A stretch of 64,000 nucleotides of DNA from Acidobacteriota bacterium. GTDB taxonomy: Bacteria; Acidobacteriota; Vicinamibacteria; Vicinamibacterales; SCN-69-37. The notes under the pieces were generated by a model. The model had not been told where the DNA came from, did no database searches, and saw only the letters and a program-made list of their open reading frames with translations. How positions within the stretch are numbered: position 1 is the stretch's first letter; every line of letters begins with the position of its first letter. The position numbers were made by a program, and so were the translations under genes. Of the stretch, positions 1 through 64,000 are shown piece by piece. The stretch lies in the NCBI GenBank assembly GCA_020853395.1, contig JADYYY010000002.1:146609-210608 (forward strand), written 5' to 3'.

Positions 1-23
1 CGGGTGAGCGCGAGCTTCCAGCG

Positions 24-971
24 ATGATTCGCCTGGCGATCGGCGGGCTGGTCGCGGCCGCGCTGCTGGCGGCGCCGCCTCGCGCGGCTGGACAGGAGTC
101 GCTCGCGCGCGCGAAGGACTACTACGCGTCGGCGTCGTACGACGAAGCGCTGCGCGTGCTCCAGCAACTGCGCGGGCGCGCGCCCGACGATCCCGACGTT
201 GCGGCCTACGAGATGTTCTGCCTGCTGGCCATGGGCCAGGACGCTCAGGCACGCGCCGCCGTCGAACAAATCGTGCGGCGCGATCCGCTGTACCGCCCGC
301 CGGCGACGGAGACGTCGCCGCGCGTCCGCGCGTACTTCGAGGACGTCCGCCGGCCGCTGCTGGCGCCGCTCGTCCGGGAGCTGTACGCGAACGCCCGAAG
401 GCACCTCGATCGGCGCGAGCTCGCGCCCGCCTCCCTCGGATTCGATCGGGTCGTCGCGCTCATCGACGAGCTCGGGCCGCACGACGATCCCGGCCTGGCG
501 GACTTGCGGCTGCTCGCCGTCGGGTTCCGTGATCTCGCCCGCGTCACGCCGTCCGGCACCGCCGATGAGGTCGCGAGCGGAAGTCCTGCACCCGCCGTGT
601 CCGGACCGACGGCGGCTGCGCCGCCCGCGCCAGCGCCGGCCGAGGCGCCTGCGCCATCGGCCGATCCGCCGCGCATCTACGGGCCCGACGATGCCGACGT
701 CACGCCGCCAACAGCGCTGTCTCGGGACATCCCGTCGTGGAAGCCGATGAGCGCCACCGATCGGCTGCGCAACTATCGCGGCCAGCTCGAGCTGCTGGTG
801 GATGGCGCCGGAAAGGTCACGGCGATCACCGTCGTGCAGCGGGTGCATCCCGAGTACGACCGCGCGCTCATCCGTGCCGCGGCCGAATGGACGTTCCGGC
901 CGGCGACCCGCGCGGGCGTCCCGGTGCCCTACAGGTTGGTCGTCGATATCGTGCTGGCGGCCCGCCCGTAG
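24..971 (+). CDS. TonB C-terminal domain protein, secreted
   Basis: 315 aa. An N-terminal hydrophobic signal peptide (residues 1-23, ending in AAG) is followed by a helical TPR-like segment (about 25-165), an Ala/Pro-rich linker (about 185-220) and a TonB C-terminal domain (about 245-312) with the family pattern of two beta strands, a helix (YDRALIRAAAEWTFRP) and a final strand. TonB C-terminal domains contact outer-membrane transporters. This one lacks the usual membrane-anchor plus long Pro/Lys spacer, so it may be a stand-alone periplasmic protein with a TonB fold rather than an ExbBD-driven transducer. It converges on the next gene and overlaps its 3' end by 43 bp. The fold assignment is firm; the role is inferred. 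Confidence 0.75.
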   Translation: MIRLAIGGLVAAALLAAPPRAAGQESLARAKDYYASASYDEALRVLQQLRGRAPDDPDVAAYEMFCLLAMGQDAQARAAVEQIVRRDPLYRPPATETSPRVRAYFEDVRRPLLAPLVRELYANARRHLDRRELAPASLGFDRVVALIDELGPHDDPGLADLRLLAVGFRDLARVTPSGTADEVASGSPAPAVSGPTAAAPPAPAPAEAPAPSADPPRIYGPDDADVTPPTALSRDIPSWKPMSATDRLRNYRGQLELLVDGAGKVTAITVVQRVHPEYDRALIRAAAEWTFRPATRAGVPVPYRLVVDIVLAARP

Positions 972-1924
972 CCGGATCGGCTGTCGTCGCCGGAGCCGGC
1001 TGCGCTCTGAGCCGTCCGGCCGGCGCGTCGGTCGGCCGAGCGGTCTGCTCGCCGCGCCCTGGCAGAACACCTCACGCGGTACCACTGGTGCAGCCGCTCT
1101 GGCGTGCCGAGATCTGACCAGCCCATAGCCGCGGGCCAGATGTACGCGCTCAGCCGCCGTGCGCGTCCGAGAACGTCGCGCGAGAAGTCGTGTGCCGGCA
1201 GTGCGGCGTAAGCCGACTCCAGGAACGTGCCGCGCTCGGCCGGAGGCAAGCGAAGCGCCGCGTCGAAGACGCCGTGCAGATCGGGCAAGAGCTCCACGTA
1301 GAGATCGCGGATCGCGCTCGCGCGCCCCACGATCACCATCGTGTTCCAGACCGCGCCGCGAGCGAGCAACCGCGTGGCAACCTCGCTCGTCGGCTTCTCG
1401 ACGAACGCCGAGACCGGCACGAACCCGCCGGGCTCGCTCCCCTCGCCGAGCGAGATCCAGCCGTAGTCGTCGCGCGGTGCCGCGGCTTCCACGCCGAACA
1501 GCACGAGATCGTTGCGCTGCTGTGCGCGCCGCGCCGCCTCCGCCACTCCTCGCCGGAACGTCGCATCGTCCAACACGCCATGATCGGACGGGGTGATCAC
1601 GACGATGGCGTCAGGCTGCGTATCGAGGACGGGCGTGAGCGCCAGCAGCACGCCCGCGGCCGTTCCGCGATCGCGCGGCTGCACGACGACGGTCGTGCCG
1701 GCCCCCGCCACCTCGCCGGCAACCACGTAGTCGACGTGGCTCGCGTCGACGATCACCACCGTCCTCGACGGTGGCGCCAGCGGCTGCAGACGATCGAGCG
1801 TTTGGCCCAACAGCGACGTGCCGCACGGTGCGCGATAGAACTGCTTGGGCACGCCGCCCGTCACCGCGGCCAGTCGCTTGCCCGCTCCCGCGGCAAGAAC
1901 GACGGTCCACAGTTGGTCTCGCAT
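929..1924 (-). CDS. sugar-1-phosphate nucleotidyltransferase (mannose-1-phosphate guanylyltransferase-like)
   Basis: 331 aa. It probably makes an NDP-sugar (GDP-mannose in the named family) from NTP and a hexose-1-phosphate in the cytoplasm. Visible motifs are the N-terminal nucleotide-binding loop VVLAAGAGKRL followed by PKQF, RGTAAGVLLAL, the FVEKP sugar-site motif, WNTMV, and a terminal GWSDLGTP. The start at 1924 is chosen because GAGGAG lies 6 nt upstream and the conserved core begins at once. Residues after about 283 form an Arg/Ala/Ser-rich tail with no family character that reads antisense into the TonB-domain gene. The polysaccharide cluster at 50-62 kb could use the product. The exact sugar and nucleotide cannot be read from sequence. 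Confidence 0.8.
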   Translation of the reverse strand: MRDQLWTVVLAAGAGKRLAAVTGGVPKQFYRAPCGTSLLGQTLDRLQPLAPPSRTVVIVDASHVDYVVAGEVAGAGTTVVVQPRDRGTAAGVLLALTPVLDTQPDAIVVITPSDHGVLDDATFRRGVAEAARRAQQRNDLVLFGVEAAAPRDDYGWISLGEGSEPGGFVPVSAFVEKPTSEVATRLLARGAVWNTMVIVGRASAIRDLYVELLPDLHGVFDAALRLPPAERGTFLESAYAALPAHDFSRDVLGRARRLSAYIWPAAMGWSDLGTPERLHQWYRVRCSARARRADRSADRRAGRTAQSAAGSGDDSRSGYGRAASTISTTNL

Positions 1925-2273
1925 GGCGTGCTCCTCGAATGCCCGCGGACGGACCCGGCAGGCCTGGAGGGGGGCGTGCGGTTCCAGGCTTCTTCGAGCT
2001 CCGCGGAGTCGTGAGTTGTGAGCGTGAGCTCCGAGCGACCGCATGACGCGATGACACTCGAGAACCACTTCTCAGACGTCGACGGTGTTCCAACGCTTCT
2101 CTAGCAGGATCGGTGCCGGAATAGGCAAGCCTTCCCGAACGCGTGTCGAGCACTCGCCGTCGCATCGCGATGCGGGCGCGAGGGATAGTTCCTGAGTCCG
2201 GGAAATATTTCCCGGCGCGGGACCGAGACGGGGATCGAGCGCGAGCCGATGGTGCGCGCTCGGTCGCCGACGG
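1925..2273. other. intergenic region with two perfect palindromes
   Basis: 349 bp between the molybdenum hydroxylase operon and the nucleotidyltransferase gene, both on the minus strand. I see no credible gene. It holds the palindromes CGCATCGCGATGCG (2161-2174) and CCGGGAAATATTTCCCGG (2198-2215); the latter has an AT core unusual for this sequence. It is the only visible room for a promoter of the nucleotidyltransferase gene. Confidence 0.6.
2198..2215. promoter_or_regulatory. 18-bp perfect palindrome, operator-like
   Basis: CCGGGAAATATTTCCCGG is self-complementary over all 18 bases, with an AT-rich centre flanked by GC arms, as expected for a dimeric repressor site. It lies 59 bp past the stop of the molybdenum hydroxylase large subunit and about 275 bp upstream of the nucleotidyltransferase start. 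It could also act as a hairpin, but no T-tract follows on either strand. Confidence 0.4.
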
Positions 2274-4553
2274 CTACCGTGTCAGCGTGGGCTTCTCGGC
2301 CTCTTGCTGGTTCTGCTTCTCCTGGATGGCTCGCCAGATGCGCTCCGGCGTGAGAGGCAGGTCGCGAATCTCCACGCCAACGGCCTCGCCGATCGCTGCG
2401 CCAATCGCCGCGGCGATCGCCAGGATGCCGCCTTCGCCGGCGCCCTTCGCGCCGTACGGGCCGGGGCCGTCGTGGTTCTCGATCAGAATCGAGTGGAGCT
2501 CGCGCGGGACGTCCTGCACCGTCGGAATCCGGTAGTCGAGCGCCCCGAGGTTGAGGATCCGGCCGTGCTCGTTGAGGATGAGGTGCTCCATCAGCGAGTG
2601 GCCGAGGCCCATCACCGCCGCGCCCTCGTCCTGCGCCTCCACCTGCTGCGGATTCAACGCGTGGCCGATATCGCTCGCGAGCACCAGCTTGACGATCTCG
2701 ACGGTGCCCACTTCGGGATCGACCTCCACCTCGGCCGCCGAGCACATGAACTCCCAGAACTCCGGCCGTCCTCCGAGCGGATGCGTCGGCACGTAGCCGC
2801 CCCCGCGTTCCTCGCCGACGCCGATCAGCTCTCCTCGCGGCGGCCCGAACCGCGCCTTCAAGACGTCGACGTAGGAGAGCTCGCGGTCCGGCAGGCGGAC
2901 GCGTCCGGGCTCGACCTGGATCCGCTCTTCGTCCAACGCGAACGCCTCAGCGGCCAGCGTGCGCAGCCGTCGTCTGATCTCGGCGCACGCCTTCAGGATC
3001 GCGTTGCCCATGAACACGGTCGACCGGCTGGCCGACGTCGAGGAGTCGTACGGCACGACGGCCGTGTCGCCCATCACGACGGCCACCTCGTCCAGCTTCA
3101 GCCCGAGCTCCTGCGCGGCGATCTGCGCGAAGACGGTCCGCGCACCCTGGCCCATGTCGGACGTGCCGGACAGGATCGTCGCGCTCCCGTCGTAGTGCAA
3201 ACGGACGATGGCGAGGGAGGCGGACGCGGTGGACGAGCTCTTCAGCCCGAGCGAGATGCCGCGGCCGCGGTGCTTCGGGAGCGGACGGTGCCAGTCGGCT
3301 GCCGCGGTCGCCTTCCGGATCGCGCTCCCCCAGTCGCCATCGGCCGGCGTGTCGTTCGGGATGAACGCTTCGCCTTTCGCCGGCACGTTGCGCAGGCGGA
3401 TCTCGGCAGGATCGAGGCCGAGCAGGCGCGCGGCCTTCGTGAGCTGCGATTCCACGGCCCACGACGCCTGCGGCGTGCCGAACCCGCGGAACGCGGTCGT
3501 CGGAGTGGTGTGCGACAGGATGGCGCGCGCGATGACGCGGGCGTTCGGCGTGTGGTACGGACCGCATGCCGCATAGCTCGCCTTGCTGACGACGCGAATG
3601 CCGATGTCGGCGTAGGCGCCGAGGAGGAAGTGGCCTTCGAGATCCTGGAACACGATGCGCCCGTCGCTCGTGAACCCCGTGCGCGCCCGCACCGTGGCCG
3701 ACGTCCGCCTCACCTGCTGGAACGTCTCCTCGAGCGTGAGGATCAGCCGCACCGGCCGTCCAACCTCGAGGGCGAGGTACGCCATCAGCGGCTCGAACTT
3801 CGGCCAGCCCTTGCCGCCGAAGCCGCCGCCCGGGTCCGGCGAGATGACACGCACTCTCGAGATCGGCCAGCCGAGCGCGGCCGCCACGACGCGCTGCAGC
3901 ACGAACGGATGCTGCATCGGGCTCCAGATCGTCACGCCGTGCTCGTCGGGCGCCGCCATGTAGCCGTGCGGCTCGATCGCGAAGTGCGTGATCATCGGGA
4001 ACTCGTAGTCGTGCTCGAGGACGAGGTCCGCGCACGCGGCGTCGACGTCACCCCACCCGAACGTCCACTCGTTCAGCCGGTTCGTCTGCGCGAGCGGGCC
4101 CTTGCCGCGGAGGGCGGGGTCCTGCACGAGCGGTGCGCCGGGCGCGAGCGCCTGATCGACGGTGAGCACGGCCGGCAGTTCCTCGGACACGACGCGGACG
4201 AGCGCCGCGGCGTCCTCGGCGGCGTCGATCGTCTCGGCCACGACGGCCGCGACCGGCTCGCCGAAGAACTTCGTCTCGCCGACGGCGAGCAGCGGCCGAT
4301 CCGTGACGGCCGGCCCGAAGCGCGGCATTGGCACCGGCAGGTCGGCCGGCGTGACGATCCGTCTGACGCCCGGGACCTTCAACGCCTCGGCCACGTCGAT
4401 GCGATCGATCCGGGCGCGAGCGACGCCCAGGTGCACGAGCTTCACGTGCAGGACGTTCTCGAGATGGATGTCGGCGATGTACTGCTGCGCGCCGGTGACG
4501 CGCTCGCGGCCGCCGACGCGAAGCGGCGACTGGCCGATGAGAGGGTCGGCCAT
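2274..4553 (-). CDS. xanthine dehydrogenase/aldehyde oxidase family, molybdopterin-binding large subunit
   Basis: 759 aa catalytic subunit of a molybdenum hydroxylase that oxidises an aldehyde or N-heterocycle with water as oxygen donor. Family signs are the N-terminal a/b-hammerhead (IGQSPLRVGGRERVTG), GGGFGGKG in the Mo-cofactor region, AFRGFGTPQ, and the C-terminal GAKGAGEGG loop carrying the catalytic glutamate. The form I CO dehydrogenase active-site signature (VAYRCSFR) is absent; AFRGFG stands in its place. The start at 4553 overlaps the 2Fe-2S subunit stop by one base (TGATG); longer upstream reading would only run antisense-like through that subunit. Last gene of a three-gene operon. 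The substrate is unknown. Confidence 0.9.
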   Translation of the reverse strand: MADPLIGQSPLRVGGRERVTGAQQYIADIHLENVLHVKLVHLGVARARIDRIDVAEALKVPGVRRIVTPADLPVPMPRFGPAVTDRPLLAVGETKFFGEPVAAVVAETIDAAEDAAALVRVVSEELPAVLTVDQALAPGAPLVQDPALRGKGPLAQTNRLNEWTFGWGDVDAACADLVLEHDYEFPMITHFAIEPHGYMAAPDEHGVTIWSPMQHPFVLQRVVAAALGWPISRVRVISPDPGGGFGGKGWPKFEPLMAYLALEVGRPVRLILTLEETFQQVRRTSATVRARTGFTSDGRIVFQDLEGHFLLGAYADIGIRVVSKASYAACGPYHTPNARVIARAILSHTTPTTAFRGFGTPQASWAVESQLTKAARLLGLDPAEIRLRNVPAKGEAFIPNDTPADGDWGSAIRKATAAADWHRPLPKHRGRGISLGLKSSSTASASLAIVRLHYDGSATILSGTSDMGQGARTVFAQIAAQELGLKLDEVAVVMGDTAVVPYDSSTSASRSTVFMGNAILKACAEIRRRLRTLAAEAFALDEERIQVEPGRVRLPDRELSYVDVLKARFGPPRGELIGVGEERGGGYVPTHPLGGRPEFWEFMCSAAEVEVDPEVGTVEIVKLVLASDIGHALNPQQVEAQDEGAAVMGLGHSLMEHLILNEHGRILNLGALDYRIPTVQDVPRELHSILIENHDGPGPYGAKGAGEGGILAIAAAIGAAIGEAVGVEIRDLPLTPERIWRAIQEKQNQQEAEKPTLTR

Positions 4554-5029
4554 CACCGCCCGGCCTTTGCCGCGGCCGCGACCGCTTCGATGATCCGGTG
4601 GTACCCGCCGCACCGGCACAGATTGCCGGAGAGCCCGTCCTGAATCTCGGCCGGCGTCGGGTCGGGATTGGTCATCAGCAGGTACTTCGCCGACATGATC
4701 ATGCCCGGGATGCAGAAGCCGCACTGCACCGCGCCCTTCTCGAGGAACGCCGCCTGCACCGCATCGAGCTGGCCGTTCACCGCCAGCCCTTCGATCGTGG
4801 TGACGGCGTGCCCGTCGGCTTCGGCTGCGAGCACGAGGCAGGAACAGATCGCCCGGCCATCGAGCAGCACCGTGCAGGCGCCACACTCGCCCTCCGCGCA
4901 GCATTCCTTCGTGCCCGTGAGCTGCAGTCGATCGCGCAGCAGGTCGAGCAGCGTGTGGTGCGGCTGGACGGCGGCCGTCGCCGGCACACCGTTCACCGTG
5001 AAGGAAATCGACACCAGGTCGGGGGTCAT
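4553..5029 (-). CDS. xanthine dehydrogenase family, 2Fe-2S subunit
   Basis: 158 aa electron-transfer subunit with two [2Fe-2S] clusters. The plant-ferredoxin-like N-terminal cluster is held by CCAEGECGAC plus an upstream-to-downstream Cys in CSCLVL. The C-terminal helical cluster uses CGFCIPG and LCRCGGY. The start at 5029 overlaps the FAD-subunit stop in a TGATG junction, and the size is typical for the family. It passes electrons from the Mo centre of the downstream-encoded subunit to the FAD of the upstream-encoded one. Confidence 0.93.
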   Translation of the reverse strand: MTPDLVSISFTVNGVPATAAVQPHHTLLDLLRDRLQLTGTKECCAEGECGACTVLLDGRAICSCLVLAAEADGHAVTTIEGLAVNGQLDAVQAAFLEKGAVQCGFCIPGMIMSAKYLLMTNPDPTPAEIQDGLSGNLCRCGGYHRIIEAVAAAAKAGR

Positions 5030-5922
5030 CAACGCGACTCGTTTCTCGTCGTCAGCCGATCGATCGCCGTCGTCCAACTACGCCGGCTCATCACCGCCAG
5101 CATCGCCTGGCGATACTCACGCCCGCCGCGCACGTCGGAGATCGGCCGCGCGTGGCCGATCAGGCGCTGAATCGCCGCGTCGCGATCGTGCGCCGGCGCG
5201 TCCGGCGCGAACGCGCCGCTCGCATCGGCGACGAGAATCGGCGTCGGCGCGACGGCCCCGAATGCGAACCGCGCCTGGCCGTCGCGCGTGACGGAACAAC
5301 AAAGGTTGATCGTGGCCAGATCGACCCCGCGGCGGCGGGTCACCCGGCCGAACGCGGCGCCGACCGGCGCTGCCGGCACCGGCAGGTCGATGGCCGTGAC
5401 GAGCTCTCCCCGGCCGACGACCGTCTTTCCCGGGCCGAGGAAGAACGTCTCGAGCGGCACCTGCCGCGTGCCGTGCGGGCCCGCAAGGTGCACGATGGCG
5501 CCGTAGACGAGCAGCGCGGGCGCCGTGTCGGCCGCCGGCGACGCGTTGCAGATGTTGCCGGCGAGCGTGGCGCGGTTCCGGATCTGCACGGACCCGACGA
5601 CCGAGGCGGCGTCGGCGAGCGCGGGAAAATGGCGCCGCACGCGGGCGTCGGCGATGAGGTCGGTCATCACGGTTCGCGCGCCGACGCGAAGCACGCCGTC
5701 CGTCTCCACGATGCCGGCGTCGAGCTCGGGCACGTCCTTGACGTCGAGCACGACGGCGGGACGCAGGTGGCCCAGGCGCAGACGCACGAGCACGTCGGTG
5801 CCGCCGGCGAGCACTCGCGCGGCGGCGCCGTGCTCGTCGAGCACGGCGATCGCCTCGCTCATCGTGCGCGGTCTGAGATACCGGAACGCGGCCACGTCAA
5901 CGCCTCGCGGCCGAGCGCGCAT
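5029..5922 (-). CDS. xanthine dehydrogenase family, FAD-binding subunit
   Basis: 297 aa, close to the usual 280-300. The FAD-binding PCMH domain shows AAFRYLRPRTMSEAIAVL at the N-terminus, then VLAGGTDVLVRLR, a TLAGNICNASPAADTAPALLV segment (FAD pyrophosphate region) and the C-terminal CO_deh_flav domain. First gene of the three-subunit operon, in the FAD to 2Fe-2S to Mo order. The start is uncertain: ATG at 5922 is used, but a GTG 24 bases further in (just before AAFRYLRP) has a better-spaced GAGG. It is divergent from the Tm-1-like gene, with which it shares a 133-bp control region. Confidence 0.88.
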   Translation of the reverse strand: MRARPRGVDVAAFRYLRPRTMSEAIAVLDEHGAAARVLAGGTDVLVRLRLGHLRPAVVLDVKDVPELDAGIVETDGVLRVGARTVMTDLIADARVRRHFPALADAASVVGSVQIRNRATLAGNICNASPAADTAPALLVYGAIVHLAGPHGTRQVPLETFFLGPGKTVVGRGELVTAIDLPVPAAPVGAAFGRVTRRRGVDLATINLCCSVTRDGQARFAFGAVAPTPILVADASGAFAPDAPAHDRDAAIQRLIGHARPISDVRGGREYRQAMLAVMSRRSWTTAIDRLTTRNESR

Positions 5923-6055
5923 CGCCTCTCGGCTCGGTGGCGCTGCCCGATGCCGTGTCCGCAATCCGTTCCCGAGCATGCGGCGCGCGGGAGCCTGTTG
6001 GAGCGGCTGTGGTAAGTTGCTCGCGCACGGACATCCATCGACGGCGGACTCGCAT

Positions 6056-7264
6056 ATGGCGGCATCAATTGTAGTCATTGGCGCGCTCGACACCAAAGGC
6101 GAGGAGGTCGCGTTCCTGCGCGATCAGATCGCCGGGCGCGGTCATCGCACGATCGTGATCGACTCCGGCGTGCTCGGCCAGCCGACGTTCCCTGCCGACA
6201 TCGGCCGCGAAGAAGTCGCCCAAGCCGGCGGCGTGCCGCTCGCCGATCTGGTGGCCGAGTCGGATCGCGGCCACGCCGTCACGGTCATGACGAACGGCAT
6301 GCGCGAGGTCGTGCTCCGCCTGCACGCCGAGGGCAAGGTCGACGCGATCATCGGCATGGGCGGCGGCGCTGGCACGGCGGTGGCGACCGCCGCGATGCGC
6401 GCGCTGCCGCTCGGCATTCCGAAGGTCATGGTCTCGACGCTCGCCAGCAGCGACGTGCGCGGCTTCGTCGGCGTCAAGGACATCACGATGATGCCGACGA
6501 TCGTCGACATCAGCGGCCTGAACCGCATCAGCCGGGCGGTCTTCACGCGCGCCGCGGGCGCGATCTGCGGCATGGCCGAGGCGAAAGTCCCGCCAGCGGC
6601 CGACAAGCCGCTCGTCGCGGCCTCGATGTTCGGCAACACGACGAAGTGCGTCGAAGCCGCGCGCGCGATCATCGAGCGCGCCGGCTTCGAGGTGCTCGTC
6701 TTCCACGCCACCGGGAGCGGCGGGCAGACGATGGAGAGCCTCATCGAGGCCGGCGACATCGCGGGCGTGCTCGACGTCACGCTCACCGAGTGGGCCGACG
6801 AGCTGCTCGGCGGCGTGATGTCGGCGGGCCCGACGCGGCTCGATGCCGCCGCCAACGCTGGCGTGCCGGCGGCCGTCGCGCCCGGCTGTCTCGACATGGT
6901 CTGCTTCTGGAAACCCGACAGCATTCCGGAGAAGTACCGCAATCGGAAGATCTACATCCACAACCCGAACATCACGCTGATCCGCACGACGCCCGAGGAC
7001 AACGTCGAGCTCGGACGCATCATCGCGGGCAAGCTGAACGCCTCGACCGGCCCTGTCGCGGTCTACTTCCCGCTGCGCGGGCTCTCGGTGGTCTCGACGA
7101 CCGGCGGGCCCTACTCCTGGCCCGAAGCGGATCAGGCGCTGCTCGACTCACTCAGGCAGCACCTGCGCAAGGACATCCCCGTCCACGTGTTCGACACGCA
7201 CATCAACGATCCGGAGTTCGCCAAGGCGATGGCCGACGGCCTCCTCGGCATGCTGAAGCGCTAG
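6056..7264 (+). CDS. Tm-1-like ATP-binding protein (UPF0261)
   Basis: 402 aa, the standard length for UPF0261. It begins MAASIVVIGALDTKGEE, the hallmark N-terminus, and contains GMGGGAGTA, VSTLASSDV, MFGNTTKCVEAAR and FHATGSGGQTMESL. The family is related to the N-terminal half of tomato Tm-1 and binds ATP; its bacterial role is not settled. The start at 6056 is preferred over longer readings because the conserved core begins there. It is divergent from the molybdenum hydroxylase operon, so a shared catabolic function is possible but unproven. Confidence 0.88.
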   Translation: MAASIVVIGALDTKGEEVAFLRDQIAGRGHRTIVIDSGVLGQPTFPADIGREEVAQAGGVPLADLVAESDRGHAVTVMTNGMREVVLRLHAEGKVDAIIGMGGGAGTAVATAAMRALPLGIPKVMVSTLASSDVRGFVGVKDITMMPTIVDISGLNRISRAVFTRAAGAICGMAEAKVPPAADKPLVAASMFGNTTKCVEAARAIIERAGFEVLVFHATGSGGQTMESLIEAGDIAGVLDVTLTEWADELLGGVMSAGPTRLDAAANAGVPAAVAPGCLDMVCFWKPDSIPEKYRNRKIYIHNPNITLIRTTPEDNVELGRIIAGKLNASTGPVAVYFPLRGLSVVSTTGGPYSWPEADQALLDSLRQHLRKDIPVHVFDTHINDPEFAKAMADGLLGMLKR

Positions 7265-7277
7265 CCGCGGCGGTAGG

Positions 7278-8231
7278 TCAGCGCTGGCGCCATTCCGCGG
7301 CCATGCGGTCGAGCAGGCCTGCGGGGAACGGGCCGTCGTGCGCGACGGCGCGATAGCGGAGGACGAACGGGGTGCCGGCAGCAATCGTCACCGGCGCGAG
7401 CGCGGAGACGCACGGGTTGAGGAACGACACGCCCCTGGGTTCGTGCCACGTGGACGTCGGATTCGACGGGTGATCGATGACCGCCGAGGCGATGACCGTG
7501 CCGTCCGGCAGCGTGAGCGTGTGGCTGTACCAATCGCGCGCCGGCCAGTTCTTCGTCGCGTCCGTGGCGTTCGAGTCCGGCAGCGTCACTTCGCCGTTCG
7601 CGTCGCTCAACACGTAGGCACCGTCCTTCCGGCAGCGGAAACAGAAGCCGGTGAACGCCATCTGATTGAGCGTGACCTCGTAGCCGGACGTGAACGTGTA
7701 CGTCAGATCCAGGACGCGTGCGCCCTGCGATTCGCCGACGCGCATGGCGGCCGCCTCCGTCAGCACGGCCTCGGTGCCGATGCGCCAGTCGTTCGTGACG
7801 GCGATCTCGGCCGACGTCGCATCGGATCGCACGAGGCGCAGGTCGCGGTTCACGATCACGCGGTCCTCGACCGGCGCGAACCGTCCCCATCCCCAGAAGT
7901 CCGCCTTCTGCGTGGCGCCGCCCTTCGTGAAGGTCATGTCGTGCCACGCGAAGAAGATGCCGCGGTGATCGCGATGATCGGCCGGCGCGATGTCGGTGGC
8001 TCGCTGGCCGGCCAGCGTGTTGAACGGATGCACGCAGCAGGCGCTGTTGCCGGCGAGCGGCACGTCCGCCGGCTTGCTCGTCAGGTAGCCGAGGACGATC
8101 CGGCCCTGCGGATCGCGCAGCGTACGTCCCGCGCCCTCGGCGTCGAAGGTGAACGCGCTCGCCTGGGCCCGCGTGCGCGAGGTGAGCGCCGCGGCGCCGG
8201 CCAGCCCGAAGAACACTCGACGGGTCATCAT
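7278..8231 (-). CDS. DUF6807 (PmoA-like) secreted protein
   Basis: 317 aa. The N-terminus MMTRRVFFGLAGAAAL resembles a Tat signal (twin Arg then hydrophobic stretch). The mature part matches the DUF6807/PmoA-like beta-sandwich family: HPFNTLAGQ, DHRDHRGIFFAWHDM, WGWGRF. The function of the family is unknown; members are common near sugar-catabolic and secreted oxidoreductase genes. ATG 8231 has GGAGG 9 nt upstream, better than the adjacent ATG at 8228. It is convergent with the Tm-1-like gene (13 bp gap). Confidence 0.72.
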   Translation of the reverse strand: MMTRRVFFGLAGAAALTSRTRAQASAFTFDAEGAGRTLRDPQGRIVLGYLTSKPADVPLAGNSACCVHPFNTLAGQRATDIAPADHRDHRGIFFAWHDMTFTKGGATQKADFWGWGRFAPVEDRVIVNRDLRLVRSDATSAEIAVTNDWRIGTEAVLTEAAAMRVGESQGARVLDLTYTFTSGYEVTLNQMAFTGFCFRCRKDGAYVLSDANGEVTLPDSNATDATKNWPARDWYSHTLTLPDGTVIASAVIDHPSNPTSTWHEPRGVSFLNPCVSALAPVTIAAGTPFVLRYRAVAHDGPFPAGLLDRMAAEWRQR

Positions 8232-8356
8232 GCGTGCGATCCTCCCGATACTTGCGCATCCTACACGAACTGGAACTATTGCCTGCAAGGCCGAAAACGC
8301 CCGGGCTGCGCCGCCGCGGCCGGTCAGGCCGCGTCATCGCCCTTGCGCCATCGTCG

Positions 8357-8372
8357 TGGCACGGGTCATGCT
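8357..8372 (+). promoter_or_regulatory. sigma-54 (-24/-12) promoter of the first USP gene
   Basis: TGGCAC-N5-ATGCT, with the invariant GG (8358-8359) and GC (8370-8371) separated by exactly 10 nt. The -24 element is a perfect consensus match. The predicted start site is near 8383, leaving a short leader with a purine-rich RBS before ATG 8397. The spacer GGGTC is the same as in the candidate upstream of the decaheme cytochrome operon. Confidence 0.6.
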
Positions 8373-8396
8373 GACTGCACGCCGAAGGGGGCGTCC

Positions 8397-8900
8397 ATGG
8401 TCGCGCTGCACCACGTGCTCGTCGCAACGGATTTCGGCGAAGCCGCCGACGTCGCGCTCCGGTACGGCCGCGAGCTCGCGCGCACGTTCGGCGCCGACCT
8501 GCACGTCCTGCACGTCGTCGAGGACGTGGCCAGCCGCGCGCTGGTGATGGCGGCCGGCACGCCGGAGGAGATCGCGCTCGCGCAAACGGGCATGGAGGAA
8601 GACGCCAGCCGCCGGCTCGACGGCCTCCTGACCGACGACGAGCGCCGCGAACTGCGCGCGACGACCGCAATCGAGATCGCGACCACGCCCGCCGCCACGA
8701 TCGTCGCGTACGCCCGGCGGATCGATGCCGGCCTCATCGTGATCGGCACGCACGGGCGTGGTCCGGTGACCCACCTGCTGCTCGGCAACGTCGCCGAGCG
8801 CGTCGTGAGGACCGCACCCTGTCCGGTGCTCACGGTCCGGCATCCGGAACACGACTTCGTCGTGCCGGATCCGGCAGCTCCCGCGGCCGAGGAGGCCTAG
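8397..8900 (+). CDS. universal stress protein (UspA family)
   Basis: 167 aa single-domain USP. It begins HHVLVATDFGEAADVALRYG and ends with the ATP-binding pattern G-2x-G-9x-G (GTHGRG...LGN, about residues 120-135), with Asn where Ser/Thr is usual. The ATP-binding USP subfamily acts in persistence under energy or redox stress. The start at 8397 follows an AAGGGGG ribosome site and a sigma-54-like promoter. First of four USP genes within 13 kb; the membrane gene downstream begins at the stop codon and is probably co-transcribed. Confidence 0.92.
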   Translation: MVALHHVLVATDFGEAADVALRYGRELARTFGADLHVLHVVEDVASRALVMAAGTPEEIALAQTGMEEDASRRLDGLLTDDERRELRATTAIEIATTPAATIVAYARRIDAGLIVIGTHGRGPVTHLLLGNVAERVVRTAPCPVLTVRHPEHDFVVPDPAAPAAEEA

Positions 8901-9437
8901 GTGATGGGCGCATTCCTGTATCGGCTGATGGGCGCGGCCATGCTCGACGCCGGCGCGTACGAAGGCATCGAGAGCGACCGCCGCGCGACGCTCCAGGCCG
9001 GGGTCGTGGTGGTGCTTTCGAGCCTCGCCGCCGGCCTCGGCGCGGGCGGCGTGTACGGACCGCGGCCCGGAACGCTGGCCGCGTTCTCCGCCCTGGCGCT
9101 CGTCACCTGGATCGCGTGGGCGACGCTCGTGCTGCAGATCGGCGGACGATGGCTGCCGGAATCCGGCACGCGCGCCGACGCCGGGCAGTTGCTGCGCACG
9201 ATCGGCTTCGCGGCCGCGCCAGGATTGCTACAGGCGCTGGCCGTCTTCCCTCGCATGGCGTGGCCCGTGTTCCTCGCCGCCTGGTTCTGGATGCTTGCGG
9301 CGATGGTGGTCGCCGTGAAGCACGCGCTCGACTACCGCAGCACGGCGCGCGCCGTCGCCGTGTGCGTCCTCTCCGCCGGGCTGGCGCTCGCGCTCGCGAT
9401 CGTGCTCGGTGTGGTCTTCGGCACGCCAGTCTCCTGA
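8901..9437 (+). CDS. YIP1-like integral membrane protein
   Basis: 178 aa with about five hydrophobic segments (roughly residues 30-50, 60-82, 105-120, 122-142, 152-175). Loop residues ESDRRATLQAG after a short amphipathic N-terminus resemble bacterial Yip1-domain proteins, whose role is unknown. The start is GTG at 8901, directly after the USP stop, or ATG at 8904. The zero-gap arrangement with the USP gene suggests translational coupling. I cannot assign a function. Confidence 0.6.
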   Translation: MMGAFLYRLMGAAMLDAGAYEGIESDRRATLQAGVVVVLSSLAAGLGAGGVYGPRPGTLAAFSALALVTWIAWATLVLQIGGRWLPESGTRADAGQLLRTIGFAAAPGLLQALAVFPRMAWPVFLAAWFWMLAAMVVAVKHALDYRSTARAVAVCVLSAGLALALAIVLGVVFGTPVS

Positions 9438-9559
9438 TCCGGGTCGCAGGCCGTCCGCTGGCCCGGAATATCCCGAGCGTTCCGCGAATTCGGCCGGCGC
9501 CGAGCCGGCTGCCGACGCGCGACGGCCGTGAAGGCCGACCACTCACCGCGTCCGGAGAC

Positions 9560-9575
9560 TGGCATGTCTCCTGCT
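9560..9575 (+). promoter_or_regulatory. possible sigma-54 promoter, conflicting with a start codon
   Basis: TGGCAT-N5-CTGCT, with GG (9561-9562) and GC (9573-9574) 10 nt apart. However, the ATG inside the match (9564) has a well-placed GGAG and looks like the real start of the USP gene. If the promoter is real, translation must begin at ATG 9594 or GTG 9609. Confidence 0.25.
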
Positions 9576-10106
9576 GCTCTGCCGATGAATACCATGCAGG
9601 CACGCGACGTGGGTTCCGGCGCCCTTCCTCCGGCCAACATCCTGGTGCCCACCGATTTCGGCGTGGCCGCGAACCTCGCCCTCGACCACGGTCGAAGCCT
9701 CGCCCGCGCCTACGGCGCCACGCTGCACATCGTGCACGTCATGAAGGACGCATCGACGGCGGCCGTCATCGACGCACCGGCCGCCGAATACGACCGCGCT
9801 GACGCCGATCTCGAACGCCACAATCGCGAGCGGCTGGAGGCGCTGGCGGTCTCGAGCGAGCCGGGTGTGCCGGTGAAGACCGAGATCCTGCGGTCCGCCA
9901 GCCCTGCGTTGGCCATCCTTGGCTACGCGCGACGCGCGGCGGCGGATTTGATCGTGATGGGCACGCACGGCCGCAGCGCGATCAGCGACTTCATCCTCGG
10001 CAGCGTCGCGCAGAAGGTCATCCGCTCGGCGGCGTGCCCGGTCATGACCGTGCGGGCATCCAGCCCCGTCGACCAGCCGACGGAACGGGGCACGCACGTG
10101 TTCTGA
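9564..10106 (+). CDS. universal stress protein (UspA family)
   Basis: 180 aa from ATG 9564, chosen for GGAG 6 nt upstream; GTG 9528 gives 192 aa and lacks a good ribosome site. The USP core begins at PANILVPTDFG and ends with a complete ATP motif, GTHGRS...LGS, followed by VAQKVIRSAACPVMTVR. The extra roughly 25 residues before the core are unusual for a USP. Co-oriented with the SulP gene 109 bp downstream, though a strong GC palindrome separates them. Confidence 0.88.
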   Translation: MSPAALPMNTMQARDVGSGALPPANILVPTDFGVAANLALDHGRSLARAYGATLHIVHVMKDASTAAVIDAPAAEYDRADADLERHNRERLEALAVSSEPGVPVKTEILRSASPALAILGYARRAAADLIVMGTHGRSAISDFILGSVAQKVIRSAACPVMTVRASSPVDQPTERGTHVF

Positions 10107-10115
10107 CGGCAAGGG

Positions 10116-10131
10116 CCGGCGGCGCCGCCGG
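10116..10131 (+). terminator. GC palindrome after USP gene
   Basis: CCGGCGGCGCCGCCGG is a perfect 16-base palindrome beginning 9 nt after the stop codon and followed by TTGT. It is a possible weak intrinsic terminator or attenuator between the USP and SulP genes. Confidence 0.4.
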
Positions 10132-10215
10132 TTGTCGCGAGCTCGGCACGGTCATGACCCGGCGCGTTAAGATCTCGAAAGTCCCTGGCGCTCCGATGCC
10201 CGGGCTTCGACGCCG

Positions 10216-11895
10216 ATGACCTCATCGATTCCGCTCCCCAAGTCCGTTCTTGCGCTCCGGCAGTACGACCTCCACACGTTCCGGCACGATCTCGTCGCCG
10301 GCGTGACGGTGGGTCTGGTCGCGCTGCCGCTCGCGTTGGCATTCGCGATCGCGTCGGGGCTTCCACCCCAGTCCGGAATCTACTGCGCCATCGTCACCGG
10401 GTTCCTGATCTCAGCGTTGGGCGGCTCGCGCGTCCAGATTGGCGGGCCCACCGGCGCCTTCGTGGTCGTCGTCGCCGGCATCGTCGCCACGTACGGGCCG
10501 ATTGGCCTCTTCATGTGCACGATGATGGCCGGCGTCATGCTGATCATCGCGGGACTGACGGGCGTCGGCTCGTTCATCAAGTTCATCCCGCGGCCGGTCA
10601 TCATCGGGTTCACGAACGGCATCGCGGTGCTGATCGCCAGCACGCAAATCAAGGACTTCCTCGGGTTGACGACGGAGGCCAATCCAGGCGAGTTCCTGCA
10701 GCGGATGCGCGAGATCGGCACGCATCTCGGCACGCTGCACCCGACAACGACGGCCGTCGGCGTGGTCACGCTGGTCACGGCGCTGGCGGTGAACCGCTGG
10801 GTGAAGGCCATCCCCGGGACGGTGGCCGCGCTCGTGCTCGGCACCGGGCTGGCGTTCGCGTTCGGGTTGCACGTCGAGACGGTCGGCACGCGGTTCGGCG
10901 GCGTGCCGTCGGGTTTACCGAGCCTGCACGTCCCGCGCTTCGAGCTCTCGCTCGTCTTGACGCTGCTCTCGCCGGCGTTGACGGTCGCGACGCTCGGCGC
11001 GATCGAATCGCTCATGTCGGCCGTCGTTGCCGACCGGATGAGCGGCGATCGGCACAATCCAAACGTCGAGTTGTTCGCGCAGGGCGTCGCCAATGTCATG
11101 TCGCCGCTGTTCGGCGGCCTGCCAGCCACGGGCGCCATCGCCCGGACGGCGACGAACATCCGATCCGGCGCGCGGACGCCGGTGGCCGGGATGATTCACG
11201 CGCTGACGCTGCTCGCCGTGCTGCTGGTGCTCGCGCCGGTCGCCGCGCGCATTCCGATGGCCGTGCTGGCCGGTCTGCTCTTCGTGGTCGCGTGGAACAT
11301 GGGCGAGTGGCACGAGATCCGGCCGCTGCTCCGCCAGACGAAGGCCGACATCGCGGTCTGGGCCGTGACGTTCGGCCTGACGGTTCTGGCCGACCTGACC
11401 GTCGCGGTCGAGGTCGGGATGTTCCTCGCGGCCGCCCTGTTCGTTCGACGCGTCTCGGTCACGACGACGGTCTCGCGCGTCACGCCCGACTACGTGCGGG
11501 AAGGCGTCGTCCACATCCTGCAGGACAAGCCGATTCCCGACTACGTCACGGTGTTCCGCATCCAGGGGCCGCTGCTCTTCGGCACGGCCGACAAGGTGCG
11601 GCGGGTGACCGACCGGACCGCGGAGCTGCCGCCGGTCGTGATCTTCCGCCTGCGCAACATGACGGCGGTCGATGCCACCGGCCTCAAGGCGCTCGAGGAC
11701 GCGGCCCGCGAGCTCCGGACGTCGGGCCGTGTCGCGATTTTCTGCGGTGCGCGGCCGCAGCCGGCTGCCGTGCTCCGCCAGGCGGGTTTCCATGAGCACG
11801 TCGGCACCGAGAACGTGTGTCCGCACATCGCCGCCGCGCTCGAGCGCGCCAGGGTGGTGCACGAGTCGATGAGGACATCCTCGCCTTCGGCCTGA
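10216..11895 (+). CDS. SulP family anion transporter with STAS domain
   Basis: 559 aa inner-membrane transporter of the SLC26/SulP family. The N-terminal motif DLVAGVTVGLVALPLALAFA (about 20-40) and about 12 hydrophobic segments run to residue 410. A C-terminal STAS domain (about 435-550) includes VIFRLRNMTAVDATGLKAL, with the Asp-Ala-Thr-Gly loop of STAS proteins. Substrates in the family include sulfate, bicarbonate and dicarboxylates; residues here do not decide. ATG 10216 is the first codon of the family-like N-terminus. It lies between USP and hsp20 genes, as part of the stress island. Confidence 0.9.
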   Translation: MTSSIPLPKSVLALRQYDLHTFRHDLVAGVTVGLVALPLALAFAIASGLPPQSGIYCAIVTGFLISALGGSRVQIGGPTGAFVVVVAGIVATYGPIGLFMCTMMAGVMLIIAGLTGVGSFIKFIPRPVIIGFTNGIAVLIASTQIKDFLGLTTEANPGEFLQRMREIGTHLGTLHPTTTAVGVVTLVTALAVNRWVKAIPGTVAALVLGTGLAFAFGLHVETVGTRFGGVPSGLPSLHVPRFELSLVLTLLSPALTVATLGAIESLMSAVVADRMSGDRHNPNVELFAQGVANVMSPLFGGLPATGAIARTATNIRSGARTPVAGMIHALTLLAVLLVLAPVAARIPMAVLAGLLFVVAWNMGEWHEIRPLLRQTKADIAVWAVTFGLTVLADLTVAVEVGMFLAAALFVRRVSVTTTVSRVTPDYVREGVVHILQDKPIPDYVTVFRIQGPLLFGTADKVRRVTDRTAELPPVVIFRLRNMTAVDATGLKALEDAARELRTSGRVAIFCGARPQPAAVLRQAGFHEHVGTENVCPHIAAALERARVVHESMRTSSPSA

Positions 11896-11946
11896 AACAT
11901 TCCTGACGCGCCGCAGCGACGGCCGCCCGGCGGTCCGTCGGCCGTC

Positions 11947-11962
11947 AGGCATGCGCCTTGCT
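11947..11962 (+). promoter_or_regulatory. sigma-54 (-24/-12) promoter of hsp20
   Basis: AGGCAT-N5-TTGCT, with GG (11948-11949) and GC (11960-11961) exactly 10 nt apart. The predicted start site, near 11973, leaves an 18-nt leader that holds the AGGAGG ribosome site. An inverted repeat GACGGCC...GGCCGTC (11918-11946) lies immediately upstream and could end SulP transcription. Confidence 0.6.
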
Positions 11963-11990
11963 CTCTGACGCGTGTGTGCAAGGAGGCAAC

Positions 11991-12440
11991 ATGAACCTGA
12001 CCAGATTCGATCCATTCCGTGAGCTCGACCTGTTGACCACCCGTCTCAACCGGATGCTGGGGCCGACCTTTCCGCAGAGCGGCGTGCTCGACGAGAGCAT
12101 GCGGTTCGGCGACTGGTCGCCCGCCATGGACGTGGAGGAAACCGAGAAGGAGTACGTGGTGAAGGCCGACCTTCCTGCCATCCCGAAGGAGGACGTGAAG
12201 GTTCGTGTGGAAGACGGCGTGCTCACCGTCGAAGGTGAACGCAAGCAGGAGAAGGAAGAGAAAGGCAAGAAGTACCATCGCACCGAGCGGAGCTACGGCA
12301 AGTTCGTGCGTCGGCTGGCGTTGCCGAGCGACGTCGACCAGCAGCAGATCGCGGCGGAGTGCAAGGACGGCGTGCTGCTCGTCCGGCTGCCGAAGAAAGT
12401 GGCCGCGGCGCCCAAGGCCGTCGACGTCAAGATCGCGTGA
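11991..12440 (+). CDS. Hsp20 / alpha-crystallin small heat-shock protein
   Basis: 149 aa ATP-independent holdase. N-terminal arm NLTRFDPFRELDLLTTRLNRM; alpha-crystallin domain from about residue 40 (DWSPAMDVEETEKEYVVKADLP) to the end, with GVLTVEGERK and the terminal strand GVLLVRLPKK. ATG 11991 has AGGAGG 4 nt upstream, the strongest ribosome site in the region. It is preceded by a sigma-54-like promoter and followed 13 nt after the stop by a strong hairpin, so it is probably monocistronic. The next gene encodes a sigma-54 activator. Confidence 0.95.
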   Translation: MNLTRFDPFRELDLLTTRLNRMLGPTFPQSGVLDESMRFGDWSPAMDVEETEKEYVVKADLPAIPKEDVKVRVEDGVLTVEGERKQEKEEKGKKYHRTERSYGKFVRRLALPSDVDQQQIAAECKDGVLLVRLPKKVAAAPKAVDVKIA

Positions 12441-12452
12441 ACGACGCTCGAA

Positions 12453-12473
12453 GGGGGGACGGCCAGTCCCCCC
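12453..12473 (+). terminator. intrinsic terminator after hsp20
   Basis: Perfect 8-bp stem GGGGGGAC / GTCCCCCC with a 5-nt loop (GGCCA), 13 nt downstream of the hsp20 stop and followed by a pyrimidine-rich tract. Confidence 0.65.
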
Positions 12474-12595
12474 TCCCCCTCCGTTCCCCGCCCGCTCCCT
12501 CCCACGACTGCCGTTTCTCCCTCCAATCGATGTAGGCTTGCAGGGCAAGATGCGCCGAGCGCGTCGCATGGTTCGCGCTGGTGGACAAGGACGGC

Positions 12596-13960
<1,365 letters not shown>

Positions 13961-14004
13961 CGCGCCGGCGCAGGCCAGCGCGCACGGCGGCCGACGACGC
14001 GCGA

Positions 14005-15483
14005 TCAATCCGCCAGCGGCAGGCTGAGCCGGATCGTGGTGCCGTCGGGACCGGATTCCAGGATCTCGACCGTGCCGCGGTGCGATTCGGCGATGCGGCG
14101 CACCGTCGGCAGGCCCAGGCCGGTGCCTCGGCTCTTGGTCGTGAAGAAGGGCGTGAACACCCGCTCGCGGTTCTCCGGCGGGATGCCGGGGCCGTGATCG
14201 ATGACGTCGATGTGCAGCCGGCCGTCGGAGGTCGTCGTGCGGAGCGTGAGATCGCCGCGCCCACGCATCGCATGGCCGGCGTTGATCAGCAGGTTCTGCA
14301 GCGCGATCTTCATCAACTGGGGATCCGCCAGCACGGTGCCGGCCGTGGGCTCCACGTGGATGTTCAACTGCTGCGCCTGCGGGTCGCTCCTGAAGAACGC
14401 CAGGGCGCCCTGGAGCAGGTCGCCGACGTCGATCGCCTGCACCACCGGCTGGGGCGGCCTGGCGAACAGCAGCATGTCGCTCATGAGCTTGTTCAGCACG
14501 TCGACGCGCTGCAGCACTTCCTTGACGACCTGCTGCTCCTCGCCGCCGGGCGGCAGGTAGGTCGCGAGCATCTGGACGGCGCCGCTCACGGCGGCCAGCG
14601 GGTTCTTCACTTCGTGCGCGAGCACGGCGGCGAGCTCGCCGACGCGCGCGAGGCCGGACTCCTGCCGCAGCTTCATCTCCATCGCCACGCGATCCGTCAG
14701 GTCGCGCACGATGCCGGTGAACTTGCTCTCGCCGTCGATGATGGCCTCGCCCACCGAGAGGTGAATCGGGAAGGTCGATCCATCGCGCCGGCGGCCGGTC
14801 ACCTCTCGGCCGATGCCGATGATGCGCGGCTGCCGGGTCCGGAGGTAGCGCGCCATGTAGGCGTCGTGCTCCAACGCGTAGGGCTCCGGCATCAGCATCG
14901 ACACGTTGCGGCCAATCACGTCGTCGGCGCGGTAGCCGAACAACCGCTCCGCGCCAGGGTTGAACGACTCGATGCGGCCCCTCCGATCGCAGACGACGAT
15001 ACCGTCGACGGCCGATTCGATGATGGCGCGCCACCGCGCCTCGCTCGCGCGCATGGCGCGGGCCGCGCGGCGTTCGTCGCTGATGTCGCGCACGATGACG
15101 GCGACGCCGGCCGGCGCGCCGCCGGCGGCAGGCAGCCGCGACAACGAGACGGCGACCTGGACCGCCGCGCCCCGCCGCGTGAGATGCACGGTCTCGAGCG
15201 AGATCTCGGGGCGCCGCGCTGAGAGCTGATCGAGCACCCGCTCGTGCTCGGCTCGATGAGCGTCGGGCACGAGCATCGTGAAGGGCTGGCCGATGACCTC
15301 CGCGGCGCCGAATCCGTACGTCCCGATGGCGCCCTGGCTCCAGCGCGCGATGCGACGGTCGGCGTCGAGCGTCAGAATCGCGTCCTCCGAGTAGGCGAGG
15401 ACGGCGGCAAGGAGCGGGTGCGTCTCAGCGGTCGCGGTGGTCTCCGACAAGTCGCTCACGGACGAGAATGATACCGCCGGCAC
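14005..15483 (-). CDS. PAS-domain sensor histidine kinase (NtrB-like)
   Basis: 492 aa soluble kinase with no membrane segment. Two PAS domains (about 20-135 and 145-265; the second with GYRADDVIGRNVSMLMP and a PAC-like IVRDLTDR end) precede the HisKA H-box AHEVKNPLAAV with His290, and an HATPase_c domain (N-box NLLINAGHAM, DHGPGIP, TGLGLPTV). NtrB-like layout; cytoplasmic PAS domains suggest sensing of redox, oxygen or small ligands, but no cofactor residue can be claimed. The start is a GTG at 15483 without a clear ribosome site, so it is uncertain. It probably phosphorylates the convergent NtrC-type regulator. Confidence 0.9.
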   Translation of the reverse strand: MPAVSFSSVSDLSETTATAETHPLLAAVLAYSEDAILTLDADRRIARWSQGAIGTYGFGAAEVIGQPFTMLVPDAHRAEHERVLDQLSARRPEISLETVHLTRRGAAVQVAVSLSRLPAAGGAPAGVAVIVRDISDERRAARAMRASEARWRAIIESAVDGIVVCDRRGRIESFNPGAERLFGYRADDVIGRNVSMLMPEPYALEHDAYMARYLRTRQPRIIGIGREVTGRRRDGSTFPIHLSVGEAIIDGESKFTGIVRDLTDRVAMEMKLRQESGLARVGELAAVLAHEVKNPLAAVSGAVQMLATYLPPGGEEQQVVKEVLQRVDVLNKLMSDMLLFARPPQPVVQAIDVGDLLQGALAFFRSDPQAQQLNIHVEPTAGTVLADPQLMKIALQNLLINAGHAMRGRGDLTLRTTTSDGRLHIDVIDHGPGIPPENRERVFTPFFTTKSRGTGLGLPTVRRIAESHRGTVEILESGPDGTTIRLSLPLAD

Positions 15484-15544
15484 TCTGAGAAGGGCGCGGC
15501 GGCGAGACGCCCCTCGCGTTCGAGGGCGATCCCGTTGTATATCT

Positions 15545-15564
15545 GGCGCGCGTGTGAGCGCGCC
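15545..15564 (+). other. hairpin in leader of the third USP gene
   Basis: GGCGCGC / GCGCGCC with a 6-nt loop (GTGTGA), 60 nt upstream of the USP start in the divergent region between kinase and USP genes. It may be a leader structure or terminator-like element. No sigma-54 match was found in this region. Confidence 0.3.
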
Positions 15565-15623
15565 GCTGAGGACGCGTCCGCGATCTCATTCCGAGACCGC
15601 GGCAGCGGCGACGAGGTATCTCG

Positions 15624-16124
15624 ATGGCGAAGATTCGCACGATTCTGGTTCCCACGGACTTCAGCGATGCGTCGGCCGCGGCGTTCAAGTACGCCGGCAA
15701 TCTCGCGGCCGGTTTGAAGTGCCGCCTCCACGTCCTGCACGTCGTGGCCAACCCGTTCATCTCGGATCCCTGGGGAGCGGAGGCCTTTGCGCTGCGGATC
15801 GCCGACATGCTGGCCCAGTCGGAGGAGTCCGCCAAGAAGCAGCTCAAGGCGCTCGTCCCGACATCCGGCCCGCTCGCGGGCCGCGTCCGGACCTCGACCG
15901 CCCGCGGAGGCGCCGTCGAGGAGATCCTCGACTACGTCAAGCGGCATCCCGTCGACATGATCGTCATGGGCACGCACGGACGCGGCCTGGCTGGCCGGTG
16001 GCTGCTCGGGAGCGTCGCCGATCGCGTGGTCCGCCACTCCCCCGTTCCAGTGCTCACGGTGCCGGCGGCAGGTACTGCATCGCGACCGGCGGCTGCCCGG
16101 CGCTCGTCGCCGAAGACCGACTAG
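15624..16124 (+). CDS. universal stress protein (UspA family)
   Basis: 166 aa single USP domain. MAKIRTILVPTDFSDASAAAFKYA is a canonical start and GTHGRGLAGRWLLGS the full ATP-binding pattern, followed by VADRVVRHSPVPVLTV. GAGG lies upstream of ATG 15624. It is divergent from the histidine kinase and convergent with the GNAT/acyl-CoA synthetase gene (10 bp gap). Unlike the first USP gene, hsp20 and the diheme cytochrome, its upstream region shows no -24/-12 element. Confidence 0.93.
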   Translation: MAKIRTILVPTDFSDASAAAFKYAGNLAAGLKCRLHVLHVVANPFISDPWGAEAFALRIADMLAQSEESAKKQLKALVPTSGPLAGRVRTSTARGGAVEEILDYVKRHPVDMIVMGTHGRGLAGRWLLGSVADRVVRHSPVPVLTVPAAGTASRPAAARRSSPKTD

Positions 16125-16134
16125 CGCCAGCGCC

Positions 16135-18843
16135 TCACGCGCCGGCCACGGCGGCCACGCGGATTCGCGCATCCACCACGCGGCAGCCCTGCCCGTCTGG
16201 CAGAACGAGCACCGGGTTGAGGTCGAGCTCCGCGATCTCGGGCACCGCCTCGGCCAGGAGCGACACCCTGGCGACGAGCTCCTCGACGGCGGCACGGTCG
16301 GCTGCCGGCCGGCCGCGGTAGCCCGCCAGCAGACGACCGGCCCGCGTCTCGTCCACGAGCGAGGCGACGTCCCGATCCGTCAGCGGCGATAGCCGGAACT
16401 GGACGTCGCCGAGCACCTCGACGCTCGTGCCCCCCAGACCGAAGCCGACGAGCGGGCCGAACAGCGGATCGCGAATCATCCCCACGATGGTCTCGACGCC
16501 TTGCTCGATCATCGGCTGGAGCACGACGCCCTCGAATTGCAGGCCGTGCGCCCGAGCCCGTCCGGCCAACGTCTCGAACGCGGTCGCCACGTCCTCAACC
16601 GAAGCGAGATTCGTGATCACGCCGCCGACCTCGGTCTTGTGGACGACGCCGACCGCGCTCATCTTCGCGACGAGCGGCAGGCCGAGCGTCACGGCCTGCG
16701 CTCGCGCCTCCTCCGCCGTGTGCGCGAGCACGGTCGCGATCATCGGAATGCCCGCCGCGCGCGCCACCGTTCGCATCTCGTCCTGAGACAACCATCCGGC
16801 ACCGCGACCGGCGGCCGCGTCACGGCACACGGCTCGCGCCGTCTGCCGATCGAGATCCGGGTAGTCCCAGAACACGCCGGGTGGCGCCTGGCGCCAGGCG
16901 GCGTACGCGGCGACCTTGCCGAGCGCGCGCGCCGCGTTCTCCGGAAACACGTAGAGCGGGATACGCTCGTCGCCGGCGCGCAGGGCCGGCTTGGGTCCGG
17001 CCGCCATGACGCAAGCGACCACCGGCCTGGCGGCGCCTTCCTTCGACCTGGCCTCGATCACGCCGGCTTCGATGGCGGCCAGAACGGCCGGCATCGACGA
17101 CTCGTCGAGCGACGTGTAGAGCACGAGCAAGGCGTCGACGTCGGGGCTCGTCAGCATCGTCTCGACCGCGCGCCGGTACTCGTCGGCACCGGCTGTCGCG
17201 ATCATGTCGACCGGATTCGAGATGCCCGCCTCGGGAGGAAGGAACGCGCGGAACACCTCGCGGGTCGCGGCGCCGAGCTCCGGCACCGTCAGGCCTGCCG
17301 CGGTGCAGGCATCGGCCGCGAGGATACCGGGGCCGCCCGCGTTCGTCACGATGCCGACGCGCGGTCCGGCAGGAAGCGGCTGCGCCTCGAGGCACGTCGC
17401 GATATCGAGCAAATCGTCCGTGGTCTCGGCCCGAATCACCCCGGTCTGCCGGAAGAGCGCCGTGACAGCCGCGTCGTTGGCCGCCAGCGCAGCGGTATGA
17501 CTGCCGGCCGCGCGCGAACCGGCCAACGTGCGCCCGGCCTTGACGGCGACGATGGGCTTGCGGCGCGAGACGCGGCGGGCGATCCGGCCGAACCGCTGCG
17601 GGTTGCCGAACGACTCGAGGTACAACGCGATCACCGACGTCTCGGGATCCGCCTCCCAATACTGCAGCAGGTCGTTGCCCGAGATGTCGGCCTTGTTGCC
17701 GACGCTGACGAACGTCGAGAGGCCGAGCTGCCGTTCGGCGGCGAGCGCCAGGACGATCACCCCGAGGGCGCCGCTCTGGGACAGCAGGGCGAGGCGGCCG
17801 GCCGGCGGAAAGAGCGGCGAGAACGACGCGTTGAGCGAGACGTCGGGGCGCGCGTTCATGATGCCCATGCAGTTCGGGCCGACCATGCGCATGCCGTAGC
17901 CGCGGACCTGGTCGAGCAACGCCGCCTGGCGGCGGCGGCCCTCGGCGCCGGCTTCCGCGAAGCCGGCGCTGATGACGACCAGCCCCTTCACCCCTGCTGC
18001 CGCGCACTCGTCCACGACCGACGGCACCGACGTGTACGGCACCGCGATGATCGCAACGTCCACTGGCGCGCCGATGTCGCCGATCGACGTGTGGGCGCGC
18101 ATGCCGGCGACGGCGTCGGCCGATCGGGCGATCGGGTACGTCGATCCCTTGAAGCCGCCGCGCACAATCGCGTCGAACACCCGGCGGCCGATCGACGACG
18201 GGCTGCGGGAGACGCCGATCACCGCGACACTCCGGGGACACAGCACGCGGCGCATCGACGCCGACGTGGCGACGCGCTCGCGTTCCTCGGCCGCCCAGAC
18301 GGCCGCCGCGGTCGGAACGAGCGTCAGCTCGACGAGCACGCGGTCCGGCTCGGCGACGGCGCGCTGTTCGAAGCCCGATTGCCGGAAGACGTCGAGCATC
18401 GCGAGGTTCTGTGGCGGCACGGCCGCGCGAAAGACGTGGATCCCGTGACGGGCGGCGTCGACGATCAGCCGCTCGAGCAGCGCCGTGGCGAGCCCGAGCC
18501 CCTGTGCCGCTTCGTCCACGGCGAAGGCCACCTCCGCCGAGGCATCCGAGAGCCGGACGTACGAACCGACACCGATGATCGCCGGCGCATGCGCCACGGT
18601 CCGCCGTGCCACGAGCGTGAACGCCTGATCGGGTGGTCGGCCATCGGGCTCTGGCCGCAGGCCGGCCGCTCGCGAGAAGCGCGCGAGCAGCGCTGGATCG
18701 TGGAAGCCTGAAAGGAAGGCCGTCAGCGCTTCGGCGTCGGCGGCGTCCGCAGGGCGGATCGCCGCCACCGTGCCGTCGCGCAGCACCACACGTCCCGTAC
18801 GATCGTCCTCGACTGGCAAATGCAGCGGCGCCACGGATCGCAT
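16135..18843 (-). CDS. GNAT acetyltransferase fused to ADP-forming acyl-CoA synthetase
   Basis: 902 aa. An N-terminal GNAT domain (about 20-165; VAFAVDEAAQGLGLATALLE is the acetyl-CoA loop) is followed by a CoA-binding Rossmann domain (about 180-280, VAVIGVSRSPSSIGRR), succinyl-CoA-ligase-like domains (to about 640) and an ATP-grasp domain (about 670-900). His449 in GSHTAALA matches the phospho-His of ADP-forming acetyl-CoA synthetases. Two roles are possible: protein lysine acetylation (Pat-like) or ATP production from acyl-CoA. PatZ-type enzymes carry GNAT at the C-terminus; here it is N-terminal. The start at 18843 has GAGG 8 nt upstream. It is flanked by USP and cytochrome genes. Confidence 0.9.
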   Translation of the reverse strand: MRSVAPLHLPVEDDRTGRVVLRDGTVAAIRPADAADAEALTAFLSGFHDPALLARFSRAAGLRPEPDGRPPDQAFTLVARRTVAHAPAIIGVGSYVRLSDASAEVAFAVDEAAQGLGLATALLERLIVDAARHGIHVFRAAVPPQNLAMLDVFRQSGFEQRAVAEPDRVLVELTLVPTAAAVWAAEERERVATSASMRRVLCPRSVAVIGVSRSPSSIGRRVFDAIVRGGFKGSTYPIARSADAVAGMRAHTSIGDIGAPVDVAIIAVPYTSVPSVVDECAAAGVKGLVVISAGFAEAGAEGRRRQAALLDQVRGYGMRMVGPNCMGIMNARPDVSLNASFSPLFPPAGRLALLSQSGALGVIVLALAAERQLGLSTFVSVGNKADISGNDLLQYWEADPETSVIALYLESFGNPQRFGRIARRVSRRKPIVAVKAGRTLAGSRAAGSHTAALAANDAAVTALFRQTGVIRAETTDDLLDIATCLEAQPLPAGPRVGIVTNAGGPGILAADACTAAGLTVPELGAATREVFRAFLPPEAGISNPVDMIATAGADEYRRAVETMLTSPDVDALLVLYTSLDESSMPAVLAAIEAGVIEARSKEGAARPVVACVMAAGPKPALRAGDERIPLYVFPENAARALGKVAAYAAWRQAPPGVFWDYPDLDRQTARAVCRDAAAGRGAGWLSQDEMRTVARAAGIPMIATVLAHTAEEARAQAVTLGLPLVAKMSAVGVVHKTEVGGVITNLASVEDVATAFETLAGRARAHGLQFEGVVLQPMIEQGVETIVGMIRDPLFGPLVGFGLGGTSVEVLGDVQFRLSPLTDRDVASLVDETRAGRLLAGYRGRPAADRAAVEELVARVSLLAEAVPEIAELDLNPVLVLPDGQGCRVVDARIRVAAVAGA

Positions 18844-18873
18844 GCGTCGAACCTCGCAGTCAGCGTACACAAC

Positions 18874-18930
18874 AAGGGCAAAGGGCAAAGGGCAGAGGGC
18901 AAAGGGCAGAGGTAAAGGGCGGAGGGGAAA
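18874..18930 (+). repeat. left arm of inverted heptad repeat, G-rich on plus strand
   Basis: Tandem heptamer GGGCAAA/GGGCAGA with GGG runs at exact 7-nt spacing (18876, 18883, 18890, 18897, 18904), then GGTAAAGGGCGGAGGGG. The reverse complement of 19461-19517 matches it at 53 of 57 positions by eye. Four GGG runs with 4-nt loops satisfy a G-quadruplex pattern. It sits 30 bp upstream of the GNAT/acyl-CoA synthetase start codon. Confidence 0.85.
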
Positions 18931-19135
18931 GGAAGGGACGAAGGGGACGAAGGGACAAGGGCGGCCACGGGACAAGACGGTCGACAAGGGCGCTCCAAGG
19001 GACAAGGGCGGCTCAAAGCACGGGGTGACCAAGAGACAAGGGCGGGTCCAAGGGACAAGGAGCCCAAGACAAGAGCGGCCAAGGGACACGGGCGGCCACG
19101 GGACACGGGCGGTCCAAGGAAAGCGGACGGCCCAA
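18931..19135 (+). repeat. degenerate minisatellite
   Basis: Repeated variants of CAAGGGACAAGGGCGGCC and CGGGACACGGGCGGCCA in imperfect tandem. Units are diverged in sequence and length, suggesting an old array. Strongly purine-skewed on the plus strand. Confidence 0.65.
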
Positions 19136-19460
19136 AGGACGAATCGGCGCTCCGTTGGTTCAGGTTGCGCCGTTCGAACAGGTCTCGGGGCGGTCATCGA
19201 CGACGTGGGGCTCGCTAGTTGGGGCCGCTGCTGCGAGCGCGGTGCGATGCGTGGATGTCGGGGTGGCCGCACGCCGGGTCCTGACCGGCACATCACCACC
19301 GCCCGGCGCCGCGCTCGCCGCGCACGTAATTGCCGCGAGCGTCAACCGGTGGCGTATCTCGGGCAGGGGGCGGAGGCGTGCTTGCGTGGGCCAGCCTGCG
19401 ACGCGCGCCCGGCGATGCCAATCCGCCGGACACACCCTTCACCCTTTTCCCTTTCCCCTC

Positions 19461-19517
19461 TTTTCCCCTTCGCCCTTTACCTTTGCCCTCTGCCCTTTGC
19501 CCTTTGCCCTTTGCCCT
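19461..19517 (-). repeat. right arm of inverted heptad repeat, G-rich on minus strand
   Basis: Inverted copy of the left arm: CCC runs at 19486, 19493, 19500, 19507 and 19514 again at exact 7-nt spacing. Pyrimidine-rich sequence continues leftward to about 19443. It ends 2 bp before the stop codon of the diheme cytochrome gene, so on that gene's transcript it forms a G-rich 3' region. Confidence 0.85.
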
Positions 19518-19519
19518 TC

Positions 19520-20275
19520 TCAGGGTAGCGTCTTCGGTCCCCACAGCTTCCGGTGGAGCTGGTGGCACTCGGCGCAGGAGCCGAGGATCACGGCGTAGGC
19601 GGCGACCCGCTCCGGTGCGGTGTCGGCTGCGGCGGCGCGAGCCGCGGCTTTGTGCACGCGGGTCTCTGCTGCGCGGATTTCCTTCGTGAGCCTATGATCC
19701 GGCGGCAGGTCGGCGGCGGCGAGCGGCGCCGTCTCGAGGCGTTCCGCGCCGAGCTGCCAGTCGGTACTCGACGGCACGAACAGGCCCTGTTCCAGCAAGT
19801 GGACCGCCTGCAGGTGCTCCAGCATGTGGCCGACGAGCCCGCCGACGTCCGGTGTGGCCCGCCGTGCAATCGCTGGCCGGACACCGGCCGTACGGTGGCA
19901 TTCGCCGCACTCGGCGAAGAGCGTCGCGGTGGCACGCGCGGCCTGAGCGAGGTTCGTCGCCTCTGCCGCGCGCCGTCCTGCCACGCGGATCGGGAAGAGG
20001 AACGGCTGCGAGGTCGGCGGGAGGCCGGCAGGCAGCTCGATCTCGGCGAGCTCGCGGGCCGGCGGCCGCACGGCCGCAAGGTCGCCGCGGATGACCGCCT
20101 CGTGCACCTTCGTGATCTGCAGGAAATGATGCGCCATCTCCGCGCGCCGCTCGGGCAACGACGCCGCGCCCTGCGCGTGCACGACGCCTGGCGCCTCGTG
20201 GATCTGGAGCAGCAGAACGCCGGCGAAGATCAGGACCGGGCCTGCCGCGGTCAACGCTCTGATGGGCTGTCTCAT
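19520..20275 (-). CDS. secreted diheme c-type cytochrome-like protein
   Basis: 251 aa. Hydrophobic signal (MRQPIRALTAAGPVLIFAGVLLL), then a mainly helical domain with two heme-attachment motifs, CGECH (about residue 122) and CAECH (about 238). The second, near the C-terminus, is followed by QLHRKLWGPKTLP. Not a standard class I cytochrome; the spacing of motifs suggests a cytochrome c'-like or duplicated helical fold. The start at 20275 is favoured over the longer reading because a GGGGGC ribosome site and a sigma-54-like promoter lie just upstream. Probable periplasmic electron carrier or sensor. The partner is unknown. Confidence 0.72.
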   Translation of the reverse strand: MRQPIRALTAAGPVLIFAGVLLLQIHEAPGVVHAQGAASLPERRAEMAHHFLQITKVHEAVIRGDLAAVRPPARELAEIELPAGLPPTSQPFLFPIRVAGRRAAEATNLAQAARATATLFAECGECHRTAGVRPAIARRATPDVGGLVGHMLEHLQAVHLLEQGLFVPSSTDWQLGAERLETAPLAAADLPPDHRLTKEIRAAETRVHKAAARAAAADTAPERVAAYAVILGSCAECHQLHRKLWGPKTLP

Positions 20276-20297
20276 GATGCGCCCCCGGCGATCTGCC

Positions 20298-20312
20298 GCA
20301 AACCCCATGCCG
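20298..20312 (-). promoter_or_regulatory. sigma-54 (-24/-12) promoter of the diheme cytochrome gene
   Basis: On the minus strand CGGCAT-N5-TTGC, with GG (20311-20310) and GC (20299-20298) exactly 10 nt apart. The predicted start site near 20286 leaves an 11-nt leader containing GGGGGC before ATG 20275. Confidence 0.5.
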
Positions 20313-20423
20313 CACACGCCCACGGCCGAGCCGGAAGTCGAGATACGATGGACGCGGGTTATTCCCGAGCGCCCTGCAGTTCTTTCGCAGACGCGCTGAC
20401 CCGCTGTTCCGAAGGAGACGTTC

Positions 20424-21329
20424 GTGGCTCACGCGCCCGCTGTCCTCTGTCCCGTCGACTTCTCCACCGCCTCGCGTGGCGCACTGCGCTACGCCGCGGC
20501 GGTAGCGGAGCACTTCGGGTCCGCGCTGCTCGTCCTGACCGTGAGCGACCCGCTCTTGACCGAGGTGGCGGAGCTGCAGATGGGCGCCGCCTGGCTCGAG
20601 GACAACGTCGAAACCGAACTGCGACGCTTCGTCGACGAAACGCTGGGCGGCGGCCGGGCCGTCACGCCCGAGCTCATCGCCACCACGGGGAAGGCTCCCC
20701 AGCGGATTCTCGACGTCGCGCGCGACCGCGGCGTCGACCTGGTCGTCATGAGCAGCCACGGGCTCACCGGCATTCGCAAGCTGTTCTTCGGCGCGACGAC
20801 CGAACGCGTGCTTCGCGAAACCGACGTGCCGGTGCTCGTGACGCCCGCCGCCGACGAAGGGCCGGGCGATCTCGACGAGCTCAAAGGCACCGGCCGCCCC
20901 GTGCTCGTGCCGGTCGAGCTTTCGGTCGAGGGGGTCGCGTCCCGCCAACTGACCGTCGCCGCCGCCGTCTGTCAGGCGCTCGACGTGCCGTTGCTCTTCG
21001 CGCACGTCGTCGAACCGCTGCGCATTCCCGTACCGGTCCCGATGTCGTTGCCCAACGTCGACGCCGAGCGCCGGACGCGCGCCGAGTCGCTCTTCGCTCA
21101 GTTGACCGCGACCCTGCCCGCGGCGATCAAGCGGGAGGCTCTCGTCGCTTACGGCGATCCGGCCGAGGAGATCGCGAAGATCGCCAAGGACCGTCACGCC
21201 GGCCTGATCGTGATGGGCCTCCACGCGACGTCGCTGACGGGACCGCGGATGGGATCGGTCACCTATCGCGTGCTCTGTCTCGCGCCGACGGTCGTGCTCG
21301 CGCTGCCTCCGGCATCGCCGGCCGCGTGA
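20424..21329 (+). CDS. tandem universal stress protein (two USP domains)
   Basis: 301 aa with two USP domains: about 1-145 (VLCPVDFSTASRGALRYAA ... SSHGLTGIRKLFFGATTERVL) and about 160-298 (VLVPVELSVEGVASRQLT ... GLHATSLTGPRMGSVTYRVL). Neither keeps the full G-2x-G-9x-G-S/T pattern: the first lacks the leading Gly, the second lacks the middle Gly. ATP binding is therefore doubtful, and a ligand-sensing or dimer-scaffold role is possible. GTG 20424 is the start, with AAGGAG 6 nt upstream. It is 30 bp before the PQQ dehydrogenase gene and may be co-transcribed with it. Confidence 0.9.
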   Translation: MAHAPAVLCPVDFSTASRGALRYAAAVAEHFGSALLVLTVSDPLLTEVAELQMGAAWLEDNVETELRRFVDETLGGGRAVTPELIATTGKAPQRILDVARDRGVDLVVMSSHGLTGIRKLFFGATTERVLRETDVPVLVTPAADEGPGDLDELKGTGRPVLVPVELSVEGVASRQLTVAAAVCQALDVPLLFAHVVEPLRIPVPVPMSLPNVDAERRTRAESLFAQLTATLPAAIKREALVAYGDPAEEIAKIAKDRHAGLIVMGLHATSLTGPRMGSVTYRVLCLAPTVVLALPPASPAA

Positions 21330-21359
21330 TAGCCTGTCACTCCGTACGAGGCCACTGAC

Positions 21360-23690
21360 ATGTCGAGCGCCCTCTTCTCATGGTCACGCCGGCGGCTCCG
21401 CGCCGGGTTCCTGTGCATCGCTGCCGCCCTGCTCCTGATGGTCAGCGCCGGCGCCCTCACCGCGGCGCGCAGCTCGAAATGGTGGTGGGACAACCTCGGC
21501 GGGCCGACGAGCTCGCACTACGTGGACCTCGATCAGGTGAACAAGGCGAACGTCGGCCGGCTCGAGGTCGCCTGGTTCTATCCCTACGGCAACCTCGGCT
21601 TCAACCCGATCGTCGTCGAAGACGTGATGTACGTGTCCGGGCGCAACAACGCGCTCATCGCGCTCGACGCGTCGACCGGAAAGGAAATCTGGATCCACGA
21701 GAACATCCCGGGCTTGTCGGTGCGCGGCGTCAACTACTGGCAGAGCACCGACGGCAAGGACAAGCGCATCCTGTTCACGACCGGGCCGTTCCTTCAGGCG
21801 CTCGACGCGAAGACCGGCAAGTCGGTCCTGGCGTTCGGCACGAACGGCCACGTGGATCTGCGCCAGGGCCTCGACCGCGGCGAGTACGGCGTGCGCGTGC
21901 CGAACCCCGGCAAGGTGTTCGAGAACCTGCTGATCCTCGGGTCGGCGCCCGGTGAGGGCTGGATGTCGCCGCCCGGCGACATTCGCGCGTACGACGTGCA
22001 GACCGGCAAGCTCGTGTGGCAGTTCCACACCGTGCCGCGTCCCGGCGAGTTCGGCTACGAGACGTGGCCGAAAGACGCGTACAAGTACGTCGGCGGCGCC
22101 AACACGTGGGGCGAGATGTCCGTCGACGAAGCGCGCGGCATCGTGTACTTGCCGACGGGGTCGGGCACGTACGACTTCTACGGCGGCGATCGGCACGGCG
22201 CGAATCTCTTCGCCAACTGCCTGCTCGCGCTCGACGCGAGGACGGGCAAGCGGCTGTGGCACTTCCAGAACATCCACCACGACCTCTGGGACTGGGACAA
22301 CGTCTCGGCGCCGCAGCTCGTGACCATCCGCCACAACGGCCGGCGGGTCGATGCGGTGGCGATGGCCGGCAAGACGGGGTTCCTCTACGTCTTCGATCGC
22401 GTCTCGGGCCAGCCGATCTGGCCGATCGAGGAGCGCCCGGTGCCGCAAACCGACGTGCCGGGCGAGCAGTCGTGGCCGACGCAGCCCTTCCCCACCGTCG
22501 TGCCGCCGTTCGGCCGTCAGCACTTCACCGTGGACGACATCAACCCGTGGCTGCTCACCAAGGAGCAGCAGGACGACTGGAAAGCGCGCGTCCCGGCGAT
22601 GCGCAACGAAGGGCTCTTCACGCCGCCCGCGCTCCGCGAGACGGTGTCGATGCCGGGCAACCAGGGCGGTTCCAACTGGGGCACGACGGCCGCCAATCCC
22701 GACAAGGGCTACGTCTACGTCCTCAACATCGACGCGGTCGCCATCCTGAAGCTCGATGACGTGCGGCAGAAGGTGGGCGGGTTCCAATCCATGGGCGCCG
22801 GCATCGAAGCGGGTCGCGCCGCCTTCAACGCGCGGTGCGCCGAGTGCCACGGCGAGGACATGAAGAACCCGAAAGACGATGCCCCGAGCCTTGTCGGGGT
22901 GACGGAACGCTACAGCGAGGACATCATCGCGCAGACGGTGACGGGCGGCTACGGCAACATGCGCGCCGTGCCGAACGTCGACAACGTCGAGCTGACGGCG
23001 ATTCTGACCTACCTCGCGGCGAGCAGCGGCAGCGGCGGTCCGGCCGGCCGCGGGGCCGCGCCGCCGGCGTTTCCCGCCGGACCGGTCGTCGCGTCGGGCG
23101 GCGCGCCGATTCCCGCCCTCCAGAACGCGTCCGGCGCCACGCCACCGGCCCGCCGGTATCCCGGCAACGGCGCGAACGGCGGCAACGCCGCCTATCCGGA
23201 AGGCGTCGCCGTGCCGGCAACCCGGTACGTCAGCGAATGGGGCGTCCAAGCGCTCGCGACCAAGCCGCCGTACAGCACCTTGACGGCCTACGACCTGAAC
23301 ACGGGCGCGATCAAATGGCAGATCCCCACTGGCGACGATCCGGCAACGATCGCGGCCGGCGGTCCGAAGAACACGGGCTCGCCGATGCTGCGCAACGGCA
23401 TCATGCCGACCAAGGCCGGGCTGATCTTCATGGCGGGCAACGACGGCAAGATGCGCGCGTACGACGAAGAGACCGGCAAGACCGTCTGGGAAGGCCCGCT
23501 GCCCGGGCCTTCACGCGGCGTGCCGGCGATCTACGAGTCGAAAGGCCGGCAGTTCATCGTCGTCGCCGCGCTGCCCCCTGGCGGAGGTCGCGGCGGCGCC
23601 GTCGGTACGAACGTCCCGGGCGGGCCGGCGAAGCCGGTCGATCCCAACGCGCCGCGCGGCTACATCGCGTTCGCGCTTCCGAGAAGGTAG
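21360..23690 (+). CDS. PQQ-dependent dehydrogenase with inserted cytochrome c domain
   Basis: 776 aa secreted quinoprotein. Signal peptide about 1-37. Beta-propeller blades with repeated tryptophan-docking elements (ALIALDASTGKEIW, IRAYDVQTGKLVWQF, LALDARTGKRLWHFQ, MRAYDEETGKTVWEG). A class I cytochrome c module lies at about 485-560 (CAECH near residue 492) between propeller halves, followed by a Gly/Pro/Ala linker (about 562-610), and the last blades follow. It oxidises an alcohol or sugar in the periplasm and passes electrons through its own heme. Start and length fit the family. The GMC/subunit-3 genes face it on the other strand. Confidence 0.9.
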   Translation: MSSALFSWSRRRLRAGFLCIAAALLLMVSAGALTAARSSKWWWDNLGGPTSSHYVDLDQVNKANVGRLEVAWFYPYGNLGFNPIVVEDVMYVSGRNNALIALDASTGKEIWIHENIPGLSVRGVNYWQSTDGKDKRILFTTGPFLQALDAKTGKSVLAFGTNGHVDLRQGLDRGEYGVRVPNPGKVFENLLILGSAPGEGWMSPPGDIRAYDVQTGKLVWQFHTVPRPGEFGYETWPKDAYKYVGGANTWGEMSVDEARGIVYLPTGSGTYDFYGGDRHGANLFANCLLALDARTGKRLWHFQNIHHDLWDWDNVSAPQLVTIRHNGRRVDAVAMAGKTGFLYVFDRVSGQPIWPIEERPVPQTDVPGEQSWPTQPFPTVVPPFGRQHFTVDDINPWLLTKEQQDDWKARVPAMRNEGLFTPPALRETVSMPGNQGGSNWGTTAANPDKGYVYVLNIDAVAILKLDDVRQKVGGFQSMGAGIEAGRAAFNARCAECHGEDMKNPKDDAPSLVGVTERYSEDIIAQTVTGGYGNMRAVPNVDNVELTAILTYLAASSGSGGPAGRGAAPPAFPAGPVVASGGAPIPALQNASGATPPARRYPGNGANGGNAAYPEGVAVPATRYVSEWGVQALATKPPYSTLTAYDLNTGAIKWQIPTGDDPATIAAGGPKNTGSPMLRNGIMPTKAGLIFMAGNDGKMRAYDEETGKTVWEGPLPGPSRGVPAIYESKGRQFIVVAALPPGGGRGGAVGTNVPGGPAKPVDPNAPRGYIAFALPRR

Positions 23691-23693
23691 CGC

Positions 23694-24260
23694 CTACTTC
23701 TCCGTTCGGACGTCGTAGCCGACGAACTCCTGCAGGTAGACGTTGCCCTGGTATTCCATCTCCCGATGGATGCCGATCTCCGACGTGTAGTACGCGAACG
23801 CGACGCGAGACTTGAGCGTCACGAAGAACTTCTCCGCCGCGCTCTCGGGACTCGCCTCTTTCGAGGCGATGGCGGTCAGGAGCGCGACGCGTTCAGCCGG
23901 GGTGGCCTCGAGGAAGGTCTTGCCGCTCGTGCGGCGGCTGAGATCGTCGATCGCGGCCAGCCCGTCGCGCCACTCGTTGCGTTCCTCGGCGGTCCAGGCG
24001 TCGGCGAGCTCGCCGTCGATGTAGGCGGCAACACGCGCCGCCCGCGCGCCCGGCGAGTGGCTGTCGGTCGGGATGATCTCTTCGGCCAGCTCGTCGACGA
24101 GCGAGTATTCGCTCGTCGTGAAGAACCGTGGAGACGCGGCCTGGCCCGCCGACAGCACACGCCGCACGCCGAGCGTCGACGTGATCGCCGCGCTCGCCGC
24201 GGCGATCTTCAGCACGTCTCGCCGGTCGAGCCGAGGATCCCGACGATCGCCGTCCGCCAT
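23694..24260 (-). CDS. gluconate 2-dehydrogenase subunit 3 family protein
   Basis: 188 aa. A Tat-like N-terminus (LDRRDVLKIAAASAAITSTLG) is followed by the subunit-3 domain with FFTTSEYSLVDELAEEIIPTDSHSPGARAA. In the family this small subunit accompanies an FAD-containing GMC subunit and carries the folded complex through the Tat system. The start ATG 24260 overlaps the GMC stop by one base (TGATG), so the two are translationally coupled. Convergent with the PQQ dehydrogenase, 3 bp apart. Confidence 0.92.
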   Translation of the reverse strand: MADGDRRDPRLDRRDVLKIAAASAAITSTLGVRRVLSAGQAASPRFFTTSEYSLVDELAEEIIPTDSHSPGARAARVAAYIDGELADAWTAEERNEWRDGLAAIDDLSRRTSGKTFLEATPAERVALLTAIASKEASPESAAEKFFVTLKSRVAFAYYTSEIGIHREMEYQGNVYLQEFVGYDVRTEK

Positions 24261-26047
24261 CAGAGCCGTCCTCTCCTGAATTCTTCCGCGAGGTAGTCGC
24301 AGGAGCGCCAGGCGAGCGCCATGATCGTCCAGGTGGGATTCTGGCACGACGCGCTCACGTGGCTGCTGCCGTCGACGACGAACAGGTTCTTCACGTCGTG
24401 TGACTGCTGGAACTGGTTCAGCACCGACGTGCGCCTGTCGGAGCCCATGCGCGCCGTGCCCAGCTCGTGGATCGACCACCCTTCGGTGAGCGGTGTGCGG
24501 CTCACGCCCACGATCTCGAACCCGGCGGCCTCGAACATCTCCTGGGCCGTGTTCGCCATGTCCTCGCACATCTTCTTCTCGTTGTCGCCGAACTGGTAGT
24601 GGAAGCGCAGTACCGGAATGCCCCACCGGTCTGTCGTATTGGGGTCGAGAGCGACGTAGTTCTCGTAGCGGGCCAGCACTTCGCCGAACCCGCCCATCTC
24701 GATGTAGGCGCCCGACAGATCGCGCACGCGCTTCTTGTAGTCGGCGCCGAAGCCCGGCTGGTCGCTCGCCGCGAACATCGAATTGCCCGCGCTGCCCTCG
24801 AAGCCGTAGCCGCGGATGAAATCCGTGCGGCGCTCCTTCAGGTTGCGGAATCTGGGCACGTAGAACCCGCCCGGCCGCCCGTCGTCGATCGTGCGCGGCG
24901 CGCCGATGCGGTCCTTCACGAGGCCGCGGACGCCCGGCCCCATGATGTGCTCGCAGAAGTTGTGGCCCACGTGGCCGCTCGAGTTGCCGATGCCGTTCGG
25001 GTGCGCCTGCGACTTGGACAGCAGCATGATGCGCGCGCTCTCGAGCGTTGACGCCGCCAGCACGACGACGCGAGCGCGGGCCTCGTAGGCGCGGCCCGTC
25101 TCCGCATCGAGAAACGCCACGCCGCTCGCCTTGCCCGTACGCTCGTCCACGAGGACTTCGCGCACGACGGCATTCGTGCGCAGCGACAGGCGGCCGGTGT
25201 CCTGTGCCGGGTAGATGAGCCCGGTCGGCGAGTCGAACACCGCGTGGATGTCGCAGCCGCCCGGACGCCGCGCGCACGCGCCGCGCCCGAAGCATCGGCT
25301 CCTGTACTTGTTGTGCTCAAGCCCGTCGGTCGTCACGCCCGCGCGGTAGGGCGTGACCGTCCGTCCCATCGCCGCCATCTTCGCGCGCAGCGTCGCCTCG
25401 GCGGCCGTGAGCCGCGTCGGCCGTTGGAAGATGCTGTCGGGCAGGTGCGGCAGGTGCTCCGCTACGCCAGAGATGCCGAGGTAGCGGTCGACCCGGTCGT
25501 AGTAAGGCGCGATGTCCTTGTACGAAATCGGCCAATCCTCGCCGTAGCCGTCCCGGCGTCGCGCTTTGAAGTCGTAGTCCGAAAGACGCAGCGCGAGCCG
25601 GCCCCAGATGGTCGTCTTGCCACCCAGCGTGCGGGCCCGAACCCACGCGTAGCGCGTGCCCGTGTACGGGTGGTCTTTCTCGTCGACCATGAAGTTGCGG
25701 CTGTAGTCGGCACCATTGCCGCCCTGGATGTAGTTGTAGACCTTGTCGTACGGCTGACCGGCGCCGTAGGGCGGCTGCCGGATCGTGTACTCGTTGAGCG
25801 TGAGGGCGTGATGACCTGGCGGCATCTGGCCACGGCGCGGATGCTCGTACGGCCACTCCATCGACTTCAGCTCGCGGTCGAGATCGAGCTTCTTGCCCGC
25901 CTCGAGCATCAGCACCTCGAGCCCCTTCGAGGTGAGCACGTGCGCGGCCATCCCGCCGGCGGCGCCCGACCCGACGACGATCGCGTCGTAGGTGCGCGTC
26001 AGGTCGGCATCGGGCTGGGGCGTCTGAAGGAACCGGAGAAGCGGCAT
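24260..26047 (-). CDS. GMC family FAD-dependent oxidoreductase
   Basis: 595 aa. N-terminal dinucleotide-binding motif YDAIVVGSGAAGGMAAHVL with the distal LMLEAG acid. Substrate domain; C-terminal FVVDGSSHVSASCQNPTWTIMALAWR holds the usual catalytic His and Asn region. It resembles the large subunit of periplasmic sugar or alcohol dehydrogenases paired with subunit 3. No own Tat signal is visible, so it is probably exported with subunit 3. ATG 26047 is used; a TTG 10 codons earlier overlaps the inverted repeat upstream. Substrate unknown. Confidence 0.92.
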   Translation of the reverse strand: MPLLRFLQTPQPDADLTRTYDAIVVGSGAAGGMAAHVLTSKGLEVLMLEAGKKLDLDRELKSMEWPYEHPRRGQMPPGHHALTLNEYTIRQPPYGAGQPYDKVYNYIQGGNGADYSRNFMVDEKDHPYTGTRYAWVRARTLGGKTTIWGRLALRLSDYDFKARRRDGYGEDWPISYKDIAPYYDRVDRYLGISGVAEHLPHLPDSIFQRPTRLTAAEATLRAKMAAMGRTVTPYRAGVTTDGLEHNKYRSRCFGRGACARRPGGCDIHAVFDSPTGLIYPAQDTGRLSLRTNAVVREVLVDERTGKASGVAFLDAETGRAYEARARVVVLAASTLESARIMLLSKSQAHPNGIGNSSGHVGHNFCEHIMGPGVRGLVKDRIGAPRTIDDGRPGGFYVPRFRNLKERRTDFIRGYGFEGSAGNSMFAASDQPGFGADYKKRVRDLSGAYIEMGGFGEVLARYENYVALDPNTTDRWGIPVLRFHYQFGDNEKKMCEDMANTAQEMFEAAGFEIVGVSRTPLTEGWSIHELGTARMGSDRRTSVLNQFQQSHDVKNLFVVDGSSHVSASCQNPTWTIMALAWRSCDYLAEEFRRGRL

Positions 26048-26057
26048 GGAACTCTGT

Positions 26058-26077
26058 TTGTCAAGAAACTGTGACAA
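26058..26077. promoter_or_regulatory. inverted repeat before the GMC gene
   Basis: TTGTCA-N8-TGACAA, a 6-bp perfect dyad with 8-nt spacer, 10 bp upstream of the GMC start codon in an AT-richer patch. The minus strand also reads TTGACA here. Candidate operator for a repressor of the GMC/subunit-3 pair. Confidence 0.35.
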
Positions 26078-26189
26078 CGGAACTTTTCTGCGCCGCGCGC
26101 AGTCTTAGGATGTGAATGCTCGCCTTCCATCCATTACCGCACGTCACGATCTCATCCTGATTCGTTCCGCGTTCGCGGATTCTTACCCA

Positions 26190-26214
26190 GGCCCCGGCGC
26201 ACGTTGCCGGGGCC
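26190..26214 (-). terminator. strong hairpin after the HEAT/cytochrome gene
   Basis: GGCCCCGGC / GCCGGGGCC, a perfect 9-bp stem with 7-nt loop, 8 nt beyond the stop codon at 26223. No T-tract follows on the minus strand, so it would act as an I-shaped terminator. On the plus strand it is followed by GCGCATTTT. Confidence 0.5.
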
Positions 26215-26222
26215 GCGCATTT

Positions 26223-28928
26223 TCAGCGGCCTGGCGCCGCCCGCATCAACCCCGTCAGCTCGTCGTCGGTCCACGGATTCGTCCGCCCGGCCGTCTCGGC
26301 CCTCACGGCCGCGACCTCTTCCGGCGCAACTGGCGCGCCCGCCTGATTCCATTCCCGGCGGATGTAGGTCAGCACGCTCGACACGTCGGCATCGGTCATG
26401 GTCGCGCCGAGAGGTGGCATCAGACCGATCGCTCCCTCTTTGCCGTTCAACAAGACCCGAACCGGGATCCGGGAATCGGCGAAGGCGATCGCCGATCCGA
26501 CGAGCGGCGGCGCGAGGCGATCCTGACCGCGCCCGTCAGGCTGATGGCAGGCCTGGCAGGCGTTCCGGTAAACCTCACGGCCGCGTTCGAATCGGGCCTG
26601 TTCGACGGCCGTCAACGGGCGACCGGCGACGGACGATGGCCCGCCGGCGAGCTTGCCGGGCCATTCGACACGGCCGAGAAGCGCCGCGGCCCTCGGCGCC
26701 AGCGGATCCGGAGACTCGATGGCGAGCGTCGTCAACGATTGAGGCGCGGCCCGCAGGCGCAGCGGTGCGCTGCCGCGTCCGGCCGCCGGAGCGGACGTCG
26801 CGGCCTGCTGCGCTTCGCGGACGCCGGGAAACGCGTACGACCCGCCCGGACCGCCTCGTGCGCCGGGGCAGGTCGGGCACGGCGGAGCGGGCGCCGGCGG
26901 TCCACCACGCCGGGCCGCGGTGCCCGGCAAGGCGCCACCGATGAGCGCGACCTCGGCACCGCGCAGCAGCGCCGTCCGCGACCACGACGTCAGCGACGCG
27001 CTGGCGATCCGATCGAACAGCCGCGTCACGTCCTCCTCCCGGCCGCTTCGCGCCACCGTCGCGGCGAGCATCGTCACGGCGGCCGATCGTGCCGGCGTGT
27101 CGCTGCCGGCCAGCAGCTCATCGGCGATCGCCAGCTCGCTGCCGGCGGCTCCGCTGAGCGCGACGTCCACGATGATGGGATCGGTGCCATAGCGCGACAG
27201 CACGTCCGCGAGCGCGCGCGCCTTGTCGGCGCCCGGCATGGCGCCGAGCGAGGCGGCCACCTGCTGCCGCACCATCCAGTCGTCATCGGCGACGCGGCGC
27301 CGTACGGCGTCGCGCACCCGCGTCTCTCGAGGATCGGCGAGCCAGCGCTCGGCCAGGCGCAGCGCCGATGCCCGCACCTCGCGAGACCGATCGTCGAGCG
27401 CGCGGACCACGACGTCCGGCGCGAGACGATCGAGTCCTTCCAACGTCCACAGCGCGTGCAGGCGCGTGCGCCAGTCGCCGGCCGTCGACGCAAGTGCCGC
27501 AAGATCCGACGCCACCGCAACGGCCCGCCGCTCGACAATCAGACGCTGGGCGGTTTCGCGCCACCACGCGTTCGGATGCGACAGCATCTTCACCAGCGCC
27601 GAGGCCGACGCCGTCGCCAGGCCGGTCGGCTCGGCGCGGCGCGTCGTGTCGTGGACGACGCGATAGATGCGCCCCAGGCCGATCGGGGTGTCGAGCTGCT
27701 TGCGCACGATGTAGTCGCGCAGGTAGGTCGTCGTGGACGACTTGTCCTGAATGACGCCGCGATACATGTCCACGACGTAGAGCGTGCCGTCCGGCGCGTT
27801 CGCGAGGTACACGGGCCGGAATCGCTCGTCGGTCGACGCGATGAACTCGGCGCGCGCGTACGCCTTCTCGGCGCGCAGCAACGCGCCGGTGTCGCTCAGC
27901 ACCAGGCGGCTCACCAGGTTGGCCGCCGGCTCGGCGACGAACGCGTTCCCGTACAGCTCGGCCGGCAGCCGATCGCCGCGGTAGATGAGCGGCGCGCAGA
28001 CGGCGGTGAAGCGCGCGAGGGTGCCGTCCGGCCGGTCGATGCCGAGCTGGTACGCGCGGTTCGTGCCGGGGGTCGGCCGCACGGGCCACACGTCGTTCAG
28101 CGCGTCGTTGTCGATCGCGAGCGACTCGTAGAGGCCTCGCGTGCGGAGCAGCGACGCGTGGCGCGCGTAGTACTCGGCGGGAACGACGTCGACGTGCAGG
28201 GCCGACTCGTTCGTGTTCCGGTACATGCGGCCGGCGTCGTCCTGCGTGACGCCCCATTCGCCGCGCAGCGGAATCCTTCGAATCTCGAACCGCCCGTTGC
28301 GCCGGCGCAGATCGATCTCGGCGCCCGACGTGTGCAGCCAGTTGTCGAGGCCCCAATAGAGGCCGTTGGCGTTTCCTTCGACGCTGCCTTCACGGCGGCC
28401 GTACTCACGCGTGACGATGTCCTTCACGTCGGCGCGCAGATCGTGATTCGTGTCGCGCATCCACCAGAGGATGCCCGGTTCGGCGACGAGCACGCCGTCG
28501 TCGAGCACCTTCACGCCGCGCGGCACCGCCAGTCCATCGGCGAACACCGTGCGCCGATCCATCCGGCCGTCGTGATTCGTGTCTTCGAGCACGACAACGC
28601 GTCCGATCGGGTCGAGGTTGGGTTCCGGCGCGTCGAGCGTCCGGACGAACCCGGTCATCTCGACGACCCACAGCCGGCCTTCGAGGTCCCAGTCGATGAC
28701 GGTCGGATCCTGGACGAGCGGCTCGGCCGCGACGAGCTCGAGACGATAGCCCGGCGGAAGGGAGAACGTCTTCAGCGCGTCGGCGGGCGACAAGGCCGGC
28801 GAGGCCTCGCCGACGGGCTGCACGCCGGGCGGCCAGGTGCGTGCCGGCGAGGCGTCCTGCCCGATACCTCGCGCGAAGGTGCTCGTGACGAAGACGGCGA
28901 CGGCGAACAGTCGAACGGAGAGCCTCAC
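26223..28928 (-). CDS. PVC-type membrane-bound dehydrogenase: beta-propeller, HEAT repeats, cytochrome c
   Basis: 901 aa. Signal peptide (RLFAVAVFVTSTFARG), then a sorbosone/glucose dehydrogenase-like beta-propeller (about 55-430; YRLELVAAEPLVQDP, NHDGRMDRRTVFADGL, YVVDMYRGVIQD), a HEAT-repeat helical domain (about 440-670), a Pro/Gly-rich linker and a C-terminal cytochrome c (CQACH at about 795, MPPLG axial-ligand region). Such fusions are common in Planctomycetes and Acidobacteriota, probably in sugar or polyol oxidation; biochemistry is sparse. GTG 28928 has GAGG upstream and starts at the signal peptide; a TTG further upstream is less likely. Divergent from the TIM-barrel gene. Confidence 0.85.
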   Translation of the reverse strand: MRLSVRLFAVAVFVTSTFARGIGQDASPARTWPPGVQPVGEASPALSPADALKTFSLPPGYRLELVAAEPLVQDPTVIDWDLEGRLWVVEMTGFVRTLDAPEPNLDPIGRVVVLEDTNHDGRMDRRTVFADGLAVPRGVKVLDDGVLVAEPGILWWMRDTNHDLRADVKDIVTREYGRREGSVEGNANGLYWGLDNWLHTSGAEIDLRRRNGRFEIRRIPLRGEWGVTQDDAGRMYRNTNESALHVDVVPAEYYARHASLLRTRGLYESLAIDNDALNDVWPVRPTPGTNRAYQLGIDRPDGTLARFTAVCAPLIYRGDRLPAELYGNAFVAEPAANLVSRLVLSDTGALLRAEKAYARAEFIASTDERFRPVYLANAPDGTLYVVDMYRGVIQDKSSTTTYLRDYIVRKQLDTPIGLGRIYRVVHDTTRRAEPTGLATASASALVKMLSHPNAWWRETAQRLIVERRAVAVASDLAALASTAGDWRTRLHALWTLEGLDRLAPDVVVRALDDRSREVRASALRLAERWLADPRETRVRDAVRRRVADDDWMVRQQVAASLGAMPGADKARALADVLSRYGTDPIIVDVALSGAAGSELAIADELLAGSDTPARSAAVTMLAATVARSGREEDVTRLFDRIASASLTSWSRTALLRGAEVALIGGALPGTAARRGGPPAPAPPCPTCPGARGGPGGSYAFPGVREAQQAATSAPAAGRGSAPLRLRAAPQSLTTLAIESPDPLAPRAAALLGRVEWPGKLAGGPSSVAGRPLTAVEQARFERGREVYRNACQACHQPDGRGQDRLAPPLVGSAIAFADSRIPVRVLLNGKEGAIGLMPPLGATMTDADVSSVLTYIRREWNQAGAPVAPEEVAAVRAETAGRTNPWTDDELTGLMRAAPGR

Positions 28929-29054
28929 GGCATGGCACCTCGCGGAACGGGCAGCCTGGAGTCCAGAGAATACCAATTCTCGCGCCGATGGCGGCGGGCG
29001 GACGGTGTAGCATCATTTCCGCCGGATCGTCCGCCGGCCGTCGAGGAGAGCGCT

Positions 29055-29954
29055 ATGACACGCCGATGGTTTCTCACCGCCGCTGGCACGGCCGTGGCCG
29101 CTACCGCCGTCGGGCCGCGCGCCCAGAGCGCATTGCCGCCGGCGCGCACGGCGCGGTTCCGCACGGGGCTCGTCGCCTACTCCTTTCAGCGAGCGCTCCA
29201 GTCCGGACAGATGACGTACGAAGACTTGATCCGGCTCGCGGTCGACACCGACATCGACGGCATCGACATGACCGTGTACTGGCTGCCGAGCCTCGACGAC
29301 AAGTACCTGCTGTCGCTTCGCCAGCTCGCGTATCGCAATCGCGTGGAGATCTACAGCATCGGCACGCGCGTGCAGCTCTCGCAGCCGACGCCAGACCAGC
29401 AGGCCAAGCAGCTCGCCGACCTCGCGAAATGGGTCGACGTCGCCCAGAAGCTCGGCGCGAGCCACATCCGCGTGTTCGGCGGACAGAAGCCCGCCGGTGC
29501 CACGCTCGAGCAGGCGATCGCGTTCGCGGCCGACACCTTGCGGAAAGGCGCCGAGCACGCGGGCTCGCGCGGCATCACGCTCGGCGTCGAAGACGATGGC
29601 GGGATCACGGAGTACGCGAAGGAGACGATCGCGATCGTCACGGGGGCGGGATCGCCCTGGGCCGGCATGAACCTCGACATCGGCAACTTCCGGCCGCCGC
29701 GCGTCTACGAACAGATCGAGCTGTCGATCCCGCACGCCGTGAGCACGCACATCAAGACGACCGTCGCGCTCGACGACGGCAGCGGGCGCGCGCCGTTCGA
29801 CCTGGATCGCGTGTACCGCATGTTCGCCGCGCACGGCTACCGCGGCTACATGGGGCTCGAATACGAGGCCGGCGGAGAGGACCCGGCGACGGCCGTACCG
29901 CGCCATCTCGGCCAGCTCAGGGCGCTGGCGGCGAAGTACTCCCGGGCGTCCTGA
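29055..29954 (+). CDS. Tat-exported sugar phosphate isomerase/epimerase-like TIM-barrel protein
   Basis: 299 aa. MTRRWFLTAAGTAVAATAVG is a Tat-like signal. The xylose-isomerase-like AP endonuclease 2 barrel follows (about 38-298), with GLVAYSF, DGIDMTVYW, GVEDDGG, MNLDIGNF and GYMGLEYE carrying the usual metal-binding Glu/Asp/His ring. GAGGAG lies 6 nt upstream of ATG 29055. Export to the periplasm suggests action on keto-sugars produced by nearby dehydrogenases. The reaction is unknown. Confidence 0.85.
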   Translation: MTRRWFLTAAGTAVAATAVGPRAQSALPPARTARFRTGLVAYSFQRALQSGQMTYEDLIRLAVDTDIDGIDMTVYWLPSLDDKYLLSLRQLAYRNRVEIYSIGTRVQLSQPTPDQQAKQLADLAKWVDVAQKLGASHIRVFGGQKPAGATLEQAIAFAADTLRKGAEHAGSRGITLGVEDDGGITEYAKETIAIVTGAGSPWAGMNLDIGNFRPPRVYEQIELSIPHAVSTHIKTTVALDDGSGRAPFDLDRVYRMFAAHGYRGYMGLEYEAGGEDPATAVPRHLGQLRALAAKYSRAS

Positions 29955-29973
29955 TACCTGCTCGGCGCCTGCT

Positions 29974-29994
29974 CCGCCCGGCACGACCGGGCGG
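29974..29994 (+). terminator. GC-rich hairpin after the TIM-barrel gene
   Basis: CCGCCCGG / CCGGGCGG, a perfect 8-bp stem with a 5-nt loop, 20 nt past the stop codon. No T-tract follows. Confidence 0.45.
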
Positions 29995-30215
29995 GCCGCC
30001 TCGGGCACCGCGATGTGCCGGCGTGGCCAGCCTGCCGCGGGCACGCTGGCGAGGAGACGTTTGCCTCCCGGCAGACGGCAGGCCAGGCCCACGACAGCGC
30101 GGAGCCTCCGCCGCGCATCATCGCTCGAAGCTCGAGATGGGCCGCCCCGCGACGGCGGCGATGCGCACAAGACCGGGGCAACGCGCCGCCAGGCGCGGGT
30201 ATACTGCTCGCTATC

Positions 30216-31760
30216 ATGAAAGCTGCCCAAACGTTCGCGTCCGTCACTGGACGTCTGCGGCGTCGAGGCGTCGGCCCGCGCGCCTTGATCGTTCTGGCCG
30301 TGCTCGCCGCCGCGGTCGCGGTTCCGGTGGCGCAGACGCCCTTGGAACGCGCGCAGCAGGATAGCGAACGCGGCGACCGCATGTTCGCCGATGCGAAGTA
30401 CCGCGAAGCGTTCGACGCCTACAGCAAAGCGGTCACGACGACCGATCGTCCGGCGGCGATTCGGGCGCTCAAAGGCATGATCAAGGCCGCGTTGCGGCTC
30501 TCCAGTTTCCGGCTCGCCCGGTCGCAGGCGGAGGTGCTCCGGGCATCGACGGGCGACGCCGAGTCGCTCACGCTCTACGGCGATGCGCTCTGGGCGGATG
30601 GGCTGTTCGACGAAGCCGAAGGCGCGTACGACACCGCGCTCGAGCGGTTCCCTTCGTCGTCGCGCGCGCACTTCGGCCTGGCACGATCGCTCGCGGCCCG
30701 CGGCCGGCTCGCCGAAGCGCTCGCGGAAGCGGAGCGTGCGATGGTGATGGATCCCGTCGACTCCGATCCCGTCGTGCTCGCCGGCGAGCTGTACGAGCGG
30801 CTGTACCGGTTCGACGATGCGGCGCGGATGTACGAGCGGTACGTGGCGATGCTGCCCAAGCGCCTTCGCAACGACAACAACGTCGCGGCGATGAAGATCA
30901 AGCTCCTGCGGAGCTTCGACGGCCGCGTGCCGGCGCGGATCGACGACGAAGCGACGGCCCCGCTCCACACGGTGCCGTTCACGCTCAAGAACAAGAAGAT
31001 CATCCTGCGGGGCACCTTGAACGGCAAACAGGTCGAGATGGTGCTCGACACCGGCGCCGAGCGAACGGCCATCACCCGCGCGATGGCGAACCGCACGAAC
31101 ATCCATGGCATCGCCGAGACGATGATCACGGGCGTCGGCGCGCCCGGCGTGCGGCGGTTGTCGGTGGCGCGCGTCGACGCGCTGACGTTCGGCACCCTCA
31201 CCGTGCGCGACTTCCCGGTGTCGATTCGCAAGGACAACATGCCGGGCGTACCCGACTGGCAGAACGAGACGTTCTCGCCGATGTCGCTCGGCCTGTCGAT
31301 GGTGATCGACTACCGCCGCCAGGAGGTCACCTTCGGCCGGCGGCTGCCGGACGACTCGGCGGAGTTCACGCTGCCGATGCGCGTCTATCGTCTCCCCATG
31401 ATCCGCGGGATGCTCAACGACAAGCAGCCGGCCTACTTCATCGTGGACACCGGCGGCGAGCTGATGTCGATCAGCACCGATGTCGCGACAGCGCTCGCGA
31501 TGGCGCCGCGCCGCAAGATCCCGTTGAAGGTCTGGGGTGTGACCGGTCTGGATCGCGACGCGTTCCTGCTGCCCGGCGTGGACCTGGACTTCCAGGACAT
31601 CGCGTATCGCCAGCAGGGCGTCGCCGTGTTGAACCTGCGCGCCCCGAGCGTGCTGCTCGGGTTCCAGGTCGGCGGCATCCTCGGGCACCGCTTCCTCAGC
31701 GGCTATCGCGTCGCCATGGACATCCAGCGCGGCGAGCTCCGCCTGCAGCGGTCGAACTGA
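30216..31760 (+). CDS. TPR protein with two retropepsin-like aspartyl protease motifs
   Basis: 514 aa. Signal or anchor segment (about 24-40, ALIVLAVLAAAVAVPVAQ), TPR helices (about 45-225), then two retropepsin-like halves: VLDTGAERT with Asp278 and IVDTGGELM with Asp411. Both match the Asp-Thr-Gly active-site signature, so one chain could assemble the two-aspartate catalytic centre that retropepsins form by dimerising. Downstream elements ILGHRFLSGYRVAMDIQRGEL resemble the conserved C-terminal strand of aspartyl-protease-2 domains. ATG 30216 follows a TATACT box at 30200-30205. Probably periplasmic; substrate unknown. Confidence 0.8.
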   Translation: MKAAQTFASVTGRLRRRGVGPRALIVLAVLAAAVAVPVAQTPLERAQQDSERGDRMFADAKYREAFDAYSKAVTTTDRPAAIRALKGMIKAALRLSSFRLARSQAEVLRASTGDAESLTLYGDALWADGLFDEAEGAYDTALERFPSSSRAHFGLARSLAARGRLAEALAEAERAMVMDPVDSDPVVLAGELYERLYRFDDAARMYERYVAMLPKRLRNDNNVAAMKIKLLRSFDGRVPARIDDEATAPLHTVPFTLKNKKIILRGTLNGKQVEMVLDTGAERTAITRAMANRTNIHGIAETMITGVGAPGVRRLSVARVDALTFGTLTVRDFPVSIRKDNMPGVPDWQNETFSPMSLGLSMVIDYRRQEVTFGRRLPDDSAEFTLPMRVYRLPMIRGMLNDKQPAYFIVDTGGELMSISTDVATALAMAPRRKIPLKVWGVTGLDRDAFLLPGVDLDFQDIAYRQQGVAVLNLRAPSVLLGFQVGGILGHRFLSGYRVAMDIQRGELRLQRSN

Positions 31761-32111
31761 CGCGTCGCGTGCGGAACGATGAGTCGCGGACCGGCTAGAG
31801 TTCGCAACGCGAATCTCACGCGCCGGTTCGTTCGCGCTTCCGGTACTTCATTGCCGACCAACGTCGTCGCCATTTACAGGGTGGCGAGGGCATCGTCTAC
31901 ACTGCTGCGAGTGACGCGCCGCCTCCGGACGAAGGCGCCGGACGCTTCGCGTTTCTCGTTTGGACTCCCCCTCCAGTCCACGTCGGGCCGCGTCGCGCGA
32001 TGACGCGCGTCGATCGGTCGCGAGGATCTGGCCGGGGCACGGGTCTTGCTCTTTGCGTCGAGCGGCGTGCTCGAAGCTGCCCGAAAGCCGACAGGGGCGG
32101 GAAGGGACGGT
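31761..32111. other. 351-bp leader/promoter region of the electron-conduit operon
   Basis: No gene seen. It contains a weak sigma-70-like pair TTTACA (31873) and TACACT (31898) with a long 19-nt spacer, a small hairpin TGGACT/AGTCCA (31961-31980), and a near-perfect sigma-54 promoter at 32035-32050. No c-di-GMP riboswitch motif was recognised. Confidence 0.6.
32035..32050 (+). promoter_or_regulatory. sigma-54 (-24/-12) promoter of the decaheme/MtrB operon
   Basis: GGGCAC-N5-TTGCT: only the first base departs from the TGGCAC-N5-TTGCT consensus, with GG (32036-32037) and GC (32048-32049) exactly 10 nt apart. The predicted start near 32061 gives a 51-nt leader to ATG 32112. Best -24/-12 match in the window. 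Confidence 0.65.
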
Positions 32112-33095
32112 ATGAGCAACAAGCTCGTCAGACTCAGCAGGAAGGCGTGGTGGGCGTGCGCGATTCTCGTCTGGCTCGCCGCGCTCGTGAGCGTGCAGGC
32201 GGACGATCGGGCCCCACGAGGGCCGGAAAAGTCCGCAGCCGCCCAGAATCCTCCTCAGCAATCACCGGCCGCCGCCGGCCCCGACCAGTACGTGGGCAAC
32301 GAGTCCTGTCTCGGCTGCCACGACGAGGCGCGTGAAGGGTACGAGCGCAGCCTGCATCACTTCGGCAACGATCGGCGCACTCCTGCAGCGGATCGTGGCT
32401 GCGAGACGTGCCATGGGCCGAACAGCCGGCACGCCGACGATCCGGACCACGTGCCGCCGACGCGGGATCTCAAGACGCTCCCGGCCGACGACCTCAACGC
32501 GATCTGCACCACGTGCCATAGCCGCGGCGAGCACGCGCTCTGGGACGGCAGCGAGCACGAGCGTCGCGACGTGGCGTGCACGGCCTGCCACAGCATGCAC
32601 AGCGCCAAATCGGAAGAGGGCTTCCTCAAGGGACGGACCGAGATGGAGACCTGTGCCACCTGCCATCGCGACAAGGTCGCGCGGCAGGATCGGTCGGGGC
32701 ACATGCCGCTGCGCGAGGGCAAGCTGGCGTGCTCGAGCTGCCACAACCCGCACGGGTCGACGAACGTGCGGCTGCTCCGCACGGGGGACTCGATCGCCGA
32801 GACCTGCACCTCCTGTCATGCCGACAAGCGCGGGCCGTTCCTGTACGAGCACGCGCCGAGCCGTGACGGCTGCGTCACCTGTCACGATCCGCACGGTTCG
32901 TCCAACGAACGGATGCTCGTCGTGAAGACGCCGATGCTGTGCCAGCGCTGCCACGTCGCGACGCGGCATCCAAGCACGATCTACGACCAGGCCCTCATCA
33001 ACACCAGCGTGCGCGTCTACGCGCGATCGTGCGTCACCTGCCACGCGAACATTCACGGCTCGAATCACCCTGCCGGGCGATTCTTCATCCGGTGA
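32112..33095 (+). CDS. decaheme c-type cytochrome (DmsE/MtrA-like)
   Basis: 327 aa, close to MtrA length (about 330). Signal peptide (about 1-30, WWACAILVWLAALVSVQA). Ten CxxCH motifs can be counted from CLGCH (66-70) through CETCH, CTTCH, CTACH, CATCH, CSSCH, CTSCH, CVTCH and CQRCH to a last CVTCH near residue 307, with distal His residues in NPHGS and DPHGS repeats. In the known systems this periplasmic cytochrome inserts in an MtrB barrel and conducts electrons across the outer membrane. ATG 32112 follows AAGGGACGG. The MtrB-type gene begins 11 bp downstream. Confidence 0.95.
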   Translation: MSNKLVRLSRKAWWACAILVWLAALVSVQADDRAPRGPEKSAAAQNPPQQSPAAAGPDQYVGNESCLGCHDEAREGYERSLHHFGNDRRTPAADRGCETCHGPNSRHADDPDHVPPTRDLKTLPADDLNAICTTCHSRGEHALWDGSEHERRDVACTACHSMHSAKSEEGFLKGRTEMETCATCHRDKVARQDRSGHMPLREGKLACSSCHNPHGSTNVRLLRTGDSIAETCTSCHADKRGPFLYEHAPSRDGCVTCHDPHGSSNERMLVVKTPMLCQRCHVATRHPSTIYDQALINTSVRVYARSCVTCHANIHGSNHPAGRFFIR

Positions 33096-33106
33096 CGGGA
33101 GGTCGT

Positions 33107-35368
33107 ATGCGCATCCGTGCTCTGCTCCTCACCATCCCGATCGCGCTCGTGCCCGCCGTTCTCGTGGCGCAGGCCCCCACCCAACCGCAGCCCGCGGCGC
33201 CGGCCGGGCCAAGCGCGCAGGCGCCCGGCGGCGCTGCCGCGGCGGCGGAGGAAGTCGACGAAGACGCCCTGCCGACGACGTACGGCACGGTCGACTTCGG
33301 CGTGCGAACGACGAGCCTGTCGGGTCCGGACCGTGGCGCGCGCTATGAGCGCTATCGCGATCTCGGCGATGGGCTCTTCCTCGACCGCGGCCGGTACAGC
33401 ACGCAGCAACGCGGCTGGCTCGTCGATCTCGGCACCGACCACCTCGGGCGCAGCGATCAGCGGTTCACCGGCCGCATCGTCCGCCCGGGCCAGGTGAAGA
33501 TCTGGGCCGGCTGGGATCAGATTCCCATGCTGATGAGCCGGACGACCCGGACGCTCTTCACGGCGAGCTCGCCGGCCGGCGTCCTCGAGATCCCGAACGA
33601 GATCCAGTCGGCCGTGCAGGCCCAGCCCGCGTCGCTCGCCGGATTCGTCCAGAACGCCAGGCAGTTCGATCTGAAGTCGCAGCGGCACATCTTCACCGGC
33701 GGCGGCCAGTACATCGCCACGAGCGGCATCACGATCACCGGCAACGTCCGCCAGATCAACCGCGACGGCGCCGTCCCGTTCGGCGGCTCGTTCGGCCACA
33801 GCCAGGTCGTCGAGACGCTGGCGCCGGTCAAGCACCAGACGACCGACTTCGACTCGAACGCCGAGTACCAGCGCGGCAGCCTGCTCGTGCGCGGCGGCTA
33901 CACCGGATCGTGGTTCCGCAACGACGTGACGTCGCTCACGTTCGACAACCCGTTCCGCGTGACCGACATCTCGACGGCCGGCTCACGAGGACGGGCCGCG
34001 CTGGCGCCGAGCAACTCCTTCGTCGGCGTGAACGGGATGGTGTCGTACAAGCTGCCGCGGCGCTCCCGCGTCACCGCCACCCTCTCGGCCGGGAGCCTGA
34101 CCGACTCCGGCGCCGCGTTGCTGCCGATGACCGTGAACACCACGCTCGCGACGGTCGCGCTCGCTCGGCCGACCACCGAAGGCAAGGCCAACACCTCGTC
34201 GGTCAACCTGGCGTTCACCTCGCGACCGACGCGCACGGTCGACGTGGACGTGCGGTACCGCACGTACGACTACGACAACCGCACGCCGGAATTCCTCGTG
34301 ACGCAGCGCGTCGGGTTCGACTCGGGCATCTCGAGCGTCACGAATCCGGCGCTGCAGCTCACCGAGCCGTTCGGCGTGAAGCGCGAGACGTTCGACGCCG
34401 ACGTCCGGCTGGTGCCGATTCGCGCCTTCTCCGCCGGCGTCGGGTTCTCGCATCAGCGCGAGGAGCGCACGCACCGCATCTTCGAGCGGACGGACGACAA
34501 CACGATCCGCTTCTCGGTCGACTCGATCGGCAATCGGTGGGTGACGCTGCGGTCGAAGTACGAGCACTCGCAGAAGCGCGGCGAAGGCAACGTGGCCGAG
34601 ATCGCCGCCGAGCTGCTCGCCATCGGCGAGCAGCCGGGCCTGCGGCACTTCGACATCGCGTCGCGCAATCGCGACCGGGGCACGATTCAGCTCGCGCTCA
34701 CACCGCTCAGCACCATGTCGGTCAACGCGTCGGTGGCCGCCGGCAAGGACGACTACCTCGAGAGCCTGTTCGGCCTCCGCGACAACAGCCATCGGGTGTA
34801 CACGACCGGTGTCGACTTCGCGCCGTCGGAGTACGTCACGGCAGGCCTGTCGTATTCGTTCGAGCAGTACAAGTCGCTGTCCCGATCGCGGCAGGCGAAC
34901 CCGGGGGTGCAGTTCGACGACCCGTCGCGCAACTGGGCCACGAACACGACGGACCGGGCACACTCGGTCATCGCGCATCTCGAGCTGCTGCAACTGGTGC
35001 AGAATCTCGACGTGCAGGTGTGGGCCGACCACAGCCGGACCCGCGGGCTCTATCGCTACACGACCGGGGCCGTCGTCGATCGGACGCTGCCGGAAGAGGT
35101 GGTCGTGCCGACGTCGCTCCCCGATCCGACGCAGCTTCCCCCGGTCACGAGCGGCCTGACGCGAGGTACTATCGATGTGACGTACGCGCTCTCGGAGCGA
35201 TGGAGCGTGGGGCTGTCCACCTGGTACGAGCGGTATCGCGTGCGGGATTTCAGTCTCGACGCGGAAGCGCTGTCGCGGCTCGATCCGGCAGGCGCCCTCT
35301 TGCTCGGCTACCAGTACCTGCCCTACACCGCGACGACCCTCTGGGGGCGCGCCATCTACAAGTTCTGA
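33107..35368 (+). CDS. MtrB/PioB family outer-membrane beta-barrel porin
   Basis: 753 aa. Signal peptide (MRIRALLLTIPIALVPAVLVAQ), Pro/Ala linker, then a long run of alternating amphipathic beta strands typical of a large (roughly 26-28 strand) barrel, e.g. YGTVDFGVRTTSLSG near the N-terminus, ending ATTLWGRAIYKF with a C-terminal Phe as outer-membrane assembly signal. It sheathes the decaheme cytochrome in the outer membrane. GGGAGG lies 5 nt before ATG 33107. Directly downstream of its cytochrome partner, as in mtrAB/pioAB. Confidence 0.92.
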   Translation: MRIRALLLTIPIALVPAVLVAQAPTQPQPAAPAGPSAQAPGGAAAAAEEVDEDALPTTYGTVDFGVRTTSLSGPDRGARYERYRDLGDGLFLDRGRYSTQQRGWLVDLGTDHLGRSDQRFTGRIVRPGQVKIWAGWDQIPMLMSRTTRTLFTASSPAGVLEIPNEIQSAVQAQPASLAGFVQNARQFDLKSQRHIFTGGGQYIATSGITITGNVRQINRDGAVPFGGSFGHSQVVETLAPVKHQTTDFDSNAEYQRGSLLVRGGYTGSWFRNDVTSLTFDNPFRVTDISTAGSRGRAALAPSNSFVGVNGMVSYKLPRRSRVTATLSAGSLTDSGAALLPMTVNTTLATVALARPTTEGKANTSSVNLAFTSRPTRTVDVDVRYRTYDYDNRTPEFLVTQRVGFDSGISSVTNPALQLTEPFGVKRETFDADVRLVPIRAFSAGVGFSHQREERTHRIFERTDDNTIRFSVDSIGNRWVTLRSKYEHSQKRGEGNVAEIAAELLAIGEQPGLRHFDIASRNRDRGTIQLALTPLSTMSVNASVAAGKDDYLESLFGLRDNSHRVYTTGVDFAPSEYVTAGLSYSFEQYKSLSRSRQANPGVQFDDPSRNWATNTTDRAHSVIAHLELLQLVQNLDVQVWADHSRTRGLYRYTTGAVVDRTLPEEVVVPTSLPDPTQLPPVTSGLTRGTIDVTYALSERWSVGLSTWYERYRVRDFSLDAEALSRLDPAGALLLGYQYLPYTATTLWGRAIYKF

Positions 35369-35384
35369 CGGAGGAGCGAACGAC

Positions 35385-35747
35385 ATGACGCGAACACTGG
35401 GAGCAGTTGCGGTGGCCGTGGCCCTGACCGGCGGCACGGTCTTCGGCCAGGCGCCCGATCCGAAGCTCGTCGATCAGGGCAAGAAGCTGTACGCCACGTA
35501 CAAGTGCGACAAGTGCCACATGATCGGCGGCAAGGGCAGCAAGAAGGGCCCGCTCGACGGCGTCGGCGCCAAGCTCTCTCCCACGGAGATCCGGCAGTGG
35601 CTCACGCATCCAGCCGAGATGGAGGCGAAGCTCGAGAAGCCGCCCAAGGGCACCGACTCGATGGCCAACGCGCTGAAGACGAAGAACATCGAGCCGGCCG
35701 AAGTCGACGCGCTGGTCGCCTACCTGCGCACGTTGACGAAGAAGTAG
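35385..35747 (+). CDS. small monoheme cytochrome c
   Basis: 120 aa secreted class I-like cytochrome. Signal peptide about 1-22, a single CDKCH at about 41-45 and a Met-containing segment (KGTDSMANALK) likely supplying the axial ligand. C-terminal helix VDALVAYLRTL. Third gene of the conduit operon, 16 bp after the barrel gene. A soluble periplasmic shuttle between the NapC-like protein and the decaheme cytochrome is the natural inference. Confidence 0.9.
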   Translation: MTRTLGAVAVAVALTGGTVFGQAPDPKLVDQGKKLYATYKCDKCHMIGGKGSKKGPLDGVGAKLSPTEIRQWLTHPAEMEAKLEKPPKGTDSMANALKTKNIEPAEVDALVAYLRTLTKK

Positions 35748-35765
35748 CGGCCAGACGAGGACGCG

Positions 35766-37091
35766 ATGACGCCAGACGACGCCCGAGACTCGGTGCCGAG
35801 GCTCGCCCGCAATCCGGTCTCGATCGCCGGCGCGTGGCTCACGACGCTGAGCGTCATCGCGTTCTGCGCCTACGTGGCGCTCGAGCAGTTCGGCCTGCTG
35901 GCGTCGCCCTACGCCGGGCTGTTCGGCTTCGTGTTCGCTCCGGCGTGCTTTCTCTTCGGTCTGCTGCTGATCCCGATTGGCATCGGGATCGAAGGACGCC
36001 GCCGGCGCCGCGGGCGCGCCGCCTGGCGATGGCCCGCGATCGATCTTTCGGACGCCCGCACGCGCACGGTGCTCGTGGCGATCGCAGGATTGACGATCAT
36101 CAATCTCGCCATCGTGTCGGTGGCGGGCGTCGGTCTCGTCCACTACTCCGAGTCCAACGAGTTCTGCGGGGGACTCTGCCACGTGCCCATGGAGCCCGAG
36201 GCCACCGCGCACGAGCAGAACGCCCACTCGCGGGTGGACTGCGTCGCGTGCCACGTCGGCCCCGGCGTGAGCGGCGCCGTGACGGCGAAGATGAACGGCA
36301 CCAGGCAGCTCTGGGGCGTGATCACCGGCAACTATCACCGGCCCATCCCGTCGCCGCGCGAGCGGATGCCGGTGCCTGGCCAGACCTGCAACCGTTGTCA
36401 TGCGCCCGTGGCGCCGGACCGCACCGTGCAGCGCGTCTTCCGCGAGCACAAAGACAACGAGACCAGCAGCGAGATCACCACCACGCTCCTGATGTACACG
36501 GGCAAGAACCACTGGCACGCCAGGCCGGACGTCGTCGTCGAGTTCGCCGCTGAAGCCGACGACCTGAAGACCATTCCGTACGTCAAGGTCACCGAGAACG
36601 GCAAGGTGACCGAGTACTTCGCGGAGGGCGTCACGGCGCCCCCGCAGGGTCGGCCGCTCGTCCGCATGGACTGCGTCGACTGCCACAACAGGCCGGCACA
36701 CACGCTGGCCCAGACGCCGGCCCAGGTCGTCGACCAGGCGATCGTGCGCCGCGAGATCGACACGGCCCTGCCGTTCGCCCGGAGCGAGATGGTCGAGGCG
36801 CTCGGCGCGGAGTACCCCGCCGGCACGGACGCGAGGCAGGCCATCGCCGCCAGGCTCACCGAGAAGTTCGGCACGAGCCCCGCGGCGAAGCAGGCGGTGG
36901 CGGTGGCGATCCGGCTCTACTCCGAGCACGTGTTCCCTCGCATGAACGTCACGTGGGACACGTACACGAACCAGCTCTTCCACATCGACGACACGGGCTG
37001 CTTCCGCTGTCATACCGACGAGCACAAGACGAAGGACGCCGAGCCCAAGGTGGTGCGACAGGATTGCGATCTCTGCCATCTCGAGCAGTAG
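35766..37091 (+). CDS. NapC/NirT-like inner-membrane multiheme cytochrome c
   Basis: 441 aa, larger than CymA/NapC (about 190-200). Three hydrophobic segments (about 20-45, 52-75, 98-125) precede a periplasmic multiheme domain. Heme motifs: an atypical CGGLCH (CX3CH, Cys134-His139), then CVACH, CNRCH, CVDCH, CFRCH and CDLCH. Role in known relatives: quinol oxidation and electron delivery to periplasmic cytochromes. Fourth and last gene of the operon, 18 bp after the small cytochrome. With the upstream genes it completes a quinol-to-outside path. Confidence 0.88.
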   Translation: MTPDDARDSVPRLARNPVSIAGAWLTTLSVIAFCAYVALEQFGLLASPYAGLFGFVFAPACFLFGLLLIPIGIGIEGRRRRRGRAAWRWPAIDLSDARTRTVLVAIAGLTIINLAIVSVAGVGLVHYSESNEFCGGLCHVPMEPEATAHEQNAHSRVDCVACHVGPGVSGAVTAKMNGTRQLWGVITGNYHRPIPSPRERMPVPGQTCNRCHAPVAPDRTVQRVFREHKDNETSSEITTTLLMYTGKNHWHARPDVVVEFAAEADDLKTIPYVKVTENGKVTEYFAEGVTAPPQGRPLVRMDCVDCHNRPAHTLAQTPAQVVDQAIVRREIDTALPFARSEMVEALGAEYPAGTDARQAIAARLTEKFGTSPAAKQAVAVAIRLYSEHVFPRMNVTWDTYTNQLFHIDDTGCFRCHTDEHKTKDAEPKVVRQDCDLCHLEQ

Positions 37092-37170
37092 CGGGCGCAC
37101 GCATCGCCGCACGCGCGCCTCGCAGAGGCCGCATGGTCACCGGGCGTAGGGAACGTCGTTCGCGCGCCCT

Positions 37171-38010
37171 ATGCACGCCGTAATCGGAGGCCTCGGCAAG
37201 TCCGGGACGACGGCCCTCTTCTACGCGGTTCGTGCAGGCATGCCGCCCGGCACGCGCTATCTCTTCGAGCCGACGACGTATCGTCCGACATCGGCCACGC
37301 ACGTGCTGGCCAAGATCCTCGCGCAGCGCGGCGTGAACTGGCGCTCGTTTCGTGGCTTCGACCGCAAGGTCGTCATCCTCAGGGATCCTCGCGACCAGCT
37401 CGTCAGCTTCGTGCTGTACGCCGTGTACAACCACCCGAGGCCGCTGACCGACGCGGAGGCCACCTCCCTGCTCGATCTGCTGGCGCAGAAGGAGCGGGAC
37501 GGCCGGAGCGTGCCGTTTCGGCGCATCTCCGAGGCGGTCGAGCGCATCACCCGCGCGGACCATCGCGCCGTGCTCGGCGAGCGGTACGCCCTCTGTTGCC
37601 GTCATCTCGAGGAGGACCCCGGCTTCTTCAGGGTCCGCTACGACGACTTCCTGGCGGGCCGCACCGAGGCCCTCGCCGACTACCTCGGTGTCTCCGTCGC
37701 CCATCGAGTCACGGTGCCGCCCTCGCTCCGGCGCGTGGAACGCACGAAGGGCACGGGCGACTGGCGCAACTGGTTCACGCCGGAAGACGTCGCGCACTTC
37801 CGCCCGGACCTTGCCGGCGTGATGCGGACGTTCGGGTTCGAGGATGCCTGGGACCTGCCCGGCACGCCCGCCGTGTCGCCGCAACACGGCAGCGACTATC
37901 TCCGGCGCTTGATCGACGCCCAACGAGAGCGCACGCGGTGGTCGTCCCGCTGGAAGCGCGGCATGGCGAGGCTCGCGCGATGGGCGCAGGACCGGATCGT
38001 CAGCTCGTAG
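37171..38010 (+). CDS. sulfotransferase family protein
   Basis: 279 aa. The N-terminal PAPS-binding loop GGLGKSGTTAL and the 3'-phosphate motif VVILRDPRDQLVSFVLYAVYNHP are diagnostic of the PAPS-dependent fold. Probably sulfates a lipid, polysaccharide or small molecule; acceptor unknown. Its 3' end overlaps the convergent transhydrogenase gene by 11 bp. The start ATG 37171 leaves the PAPS loop almost at the N-terminus, as is usual. Confidence 0.83.
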   Translation: MHAVIGGLGKSGTTALFYAVRAGMPPGTRYLFEPTTYRPTSATHVLAKILAQRGVNWRSFRGFDRKVVILRDPRDQLVSFVLYAVYNHPRPLTDAEATSLLDLLAQKERDGRSVPFRRISEAVERITRADHRAVLGERYALCCRHLEEDPGFFRVRYDDFLAGRTEALADYLGVSVAHRVTVPPSLRRVERTKGTGDWRNWFTPEDVAHFRPDLAGVMRTFGFEDAWDLPGTPAVSPQHGSDYLRRLIDAQRERTRWSSRWKRGMARLARWAQDRIVSS

Positions 38011-39448
38011 CAGGCGCGGCCGCGTCCCGCGCACGTTCGGCAAGGCTCCGCCGTTGCTCTTCGGCCAGCGCCTTGAGCGCGGCATGCCGGTACATGTCCG
38101 ACAGCGTCGGGTAGTTGTACGGCATCTCCGCGATGTCGTGAGCCGACGCCCCTGACCTCAGAAACGCCTCGCCGATGTGCACGAGCTCGCTCGCGCCGCT
38201 CCCCACGAGGTGCGTGCCGGCCAGCTTGAGCGCCGGCCGCTCGAAGATCAGCTTGAGCATGCCGCCCGATTCTCCGAGGATCTGCCCGCGCGGGTTCTTC
38301 TCGTACTGAGCCCGGCCGATGACGTGGTCGGTCCCGTTCGCGATCATCGCTTCCTCCGTCTCCCCGATGTAGGCCACTTCGGGGATCGAGTAGATCGCGA
38401 ACGGCAGCACCTTGCTGCGGCCCTTTGGCCCGGGAATGCCGAGCGCGTGCCGCATGGCCTGCCGTCCCTGCTCCATCGAGGTGCTGGCGAGCGCCGGGTA
38501 GCCGATTACGTCTCCGACGGCGTAGATGTGCGGGTGCGTGGTCTGGTAGTGCTCGTTCACCGTCAGCAGCCCGTACTTGCCCGGCACGATGCCCAACGTG
38601 CCAAGGCCCAGGTCGTTCGTATTGCCGTCACGGCCGACGCAGTACAGCAGCACGTCCGCCTCGAGCTCGCGGCCGGACTGGGTCGAACACCGCACGCGCG
38701 GGGGTGTGCCGCCGATCCGATCGATGCGCGCGTAGCGATCCGACGAGATGAACGTGATGCCGAGCCGTTGCAGCTCGGTCGTCAGCGCGCCGACGATCTC
38801 GCGGTCGAGGTATGGCAGCAGCCGATCGCGCGTATCGACGAGCGTGACCGCGATGCCCAGCGCCGCGAAGATGCTCGCGTACTCGACGCCGACCACGCCC
38901 GCGCCGAGAACCGTCATCGTCCTCGGCATGCGCGGCAGGTGCAAGATGGTTTCGGAGTCGAACACGGTCTCGCCGTCGAACGGCACGTCGTCGGGCCGGT
39001 TCGGACGGGAGCCGGTCGCGATGACGAAGACACCGGCGGTGACCGAGCGCGTCTCGGCGCCGCCCGGCGGCGTGACGGCGATGGCGCCGGGACCGGCGAA
39101 CCGGCCATGGCCCTTGATCACCTCGACGCCGTATCGCCGGAGCGATTCGTTGATCGACTCGAGCTCCTGCTGCACGACGGTGCGCTCGCGGAACATGAAG
39201 TCCGCCACCGTCAGCTCGGGCCCGACGTCGTAGCGGATGCCGTGAAGCCGGTGCCTCGTGAGCTGATAGAAGAAGACTGCGCTCTCACGAAGGGTCTTGG
39301 ACGGCAAGGTGCCCCAGTTGACCCGGTTTCCGCCGACGGCGTGCGCACGCTCGATCACGGCGACGCGCTTCTGCGCCCGCGCCGCCTGGATGGCGGCTCT
39401 CTCTCCCGCCGGCCCGCACCCGAGCACGACGACGTCGTAGTGCGACAT
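38000..39448 (-). CDS. sthA: soluble pyridine nucleotide transhydrogenase
   Basis: 482 aa flavoprotein of the disulfide-reductase fold that equilibrates NADH and NADPH pools. FAD loop VVVLGCGPAGERAA; second Rossmann motif VLGAGVVGVEYASIFAALG; dimer domain EVAYIGETEEA. The redox-active CxxxxC is missing: the region reads GGNRVNWGTLPSKTL, like SthA (which has Thr in the second position) rather than lipoamide or glutathione reductase. ATG 39448 has GAGGG upstream and TACAAT (39470-39475, minus strand) as a likely -10. Confidence 0.9.
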   Translation of the reverse strand: MSHYDVVVLGCGPAGERAAIQAARAQKRVAVIERAHAVGGNRVNWGTLPSKTLRESAVFFYQLTRHRLHGIRYDVGPELTVADFMFRERTVVQQELESINESLRRYGVEVIKGHGRFAGPGAIAVTPPGGAETRSVTAGVFVIATGSRPNRPDDVPFDGETVFDSETILHLPRMPRTMTVLGAGVVGVEYASIFAALGIAVTLVDTRDRLLPYLDREIVGALTTELQRLGITFISSDRYARIDRIGGTPPRVRCSTQSGRELEADVLLYCVGRDGNTNDLGLGTLGIVPGKYGLLTVNEHYQTTHPHIYAVGDVIGYPALASTSMEQGRQAMRHALGIPGPKGRSKVLPFAIYSIPEVAYIGETEEAMIANGTDHVIGRAQYEKNPRGQILGESGGMLKLIFERPALKLAGTHLVGSGASELVHIGEAFLRSGASAHDIAEMPYNYPTLSDMYRHAALKALAEEQRRSLAERARDAAAPATS

Positions 39449-39521
39449 CGATGGTCCCTCGCGCCCTGCATTGTATCGGGCTCTGGCGATCGCCTGGCGC
39501 AGTACAATCGCCGCGCCCACG

Positions 39522-40400
39522 ATGATGCGCCGGTCTCTCGCCGCGTCGCTTCTCGCCGTCGCGTGTCCAGCGCTCGCGCTGCTGGCCGTCGGCCAGCCGC
39601 CCGCTCGCGCGCAAGCCGCGTCCTTCACGCTGGTCGCCGAATTCGCCGCGCCGGAGGCAGGACAGGGCGTCGCGGTCGATCGCGATTCGTTCTACGCGGT
39701 GGACAGCCGCGCGATCGCGAGGTACGACAAGCGGACGGGGACCCGCCGCGCGCGCTGGCAGGAAGAAGCCGACGGGCCGATCACGCACTTGGACGGCGCG
39801 GTCGTTCTGGATGGGCGGCTGTATGCGGCCCACTCGAACTACCCGCAGTGGCCGATGACGAGCTCGCTCGAGATCTGGGACGCGGCCAGCCTGGCCCACA
39901 TCGGAAGCCGTAGTTTCGGCATCAACTGGGGCTCGCTCACCTGGGCCGACTTCCACGACGGTGCCTGGTGGATGACGTTCGCGAACTACGATCAGCCGGT
40001 CGGGCCCGACGGCGCGCCGTACGGCCGCACGGCGGCGACGCAGTTGATCAAGTTCACGTCCGACTTCCGCATGCTCGAAGGCTGGGTCCTGCCGAAGGCC
40101 GTGCTGAGCCGTCTCGGCGTGATGAGCAATTCGGGGGGCTCGTGGGGTCCGGACGGGTGGCTCTACCTGACGGGTCACGATCCGGCGGAGGTCTACCGGA
40201 TGCGCCTGCCCAAGGCCGGCTCCGTGCTCGAGCTGGCGGACATCGTGCCGCTGCCGATTCGCGGACAGGGACTGGCCTGGGATCGCACGTCGCCCGGCGT
40301 GTTGTACACGACGTTCCGGGCGACCGCGGAGGAGCGCCGCGCGGGAGGCGGCAACAAGGTCCGCGTGTTTCGAATGACGAAGGCCGCGCCGGGTTCCTGA
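39522..40400 (+). CDS. secreted protein of unknown function, propeller-like
   Basis: 292 aa. Signal peptide MMRRSLAASLLAVACPALALLAVGQ...ARA. The mature part has repeated strand motifs with Trp and Asp (GVAVDRDSFYAVDSRAIARYD, SLEIWDAASL, GGSWGPDGWLYLTGHDPAEVYRM, GQGLAWDRTSPGVLYTTF) consistent with a beta-propeller. I do not recognise a named family. TACAAT at 39503-39508 may be its -10. Divergent from sthA. Confidence 0.65.
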   Translation: MMRRSLAASLLAVACPALALLAVGQPPARAQAASFTLVAEFAAPEAGQGVAVDRDSFYAVDSRAIARYDKRTGTRRARWQEEADGPITHLDGAVVLDGRLYAAHSNYPQWPMTSSLEIWDAASLAHIGSRSFGINWGSLTWADFHDGAWWMTFANYDQPVGPDGAPYGRTAATQLIKFTSDFRMLEGWVLPKAVLSRLGVMSNSGGSWGPDGWLYLTGHDPAEVYRMRLPKAGSVLELADIVPLPIRGQGLAWDRTSPGVLYTTFRATAEERRAGGGNKVRVFRMTKAAPGS

Positions 40401-40478
40401 CGCGACGCTGTACCCAGGCTCGCCGTACGGCTGAAACCCAGGGCGCTTGGACCCACATCGGGGCCGATGAACGACAAC

Positions 40479-40506
40479 GGCCCGATCGACGACGTCGAAT
40501 CAGGCC
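40479..40506 (-). terminator. hairpin downstream of tRNA-Pro
   Basis: Imperfect 8-bp stem (GGCCTGAT with ATCGGGCC, one G-U pair) starting 10 nt beyond the tRNA 3' end and followed by GTTGTCGTT on the minus strand. Confidence 0.4.
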
Positions 40507-40515
40507 CGTGTTTAT

Positions 40516-40592
<77 letters not shown>

Positions 40593-40658
40593 ACCCACGA
40601 ACCCATTGATCTTATCCCACGCGTGGACGGATCGCATCCGACGTCGGGCACATCGGGC

Positions 40659-41189
40659 TCATCGGCGCGACACCTTGGCCTTCGCTGTTCGGCTGGCAGG
40701 CTTGGCTTTCGCGTGAGGTCTGACCCGCCCGCGCTCAGCGGAGCGCGCCGGCCGGGGTTCGCTGGCATCCGGCGCATCGCCGGCGAGCCCGGCACCGCCG
40801 GACAGCACGTTCAGCATCCAGTGCAGATCGCGGCGCACCTGCTGCAGTTCCTGCCGGAGCGCTTCGTCGGCGAGCGCCGACATGTCGGCGTCGGCGTCGG
40901 GCGCCGCCTGCGGCAGCAGCCCTTCCTCGGCCATGCGGCGGCGCGCGCCGGCGAGCGTCAGCCCGTCCACGAACAGCAGCCGCTTGATGAGCAGGACGCG
41001 TTCGACGTCGCCGCGTCGATAGAGACGCGGCCCCTGGGACGTCTTCGACACGCCGAGGTCGGGGAACTCGGCTTCCCAGGTGCGCAACACGTACGGCTGC
41101 AGCCCGGCGAGCTCGCAAACTTCCTGCGCTCTGAAGACCGGTCGGTTCGGAATCTCGACGCCGTCCACGTGCGCGGCCGAGTATAACAA
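40659..41189 (-). CDS. MerR-type HTH transcriptional regulator
   Basis: 176 aa. Winged helix of the MerR family at about 17-85 (FRAQEVCELAGLQPYVLRTWEAEFP then GPRLYRRGDVERVLLIKRLL and TLAGARRRM). A short acidic region and helix follow (about 105-130), then a basic Lys/Arg/Ala C-terminal tail. No Cys-based metal site is visible. The start is a TTG at 41189, 7 bp after the der stop, or a GTG at 41168. The close spacing suggests co-transcription with der. Target genes unknown. Confidence 0.82.
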   Translation of the reverse strand: MLYSAAHVDGVEIPNRPVFRAQEVCELAGLQPYVLRTWEAEFPDLGVSKTSQGPRLYRRGDVERVLLIKRLLFVDGLTLAGARRRMAEEGLLPQAAPDADADMSALADEALRQELQQVRRDLHWMLNVLSGGAGLAGDAPDASEPRPARSAERGRVRPHAKAKPASRTAKAKVSRR

Positions 41190-41195
41190 GCCGGA

Positions 41196-42548
41196 CTACG
41201 CCTTCGTGCGGGTTCTGCGGCGGACTTTCAGCCGGATCGGCGTCCCGACGAAGCCGAAGGCCTCCCTGAGCTGGTTGACGAGGAAGCGTTCGTACGAGAA
41301 ATGGAACTCCGTGGCGACGTTCGTGAAGAGCACGAACGTCGGCGGTTCGGTGCCCGTCTGCGCGCCGTAGAGGATGCGCACTTCCCTGCTGCCCTTGCTC
41401 GTCGGAGGGTGCGCCGTGGTGACGGTCTCGAGGAACCGGTTCAGGTCGGCCGTCGAGACGCGCCGTTTTCGGGCCTCCGCCACCTCGTCGACGAGCTCCA
41501 TGAGCCGCGGCGTGTGCTCGCCGGTCAGCGCCGAGATGTGCACGATCGGCGCGTACTCGAGGAACTTCAACTGGAACCGCAGCCGGTCGTCGAAGGCGCG
41601 CACCCAGTCCTGCCCGCGGCCTCGCACGAGGTCCCACTTGTTGACGGCGATGACGATCCCGCAACCGGCCGCTTCGGCCTCGCCCGCGATGGCACCGTCA
41701 CGATCGCTCGCCCCTTCGGTCGCGTCGATGACGAGCACGACGACGTCGGCCGCCGCCATGGCGCGCCTGGAGAGCACGACGCTGACCGCCTCGACCTGAC
41801 CGGCAGCGGCCACGCGCCCTGGGCGGCGGATGCCCGCCGTGTCGAGCACGCGGAACTGACGTTTCCGCCAGCGCAGCACCGACTCGACGGCGTCCCTGGT
41901 CGTGCCGGGCAGGTCGCTGACCATCATCCGCTGTTCGCGCAGCAGGCGGTTCACGAGCGATGACTTGCCAACGTTCGGACGGCCGACGATGGCGATCGCC
42001 GTGTCGTCGGGCGCCGCCTCGGCGGCATGCCGGGACGCCGCCGGGAGGCGGCTTCCGACCTCATCGAGCAGTTCGTACACGCCGTGGCCGTGCTCGGCGG
42101 AGATCTCGAACGCCGGCTCGAATCCCATCCGGTAGAAGTCGACCACGTTCCCCTGCGAGCGCCGGTCGTCGGTCTTGTTGATCGCCAGGAGCACCGGCTT
42201 ACCTTCCGCACGCAGCCGGCGGGCGATCTCCTCGTCGCCCGGTACGAGGCCCTCGCGCGCATCGAGCACGAAGACGACCAGGTCCGCCGCAGCCAGCGCC
42301 TTGAGACCGTGCTCGACGACCTGGTCGTGAAGCGGGTCGGTGGTCGCACCGAACAGCCCGCCGGTGTCGACGAGCGTGAACGGACGGTCCTTCCAGGCGG
42401 CCGCCGCTTCGATGACGTCCCGCGTCGTGCCCGCGACCGGCGCCACGATCGAGCGGCGCCTGCCGGTAATCCGGTTGAAGAGCGTAGATTTGCCGACGTT
42501 CGGTCGGCCGACCAGCACCACGCTGGGGCCCTGCGGGCGGCGCGCCAT
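41196..42548 (-). CDS. der: ribosome biogenesis GTPase Der (EngA)
   Basis: 450 aa with the tandem GTPase domains unique to Der: GRPNVGKSTLFN and DTGG (first), GRPNVGKSSLVN and DTAG (second), with NKTD and NKWD specificity motifs. C-terminal KH-like domain to the end (VRRRTRTKA). Needed for 50S assembly. ATG 42548 is set by the family start; the longer reading adds 7 non-conserved residues. Divergent from the HU gene. Confidence 0.97.
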   Translation of the reverse strand: MARRPQGPSVVLVGRPNVGKSTLFNRITGRRRSIVAPVAGTTRDVIEAAAAWKDRPFTLVDTGGLFGATTDPLHDQVVEHGLKALAAADLVVFVLDAREGLVPGDEEIARRLRAEGKPVLLAINKTDDRRSQGNVVDFYRMGFEPAFEISAEHGHGVYELLDEVGSRLPAASRHAAEAAPDDTAIAIVGRPNVGKSSLVNRLLREQRMMVSDLPGTTRDAVESVLRWRKRQFRVLDTAGIRRPGRVAAAGQVEAVSVVLSRRAMAAADVVVLVIDATEGASDRDGAIAGEAEAAGCGIVIAVNKWDLVRGRGQDWVRAFDDRLRFQLKFLEYAPIVHISALTGEHTPRLMELVDEVAEARKRRVSTADLNRFLETVTTAHPPTSKGSREVRILYGAQTGTEPPTFVLFTNVATEFHFSYERFLVNQLREAFGFVGTPIRLKVRRRTRTKA

Positions 42549-42585
42549 CGCCCGCAGTGTACGCCACAAGCGAGAGGGGCGCGAC

Positions 42586-42614
42586 TTGACAGGCTAAGTA
42601 TGTTTCTTTATCGT
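42586..42614 (+). promoter_or_regulatory. sigma-70-type promoter of the HU gene
   Basis: TTGACA (42586-42591), 17-nt spacer, TATCGT (42609-42614). Perfect -35 and optimal spacing in an AT-rich patch rare in this window. Likely a strong constitutive promoter. Confidence 0.7.
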
Positions 42615-42643
42615 CACTTACAAGGATTCCGGCGTCCTGGCTC

Positions 42644-42925
42644 ATGATCAAGGTCGATATCGTCAACGAAGTGTCGCGGCTCGCCGACATCACCAAAGTC
42701 AAGGCTGAACTGGCGGTCGACGCGGTGTTCGACGCCATGCGCGCGTCCATGATGCGCGGCGAGCGGATCGAGCTGCGCGGCTTCGGCGTGTTCCAGGTCA
42801 AACCTCGCAAGCGCGGCATCGGCCGAAATCCACGGACCGGGAAGGAAGTGCGGATTCCCCCTGGACGGACGATCCGGTTCAAGCCGGGCAAGGAGCTCCA
42901 GAACATCGGCGGTCCACCGGAGTGA
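42644..42925 (+). CDS. HU/IHF family DNA-binding protein
   Basis: 93 aa nucleoid protein. MIKVDIVNEVSRLADITKVKAE forms the helical body; the beta-arm contains GRNPRTGKEVRIPPGRTIRFKPGKEL with the RNPRTG and IPP tip that kinks DNA. HU or IHF cannot be told apart by eye. An AAGGAT lies rather far upstream (19 nt) of ATG 42644. Its stop overlaps the GTG start of the membrane protease gene (GTGA). Confidence 0.95.
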   Translation: MIKVDIVNEVSRLADITKVKAELAVDAVFDAMRASMMRGERIELRGFGVFQVKPRKRGIGRNPRTGKEVRIPPGRTIRFKPGKELQNIGGPPE

Positions 42926-43893
42926 CGGACTTCAGGCAGTCCGAGCCCGAACGTCGCCTTCCGTCGTGGGACGGTTCCCCAGGATCGCCCGGCGTGCCCG
43001 ACCCCTTCGCCTGGATTCCAGTGCGCCGGCGGAAGTTCCAGCACCCGTACGGCCGGCATCTCGTCTTCTTCCTGCTCACGCTGTTCACGACGTCGTTCAC
43101 GCCCGCCTGGATGGCGCTGTTCGCCGGCCTCAACCCGTTGCCGCTGTTCACGTGGCCGGTCTTCCTCAACGGCCTCTGGTACTCCATCCCGGTCCTGCTG
43201 ATCCTCAGCGCGCACGAGTTCGGGCACTACTTCGCGTGCCGGCATCACGACGTCGACGCGACGTTGCCCTACTTCCTGCCGGCCCCGCTGCCGTTGACGG
43301 GGACCTTCGGCGCCGTGATTCGGATTCGCGAGGCGTTCCCATCGAAGCGGGCGCTCTTCGACATCGGCGTCGCCGGGCCGCTCGGCGGCTTCGTCGTGCT
43401 GGTCCCGCTGCTCTATTGGGGCATCACGATGTCGCACGTCGGCCCGGCTGGCGACGGCGGCCTCACCCTCGGCGAACCGCTGCTCTGGAAGTGCCTCGAG
43501 TGGTTACATTTCGGGGTGCTGCCCGACGGTCAGGACGTGTACGTCCATCCCGTCGGGTTGGCCGCATGGTGGGGCATGCTCGCGACGGCGCTCAACCTGC
43601 TGCCGTTCGGTCAGCTCGACGGCGGTCACATCATGTACGCGAGCGTCGGCCGCCGGGCCACGCTCCTCTCGGCGCTGACGCTCGGCGGCGTGGTGGCGCT
43701 GGCCTTCGGTTCCTCGAGCTGGGTCTCGATGGCCGTGATGATGACGGTGATGGCCTTCATCTTCGGCTTCCGCCATCCACGCATCGTGGACGAGCACGAG
43801 CCGCTCGATCGCCGCCGGCAGGTGGTCGCGCTCCTCGCGGCGTTCGTCTTCGTCATCTGCTTCACGCCCGTCCCGATCGAGATACTCCAGTAG
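42922..43893 (+). CDS. site-2 protease family (M50) membrane metalloprotease
   Basis: 323 aa polytopic inner-membrane protein. Zinc motif HEFGH in LILSAHEFGHYFACR (about 92-105) and the distal NLLPFGQLDGGH with the third metal ligand Asp (about 229-240). The GVAGPLGGF loop between is typical. No PDZ domain is seen, so it belongs to the short M50 group like those of cyanobacteria and plants. GTG 42922 overlaps the HU stop codon, implying translational coupling. Substrate unknown. Confidence 0.9.
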   Translation: MTDFRQSEPERRLPSWDGSPGSPGVPDPFAWIPVRRRKFQHPYGRHLVFFLLTLFTTSFTPAWMALFAGLNPLPLFTWPVFLNGLWYSIPVLLILSAHEFGHYFACRHHDVDATLPYFLPAPLPLTGTFGAVIRIREAFPSKRALFDIGVAGPLGGFVVLVPLLYWGITMSHVGPAGDGGLTLGEPLLWKCLEWLHFGVLPDGQDVYVHPVGLAAWWGMLATALNLLPFGQLDGGHIMYASVGRRATLLSALTLGGVVALAFGSSSWVSMAVMMTVMAFIFGFRHPRIVDEHEPLDRRRQVVALLAAFVFVICFTPVPIEILQ

Positions 43894-43992
43894 CGGCCCT
43901 TCGCTTGGGCCTGTCGGCATGCCGCACGCGCCGACTCCGGCCGTCGAGCCCTCACAGCGCAATGCCCAAGGGACCCAGGGTCCACGCAAGCA

Positions 43993-46224
43993 TCAGAGCA
44001 CGGAGACCGGATCGACGTCGACGACGACGCGCCGGCGGAGATCGGCGCGCGCGTCGAGAGCGGTCTGGACCGCCCGTCGCATCGCGGCCCGGTGGGTGCC
44101 CTTCACGAAGAACTGCACACGGTACTCGTCTTTCACCTTCGACACGGGCGCGGGCGCCGGACCGAGCACCCGCGCGCCGGCCTGCCGCGTGCGGTTCGCC
44201 ACGTCCGCCGCATCGCGCATCGCGGCGTCGAGCGTCCGCCCCTTGACCACCACGTTGATGAGCGACACCGCCGGCGGGTACTCGAGCGCCCGGCGGAACT
44301 CGAGCTCACGCTCCAGAAACGCAGCGTAGTCCTGATGCGCCGCTGCGACGACGCTGTAGTGCTCCGGATAGAGCGTCTGCACGATGGCTTCGCCGGCGAT
44401 CTCGCCGCGGCCGGCGCGGCCGACCACCTGCGTGAGCAGTTGAAACGTCCGCTCGCTCGCGCGGAAATCGGCGAGCCCGAGGCCGACGTCGGCCGAGACG
44501 ACGCCGACGAGCGTGACCGCCGGGAAGTCGTGCCCCTTGGCGATCATCTGCGTGCCGATGAGGATGTCGACCTCGCCGAGCGCGACCGAGCGCAGCACGC
44601 GCGCGACGGCGCCACGGCGCCGAATCGTGTCCCGATCGACGCGCACGATGCGCGTGCCCGGGAACTGCGCCTGCAGGTCGGCGTGCAGACGCTCCGTGCC
44701 GAACCCGGAGTGCTCGAGGAACTCGCCGCCGCACTGCCCGCAGTTTGTCGGAACGGCCGCGCCGTAGTTGCAGTAGTGGCACCGCGCGCGGCGCGCGGCG
44801 CGGTGATACGTGAGGTTCACGCTGCAGTGCGGGCACTCGAGCGAGGCGCCGCACTGGCGGCAGAAGATCACCGTGGCGAACCCGCGCCGGTTCAAGAGCA
44901 CGAGCGACTGCTCGCGCCGCGCCAACCTGGCGGCGAGCCCGTCCAACAGCGCCTGGCTGAACGTGACCATCGTCCCCTGCCGGGCGACCTCGCGGCGCAT
45001 GTCCACCACGCGGACCGCCGCGAGCGGCCGGTCCAGGACGCGGCGCGTCAGACGCACGATCGCGTACCGTCCAGCGCGGACGTTGGCCATCGACTCGAGC
45101 GACGGCGTCGCCGAGCCGAGCACGACGAGCGTGCGCTCCATCCTGGCGCGGACGACGGCGACGTCGCGAGCGTGATAGCGCGGCACCTCGTCCTGCTTGT
45201 ACGAGCCTTCGTGCTCCTCGTCGACGACGATCGCGCCGAGCCGATCGAGCGGCGCGAACACGGCCGACCGGGTGCCGACCACGATGTCGACATCGCCGCG
45301 CCGGATCCGGTGCCACTGATCGTGGCGTTCGCCGCTGGAGAGCCCGCTGTGCTGGATCGCGACGCGCGGGCCGAAGCGCGTGCGAAAGAGGCCGGCGAGC
45401 GCAGGGGTCAGCGCAATCTCGGGCACCAGCACGAGCACGCGGCGGCCGCCGGCGAGCAGGTGGGCCGCGAGACGGACGTAGATCTCGGTCTTGCCGCTGC
45501 CCGTCACGCCGTGGAGGACCGACACGTGGAACGCGCGGCGATCGGCCGCGGCGGTCAACTCGGCGAGCGCGCCAGCCTGCTCCTCCGTCAGCCGGCGGTT
45601 GGAATCGACGTCCGCGCGAATGGCCCACGGGCCGTCGTCTTCCGCTGAGGCGGCCTGGAACGGGTCGCGTTCCACGACCTCGGAACGGACGGACGCGAGC
45701 CCGCGACGCACGAGCGTGCGAATCGTCGCCGATGTCACACCCGCGCGTGCCAGCGCGGCCAGTGATAGTCCTGCCGGCTGTTGCCGCAGGATGTCGATCG
45801 CCTGACGCTGTCGCGCGCCGGCGAGCGGACCGTCGGCATCGCCGTGGAGCGTGACGATGGAGGCCGTGCGGAACGCGCGGCCGCCCTCACGCCGCGCCGC
45901 GGGTGGCATCGCCACGGCCAGCGCATCACCGGGCCCGGACGCGTAGTACTCCCCGACCCACAGCGCGAGGTCGACGATGGACTCGGGGAGGAATGCGCCG
46001 GCGTCGAGCACGGCGCGCACGTCGCGGAGCGCGGCTTCTGCGGGCGGCGCCGCGGCAGCATCGACAACGCACCCGACGACCCGCCGGCCGCCGATCGGCA
46101 CCTCGACCCTGGCGCCCTTGACCGGCATGGCGGCGTCCTCGGGCACGCGATAGCTGAGCAGCCCGAGCCCCGGCACCGGCACCGCGACCGCGATGACGCG
46201 GTCAGTCTGCGGCGAGGAGCGCAC
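43993..46224 (-). CDS. priA: primosomal protein N' (PriA helicase)
   Basis: 743 aa replication-restart helicase. N-terminal DNA-binding domain ([18 protein letters not shown]), Walker [16 protein letters not shown] box, and the zinc-binding insertion with paired Cys (CRQC, CPHC, CHYC, CGQC), followed by [19 protein letters not shown] and QVVGRAGRG helicase motifs. The start is a GTG at 46224 lying inside the end of the udg gene (23-bp overlap). Last gene of the yicC-gmk-rpoZ-coaBC-udg-priA run. Confidence 0.96.
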
Positions 46225-46954
46225 GCACCTGCTTCATGTCCTCCCAGACGTCCCGTTTCCTGTCCGGGCTGCGCAGCAGGAAGGCCGGGTGGAACGTCGG
46301 GATGAGCTTCGAGCCGCCGCGGTAGTCGTACATCCGTCCTCGCAGCCGCGAGATCGGCGCGTCGGTCTGCAGCAGCGTGTGCGCCGCGAACGTGCCGAGC
46401 GCGACGATGACCTTGGGCTGCACGATGTCGATCTGCCGGAACAGGAATGGCTGGCAGGTCGCGACCTCGACCGGCTCGGGGTTCCGATTGCCGGGCGGAC
46501 GGCACTTGATGACGTTCGCGATGTACACGTCACCGCGCGACAGGCCGATCGCCTCGATGATCTTCGTGAGCAGTTGACCGGCCCGTCCGACGAACGGCTC
46601 GCCCTGGATGTCTTCGTCGGCTCCCGGCGCTTCGCCGACGAACATCAGCCGCGCGCCGGGATTGCCGGTGCCGAACACGACCTGCCGCCGGCCGAGCCGG
46701 TGGAGCACGCAGCGCGTGCAGTCGCCGAGATCGTCGCGGACGGCCTTCAGCGCGAGCGCCTTGTCCACGTCCGCGGCCGTCGCTCCAGGCGCACCGGTCC
46801 CAGCCGACGAGCCGGCGTCGTCATCCTGCTCCTGATGACCGGTGGTCGTCTCGACCTCCGCTCGTTCGCGCCATGTGCGATCGCGTGAGAACCCGGCCAC
46901 GCCGAGGTCGGCGCACCAGCGCAGATGTTCTGCCAGCACGTGCCGATCGTTCAT
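46202..46954 (-). CDS. type 4 uracil-DNA glycosylase
   Basis: 250 aa [4Fe-4S] family 4 UDG that removes uracil from DNA. Motif 1 GEAPGADED, motif 2 HPAFLLR, and the Cys quartet CTRC plus CRPPGNRNP and ATCQPF. A hydrophilic, low-conservation N-terminal extension of about 65 residues precedes the catalytic domain. The ATG at 46954 overlaps the coaBC stop (ATGA). Confidence 0.94.
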
Positions 46955-48165
46955 CGGGTCAGCACGGCAGCCGGCGAGCCAGCCAGCAGCCTCTCGAGAC
47001 GATCCATGAGAGCGCGGGCCACGTCCATCTTGCTCATCAACGGCAGCGCCTCGATGTGATCGGGCGCCACGAGCGTCACCTGGTTGGTCTCGACCTCGAA
47101 TCCGGATCCAGGCGCCGTCACGTCGTTGGCGACGATGAGATCGACCCGCTTCGAGAGGAGCTTGCGACGAGCCGCCTCGACGGGGTCGCCCGTCTGCGCG
47201 GCGAACCCGACGAGAACCGGCCGCCGGGCGTCGCCGCGCTGGCGGCTCACATCGGCCAGGATGTCGGGCGTCCCGCGCAACTCGATCGTGAGGGTGTCCG
47301 TCTTCTCGATCTTCGAGGTCGATGGTGTCACGGGCGTGAAATCGGCGACGGCGGCTGCCATGATCACGGCATCCACGGCGCCGGCTCTCGCCATCACGGC
47401 CTCGTGCATCTCGTGGGCGCTGCGCACGCGAACGACCTCGCCGGCTTCCGGCAGAGCCATCGCCGTCGGACCGGCCACGAGCACGACCTCGGCGCCGCGC
47501 TCCTGCGCCGCCTTCGCGAGCGCGATGCCCATCCGGCCGCTCGACCGGTTGCCGATGAAGCGCACCGGGTCGAGATCCTCGACCGTTGGGCCGGCCGTGA
47601 CGAGCACGCGTCGTCCTTCCAGGGATCGGCGCGTCGCGAGCACACGGTCCACGGCGGCGACGATGTCCTGAGGCTCAGCCAGCCGGCCTTGGCCGATCCA
47701 GCCGCACGCCAGGTAGCCCTCGCCGGGCTCGACGAACCGCACGCCGCGCGCCTGCAAGGTCTCGACGTTGGCTCGCACGGCCGGGTGCTGCCACATGTTC
47801 GTGTTCATCGCCGGGGCCACGACGACAGGCGCGCGGGTGGCGAGAAAGAACGCCGACAGGAAGTCGTCGGCCAGGCCGGTCGCGAACCGGGCGAGGGTGT
47901 GCGCCGTGGCGGGGGCGACGAGCAGCAGGTCGGCGGCCGACGCCAGCGCGATGTGTTCGATCGCCGCGTTCGCGCCCGGCGCGAACTGATTGGTGATCAC
48001 CGGCTCGCGCGTGATGGCTTCGAACGTCAGCGGACCGACGAACTTCCGCGCCGAGCGCGTGAGGATCGCCTGCACGCGATGTCCGCGCTTCTGCAGCAGC
48101 CGCGCGACCTCGACCGACTTGTACGCGCCGATGCCGCCGGTGACGCCCAGCGCGACGAAGGCCAT
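46951..48165 (-). CDS. coaBC: bifunctional phosphopantothenoylcysteine decarboxylase / synthetase
   Basis: 404 aa coenzyme A biosynthesis enzyme. N-terminal CoaC flavoprotein half with [19 protein letters not shown] and the [10 protein letters not shown] lid with catalytic Cys; C-terminal CoaB half with [25 protein letters not shown] and [11 protein letters not shown] 48165 begins the conserved [12 protein letters not shown], 2 bp after the rpoZ stop. Confidence 0.97.
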
Positions 48166-48167
48166 GG

Positions 48168-48362
48168 CTACGCCGACGGCGATGGAGGCTCGACCTTCGT
48201 CACCCTGCCGGCGGCCACTTCCTGGAGAGCGCGACGGGCCGGCTTGGGCGACCCTTCGATCTTCGGCACGCAGCCTTCCAGCAACTGCCGCGCACGGGCG
48301 GACGCCACGGTGACGAACTCGAACGAATTCCTCGGACGGGTGGTCGGACGCGAACTCTCCAT
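48168..48362 (-). CDS. rpoZ: RNA polymerase omega subunit
   Basis: 64 aa. MESSRPTTRPRNSFEFVTVA then ARARQLLEGCVPKI with the omega core, and ALQEVAAGRVTKVEP matching the conserved C-terminal helix. Short for omega but in the classic gmk-rpoZ-coaBC position. ATG 48362 has GAGGAG 8 nt upstream and lies 2 bp after the gmk stop. Confidence 0.9.
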   Translation of the reverse strand: MESSRPTTRPRNSFEFVTVASARARQLLEGCVPKIEGSPKPARRALQEVAAGRVTKVEPPSPSA

Positions 48363-48364
48363 CT

Positions 48365-49033
48365 TCACTGCTCCTCGGACGTGCCAGGGGCCGGCGGCTC
48401 CAGCACGCCAAATGTCTGCACGATGCGGCGAATCACGTCGATCCGGCGCGACCGCCGCGCGCGCTCCGCGGTGACGATGGCGTCGATCTCGGCCACGCAC
48501 CGCTCCAGATCGTCGTTGACGACGACGTAGTCGTACTCGTCGACGGCGCCCACTTCGGCCCGGGCCGCGGCGAGCCGGCACTCGATCGCGGTCTCCGAGT
48601 CCTGATTCCGGCCGCGCAGGCGCCGCGTGAGCACTGCGTAGGACGGCGGCAGGACGAAGACGGCGACCGCTTCGGCCGCCCGGCTCCGCACCTGCCGGGC
48701 GCCCTGAACGTCGATGACGAGCACGAGGTCGTTGCCGGCCGCCAGCGCGGCTTCGGTGTCGCGCCGGGACGTGCCGTACAAATTCCCGAAGATGTCCGCC
48801 CATTCGAGGAACTCGTCGCGGCGGATCATCTCCTCGAACGCGTGCCGGCTCACGAAATTATAGTCGACGCCCTCGACCTCTCCAGGGCGCGGCGCCCTCG
48901 ACGTGTAAGAGCGCGACCGGTGCAGCCGCGGAAACCTCTCGACCAGCCGGGCGACCACCGTCGTCTTCCCGGTGCCGGACGGCGCCGAGATGACGAACAG
49001 CAGCCCGCGTGCGGCCGGCGGCTCATTCGACAT
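48365..49033 (-). CDS. gmk: guanylate kinase
   Basis: 222 aa; converts GMP to GDP. P-loop SAPSGTGKTT, GMP-binding SYTSRAPRPGEVEGVDYNFV, LVIDVQGARQV and the R-rich lid. The start overlaps the yicC end by 11 bp. Confidence 0.97.
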   Translation of the reverse strand: MSNEPPAARGLLFVISAPSGTGKTTVVARLVERFPRLHRSRSYTSRAPRPGEVEGVDYNFVSRHAFEEMIRRDEFLEWADIFGNLYGTSRRDTEAALAAGNDLVLVIDVQGARQVRSRAAEAVAVFVLPPSYAVLTRRLRGRNQDSETAIECRLAAARAEVGAVDEYDYVVVNDDLERCVAEIDAIVTAERARRSRRIDVIRRIVQTFGVLEPPAPGTSEEQ

Positions 49034-49913
49034 TCTGGACCTGCTCGCGCACGCGCTCCAGCTCCGCCTTGGCGGCGACGACCGTCTGGGTTGCGGACGC
49101 GCCCTCGACCTTGGAGCCGATCGTGTTGAGCTCGCGGTTCATCTCCTGCACGAGGAAATCCAGCTTGCGGCCGCAGGGCTCGTCGGCGCCGACGAGGGCG
49201 CGCCAATGATCGAAGTGGCTCCCCATCCGGACGAGCTCCTCGTCGATGTCGGAGCGCGCGACGAACCGGACGATCTCGCGGGCGGTCGCGCTGCTGTCGC
49301 CGGTCAGATCGGGAGGCAGCGCGGCGAGCCGCTCCCTCAGCTTCAGCTCCAGGTGCTGCTGCGCCACCTTGGCGTCCGACGCGATCTGGCTCACGAACGT
49401 CTGGAGCGTCTCGAGCCGCGCCGCGAGATCGGCCGCAAGGTACGCCCCCTCCTGCTCGCGCATCCTGACGAGCGCGTCGACGGCTTCGATGACGGCCGCC
49501 TCGAGGAGCGCAGTGAGCGCGGCCGAGACTCCCCCGGCGGCATCGGCCCGGACGCGCACCTCCACGGCGTGAGGAATCCGCAGCACGTCGCTCGCCGTCA
49601 GCGGGCCGACCGCTACCCCGCGCGACCGCGCACGCTCGAACGCCGCGGCAGCGCGCTCCACGAGCCGCTCGTCGAGCACCAGCTCGCGCTCGACCGGCGT
49701 CGACGTCTCGGCCGCGACGCTCAGCTCGACCCGGCCGCGCGCCAGCTTCTGCTGGACGAGGGCTTTCAACGTCGGCTCGATCGACGCCAGCGCCGACGGC
49801 GCCTTGATCAAGGCATCGAGGAATCGGTGGTTCACCGACTTGATCGTCACCTGCACGGCGTCCTGTGGAGTCTCGCGCCGCACGGCTGCAAACCCTGTCA
49901 TCGATCGAATCAC
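49023..49913 (-). CDS. yicC: YicC/YloC family endoribonuclease
   Basis: 296 aa. Starts with the family-specific IRSMTGFA (GTG 49913, with GGAGGAG 9 nt upstream) and VKSVNHRFLD-like motif, ending with DUF1732 (EMNRELNTIGSKV). E. coli YicC is an endoribonuclease acting on small RNA. First gene of the gmk-rpoZ operon. Confidence 0.94.
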   Translation of the reverse strand: MIRSMTGFAAVRRETPQDAVQVTIKSVNHRFLDALIKAPSALASIEPTLKALVQQKLARGRVELSVAAETSTPVERELVLDERLVERAAAAFERARSRGVAVGPLTASDVLRIPHAVEVRVRADAAGGVSAALTALLEAAVIEAVDALVRMREQEGAYLAADLAARLETLQTFVSQIASDAKVAQQHLELKLRERLAALPPDLTGDSSATAREIVRFVARSDIDEELVRMGSHFDHWRALVGADEPCGRKLDFLVQEMNRELNTIGSKVEGASATQTVVAAKAELERVREQVQNVE

Positions 49914-49938
49914 GTCCGCTTGCTCCTCCCGTGCCGCT

Positions 49939-51699
49939 TCAGCGCACGTCGCTCACGACCACCCGGTCCGCATCGTCGAAGGTCTGCAGCGCGTGGAGCT
50001 TCGCGTAGACCCCGCCGTCTCGCGCTACCAGCTTCTCATGGGTCCCGGATTCGACGATGAACCCGCCCTCGATCACCAGGATGAGATCGGCGCGCCGAAC
50101 GGTGGACAGCCGGTGCGCGATCACGAACGTAGTGCGGCTGCGCATCAGGTTCGCGAGCGCGTCCTGGACGAGCAGCTCGGACTCGGCGTCGAGCGAGGAC
50201 GTCGCTTCGTCGAGGATCAGCAGCGGGCAATCCTTGAGGATCGCGCGCGCGATCGCGAGCCGCTGACGCTGTCCGCCAGACAGCCGCTGCCCGCGCTCGC
50301 CGATCCGTGCCTCGTAGCCGTCCGGAAGCTGCTGGATGAACTCGTGCGCGTGGGCGGCGCGCGCCGCCGCTTCGACGGCCGCGCGCGGTGCCTCCGGCCG
50401 GCCGTACGCGATGTTGGCGGCGACCGTGTCGTCGAAGAGCACGGTTTCCTGCGTGACGAGCGCAATCTGGCCGCGGAGCGAGGCCAGCGTGACGTCGCGG
50501 ATGTCGATGCCGTCGATGAGGATCGCGCCCTCGATCACGTCGTAGAACCTCGGAATCAGGTTCACGAGCGTGGTCTTGCCGGCACCGCTCAGCCCGACGA
50601 GCGCCACGACCTGGCCGCCGCGGACGACGAACGACGCGTGCTGGAGCGCGAACCCGTCCGGGCGATCGCCGTACGCGAACCCGACGTCGCGGAACTCGAC
50701 GCTGCGCTGCATGCGCGGCAGCACGAGCGCGCCCGGCTTCTCGTGCACCTCGGTGTGCGTGTCGAGCATCCCGAAGATGCGCTCGGACGCCGCGATCGCC
50801 TGCTGGATGCTCGCGTTCACGCGGCTCAGCTTCTTGACCGGCTGGTACATCATGAACGCCGCCGCGAGAAAGGCCCCGAATTCCCCGCCGGTGAGCGAGC
50901 CCTCGTTCACCCGGCTCGTTCCGTACCAGAGCGCGCCGACCGCCGCGATCCCGCCGATGAACTCCATGAGCGGCGGAAGCCCGGCCAGCGAGGCCGTGAT
51001 CCGCAGGCTCGTGTGGTAGAGCCGCTCGGTCGCGGCGGCGAAGCGGGTCGACTCGCGCCCTTCCGCGCCGAACGCCTTGACGATGCGGTGGCCGGCGAAG
51101 CTCTCCATCGCGAGGTGCGTCACGGCTTCCAGATCCTGCTGCCCCCGCCGTGTCGTTCGCCGGACCCGTTGCCCGAGACGCACGAGCGGATAGACGACGA
51201 GCGGCGCGGCGACGAGCACGACGAGCGCCAGTCGCCAGTCGAGCACGAACAGCAAGCCGGCGAACCCCACGACGGCCAGCGACTCGCGCGCGAGGTCCGC
51301 CAACGTCTCCGAGACCGTCGTCTGCACCTGGTTGACGTCGTTCGTGATCAGCGAGACGAGCTGGCCGGACGAACGGCCGGAGAAGAACGCGGCCGACTGG
51401 CCCAGGATGTGGCGATGCAGCGCGTTGCGGAGATCGCGCACGACGCGCTGGCCGACGTCCGCCATGAGAAACGTCGAGCCGTAGCTGCCGACGCCCTTGA
51501 GGAAGTACGCGAGCACGACCTGGCTGCCGACGAGGGCGACGGCCTGCACGTGGCCTTCGTTCAGGCTGTCGAGGACGTCCTTGATGAGCCAGGCCGTGTA
51601 GGCGGAGCCGACCGCGTACACCGCCATGGCGAGAAGCGCGATCGCCGTCCGGCCCCGGTACGGCCGCGCGTAACGAAGCAGCCGGAGGAGCGAGGTCAC
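49939..51699 (-). CDS. ABC transporter, MsbA-like permease-ATPase fusion
   Basis: 586 aa half-transporter. Six transmembrane helices (about 15-310) followed by an ATPase: Walker A GLSGAGKTTL, Q-loop TQETVLF, signature LSGGQRQRLAIARA, Walker B LLILDEATSSLD, switch His in AHRLSTV. Exporter of the lipid/oligosaccharide flippase type, plausible for lipid A core or glycolipid. The GTG start at 51699 has no clear ribosome site. 16 bp after galE, so probably in the ugd-galE-exporter operon. Confidence 0.92.
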   Translation of the reverse strand: MTSLLRLLRYARPYRGRTAIALLAMAVYAVGSAYTAWLIKDVLDSLNEGHVQAVALVGSQVVLAYFLKGVGSYGSTFLMADVGQRVVRDLRNALHRHILGQSAAFFSGRSSGQLVSLITNDVNQVQTTVSETLADLARESLAVVGFAGLLFVLDWRLALVVLVAAPLVVYPLVRLGQRVRRTTRRGQQDLEAVTHLAMESFAGHRIVKAFGAEGRESTRFAAATERLYHTSLRITASLAGLPPLMEFIGGIAAVGALWYGTSRVNEGSLTGGEFGAFLAAAFMMYQPVKKLSRVNASIQQAIAASERIFGMLDTHTEVHEKPGALVLPRMQRSVEFRDVGFAYGDRPDGFALQHASFVVRGGQVVALVGLSGAGKTTLVNLIPRFYDVIEGAILIDGIDIRDVTLASLRGQIALVTQETVLFDDTVAANIAYGRPEAPRAAVEAAARAAHAHEFIQQLPDGYEARIGERGQRLSGGQRQRLAIARAILKDCPLLILDEATSSLDAESELLVQDALANLMRSRTTFVIAHRLSTVRRADLILVIEGGFIVESGTHEKLVARDGGVYAKLHALQTFDDADRVVVSDVR

Positions 51700-51714
51700 T
51701 CCCGGCTCGTGCGC

Positions 51715-52743
51715 TCAGCGCGTCGCGTCAGACGTCGTCGCATACCCATCGGGATGTGTCGCGTGCCAGCGCCAGGCGGTACCGACGATCTCGTCGAGGT
51801 CGAACCTCGGGCGCCACGCCAGCTCTCGCGCGGCCCGATCGCTCGCCGCGACGAGCCGCGCCGGATCGCCCGGCCGCCGAGGCCCATGATCGTGCGGGAC
51901 GGGCCGGCCCGCCGCCTTCTCGACGGCCTTCAGCACCTCGAGCACGGACATCCCCGTTCCGCTGCCGAGATTGTAGGCCCTGGACGGCTCGCCCGCATCC
52001 AGGCGCCGGAGGGCGGCGACGTGGGCCTCCGCCAGGTCGGTCACGTGGACGTAGTCACGGACGCAGGTGCCGTCCGGCGTCGGGTAGTCCTCGCCGAACA
52101 CGGTGAGCCGCTCGCCGCCGTGCACGGCGGCAATGGCTCGCGGAATGAGGTGCTCTTCCGGCTGGTGATCCTCGCCAAGATAGCCATCGGGGTCGGCGCC
52201 GGCGGCATTGAAGTATCGCAGGGCGGTCCACCGGATGCCCGCCGCGCGCTCGATGTGCGGCAGCGCGTGCTCGACGGCGAGCTTGGTCTGGCCGTAGGCG
52301 TTGATGGGCCGCTGCGGGTGCTCCTCGTCGAGCGTTTCGTGCAGCGGCTCCCCAAACGTGGCGCAGGTCGATGAGAAGACGAACCTCGAGACGGCCGCCC
52401 GGGCCATGGCCTCGAGGACGTTGAGCGTACCGCCGACGTTCGTCCGGTAGTACTTGAAGGGCTCCCGCACCGACTCGCCGACGAGCAGCCTGGCGGCGAA
52501 GTGCATCACCGCTTCGGGCCGCGAGGCGGCGATCGCGCGATCCAGCGCCCCGGCGTCGAGGATGTCGCCCTGGACGAACGAGACGGATCGCGCTGGATAT
52601 TGATCGGCGATGCGTTCAATCGCCTGCTCGTGGCCGGCCGACAGGTCGTCGTACACCACGACCTGATAGCCGTCGGCGACGAGGAGCTTCACTGCATGGC
52701 TGCCGACGTATCCGGCGCCGCCCGTGACGAGGACCACACTCAT
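51715..52743 (-). CDS. galE: UDP-glucose 4-epimerase
   Basis: 342 aa extended SDR. NAD loop VTGGAGYVGSHA, catalytic Tyr-Lys YGQTK, SSTCATFGEP in place of the common SSxxVYG, YFNAAGADPDG and RDYVHVTDLAEAH. Interconverts UDP-glucose and UDP-galactose for polysaccharide synthesis. Overlaps the ugd stop by 4 bp. Confidence 0.95.
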   Translation of the reverse strand: MSVVLVTGGAGYVGSHAVKLLVADGYQVVVYDDLSAGHEQAIERIADQYPARSVSFVQGDILDAGALDRAIAASRPEAVMHFAARLLVGESVREPFKYYRTNVGGTLNVLEAMARAAVSRFVFSSTCATFGEPLHETLDEEHPQRPINAYGQTKLAVEHALPHIERAAGIRWTALRYFNAAGADPDGYLGEDHQPEEHLIPRAIAAVHGGERLTVFGEDYPTPDGTCVRDYVHVTDLAEAHVAALRRLDAGEPSRAYNLGSGTGMSVLEVLKAVEKAAGRPVPHDHGPRRPGDPARLVAASDRAARELAWRPRFDLDEIVGTAWRWHATHPDGYATTSDATR

Positions 52744-54044
52744 GGACGTCCAATCGAAGCGTAGGTGAACCCGAGTGCTCGGATCTGCTGCGGATCGAAG
52801 ATATTGCGCCCGTCGAAAATGACCGGCGTCCGGAGCAACCGCTTCATCTTCGAGAAGTCAGGCTCGCGAAACTCGTTCCACTCGGTCACGACCAGCAGGG
52901 CGTCGGCGCCCGCGAGCGCGTCGTAGGCGTTCTTCGCGTAGGCAATCCGGTTCTTGAAAATGCGCCGGGCGACGGGCATCGCCTCCGGGTCGAACGCGCG
53001 GACCTTCGCCCCGCGAGCCAACAGCCCCTCGATGATCGGCACGGCCGGCGCTTCGCGCATGTCGTCGGTGCGCGGTTTGAACGACAGGCCCCAGACGCCG
53101 ACGGTCTTGCCCCTCAGGCGCTTCTTCCCGAAATGCTGGTCCACCCACTCGAGCAGCTTCAGCTTCTGCTGCTTGTTGACGCCCTCGACGGCTTCGAGGA
53201 TGCGGAACCGGTACTTCCGGTCCGACGCGAACTTGACGATCGCCTGCACGTCCTTCGGGAAGCAACTGCCGCCGTAGCCGACGCCCGGAAACAGGAACGC
53301 GGGACCGATGCGCTTGTCCGACGCGATGGCCTGCCGCACCTTGTCCACATCGGCGCCGAACCGTTCGCAGACGTTGGCGATCTCGTTCATGAACGAGATG
53401 CGCGTCGCCAGCATGGCGTTCGCCGCGTACTTGCAGAGCTCGGCGCTCGCCGGATCCATCACCATGATCGGAGCACCGGTCCGCGTGAACGGCCGGTAGA
53501 GGTCGCGCATGGCCTCGGCCGCCTTGGGGTCGGTCGTGCCGATGACCACGCGGTCGGGCTTGAGGAAGTCTTCGACCGCCGCTCCCTGCTTGAGGAACTC
53601 CGGGTTGCTGACCACCGCGCATGCGTGAGTGCTCTCACGCGTGATGGTCTCGTGCACCAGCTCGGACGTGCCGACCGGCACCGTGCTCTTGTCCACCACG
53701 ATCTTGTAGCCGTTCATGGCCCGCCCGATATCGCGAGCCGCGGCCAGCACGTGCTGCAGATCGGCGGATCCGTCTTCCCCCATCGGCGTGCCGACCGCGA
53801 GGAACACGACGTCCGCGCGCCTCACGGCATCCGGGAGCGACGTCGAGAACGCCAGCCGCCGTTCGGCGTAGTTCTTCCGAACCAGCTCTTCGAGACCCGG
53901 CTCGTAGATCGGAATCTTTCCCCGCTTGAGCAGACGAATCTTCGCGGCATCCTTGTCGACGCAGACGACGTCGTTTCCGGTTTCCGCGAAACATGCGCCG
54001 ACGACCAACCCGACGTACCCCGTGCCGATGACCGCTATCTTCAT
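52740..54044 (-). CDS. ugd: UDP-glucose 6-dehydrogenase
   Basis: 434 aa. N-terminal GTGYVGLVVGACFAETGNDV NAD loop, STVPVGTS, catalytic Cys in VGYGGSCFPKDV, and C-terminal WGLSFKPRTDDMREAPA. Makes UDP-glucuronate, the substrate of the UDP-xylose synthase at 60.9 kb. First gene of a minus-strand operon with galE and the exporter. Confidence 0.97.
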   Translation of the reverse strand: MKIAVIGTGYVGLVVGACFAETGNDVVCVDKDAAKIRLLKRGKIPIYEPGLEELVRKNYAERRLAFSTSLPDAVRRADVVFLAVGTPMGEDGSADLQHVLAAARDIGRAMNGYKIVVDKSTVPVGTSELVHETITRESTHACAVVSNPEFLKQGAAVEDFLKPDRVVIGTTDPKAAEAMRDLYRPFTRTGAPIMVMDPASAELCKYAANAMLATRISFMNEIANVCERFGADVDKVRQAIASDKRIGPAFLFPGVGYGGSCFPKDVQAIVKFASDRKYRFRILEAVEGVNKQQKLKLLEWVDQHFGKKRLRGKTVGVWGLSFKPRTDDMREAPAVPIIEGLLARGAKVRAFDPEAMPVARRIFKNRIAYAKNAYDALAGADALLVVTEWNEFREPDFSKMKRLLRTPVIFDGRNIFDPQQIRALGFTYASIGRP

Positions 54045-54076
54045 GCAGCGACGCCCTCCGCGTCGAAAAACTCCTC

Positions 54077-54106
54077 ACCGTAGCATGCGTCAAAAAATCC
54101 TGTCAA
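54077..54106 (-). promoter_or_regulatory. sigma-70-like promoter of ugd
   Basis: Minus strand TTGACA (54106-54101), 18-nt spacer, TACGGT (54082-54077) in an AT-rich patch, about 33 bp before ATG 54044. Fair -10. Confidence 0.55.
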
Positions 54107-54181
54107 TCGATTGAACGGCAAGGAGTTGCAGTGTGCAGCGATGGGCATCGGTGCTGCGTGATAGCATCCGCGGAGCCTGCC

Positions 54182-55297
54182 GTGCGCATCCTCGTCGACT
54201 ACCGACCCGCGCTCCGGGAGCGGACCGGCGTCGGCGAATACATCCATCAGGTGGCGACCGCGCTCGTCGCAACGGCTCCGGCCGGCGAAGAGCTCGTGCT
54301 CTTCTCGTCCTCGTGGAAGGATCGCGTGCCGCCGGATGCGCTTCCCGGCGCACGCATCATCGATCGGCGGGTGCCGGTTCGTGTCCTCAATACCCTCTGG
54401 CATCGCGCCGAATGGCCGCCCGTCGAATGGCTCGGCGCCTCGGCGATCGACGTGTGCCAGTCGGCCCACCCGCTGCTGATGCCGGCCAAACGCGCGGCGC
54501 AGGCCGTGATGGTGCACGATCTGGACTTCCTCGACCACCCGGAGCGCACGCGCGCGGAGATCCGCCGCGACTACCCCGCGCTCGCGCGTCGGCACGCCCA
54601 TCGCGCCGACAGGGTCGTCGTCGTCTCCGAGCACACCGCCGGCGAGGTGGAGCGCCGGCTCGGCGTGCCGCGATCGCACATCACCGTGTGCCAACCCGGT
54701 ACTCCCGGGTGGCGACGACGCGATCGGGAGCCGGCAGAGGGCGGGTACATCCTCTTCCTCGGCACGCTCGAGCCGCGAAAGAACGTCCGCGTCCTGCTCG
54801 ACGCGTACGAACGCCTGCTGGCGCGATGGCCTGCGGCACCACCTCTCGTGCTGGCGGGACGGGCTCGACCCGACGCCGCGCCGCTCGTCGCGCGGGCGAC
54901 GGCCGGTCCGCTGGCCGGCCACGTCGAGCTGCCGGGGTACGTGCAGCCGGACAGGCGCCTGGCGCTCTATGCCGGCGCTCTCGTCTTCGTCCTTCCCTCG
55001 CATACGGAAGGGTTCGGGCTCCCGGCGGCCGAGGCGATGATGGCAGGCGTGCCGGTCATCGCGGCCGATCGAGGCGCGCTCCGCGAGTCGGTCGGCTCGG
55101 CAGGCTGGCTCGTGGATCCGGACGACCCGGACGCGCTCGCGCACGCGCTCCACACGGTGCTGACCGACGCGAGCCGGCGACGTGTCATGAGCGATGACGG
55201 ACGCCGGCATGCCGAGCAATTCACGTGGGAGCGCACCGCCCGTCATCTTCGCGAGGCGTGGCAGCTCGCCCTCGAGCACCGGCGACGGCGTGGCTGA
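54182..55297 (+). CDS. glycosyltransferase family 4 (GT-B)
   Basis: 371 aa. N-terminal RILVDYRPALRERTGVGEYI (glycine-rich acceptor loop), middle HDLDFLDHPE and VVSEHTAGEV, then FLGTLEPRKNVRVLLDAYERL and the EX7E-type HTEGFGLPAAEAMMAGVPVIAAD. Likely adds a sugar to the lipid-linked repeat unit. GTG 54182 has GGAG 6 nt upstream. First of six co-oriented cluster genes, overlapping the next by 8 bp. Confidence 0.9.
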   Translation: MRILVDYRPALRERTGVGEYIHQVATALVATAPAGEELVLFSSSWKDRVPPDALPGARIIDRRVPVRVLNTLWHRAEWPPVEWLGASAIDVCQSAHPLLMPAKRAAQAVMVHDLDFLDHPERTRAEIRRDYPALARRHAHRADRVVVVSEHTAGEVERRLGVPRSHITVCQPGTPGWRRRDREPAEGGYILFLGTLEPRKNVRVLLDAYERLLARWPAAPPLVLAGRARPDAAPLVARATAGPLAGHVELPGYVQPDRRLALYAGALVFVLPSHTEGFGLPAAEAMMAGVPVIAADRGALRESVGSAGWLVDPDDPDALAHALHTVLTDASRRRVMSDDGRRHAEQFTWERTARHLREAWQLALEHRRRRG

Positions 55298-56387
55298 GCG
55301 CCGGCTGCACCTCGCCGTGGATGGACGCGAGCTCGTCGGCTATCCGACGGGAGTCGGACGGTATCTCTGGAACGTCCTGCATCAGTGGACGGTGGCGGCG
55401 CCGATCCGCCACCGCATCAGCGTCATCCTGCCGCGGGAACCCGGAGACGCCCCGCGGCGCGAACTGCCAACGGTGGATTGGCACGTCGCGGCCGGAACGG
55501 GGGGCACGCTCTGGGAGCAGACCAGCCTCCGGCGAGTCCTGAAGCGCATCGACGCGGACGTGCTCTTCGCCGTCGGCTACACTGCGCCGCTCCTGACCGT
55601 TTGTCCATTCGTCGTCGTCACGCACGACGTGTCGTTCATGGCGCATCCGGAATGGTTCGGGTGGCGGGAAGGGCTGCGCCGGCGGCTGTTGACCTCGGCG
55701 TCGGCACGGGCCGCCCGCACGGTCTTGACCGTCTCGGAGTTCTCGGCTGCCGAGATCGTGCGGCACATCGGCATTCCACGCGCGAGGCTGCGCCTGGCGT
55801 CGCCGGGCGCGCCGGCGATCGTCCAGGCTCCGCCGCTTCCTTCGCGCGAGCGCATCGTCCTCTTCGTCGGGTCGATCTTCAATCGCCGGCGGGTCCCGAC
55901 GCTGATCGACGCGTTCGCAAAGGTCTCGTCTGCCGTGCCGGACGCCCGGCTCGTGCTGGTCGGCGACAACCGCACCATGCCGGCCATCGACGTGCGCGCA
56001 CATGCGGCCCTCCGCGGCGTCGCGCCACGCGTCGACTGGCGCCAGTACGTGACCGACGACGACCTGCAGCGCCTCTACGCGAGCGCGCGCGTGTTCGCCT
56101 TCCTGTCGGAGTACGAGGGCTTCGCGATGACGCCCATGGAAGCGATCGCGCACGGCGTGCCCGCGGTGCTGCTCGACACGCCGGTCGCGCGCGAGATCTA
56201 CGGGCCGGGCGCGTGCCTCGTGCCCGACGATCTCGATCGCATCAGCGACGCGCTGATCTCGCTCCTGACCGATGACGCCGCGCACGCCGCGGCGCTCCAG
56301 GCCGGCCGTCAGCGGTTGACGCGCTACTCGTGGGCAACGACGGCGGCGGTCGTCCTCGACGCGCTGGAACAGGCGGCCGCCGGATGA
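55290..56387 (+). CDS. glycosyltransferase family 4 (GT-B)
   Basis: 365 aa. LHLAVDGRELVGYPTGVGRYL, HDVSFMAHPEWF, TVSEFSAAEIVRHIG, FVGSIFNRRRVPTLIDAF and SEYEGFAMTPMEAIAHG give the standard GT4 pattern. Clearly paralogous to the preceding transferase. GTG 55290 overlaps its stop; reading further upstream would overlap the preceding gene by over 100 bp. Confidence 0.88.
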   Translation: MAERRLHLAVDGRELVGYPTGVGRYLWNVLHQWTVAAPIRHRISVILPREPGDAPRRELPTVDWHVAAGTGGTLWEQTSLRRVLKRIDADVLFAVGYTAPLLTVCPFVVVTHDVSFMAHPEWFGWREGLRRRLLTSASARAARTVLTVSEFSAAEIVRHIGIPRARLRLASPGAPAIVQAPPLPSRERIVLFVGSIFNRRRVPTLIDAFAKVSSAVPDARLVLVGDNRTMPAIDVRAHAALRGVAPRVDWRQYVTDDDLQRLYASARVFAFLSEYEGFAMTPMEAIAHGVPAVLLDTPVAREIYGPGACLVPDDLDRISDALISLLTDDAAHAAALQAGRQRLTRYSWATTAAVVLDALEQAAAG

Positions 56388-57190
56388 CGCCCACCGCCGA
56401 CGTGCTCATCGTCAGCTACAACACGCGCGAGGACCTCGGCCGCTGCCTCGCGTCGCTCCACGAGCACCCGCCGCGCCATCTGGCGCGGACGATCGTGATC
56501 GACAACGCGTCCACTGACGGCAGCGTCGAGGACGTCGGGCAACGATGGCCGGACGTCGAGATCATCGCGCTCGAGCGCAACGCCGGGTTCGCGGCGGCGA
56601 ACAACGCCGGCATCCGCCGCGCGACGGCGCCGCTCGTGCTGCTGCTCAACAGCGACACCGTGGTGGCCGCCGGGGCCATCGACCGGCTCGTCGAGCGGCT
56701 GGAGGCGACGAGAGCCGTCGCGGCCGGTCCCCGGCTGATCGACGGTCGCGGACGTCCCGAGGTGTCGTTCGGGCCGATGCTCTCGCCATGGGGTGAAGCG
56801 CTCCAGATGCTGCGCGTCCGGCTGGCGCGCGCCGGCTCGCCGGCCGCGCAGCGCTACATCGATCGGCTCGTGGCTCGCGAACGTGTCGTGGACTGGGTGA
56901 GCGGCGCGTGCCTGCTCGTGCGGCGCGCCGCGGCGATCGACGCCGGCCTGCTCGACGAGCGGTACTTCATGTACGAAGAAGACGTCGACTTCTGCGCGGC
57001 TCTCCGCGCCCGCGGCGGCAGCGTGCTCTTCACCCCCGCGTCGGAGATCGTGCACCTCCGGGGTCGATCCGCGGCGCGCGCCGGCGCCGCGATGCGCCGC
57101 GTGTACGATCGCAGCCATCTCGCCTTCTACGAAAAGCACCTGCCGGCCTGGGCGCCGATCCTGCGCCTCTGGCTGCGAATAAAAGGGTGA
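56384..57190 (+). CDS. glycosyltransferase family 2 (GT-A)
   Basis: 268 aa. VLIVSYNTREDLGRCLASL, VIDNASTDGSVE, the FAAANNAG loop, LLNSDTVV (metal-binding Asp) and EDVDFCAALRARGG (catalytic base region) mark a rhamnosyltransferase-like GT2. ATG 56384 overlaps the previous stop in ATGA. A 33-bp gap follows. Confidence 0.92.
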   Translation: MTPTADVLIVSYNTREDLGRCLASLHEHPPRHLARTIVIDNASTDGSVEDVGQRWPDVEIIALERNAGFAAANNAGIRRATAPLVLLLNSDTVVAAGAIDRLVERLEATRAVAAGPRLIDGRGRPEVSFGPMLSPWGEALQMLRVRLARAGSPAAQRYIDRLVARERVVDWVSGACLLVRRAAAIDAGLLDERYFMYEEDVDFCAALRARGGSVLFTPASEIVHLRGRSAARAGAAMRRVYDRSHLAFYEKHLPAWAPILRLWLRIKG

Positions 57191-57223
57191 GCGCTCGAAC
57201 CGCCCCCGGTACAATCAGGCGAC

Positions 57224-58342
57224 GTGCGGATCGCCATCGACGCCCGCAAACTCCACGACTACGGCATCGGCACGTACGTCAGGAACCTGCTGCACTGTCT
57301 CGCGCGGCAGAACTACGACGACGAGTACCTGCTGCTCTGCCGGGAACCCGACGTCGGGTACCTGCGGGCGCTCGCACCGCAGTTCAACCCGGTTCCCGAA
57401 TGGGCCGGCAACTACTCGGTGCGCGAGCAGTTCAGCATCCCGATGGCGCTCCGGCGCCTGAAGGTCGACCTGTTCCATGCGCCGCACTACGTGGTCTCGC
57501 CGCTCACGCCCACGCCGTTCGTCGTCACGATCCACGACTGCATCCACCTGCGTTTCCCGCAGTATCTGCCGAACCGCGTCGCCCCCGTGTACGCGCGCGG
57601 AATGATGACGATGGCCGCGCGCCGCGCGCGGCGGGTGTTGACCGTCTCGAACGCGTCGAAACAGGACATCCTCCACTACCTGCGGATTCCTGCCGACAAG
57701 GTCGAGGTCGTCTACAACGCGCTCGACACCCGGCTGGCCACGCCACCGACCGGCGACGACATCACGCGCGTGCGCGAGCGGTTCCAGTTGACGGCGCCGT
57801 TCGTGCTCTACGCCGGCAACATCAAGCCGCACAAGAACGTCGACCGGCTCATCGAGGCGTACTCGATCCTGCGACGCCGCGGCGTGACCGACGTCCGGCT
57901 GCTCATCATCGGCGACGAGATCTCCAAGTACCCGAACCTCAGGCGGCTCGTGCACCGGTTTCAACTGCACCAGCACGTGCGGTTCCTCGGCTTCGTGCCG
58001 GAGGCGACGCTCGCGGTGCTGTACCGGCTCGCCGCCGTCTTCGTCTTTCCGTCGCTCTACGAAGGCTTCGGTCTGCCGCCGCTCGAGGCGATGGCGGCGG
58101 GCGCCCCGGTCATCACGTCGAACGTCTCGTCGTTGCCGGAGGTCGTGGGAGACGCCGCGCTGCTGATCGATCCGATGGACGCCGGAGCGCTCGCCGACGC
58201 GATGGCCCGCGTGCTCAACGAACCGGGGTTGCGCGCCGATCTCATCCGGCGGGGCCACGATCGCGTGCGCACGTTCTCGTGGGACCGGTCGGTGAGCCGC
58301 ATTCATCAGGTCTACGAGGAACTGGCGGGCGCGCGTGCCTGA
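57224..58342 (+). CDS. glycosyltransferase family 4 (GT-B)
   Basis: 372 aa. [66 protein letters not shown] and [18 protein letters not shown]. Mannosyltransferase-like by overall look. GTG start at 57224; overlaps the next gene by 8 bp. Confidence 0.9.
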
Positions 58343-59480
58343 CGCGGCGGCCGACGCGAGCGTCCCTTCCGTGGCGGGCCGTGTCGTGCTCGTGCACGAC
58401 TGGCTGACCGGCATGCGCGGCGGGGAGAAGGTGCTCGAGTCGCTCTGCCGGATCTTTCCCGAGGCGGACCTTCTGACCCTCGTGCACGTCAAGGGCGCCG
58501 TCTCACCGCTCATCGAGGCTCGCCGGGTCCGAACGTCGCTCGTGCAGCGGCTGCCTTGGTCGGCGCGGCTCTACCGCCAGTACCTGCCGGTCTTCCCTAC
58601 CGCCATCGAGTGCTTCGATCTGGACGATGTGGCGCTCGTGATCTCGACCAGCCATTGCGCGGCCAAGGCCGTCGTGCCGACCGGCCGCGCGCGCCATCTC
58701 TGCTACTGCCATTCGCCGATGCGCTATGCCTGGGACCAGTTCGACGCGTACTTCGGGCCCGACCGCCTGGGACGGGCCGGCTCGGCGCTCGCCCGCCCGG
58801 TGCTCGCCTGGCTCGCCCGCTGGGACCGCGCGACGGCGCCGCGCGTCGACCGGTTCGTGGCCAACTCCCGGTTCGTTGCGGGGCGGATCCGCCGGTACTA
58901 TAATCGTGCGGCGTCGATCCTCCATCCGCCCGTGGACGTGGCGTTCTTCACGCCGGGCGCGGCGCCGCCGGAGTCGTATTTCCTTGTGGTCTCGGCCCTC
59001 GTGCCCTACAAGCGCATCGACGTCGCCATCCAGGCGGCCGGCCGTCTGGGGGCGCGCCTGAAGATCGTCGGCAGCGGCCCCGATCTCTTGCGCCTTCGCG
59101 CAATCGCCGGCCCGACGGTGGAGTTCATGGGCCCGGTCGACGACGCCACGCTGCGGGATCTCTACCGCCAGGCGCTGGCCCTCGTGCTGCCCGCCGAGGA
59201 GGACTTCGGCATCGCGCCGGTGGAATCGCTGGCCTGCGGCCGGCCGGTCATCGCGCTCGGCCGGGGCGGCGCGACGGAGACCATCGATCCGGGCGTGACC
59301 GGCCTGCTCGTCGCAGACCAGACGGCCGGCGCGTTCGCCGAGGCGATGCAGCGGGCCGCCGCCCAGGAGTGGCCGGCCGACCGGCTCGCCGCGCGCGCCC
59401 GGGCGTACGCGCCCGATCGCTTCGAGAGCGGGTTCCGGCTGGCCGTCGCCGACATGCTCGCCGCGCCGCGCCCATGTTGA
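58335..59480 (+). CDS. glycosyltransferase family 4 (GT-B)
   Basis: 381 aa. VVLVHDWLTGMRGGEKVLESL, HSPMRYAWDQFDAYFGP, FVANSRFVAGRIRRYY, VSALVPYKRIDVAIQAA and EEDFGIAPVESLACGRPVIA. The HSPMRYAWD motif is typical of the mannosyltransferase subgroup next to WbaP-like proteins. The GTG at 58335 overlaps the previous stop. Confidence 0.9.
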   Translation: MPDAAADASVPSVAGRVVLVHDWLTGMRGGEKVLESLCRIFPEADLLTLVHVKGAVSPLIEARRVRTSLVQRLPWSARLYRQYLPVFPTAIECFDLDDVALVISTSHCAAKAVVPTGRARHLCYCHSPMRYAWDQFDAYFGPDRLGRAGSALARPVLAWLARWDRATAPRVDRFVANSRFVAGRIRRYYNRAASILHPPVDVAFFTPGAAPPESYFLVVSALVPYKRIDVAIQAAGRLGARLKIVGSGPDLLRLRAIAGPTVEFMGPVDDATLRDLYRQALALVLPAEEDFGIAPVESLACGRPVIALGRGGATETIDPGVTGLLVADQTAGAFAEAMQRAAAQEWPADRLAARARAYAPDRFESGFRLAVADMLAAPRPC

Positions 59481-60910
59481 GACGGCACAATCGCCTGCTC
59501 GTCGCCATCTACGTGGTGGCGGATCTCATCGCGGCGTTCGTCGCGTTCACGGCCGCCTATCTCGTCAGGTTCGTGAGCGGCCTGATGGCCGTGACGCAGC
59601 CGCCGCCCCCGTTTCTTCGCTACGTCGGGTTCGCCGCCTTCGCGGCGCCGCTCGTGGTCCTGGCGTTCCAGGTCCAGGGGCTCTATCGGCTCCGCCGCGG
59701 CCGGACGCGGATCGACGACTTCTTCGGCGTGCTGGTCGGCACGCTGCTCGCGACGCTGCTCGGCGTGGCCGGCACGCTCTACGTGAACACGTACCACCTC
59801 AGCCAGGCGCTGAAGGCGCAGGGCTTCCTCGAGGTCTCACGGCCGGTCTGGGCGCTCTTCGTGCTCTTCACCGTGGTGTTCACGTACGCGTCGCGCGAGA
59901 TCGTGCGCGATCTGCTCCAGCGCCGGTGGCGGGCCGGGATCGGCCTCCGGCGCGTGCTCATCGTCGGCGCGGGGGATCTCGGCGCGATGGTGGCGGATCG
60001 CATCCTCGAGCACCGCGAGCTGGGGTTCGTGCTCGTCGGCTTCGCGGACGACCGCTTCGGCACGGGCGACCTGGTCGGCTGCCGCGGGCTGCCGCTGCTC
60101 GGGGCGGTGCAGGACATCGGCGAGATCTGCGCGCGCGAGCACGTGGACGACATCTACGTCGCGCTGCCGATCGAAGAACACGTCAAGATGCTCGGCGTCG
60201 TGGAGGTCGCCTCCCGCGAGTGCATCAACGTGCACGTCGTCCCCGACCTGCTGCAGTTCATCGCGCTGCGCGCGCGGCTCGAAGACCTGGACGGGCTGCC
60301 GCTCATCAGCGTCAACGACGTCCCGCTGCGCGGGATGAACAGCGTGCTGAAGCGGATCGTGGACGTCACGTTGTCGCTGACCGTGCTGGCGACCTGCCTC
60401 GTTCCCGCCCTCTTCATCGCCTGGCTCATCCGCCGCAGTTCTCCCGGGCCGGCCTTCTACAAGCAGATCCGGATGGGGCTCGACGGCAAGCCCTTCGCCG
60501 TCTACAAGTTCCGATCGATGCCGGTCGACGCCGAGGACGCGAGCGGCCCGATCTGGGCCCGCGAAAACGATCCGCGCGCCACGCGCATCGGCCGCTGGTT
60601 GCGCCGCCACGACTTCGACGAGCTGCCGCAGTTCTGGAACGTGCTCAAGGGCGACATGTCGATCGTCGGGCCGCGGCCGGAGCGGCCGTTCTTCGTCGAA
60701 CAGTTCAAGCACCGCATTCCGCAGTACATGCTGCGCCACAAGGTCAAGGCCGGCATCACCGGCTGGGCCCAGGTCAACGGCTGGCGCGGCAACACCTCGC
60801 TCGAGAAGCGGATCGAATTCGACCTGTACTACATCGAGAACTGGTCGCTGAGGCTCGACTTCAAGATCATGTGGCTGACCCTCCTCCGAGGGCTTCATCG
60901 CCTGGCCTAG
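59474..60910 (+). CDS. polyprenyl-phosphate sugar-1-phosphate transferase (WbaP-like)
   Basis: 478 aa polytopic initiator of lipid-linked glycan assembly. Four N-terminal transmembrane helices (about 8-30, 48-68, 80-105, 118-140), a Rossmann-like CoA-binding domain (about 150-270, [15 protein letters not shown]), a reentrant helix (about 290-320), and the catalytic bac_transf domain with [32 protein letters not shown] and [16 protein letters not shown]. Transfers probably glucose- or galactose-1-phosphate to undecaprenyl phosphate. ATG 59474 overlaps the preceding gene by 7 bp. Confidence 0.94.
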
Positions 60911-60929
60911 CCAGCCGGAACAGGACGTC

Positions 60930-61862
60930 ATGAGAATCGTCATCACGGGAGCCGCTGGCTTCATCGGATCGCACCTCACCGAGACGCTCCTCGACCAGGG
61001 CCACTCGGTCATCGGCATCGACAACCTGCTGACCGGCGACATCGCCAACATCGCGCACCTGTTCGGACGCGAGTTCATCTTCATCAAGCACGACGTCACG
61101 AACTACATCTCCATCGACGGCCCCGTGGACGTCGTGTTCCACTGGGCGAGCCCCGCCAGCCCGATCGACTACCTCGAGTGGCCGATTCCGACGCTGAAAG
61201 TGGGCGCGCTCGGCACGCACAACGCCCTCGGGCTGGCGAAGGCGAAGCGCGCCAAGTTCGTCATCGCGTCGACGTCGGAGGTGTACGGCGATCCGCTCGA
61301 ACATCCGCAGAAGGAGACCTACTGGGGCAACGTCAACCCGGTCGGCCCCCGCGGTGTGTACGACGAGGCCAAGCGGTTCGCGGAGGCCATCACGATGGCC
61401 TACCACCGCTATCACGGCCTCGACACGAAGATCGTCCGGATCTTTAACACCTACGGGCCCAGGATGCGCATCAAGGACGGACGTGCCGTGCCGAACTTCA
61501 TCGCGCAGGCGCTCCGCGGAGAAGACGTCACGGTGTTCGGCAGCGGCGCGCAGACGCGCAGCTTCTGCTACATCACGGATCTGGTGGACGGCATCCTGCG
61601 GTTGATGGCGTCGAAGGAGAACGATCCGGTGAACATCGGCAACCCGCACGAGATGTCCATCGAGGCGATGGCGCGCCTCATCATCGAGATGACCGGATCG
61701 TCGAGCCGTCTCGTGTTCAAGGACCTGCCAACCGACGACCCGAAGGTGCGGCAGCCCGACATCACGCGCGCGCGCACGCTGCTCGGCTGGGAACCGCGGG
61801 TGCCGCTCGAGGAAGGGCTGACGTCGACGATCGAGTACTTCAGGAAGAAGATGGCCGTCTGA
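60930..61862 (+). CDS. UDP-glucuronate decarboxylase (UDP-xylose synthase)
   Basis: 310 aa [36 protein letters not shown] (the UXS signature), [24 protein letters not shown] (catalytic Tyr and Lys) and IFNTYGPRM. Converts UDP-glucuronate, supplied by ugd, to UDP-xylose, so the polymer probably contains xylose. Last gene of the plus-strand cluster, 19 bp after the initiator. Confidence 0.94.
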
Positions 61863-61895
61863 GAAGACGGCCGCCCGATCGAACGCGTGGCCGCG

Positions 61896-62468
61896 TCACT
61901 GCCGTGGCTCTTGCTCCGCGCTCGCCAGTTCCCGCGCCACGCGCACGACGTACTCGCCGCCGGAGGCCAGCGTCAGCGCGAGCGACAGATAGACGCCGAC
62001 GGTCACGAGCAGCGATCGCTCGCCGAGATAGTTCGCCCAGAGCGTGACGACGCCGGTCATCACGAACACGACGGTCGCGCTCTTGCCGAGCATCGACGGG
62101 CGGAACGTGCGGCGCTTGACCGCGAGGTTCACCACCGCGACCGTCATCACGATCGCGATGTCGCGGCTGAGCACCAGGATCGTCAACCACACCGGCAGGC
62201 GGTTCGCGAACCCGAATCCCGGCAGCGTCAGCATCACGAACATGGCCGTCAGGAGCAGCTTGTCGGCCATCGGATCGAGCCAGGCGCCGAGCGTGGTCGG
62301 CTGGCCGAGTTTGCGCGCGAGCAGCCCGTCGAACGCGTCGGTCGCGCCCGCGACCGCGAACGTGAGCAGTGCCCATCCAGGCCAGCCGTAGAACATGAAG
62401 AGCACGAAGACCGGCACGAGCAGCAGCCGCAGCAGCGTGAGCTGGTTGGCTGCGGTGAGAACCGCCAT
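61896..62468 (-). CDS. CDP-alcohol phosphatidyltransferase (PgsA-like)
   Basis: 190 aa inner-membrane enzyme of phospholipid synthesis. The complete CDP-OH motif DAFDGLLAR...GAWLDPMADK (residues about 43-68) carries all four metal Asp. About five more hydrophobic segments follow. Most like phosphatidylglycerophosphate synthase, but the alcohol is not decided by sequence. 9 bp downstream of the TPR/SLH lipoprotein gene. Confidence 0.87.
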   Translation of the reverse strand: MAVLTAANQLTLLRLLLVPVFVLFMFYGWPGWALLTFAVAGATDAFDGLLARKLGQPTTLGAWLDPMADKLLLTAMFVMLTLPGFGFANRLPVWLTILVLSRDIAIVMTVAVVNLAVKRRTFRPSMLGKSATVVFVMTGVVTLWANYLGERSLLVTVGVYLSLALTLASGGEYVVRVARELASAEQEPRQ

Positions 62469-62477
62469 ACGGAGGAG

Positions 62478-63833
62478 CTACCTGCCCTGCGCCAGTTGGA
62501 GGATGCGATCCACGGCGCCGACCAGCTCCGCGCCGGTCGCGGGCCGAGTGGACTGGAACCGCCCGGCGTCCGATGTCAGCGTCCCCGCCGTCACGGCCAG
62601 CGCTGCAGGCCGATAGAAGACGTGGGTCACCGGCAGGTCGGCGAACCTCGGGCGCGCCGCGCGCCACCGCGTGAGATCGGCGGGCCGCCCGGCAGCGGCC
62701 AGCTCGACGAGACTCGCGACGACCTGGGCCAAGTCGCCGCGCCGCACGATCGCACGCGGCTGGAAGGTGTGGTTCTCGTAGATGCGCATGACGCCGGCAC
62801 GCGTCACCGGCGGGATCCAACGTGCGGCCCAATGGTCGCGGACGTCGGTGGCGACCTGCGGCGGACGCTGCGGCGCGTGCTCGAGCAGCGCGGCCAGCTT
62901 CACGCCGACGTAGGCCGCCACATCGCCTCTCGTGATCGTCGCAGCCGACGCCATCGTCCTCACGGGCTCCGGCAGATCGGCGGCCGCCGCCTTCTCGCGG
63001 AGGCTCGCCGCCTTGGACCGCCAGCCCTCGCGAGGATCGATGGCCGCCGCGCGGCCGTAATAGGTCGCCGCTTCGCCGAGCTTGCCACGGCCCTCGAGCA
63101 CGCCGGCGAGCAGCGCGAGCGAATCGGCGGCGCCCGGATCGAGCTGGACCAGGCGCCGGGCGTGCTGCTCGGCGCGGTCGAGCGCGTCGGTCTGCTGCTC
63201 GAGCTGGACCAGCTCGGCAAGGATCACCGTGCTCGATGGCGAGAGGGCGAGCGCTTCCTCGAGCGTACGCTGCGCGTCGTCGGATCGGCCGGCGAGCCGC
63301 GCCGCGCGGCCGCGTTCGATGAGCGTCTGCACGTGCCGGAACCGCACGAGATCGAGGCGGGCCTTCACGCCTTCGCGCCGAGGATCGAGATCGAGGATTC
63401 GCTCCAGCGCGGCAATCGCCGCGGCGTCGTCGCCGAGCGCGATCTCGGCTTCCGCCCGGCCAGTCCAGGCCGGAAGGTAGGCGGCATCTGCCGTGATGGC
63501 CTCGGCGAACTGCGTGGCCGCCGCCTTGTAGTTCCGTTCGGCCAGCGCGACGTAGCCGAGCCCCGTGATCGAAGGGAAGAACCCCGGCGCGCCCTTCAGC
63601 ACGGCCTGGAATTCGCGCGCCGCGCGTCGCTCGTCGCCGGCCTGCAGCCACTGCCAGGCCAGGTCGTGCCGCTGCCGCAACGCCGGCGAAACGCGGAGAC
63701 GCTGGGGCACGACCGGCTCGACGTAGCCGGGATAGCGAGGCGTCAGCGACGCCGGCGGCCGCTTCGGAGCCGATGCGCAGCCGGCGGCGACCAGCACGCT
63801 CAGGATGCACGCCGCGCCGAGCCGGCCGCTCAT
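62478..63833 (-). CDS. TPR lipoprotein with C-terminal S-layer-homology-like region
   Basis: 451 aa. Lipobox LVAAGC (Cys at 19) after a short signal. TPR helices from about 55 to 280 (e.g. AAREFQAVLKGAPGFFPSITGLGYVAL, RAEQHARRLVQLDPGAADSLALLAGVLEG). The last 150 residues hold ITRGDVAAYVGVKLAALL and VRRGDLAQVVASLVELA, which look like SLH repeats. Probably an envelope scaffold. ATG 63833 overlaps the upstream stop (ATGA). Confidence 0.78.
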   Translation of the reverse strand: MSGRLGAACILSVLVAAGCASAPKRPPASLTPRYPGYVEPVVPQRLRVSPALRQRHDLAWQWLQAGDERRAAREFQAVLKGAPGFFPSITGLGYVALAERNYKAAATQFAEAITADAAYLPAWTGRAEAEIALGDDAAAIAALERILDLDPRREGVKARLDLVRFRHVQTLIERGRAARLAGRSDDAQRTLEEALALSPSSTVILAELVQLEQQTDALDRAEQHARRLVQLDPGAADSLALLAGVLEGRGKLGEAATYYGRAAAIDPREGWRSKAASLREKAAAADLPEPVRTMASAATITRGDVAAYVGVKLAALLEHAPQRPPQVATDVRDHWAARWIPPVTRAGVMRIYENHTFQPRAIVRRGDLAQVVASLVELAAAGRPADLTRWRAARPRFADLPVTHVFYRPAALAVTAGTLTSDAGRFQSTRPATGAELVGAVDRILQLAQGR

Positions 63834-64000
63834 GCCGGCATCCTCGCACGCGTGAATCGCCGCAACAACCTCCGCGGCACGTCAGCCTCGATGGAGATCC
63901 GATGGGCATCGGCCACGTGGCTCACGACGCGGGCATGCCGGTACAGCTCGGCGACGAGGTGCCGGTCCTCCTCGCGCCGATCGTCGAACTCGAACTGCAC
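63830..64000 (-). CDS. C-terminal fragment, probable HflX GTPase (partial)
   Basis: The last 56 codons of a gene that runs off the window edge. The end DRHLVAELYRHARVVSHV...ISIEADVPRRLLRRF resembles the C-terminal domain of HflX ribosome-splitting GTPases; no GTPase motif is inside the window to confirm. Overlaps the TPR/SLH start by 4 bp. Confidence 0.5.
   Translation of the reverse strand: MQFEFDDRREEDRHLVAELYRHARVVSHVADAHRISIEADVPRRLLRRFTRARMPA

Follow-up and report, generated by a model that had tools for sequence, protein, structure and literature searches.

A widespread TPR-containing protein of Acidobacteriota is predicted to be a single-chain, two-lobed aspartic protease built from retropepsin-type halves

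Introduction

Enzymes of the pepsin family (MEROPS A1), bacterial homologues included, are single bilobal chains with one catalytic Asp in each lobe. Excerpts of one account describe the lobes of pepsin as resembling each other in sequence only at their psi-loop motifs, and present as debated whether pepsin arose from a duplicated and fused retropepsin-like half or retropepsin from half a pepsin (PMC2761423). Retropepsins such as HIV-1 protease, Ddi1, APRc, RloA and the PerP/TIGR02281 proteins are, by comparison, dimeric. In excerpts of the respective reports, the single-domain bacterial retropepsin-like enzyme RloA is a dimer in crystals and by SEC-MALS (PMC12239564) and the single-lobed bacterial retropepsin-like enzyme APRc accumulates in dimeric form (PMC4140852); excerpts of a review of clan AA contain nothing on two-lobed bacterial forms (PMC2642776).

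A single chain in which two retropepsin-type lobes follow an N-terminal domain is already known from the Protein Data Bank, in entry 9iy9 (released 2025-08-06), a Bacteroides fragilis protein labelled 'putative endopeptidase' and 'Exported protein' with a DTG motif in each lobe. Our literature search, which covered open-licence PMC papers, found no paper on 9iy9 or on a Bacteroides fragilis aspartyl protease, and none of the matches listed described an architecture of two retropepsin-type lobes with tetratricopeptide repeats (TPRs). A further single-chain comparison is offered by the C-terminal domain of Mycobacterium tuberculosis Rv0977 (PDB 4ehc), which we take to be a bilobal aspartic protease that belongs to the PE_PGRS group and lacks TPRs.

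Here we describe an Acidobacteriota gene whose product is very probably a single-chain aspartic endoprotease that is exported, most likely to the periplasm, and in which two retropepsin-type lobes pair within the chain and share one Asp278/Asp411 dyad.

Results

A TPR array followed by two retropepsin-type lobes

The window (the whole 64,000-nucleotide stretch of DNA analysed here) contains a gene whose 514-aa translation runs without an internal stop (Table 1). Its GC3 of 0.90, against a GC content of 0.68 for the gene, is that expected of coding sequence, and an antisense open reading frame (29013-31688, minus strand) looks like a GC-rich shadow ORF. A scan of 29900-32100 found no promoter-like site and a single terminator-like site, on the minus strand and at chance level.

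Within the protein, the pattern D[TSG]G occurs in exactly two places, at D278 (VLDTGAE) and D411 (IVDTGGE). The first-pass annotation had reported two DTG sites in one chain, 133 residues apart, behind a TPR array. The residues and their spacing proved exact, and both lobes score above the cut-off of 24.3 bits for PF13650 (Asp_protease_2), at 54.1 and 27.5 bits. The TPR array was likewise confirmed, by Pfam TPR models that match mostly at residues ~115-216 and by predicted helices that are paired from residue 42 to 232. These two lobes, in one frame, are the only PF13650 matches in the organism's own genome (8 of 8 candidates scored). A chance pair of DTG triplets was ruled out, as both lobes exceed the Pfam cut-off and both Asp residues are conserved.

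Table 1. Features of the gene and its product, in positions of the window
Feature	Position	Strand	Basis
Gene, TPR + two-lobed aspartic protease	30216..31760	+	514 aa, translation without internal stop
N-terminal leader with hydrophobic core, residues ~1-41	30216..30338	+	Read from the sequence and the relatives' alignment; probable Sec signal
TPR helical array, residues ~42-232	30339..30911	+	Pfam TPR_16, TPR_2, TPR_14; model helices H42-58 to H222-232
Protease lobe 1, residues ~250-376	30963..31343	+	PF13650, 54.1 bits; AlphaFold2 model
Lobe 1 active-site triad D278-T279-G280	31047..31055	+	Motif and conservation
Lobe 1 putative flap-tip motif G306-V307-G308	31131..31139	+	DSSP of the model, between strands 298-304 and 313-325; flap assignment inferred
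Protease lobe 2, residues ~383-514	31362..31757	+	PF13650, 27.5 bits; hhalign lobe 1 vs lobe 2, E 1.8e-22
Lobe 2 active-site triad D411-T412-G413	31446..31454	+	Motif and conservation
Lobe 2 short hairpin turn G441-x-x-G444, putative flap position	31536..31547	+	DSSP of the model; flap assignment inferred
Lobe 2 hydrophobic-hydrophobic-Gly (psi-loop) motif, residues 487-494 (GILGHRFL)	31674..31697	+	Alignment; G490 and L494 invariant in A1

Related family models gave lower scores. TIGR02281, a clan AA protease family that we take to be PerP-like, reaches 37.5 bits against a cut-off of 57.95, which leaves the protein outside that family, and the retroviral Pfam family RVP reaches 19.3 against a cut-off of 20.7. 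The pepsin model PF00026 is absent from the 22 Pfam families that match at E up to 1, in a search whose HMMER filters drop weak hits.

A hydrophobic stretch at residues ~23-39, recognised by eye, recurs among the relatives, and the protein contains no Cys and hence no lipobox Cys. The hydrophobic leader and the absence of Cys suggest that the protease is probably exported. The start codon of the leader is unsure, many homologues beginning nearer residue 10-20. Bacterial homologues of pepsin are, by contrast, predicted to be intracellular in excerpts of the account cited above (PMC2761423).

Relatives across the phylum retain both active-site motifs

We searched 297 genomes of the phylum at E <= 1e-10, scoring five first-look candidates per genome (so that misses are possible), and obtained matches in 65 of them. 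These fall in 27 of the 30 genomes of the same order (each with a single match, and counting the source genome), in neither of the two genomes from the rest of the class and in 38 of the 265 genomes from outside the class. Of the 70 match rows, the 66 that were read comprise the window's own copy and 65 relatives. Both Asp residues are present in 64 of the 65 relatives; the exception, L067, is a match to the TPR part only. Alignment A1 holds 62 rows, with four relatives left out, namely three that have both Asp residues and L067.

Eight positions are invariant in A1: Asp278, Gly280, Asp365, Asp411, Gly441, Gly444, Gly490 and Leu494. The lobe 1 triad has D and G in 62 of 62 rows, with T in 60 and S in 2 at its centre, and the lobe 2 triad has D in 62 of 62, T in 52 and S in 10, and G in 61, Gly413 being replaced by Ala in one relative. 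At the lobe 1 hairpin, position 306 is G in 46 rows and A in 16, and position 308 is G in 61 of 62.

In a second set, drawn from 80 named loci of the order and holding 82 copies, G306 and G308 are present in every copy and V307 in 81. Both DTG motifs are also invariant in all 82, a count biased by the fetch pattern, which contained the Asp411 motif; the phylum-search set of 297 genomes is free of this bias. At the level of the order the two lobes carry distinct motifs, DTG[AS] in lobe 1 vs DTGG in lobe 2, and the hairpin motifs at the putative flaps also differ. Two of the 80 named loci (L072, 6044-9377; L074, 2251-5381) carry two protease copies that are adjacent and in the same orientation.

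A scan of GTDB genomes returned 117 relatives. Among the best 80 of the 117, which were kept, 74 are labelled as Acidobacteria or a group therein, and the remaining six, all from metagenome-assembled genomes, bear the labels Acidimicrobiia (three times), Bifidobacterium, Cyanobacteria and Woeseiaceae. This distribution most likely places the window in an acidobacterium near Vicinamibacterales.

The leader, the lack of a lipobox Cys (indeed of any Cys) and the recovery of several relatives from groundwater, lake, soil and fen samples would also suit a protease that is secreted or sits on the cell surface and breaks down environmental protein for nutrition, instead of processing proteins in the periplasm. 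We consider such a role unlikely, because a single match per genome in 27 of the 30 genomes of the order looks more like a housekeeping function and because, from general knowledge, a TPR array would be unusual on a free digestive protease. A periplasmic location is thus the one that we prefer.

The two-lobed form is common among Acidobacteriota

The first-pass annotation had started from the premise that bacterial retropepsin-like domains usually occur singly in a chain. A survey of Asp_protease_2 loci, consisting of the 29 best-match loci from 119 genomes of the phylum and hence a best-scoring rather than a random sample, does not uphold it. By lobe profiles, 20 of the 29 loci are two-lobed and 9 single-lobed, with scores as low as 10-28 bits for some second lobes. 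Of the 20 two-lobed loci, ten had already been found in the phylum search; among the other 19 loci, 10 are two-lobed. The Bacteroides crystal structure 9iy9 has the same layout. Rarity of the tandem form was therefore ruled out, by its presence in 27 of the order's 30 genomes and in 20 of the 29 inspected loci, and this two-lobed kind of bacterial protein is both genuine and widespread.

The predicted fold joins both lobes in a single unit

AlphaFold2, run on A1, predicts the full-length protein as a single bilobal unit (pLDDT 92.9, pTM 0.88), and the protease part alone is modelled with similar scores (pLDDT 90.9, pTM 0.88). In lobe 1, strands 298-304 and 313-325 (block pLDDT 81 and 89) flank the GVG motif at 306-308, a position at which HIV-1 protease has its flap tip. 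The lobe 2 hairpin is shorter and turns at G441-x-x-G444 (DSSP of the model). Both hairpins would act as flaps in such a fold.

Compared with VIA-align, the protease part matches renin (5kos; Z 18.5, 3.7 Å, 248 residues aligned) and human pepsin (1pso; Z 17.5, 3.8 Å, 240 aligned) across both lobes, and the pepsins and renins among the matches listed range over Z 17.4-18.5, 3.6-4.2 Å and 240-251 residues. The predicted model thus has the layout of family A1, a bilobal single chain with one D[TS]G Asp per lobe. TM-scores to pepsins normalised by query length are only about 0.55-0.64, and Foldseek rmsd values exceed those of VIA-align for the same matches (4.5 Å for 9iy9, 5.1 Å for 4eq0 and about 6-10 Å for pepsin-like chains). 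Because both lobes fit pepsin in one alignment, the model implies that Asp278 and Asp411 would meet in one site, provided that this alignment is a single rigid superposition. A caveat for this reading is that AlphaFold2 may pair homologous lobes in the known manner whatever the truth.

A pepsin-like bilobal arrangement of retropepsin halves was what the first-pass annotation had proposed, with structure prediction as a check. The model agrees with it, in that the lobes form one unit with a hairpin at each flap position and align over both lobes with pepsins and single-chain HIV-1 protease; it gives no suggestion of the opposing picture, in which the two Asp residues lie far apart and no flap is present.

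Bacteroides fragilis 9iy9 is the closest structural relative

In each structure comparison 9iy9 was the top protease match. Against the full model it gives a Foldseek E of 1.5e-16 and, with VIA-align, Z 27.0 at 4.0 Å over 381 aligned residues (residues 112-511); against the protease part, VIA-align gives Z 22.9 at 3.1 Å over 256 residues. Including the TPR part thus adds ~125 aligned residues, which suggests that the TPR array of the model sits against the protease in the way seen for the N-terminal domain in the 9iy9 crystal. A sequence profile from alignment A3, whose relatives span 18-59% identity, finds 9iy9 over both lobes (E 5.3e-12) in stretches that each carry DTG. The two proteins share the same domain order, form one alignable unit and have DTG in both lobes. 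They differ in that identity is 14% in the structural alignments, that the 9iy9 chain has 420 aa vs 514 aa here, and that the alignment starts at residue 112 of our protein, so that fewer N-terminal repeats fit.

Each lobe also resembles the dimeric retropepsins as a retropepsin-type domain with DTG and a flap-like hairpin, and the A3 profile matches Ddi1 over lobe 1 (1.4e-8). The difference is that both halves, now diverged, lie in one natural chain. With two lobes per chain and intrachain pairing in the model, the protein does not conform to the A2-like pattern of single-lobed dimers. Foldseek ranks an artificially tethered HIV-1 protease second among its matches to the model; for the protease part, tethered 4eq0 gives E 4.1e-10 and TM 0.73 by target length, and tethered single-chain HIV-1 proteases reach TM 0.74 by target length at 5.1-6.5 Å. 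The Rv0977 domain (4ehc) aligns over most of the protease part, although at 8.4 Å rmsd (Foldseek E 4.1e-9, TM 0.56).

Bilobal matches also include the storage globulins basic 7S globulin (3aup) and conglutin gamma (4pph), which we take to be without protease activity, and the protein could by analogy be a non-catalytic one that binds peptides or a partner. Conservation makes this improbable. Both Asp residues are invariant among relatives that share 18-59% identity (A3). In A1 each Asp is followed by T or S in every row and then, with a single exception, by Gly, and the hairpin residues G308, G441 and G444 are retained in 61, 62 and 62 of 62 rows, whereas a pseudo-enzyme would be expected to lose catalytic and hairpin residues. 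On the strength of both conserved catalytic motifs, the protein is very probably an active protease. Alternatively, each lobe could join a lobe from another chain, in a retropepsin-like or domain-swapped dimer with two active sites. Excerpts on the dimeric single-domain enzymes RloA (PMC12239564) and APRc (PMC4140852) provide a precedent, but such pairing is very improbable here, as the monomer model confidently brings the two lobes together and fits monomeric pepsins across both of them, and as the lobes are now non-equivalent, with DTG[AS] vs DTGG in the order and different flap motifs.

Similarity between the lobes retains a trace of duplication

Profiles of lobe 1 and lobe 2 align with each other over 126 columns (hhalign probability 99.5, E 1.8e-22; a single comparison) and, for the order alone, over 79 columns (probability 96.9, E 1.6e-10; again a single comparison). 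The lobes thus still align by sequence, and duplication and fusion are therefore still readable. This extent of similarity contrasts with pepsin, in which excerpts of PMC2761423 confine it to the psi-loop motifs.

Trees of the lobes were poorly resolved. Counting one change as a clean split, the tree of 69 rows and 132 columns required 5 changes for lobe 1 rows and 4 for lobe 2 rows, and a reduced free tree of 54 rows, from which 15 long or oddly placed rows of eight loci had been dropped, required 3 and 2. Among 200 bootstrap trees, the lobe 1 rows made up one side of a branch in 0% and the lobe 2 rows in 6%. An AU test did not reject a single clade of lobe 1 rows (p-AU 0.42) or of lobe 2 rows (0.30). 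A recent duplication within the order was 12.7 log units worse (p 0.145) and was not rejected either. One old duplication is accordingly allowed by the trees, without being demonstrated by them.

Gene neighbourhood

The window copy sits between a xylose-isomerase-like TIM-barrel gene, before it, and a multihaem cytochrome/porin cluster, after it. This cluster (32046-37091, plus strand), directly after the protease gene, is a probable extracellular electron transfer cluster. It encodes a DmsE-family decaheme cytochrome (TIGR03508, above cut-off), an MtrB/PioB outer-membrane porin (PF11854, above cut-off; TIGR03509, just below its own cut-off), a small cytochrome c and a NapC/NirT-type multihaem protein. 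Elsewhere in the window, 26223-28976 (minus strand) encodes a PVC-type heme-binding CxxCH protein (TIGR02604) with DUF7133, HEAT repeats and a C-terminal cytochrome c domain.

In 68 of the 80 named loci, a total that counts truncated contigs too, a gene on the opposite strand lies downstream of the protease gene, with a median length of ~1050 aa and a median gap of ~550 bases. The one member scanned (L146, 11711-14863, minus strand) has only PD40 beta-propeller repeats by Pfam, and no such neighbour was found in the 18 kb that surround the window's protease copy. This gene was ruled out as an operon partner because it is convergent with the protease gene. Across the window copy and the 80 named loci we found no conserved operon partner, and the neighbours point to no substrate.

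Discussion

The comparisons above are most readily accommodated by a single-chain protease acting in the periplasm. In the mechanism that we propose, the two retropepsin-type lobes (residues ~245-514) would pair within one chain in the manner of pepsin's, Asp278 and Asp411 would form one catalytic dyad that activates water, and the lobe 1 hairpin and the shorter hairpin of lobe 2 would close over the bound peptide. The TPR array, predicted to hold a fixed place on the protease part, would probably select or position protein substrates or a partner; docking of the substrate by the array is one possibility. With no conserved operon partner found, a first guess at the role is that the enzyme would process or turn over exported proteins in general.

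The duplication-fusion step was reportedly put forward for pepsin in 1978. We tentatively propose, at rather less than even likelihood, that the two-lobed exported proteases of Acidobacteriota and their Bacteroides relative may be a second, independent 'pepsin', arising from a retropepsin-type gene duplicated and fused within bacteria, separately from A1. The comparison that bears on independence from A1 is the Pfam search, in which PF00026 gave no listed match.

Our results delineate a widespread exported protein class in Acidobacteriota, of which our search of open-licence PMC papers found no characterisation. The protein described here is a natural single chain, both halves of which are still recognised by the same Pfam model, and single-lobed members occur in the phylum as well; for this reason the splitting and fusing of lobes is directly testable on it. 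If the class is indeed an independent second 'pepsin', it would provide a living model of the step put forward for pepsin, with single-lobed cousins in the same phylum.

Follow-up and report, generated by a model that had tools for sequence, protein, structure and literature searches.

Described systems and the four-gene locus

Several described pathways pair a decaheme c-type cytochrome with an outer-membrane barrel. The mto cluster of Sideroxydans lithotrophicus ES-1 (MtoA, MtoB, MtoD, PmcA and ImoA/CymA) encodes a decaheme, a barrel, a monoheme and a quinol/quinone-facing membrane cytochrome, and has no MtrC (PMC13390432, PMC10654088). The operon that we analyzed, from an Acidobacteriota bacterium of the order Vicinamibacterales, shares this content. 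They differ in the membrane cytochrome: ImoA is a CymA-like tetraheme protein with one transmembrane (TM) helix and is proposed to work inward, whereas the protein encoded here is an ImcH-type hexaheme cytochrome with three TM helices. In the Shewanella Mtr pathway (MtrCAB with CymA), the MtrA and MtrB homologues, the ten hemes and the 26-strand barrel (predicted in our case) are shared, but our operon has neither MtrC nor CymA, and a monoheme cytochrome takes the place of STC/FccA. ImcH of Geobacter sulfurreducens, which serves as menaquinol oxidase at potentials higher than about -0.1 V (PMC12307469), shares with our protein the three TM helices, the membrane-adjacent CX3CH and hemes 1-6, at 33-37% identity. 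It differs by a seventh, C-terminal heme, and its partners in Geobacter are triheme carriers of the PpcA type together with unrelated porin-cytochrome complexes. PioAB(C) of Rhodopseudomonas palustris TIE-1 likewise combines a decaheme cytochrome and a barrel without MtrC, but uses the HiPIP PioC instead of a monoheme cytochrome, and the pio operon has no ImcH or CymA gene. Finally, mtrAB is already known from Acidobacteriota, in the mtrCAB loci of Group 5 Acidobacteriia (PMC8805035); those include mtrC and a tetraheme cytochrome and lack a neighboring inner-membrane quinone oxidoreductase.

A complete conduit in one cluster is therefore not new. The preliminary description of this DNA stressed that every step is encoded together, a trait that is not unique because the mto cluster covers the same four roles (PMC13390432, PMC10654088). 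The association with imcH is another matter. A 2018 survey found no mtrAB or mtoAB adjoining imcH among 71 ImcH homologues; across its 282 quinone-linked cytochromes, mtrAB adjoined cymA and cbcL/mtrH/mtoC and never imcH (PMC6295460). ImcH and the mtrAB parts were thus thought to belong to separate pathways (PMC6295460). Our search of open-licence papers found no report of imcH beside mtrAB in Acidobacteriota, although one may exist elsewhere. Within the open literature covered by this search, we regard as new that an mtrAB operon, conserved across Vicinamibacterales, uses ImcH as its inner-membrane component.

Operon layout and coding evidence

The stretch analyzed, henceforth the window, comprises 64,000 nucleotides (G000:C2:146609-210608) of a 4.28 Mb genome that is 99.9% complete. 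The four genes, their common strand and the gaps between them were reproduced as first described (Table 1).

Table 1. Features of the four-gene operon (positions in the window)
Feature	Position	Strand	Length and evidence
Gene 1: MtrA/DmsE-type decaheme c cytochrome	32112..33095	+	327 aa, TIGR03508, 6r2q_A alignment
11-bp gap, genes 1/2	33096..33106	+	
Gene 2: MtrB/PioB-type outer-membrane beta-barrel	33107..35368	+	753 aa, PF11854, AF2, Foldseek
16-bp gap, genes 2/3, contains GGAGG	35369..35384	+	
Gene 3: class I monoheme c cytochrome, candidate periplasmic shuttle	35385..35747	+	120 aa, PF00034
18-bp gap, genes 3/4	35748..35765	+	
Gene 4: ImcH-type inner-membrane hexaheme cytochrome	35766..37091	+	441 aa, alignment with 43 relatives

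A GC content of 0.85-0.92 at third codon positions in all four frames, and purine-rich stretches 5' of the gene starts, support the coding nature of the four genes. We excluded a chance origin of the CXXCH patterns. Among the 422 window open reading frames of ≥60 aa, three or more CXXCH motifs occur in genes 1 and 4 alone, and the profile matches are strong (TIGR03508, E = 2.7e-74; PF11854, E = 7.3e-76). A sigma-70 promoter scan found no promoter-like site for the operon, and a terminator scan gave a count no higher than in shuffled sequences.

Upstream of the operon lies a gene for a TPR/aspartyl-protease-like protein; downstream are two genes, one whose product matches no Pfam family and one for a pyridine nucleotide-disulphide oxidoreductase. 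None of these flanking genes is an evident part of the pathway, and they were not found beside the operon in relatives. Elsewhere in the window, at 21360-25295, a PQQ-dependent alcohol/glucose dehydrogenase that includes a cytochrome c domain has a convergent neighbor that matches gluconate 2-dehydrogenase subunit 3. This pair is a possible periplasmic electron source.

The decaheme cytochrome and the barrel

Gene 1 encodes a protein with a hydrophobic N-terminal signal segment (aa 12-30), ten CXXCH motifs and 14 other histidines, enough for bis-His ligation. It scores 249.9 bits against TIGR03508, above the curated cut-off of 192.2. Residues 54-325 align with Shewanella MtrA (6r2q_A, E = 1.7e-64), and all ten heme motifs are matched. 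By these comparisons we place gene 1 in the MtrA/DmsE decaheme family, in agreement with the first reading of a decaheme protein of that size. MtrA has Trp204 at the solvent-channel cap (PMC7198977); gene 1 has Glu at the aligned position.

Gene 2 scores 256.5 bits against Pfam PF11854 (gathering score 23). Its match to NCBIfam TIGR03509 is full-length with 214.5 bits, just below the cut-off of 240.05, so by this curated model it would be a divergent relative. The AF2 model, built from a 35-sequence alignment, has a mean pLDDT of 85.9 and 26 predicted strands of at least eight residues, a strand number equal to that of solved MtrB (PMC7198977). The best structural match found by Foldseek was MtrB itself (6r2q_B, E = 7.6e-37, TM 0.89 by target length); all other barrels ranked well behind it. 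The predicted strand number and the superposition on 6r2q_B argue, at the level of a single-chain model, against a barrel too narrow for the decaheme cytochrome, a concern that the preliminary description had raised.

The membrane cytochrome is of the ImcH type

The fourth gene was initially taken for a NapC/CymA-like protein. We revised this assignment. ImcH homologues were defined by Zhong and Shi (2018) by three TM helices, an adjacent CX3CH and five to nine CX2CH motifs (PMC6295460), and gene 4 has all of these features. Its TM helices are placed at about 20-38, 55-73 and 102-120 by hydropathy and at 17-41, 50-81 and 97-128 in the AF2 model. The CX3CH (CGGLCH) lies next to the membrane at 134, followed by five CX2CH motifs at 159, 208, 303, 412 and 434. 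ImcH proteins from Geobacter metagenome-assembled genomes (504-518 aa) have three TM helices, a CX3CH and six CX2CH, and align with gene 4 over nearly its full length (aa 8/15-438, 35-37% identity, E = 1e-76 to 3e-81). In an alignment of 44 sequences (gene 4 and 43 relatives, including Geobacter ImcH), the first six heme motifs, K175 and Q181 are invariant. The seventh, C-terminal heme occurs in the Geobacter proteins only and is lacking in gene 4. On the basis of its three TM helices, CX3CH, Geobacter alignment and shared heme motifs, we assign gene 4 as a short ImcH, the sole protein of its type in the genome.

CymA/NapC proteins have one TM helix, four to five hemes and about 190-360 aa. 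Gene 4 was rejected as a member of this group by its three TM helices, six hemes and 441 aa, and by profile (TIGR02161, 12.5 bits against a cut-off of 310.6). Its likeness to NapC/NirT/NrfH is confined to ~110 aa, about aa 105-215, from the third TM helix to the third heme; Zhong and Shi reported just this partial resemblance for ImcH (PMC6295460). In a structural search with the AF2 model, NrfH was the only match beyond chance, with E = 0.06 over the third TM helix and the first hemes. K175 aligns with a lysine of NrfH that we take to be part of the NrfH quinol site. At position 181 (window 36306-36308), the quinol-site Asp of NrfH is replaced by Gln in all 44 ImcH proteins.

The monoheme cytochrome

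Gene 3 has one CXXCH and matches PF00034 (E = 5.9e-11). Relatives encoded near imcH or mtrAB in other genomes are 36-72% identical. In the alignment of 15 such sequences, the GxG/LDG core is invariant and most have a Met in the C-terminal part, which is likely the distal ligand in gene 3 and would give His-Met ligation.

We consider gene 3 a candidate periplasmic shuttle. Co-location alone is no proof of this role because the two monoheme cytochromes of the mto cluster differ: PmcA (about -143 mV) interacts with both ends, ImoA and MtoA, whereas MtoD (+155 mV) interacts with neither (PMC13390432). The potential of gene 3 may be too high for a carrier placed between menaquinol and MtrA, and the monoheme is the weak step of the electron path that we propose below.

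Recurrence in related genomes

We followed the earlier suggestion to look for the same gene set in other genomes. In 24 loci besides the window, from at least nine families of the same order, no more than 650 bp separate imcH from mtrAB or from the monoheme gene that follows mtrAB; these loci were picked by similarity to gene 1, and the linked proportion is no unbiased frequency. The imcH and mtrAB genes share a strand in 23 of the 24. Counting the window, 11 loci have the compact four-gene set, which comes in two orders. With A for the decaheme, B for the barrel, C for the monoheme and N for ImcH, the order is A-B-C-N in the window, G036, G040 and G020, and C-N-A-B in G027, G046, G077, G091, G016, G028 and G056. 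In the ImcH tree, the proteins of the 11 compact loci form one clade together with that of G030 (support 99/99). Strong matches to both A and N were found in 40 of 100 related genomes, to A alone in 7, to N alone in 5 and to neither in 48 (Fisher p = 3e-15, ignoring the relatedness among the genomes).

Looser links between imcH and mtrAB, over several kb and often on the other strand, also occur in other Acidobacteriota. In Woeseiaceae and related Gammaproteobacteria (L017, L024, L026, L029, L030 and L033), an mtrAB-like pair is found on the strand opposite to imcH-like genes, at a distance of about 4-9 kb and with other multiheme genes between.

Probable exchange of the operon between families

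RpoB identities and the gene trees disagree on the closest relative of the window. For RpoB, the window genome shares 90-92% identity with members of its own family and 83% with G036, which belongs to another family. All four operon proteins, however, are 66-72% identical to those of G036, compared with up to 64% (A), 50% (B) and 43% (N) within the family. The pairing of window and G036 has support of 100/100 in the N tree and 100/99 in the A tree. Because of this disagreement, the simplest reading is that the whole operon was probably exchanged as a unit between families; old duplication with loss is a possible alternative. Within the window's own family, the ImcH proteins group in a clade of their own, and their genes lie away from mtrAB. 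In the A tree, the pair of window and G036 is sister to members of the window's family, so that either side may have been the donor.

The chain is patchy within this family. Three members (G004, G007 and G001) have no ImcH, and two of them, G004 and G007, also have no decaheme cytochrome of the gene 1 type, G004 holding a distant one only.

Proposed pathway and alternatives

We consider it probable that the operon encodes an outward, quinol-oxidizing chain for extracellular respiration that works without MtrC. We infer the complex formation, the order of transfer, the direction and the acceptor as follows. Gene 4 ImcH would oxidize menaquinol in the inner membrane, and its periplasmic hemes would pass electrons to the gene 3 monoheme. 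The gene 1 decaheme would be reduced by this carrier, or by ImcH directly, and would carry electrons through the outer membrane from inside the predicted 26-strand barrel of gene 2. MtrAB, or MtoA with MtrB, can carry electrons over a membrane without MtrC (PMC4245776). In its place, heme 10, an unlinked surface cytochrome or a soluble shuttle might hand the electrons to an outside acceptor, for which Fe(III), Mn(IV) and humic quinones are candidates. The outward direction is suggested by membership in the ImcH family.

The preliminary description had called the conduit complete. The decaheme/barrel pair, the soluble monoheme and a membrane cytochrome of quinol-dehydrogenase type do stand in one operon, but completeness was overstated, given the lack of an MtrC-type terminal cytochrome. 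No match to MtrC/OmcA (TIGR03507) was found in the operon or anywhere else in the genome, and we rejected membership of the operon in the MtrCAB type on this ground.

That description also allowed both metal or humic reduction and the reverse, oxidative direction; the former is kept here and the latter is less likely. In an inward conduit, the decaheme and barrel would oxidize an outside donor such as Fe(II) or a cathode in the manner of MtoAB/PioAB, and electrons would pass via the monoheme to an oxidase or via gene 4 to the quinone pool. The absence of MtrC, as in mto and pio, fits this arrangement, as do the encoded monoheme, comparable to MtoD/PmcA of the mto cluster (PMC13390432), and the four heme-copper oxidase subunit I genes of the genome. 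We nevertheless regard it as unlikely because ImcH homologues have so far been found in Fe(III) reducers only and proposed as quinol oxidases only (PMC6295460), and because RuBisCO had no match in the near-complete genome, although Fe(II) oxidation does not need autotrophy.

It is improbable that the genes are mere neighbors, with MtrAB using other periplasmic carriers and gene 4 feeding other periplasmic reductases. As the only protein of its type in the genome, gene 4 could serve several acceptors, and in the window's own family imcH is found apart from mtrAB or is missing, so adjacency is not obligatory. Against this stand the four genes kept together in two orders at 11 loci and the well-supported ImcH clade to which those loci belong. 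The least probable reading is that genes 1 and 2 are a dedicated conduit feeding an outer-surface molybdoenzyme encoded elsewhere, as DmsEFAB does for DMSO or iodate. NCBIfam gives gene 1 'DmsE family decaheme' as its best name, but the TIGR03508 name spans MtrA-type proteins in general, and no dmsAB-like gene occurs in the operon, the examined window flanks or the four-gene blocks of the compact relatives.

Returning to the outward chain, the lack of MtrC/OmcA and RuBisCO matches and the four heme-copper oxidases make the genome fit a facultative, aerobic heterotroph that would use the chain when oxygen is short. The four oxidases point to an aerobic life style in which the chain may be accessory. 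For the order as a whole, we lean slightly towards a broader view, in which Vicinamibacterales have a distinct, self-contained operon type of imcH, mtrAB and a monoheme gene. Exchanged as a unit, it would let abundant soil bacteria respire outside acceptors through a Geobacter-type inner and a Shewanella-type outer part, without MtrC. The conserved imcH-mtrAB operon offers a genomic marker of extracellular electron transfer for a soil lineage that is widespread but has little known physiology. The four-gene set is compact enough to be moved to Shewanella or Escherichia coli, hosts in which to see if a single-heme carrier suffices for ImcH to drive MtrAB.

The same genome has a second porin-cytochrome operon on the - strand of another contig (G000:C15:109169-113602; L104:6169-10602), with no adjoining imcH. 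It encodes a 908-aa MtrB/PioB barrel, a diheme cytochrome weakly similar to PdsA, and a decaheme cytochrome that scores 265 bits against TIGR03508 and is 42% identical to gene 1.
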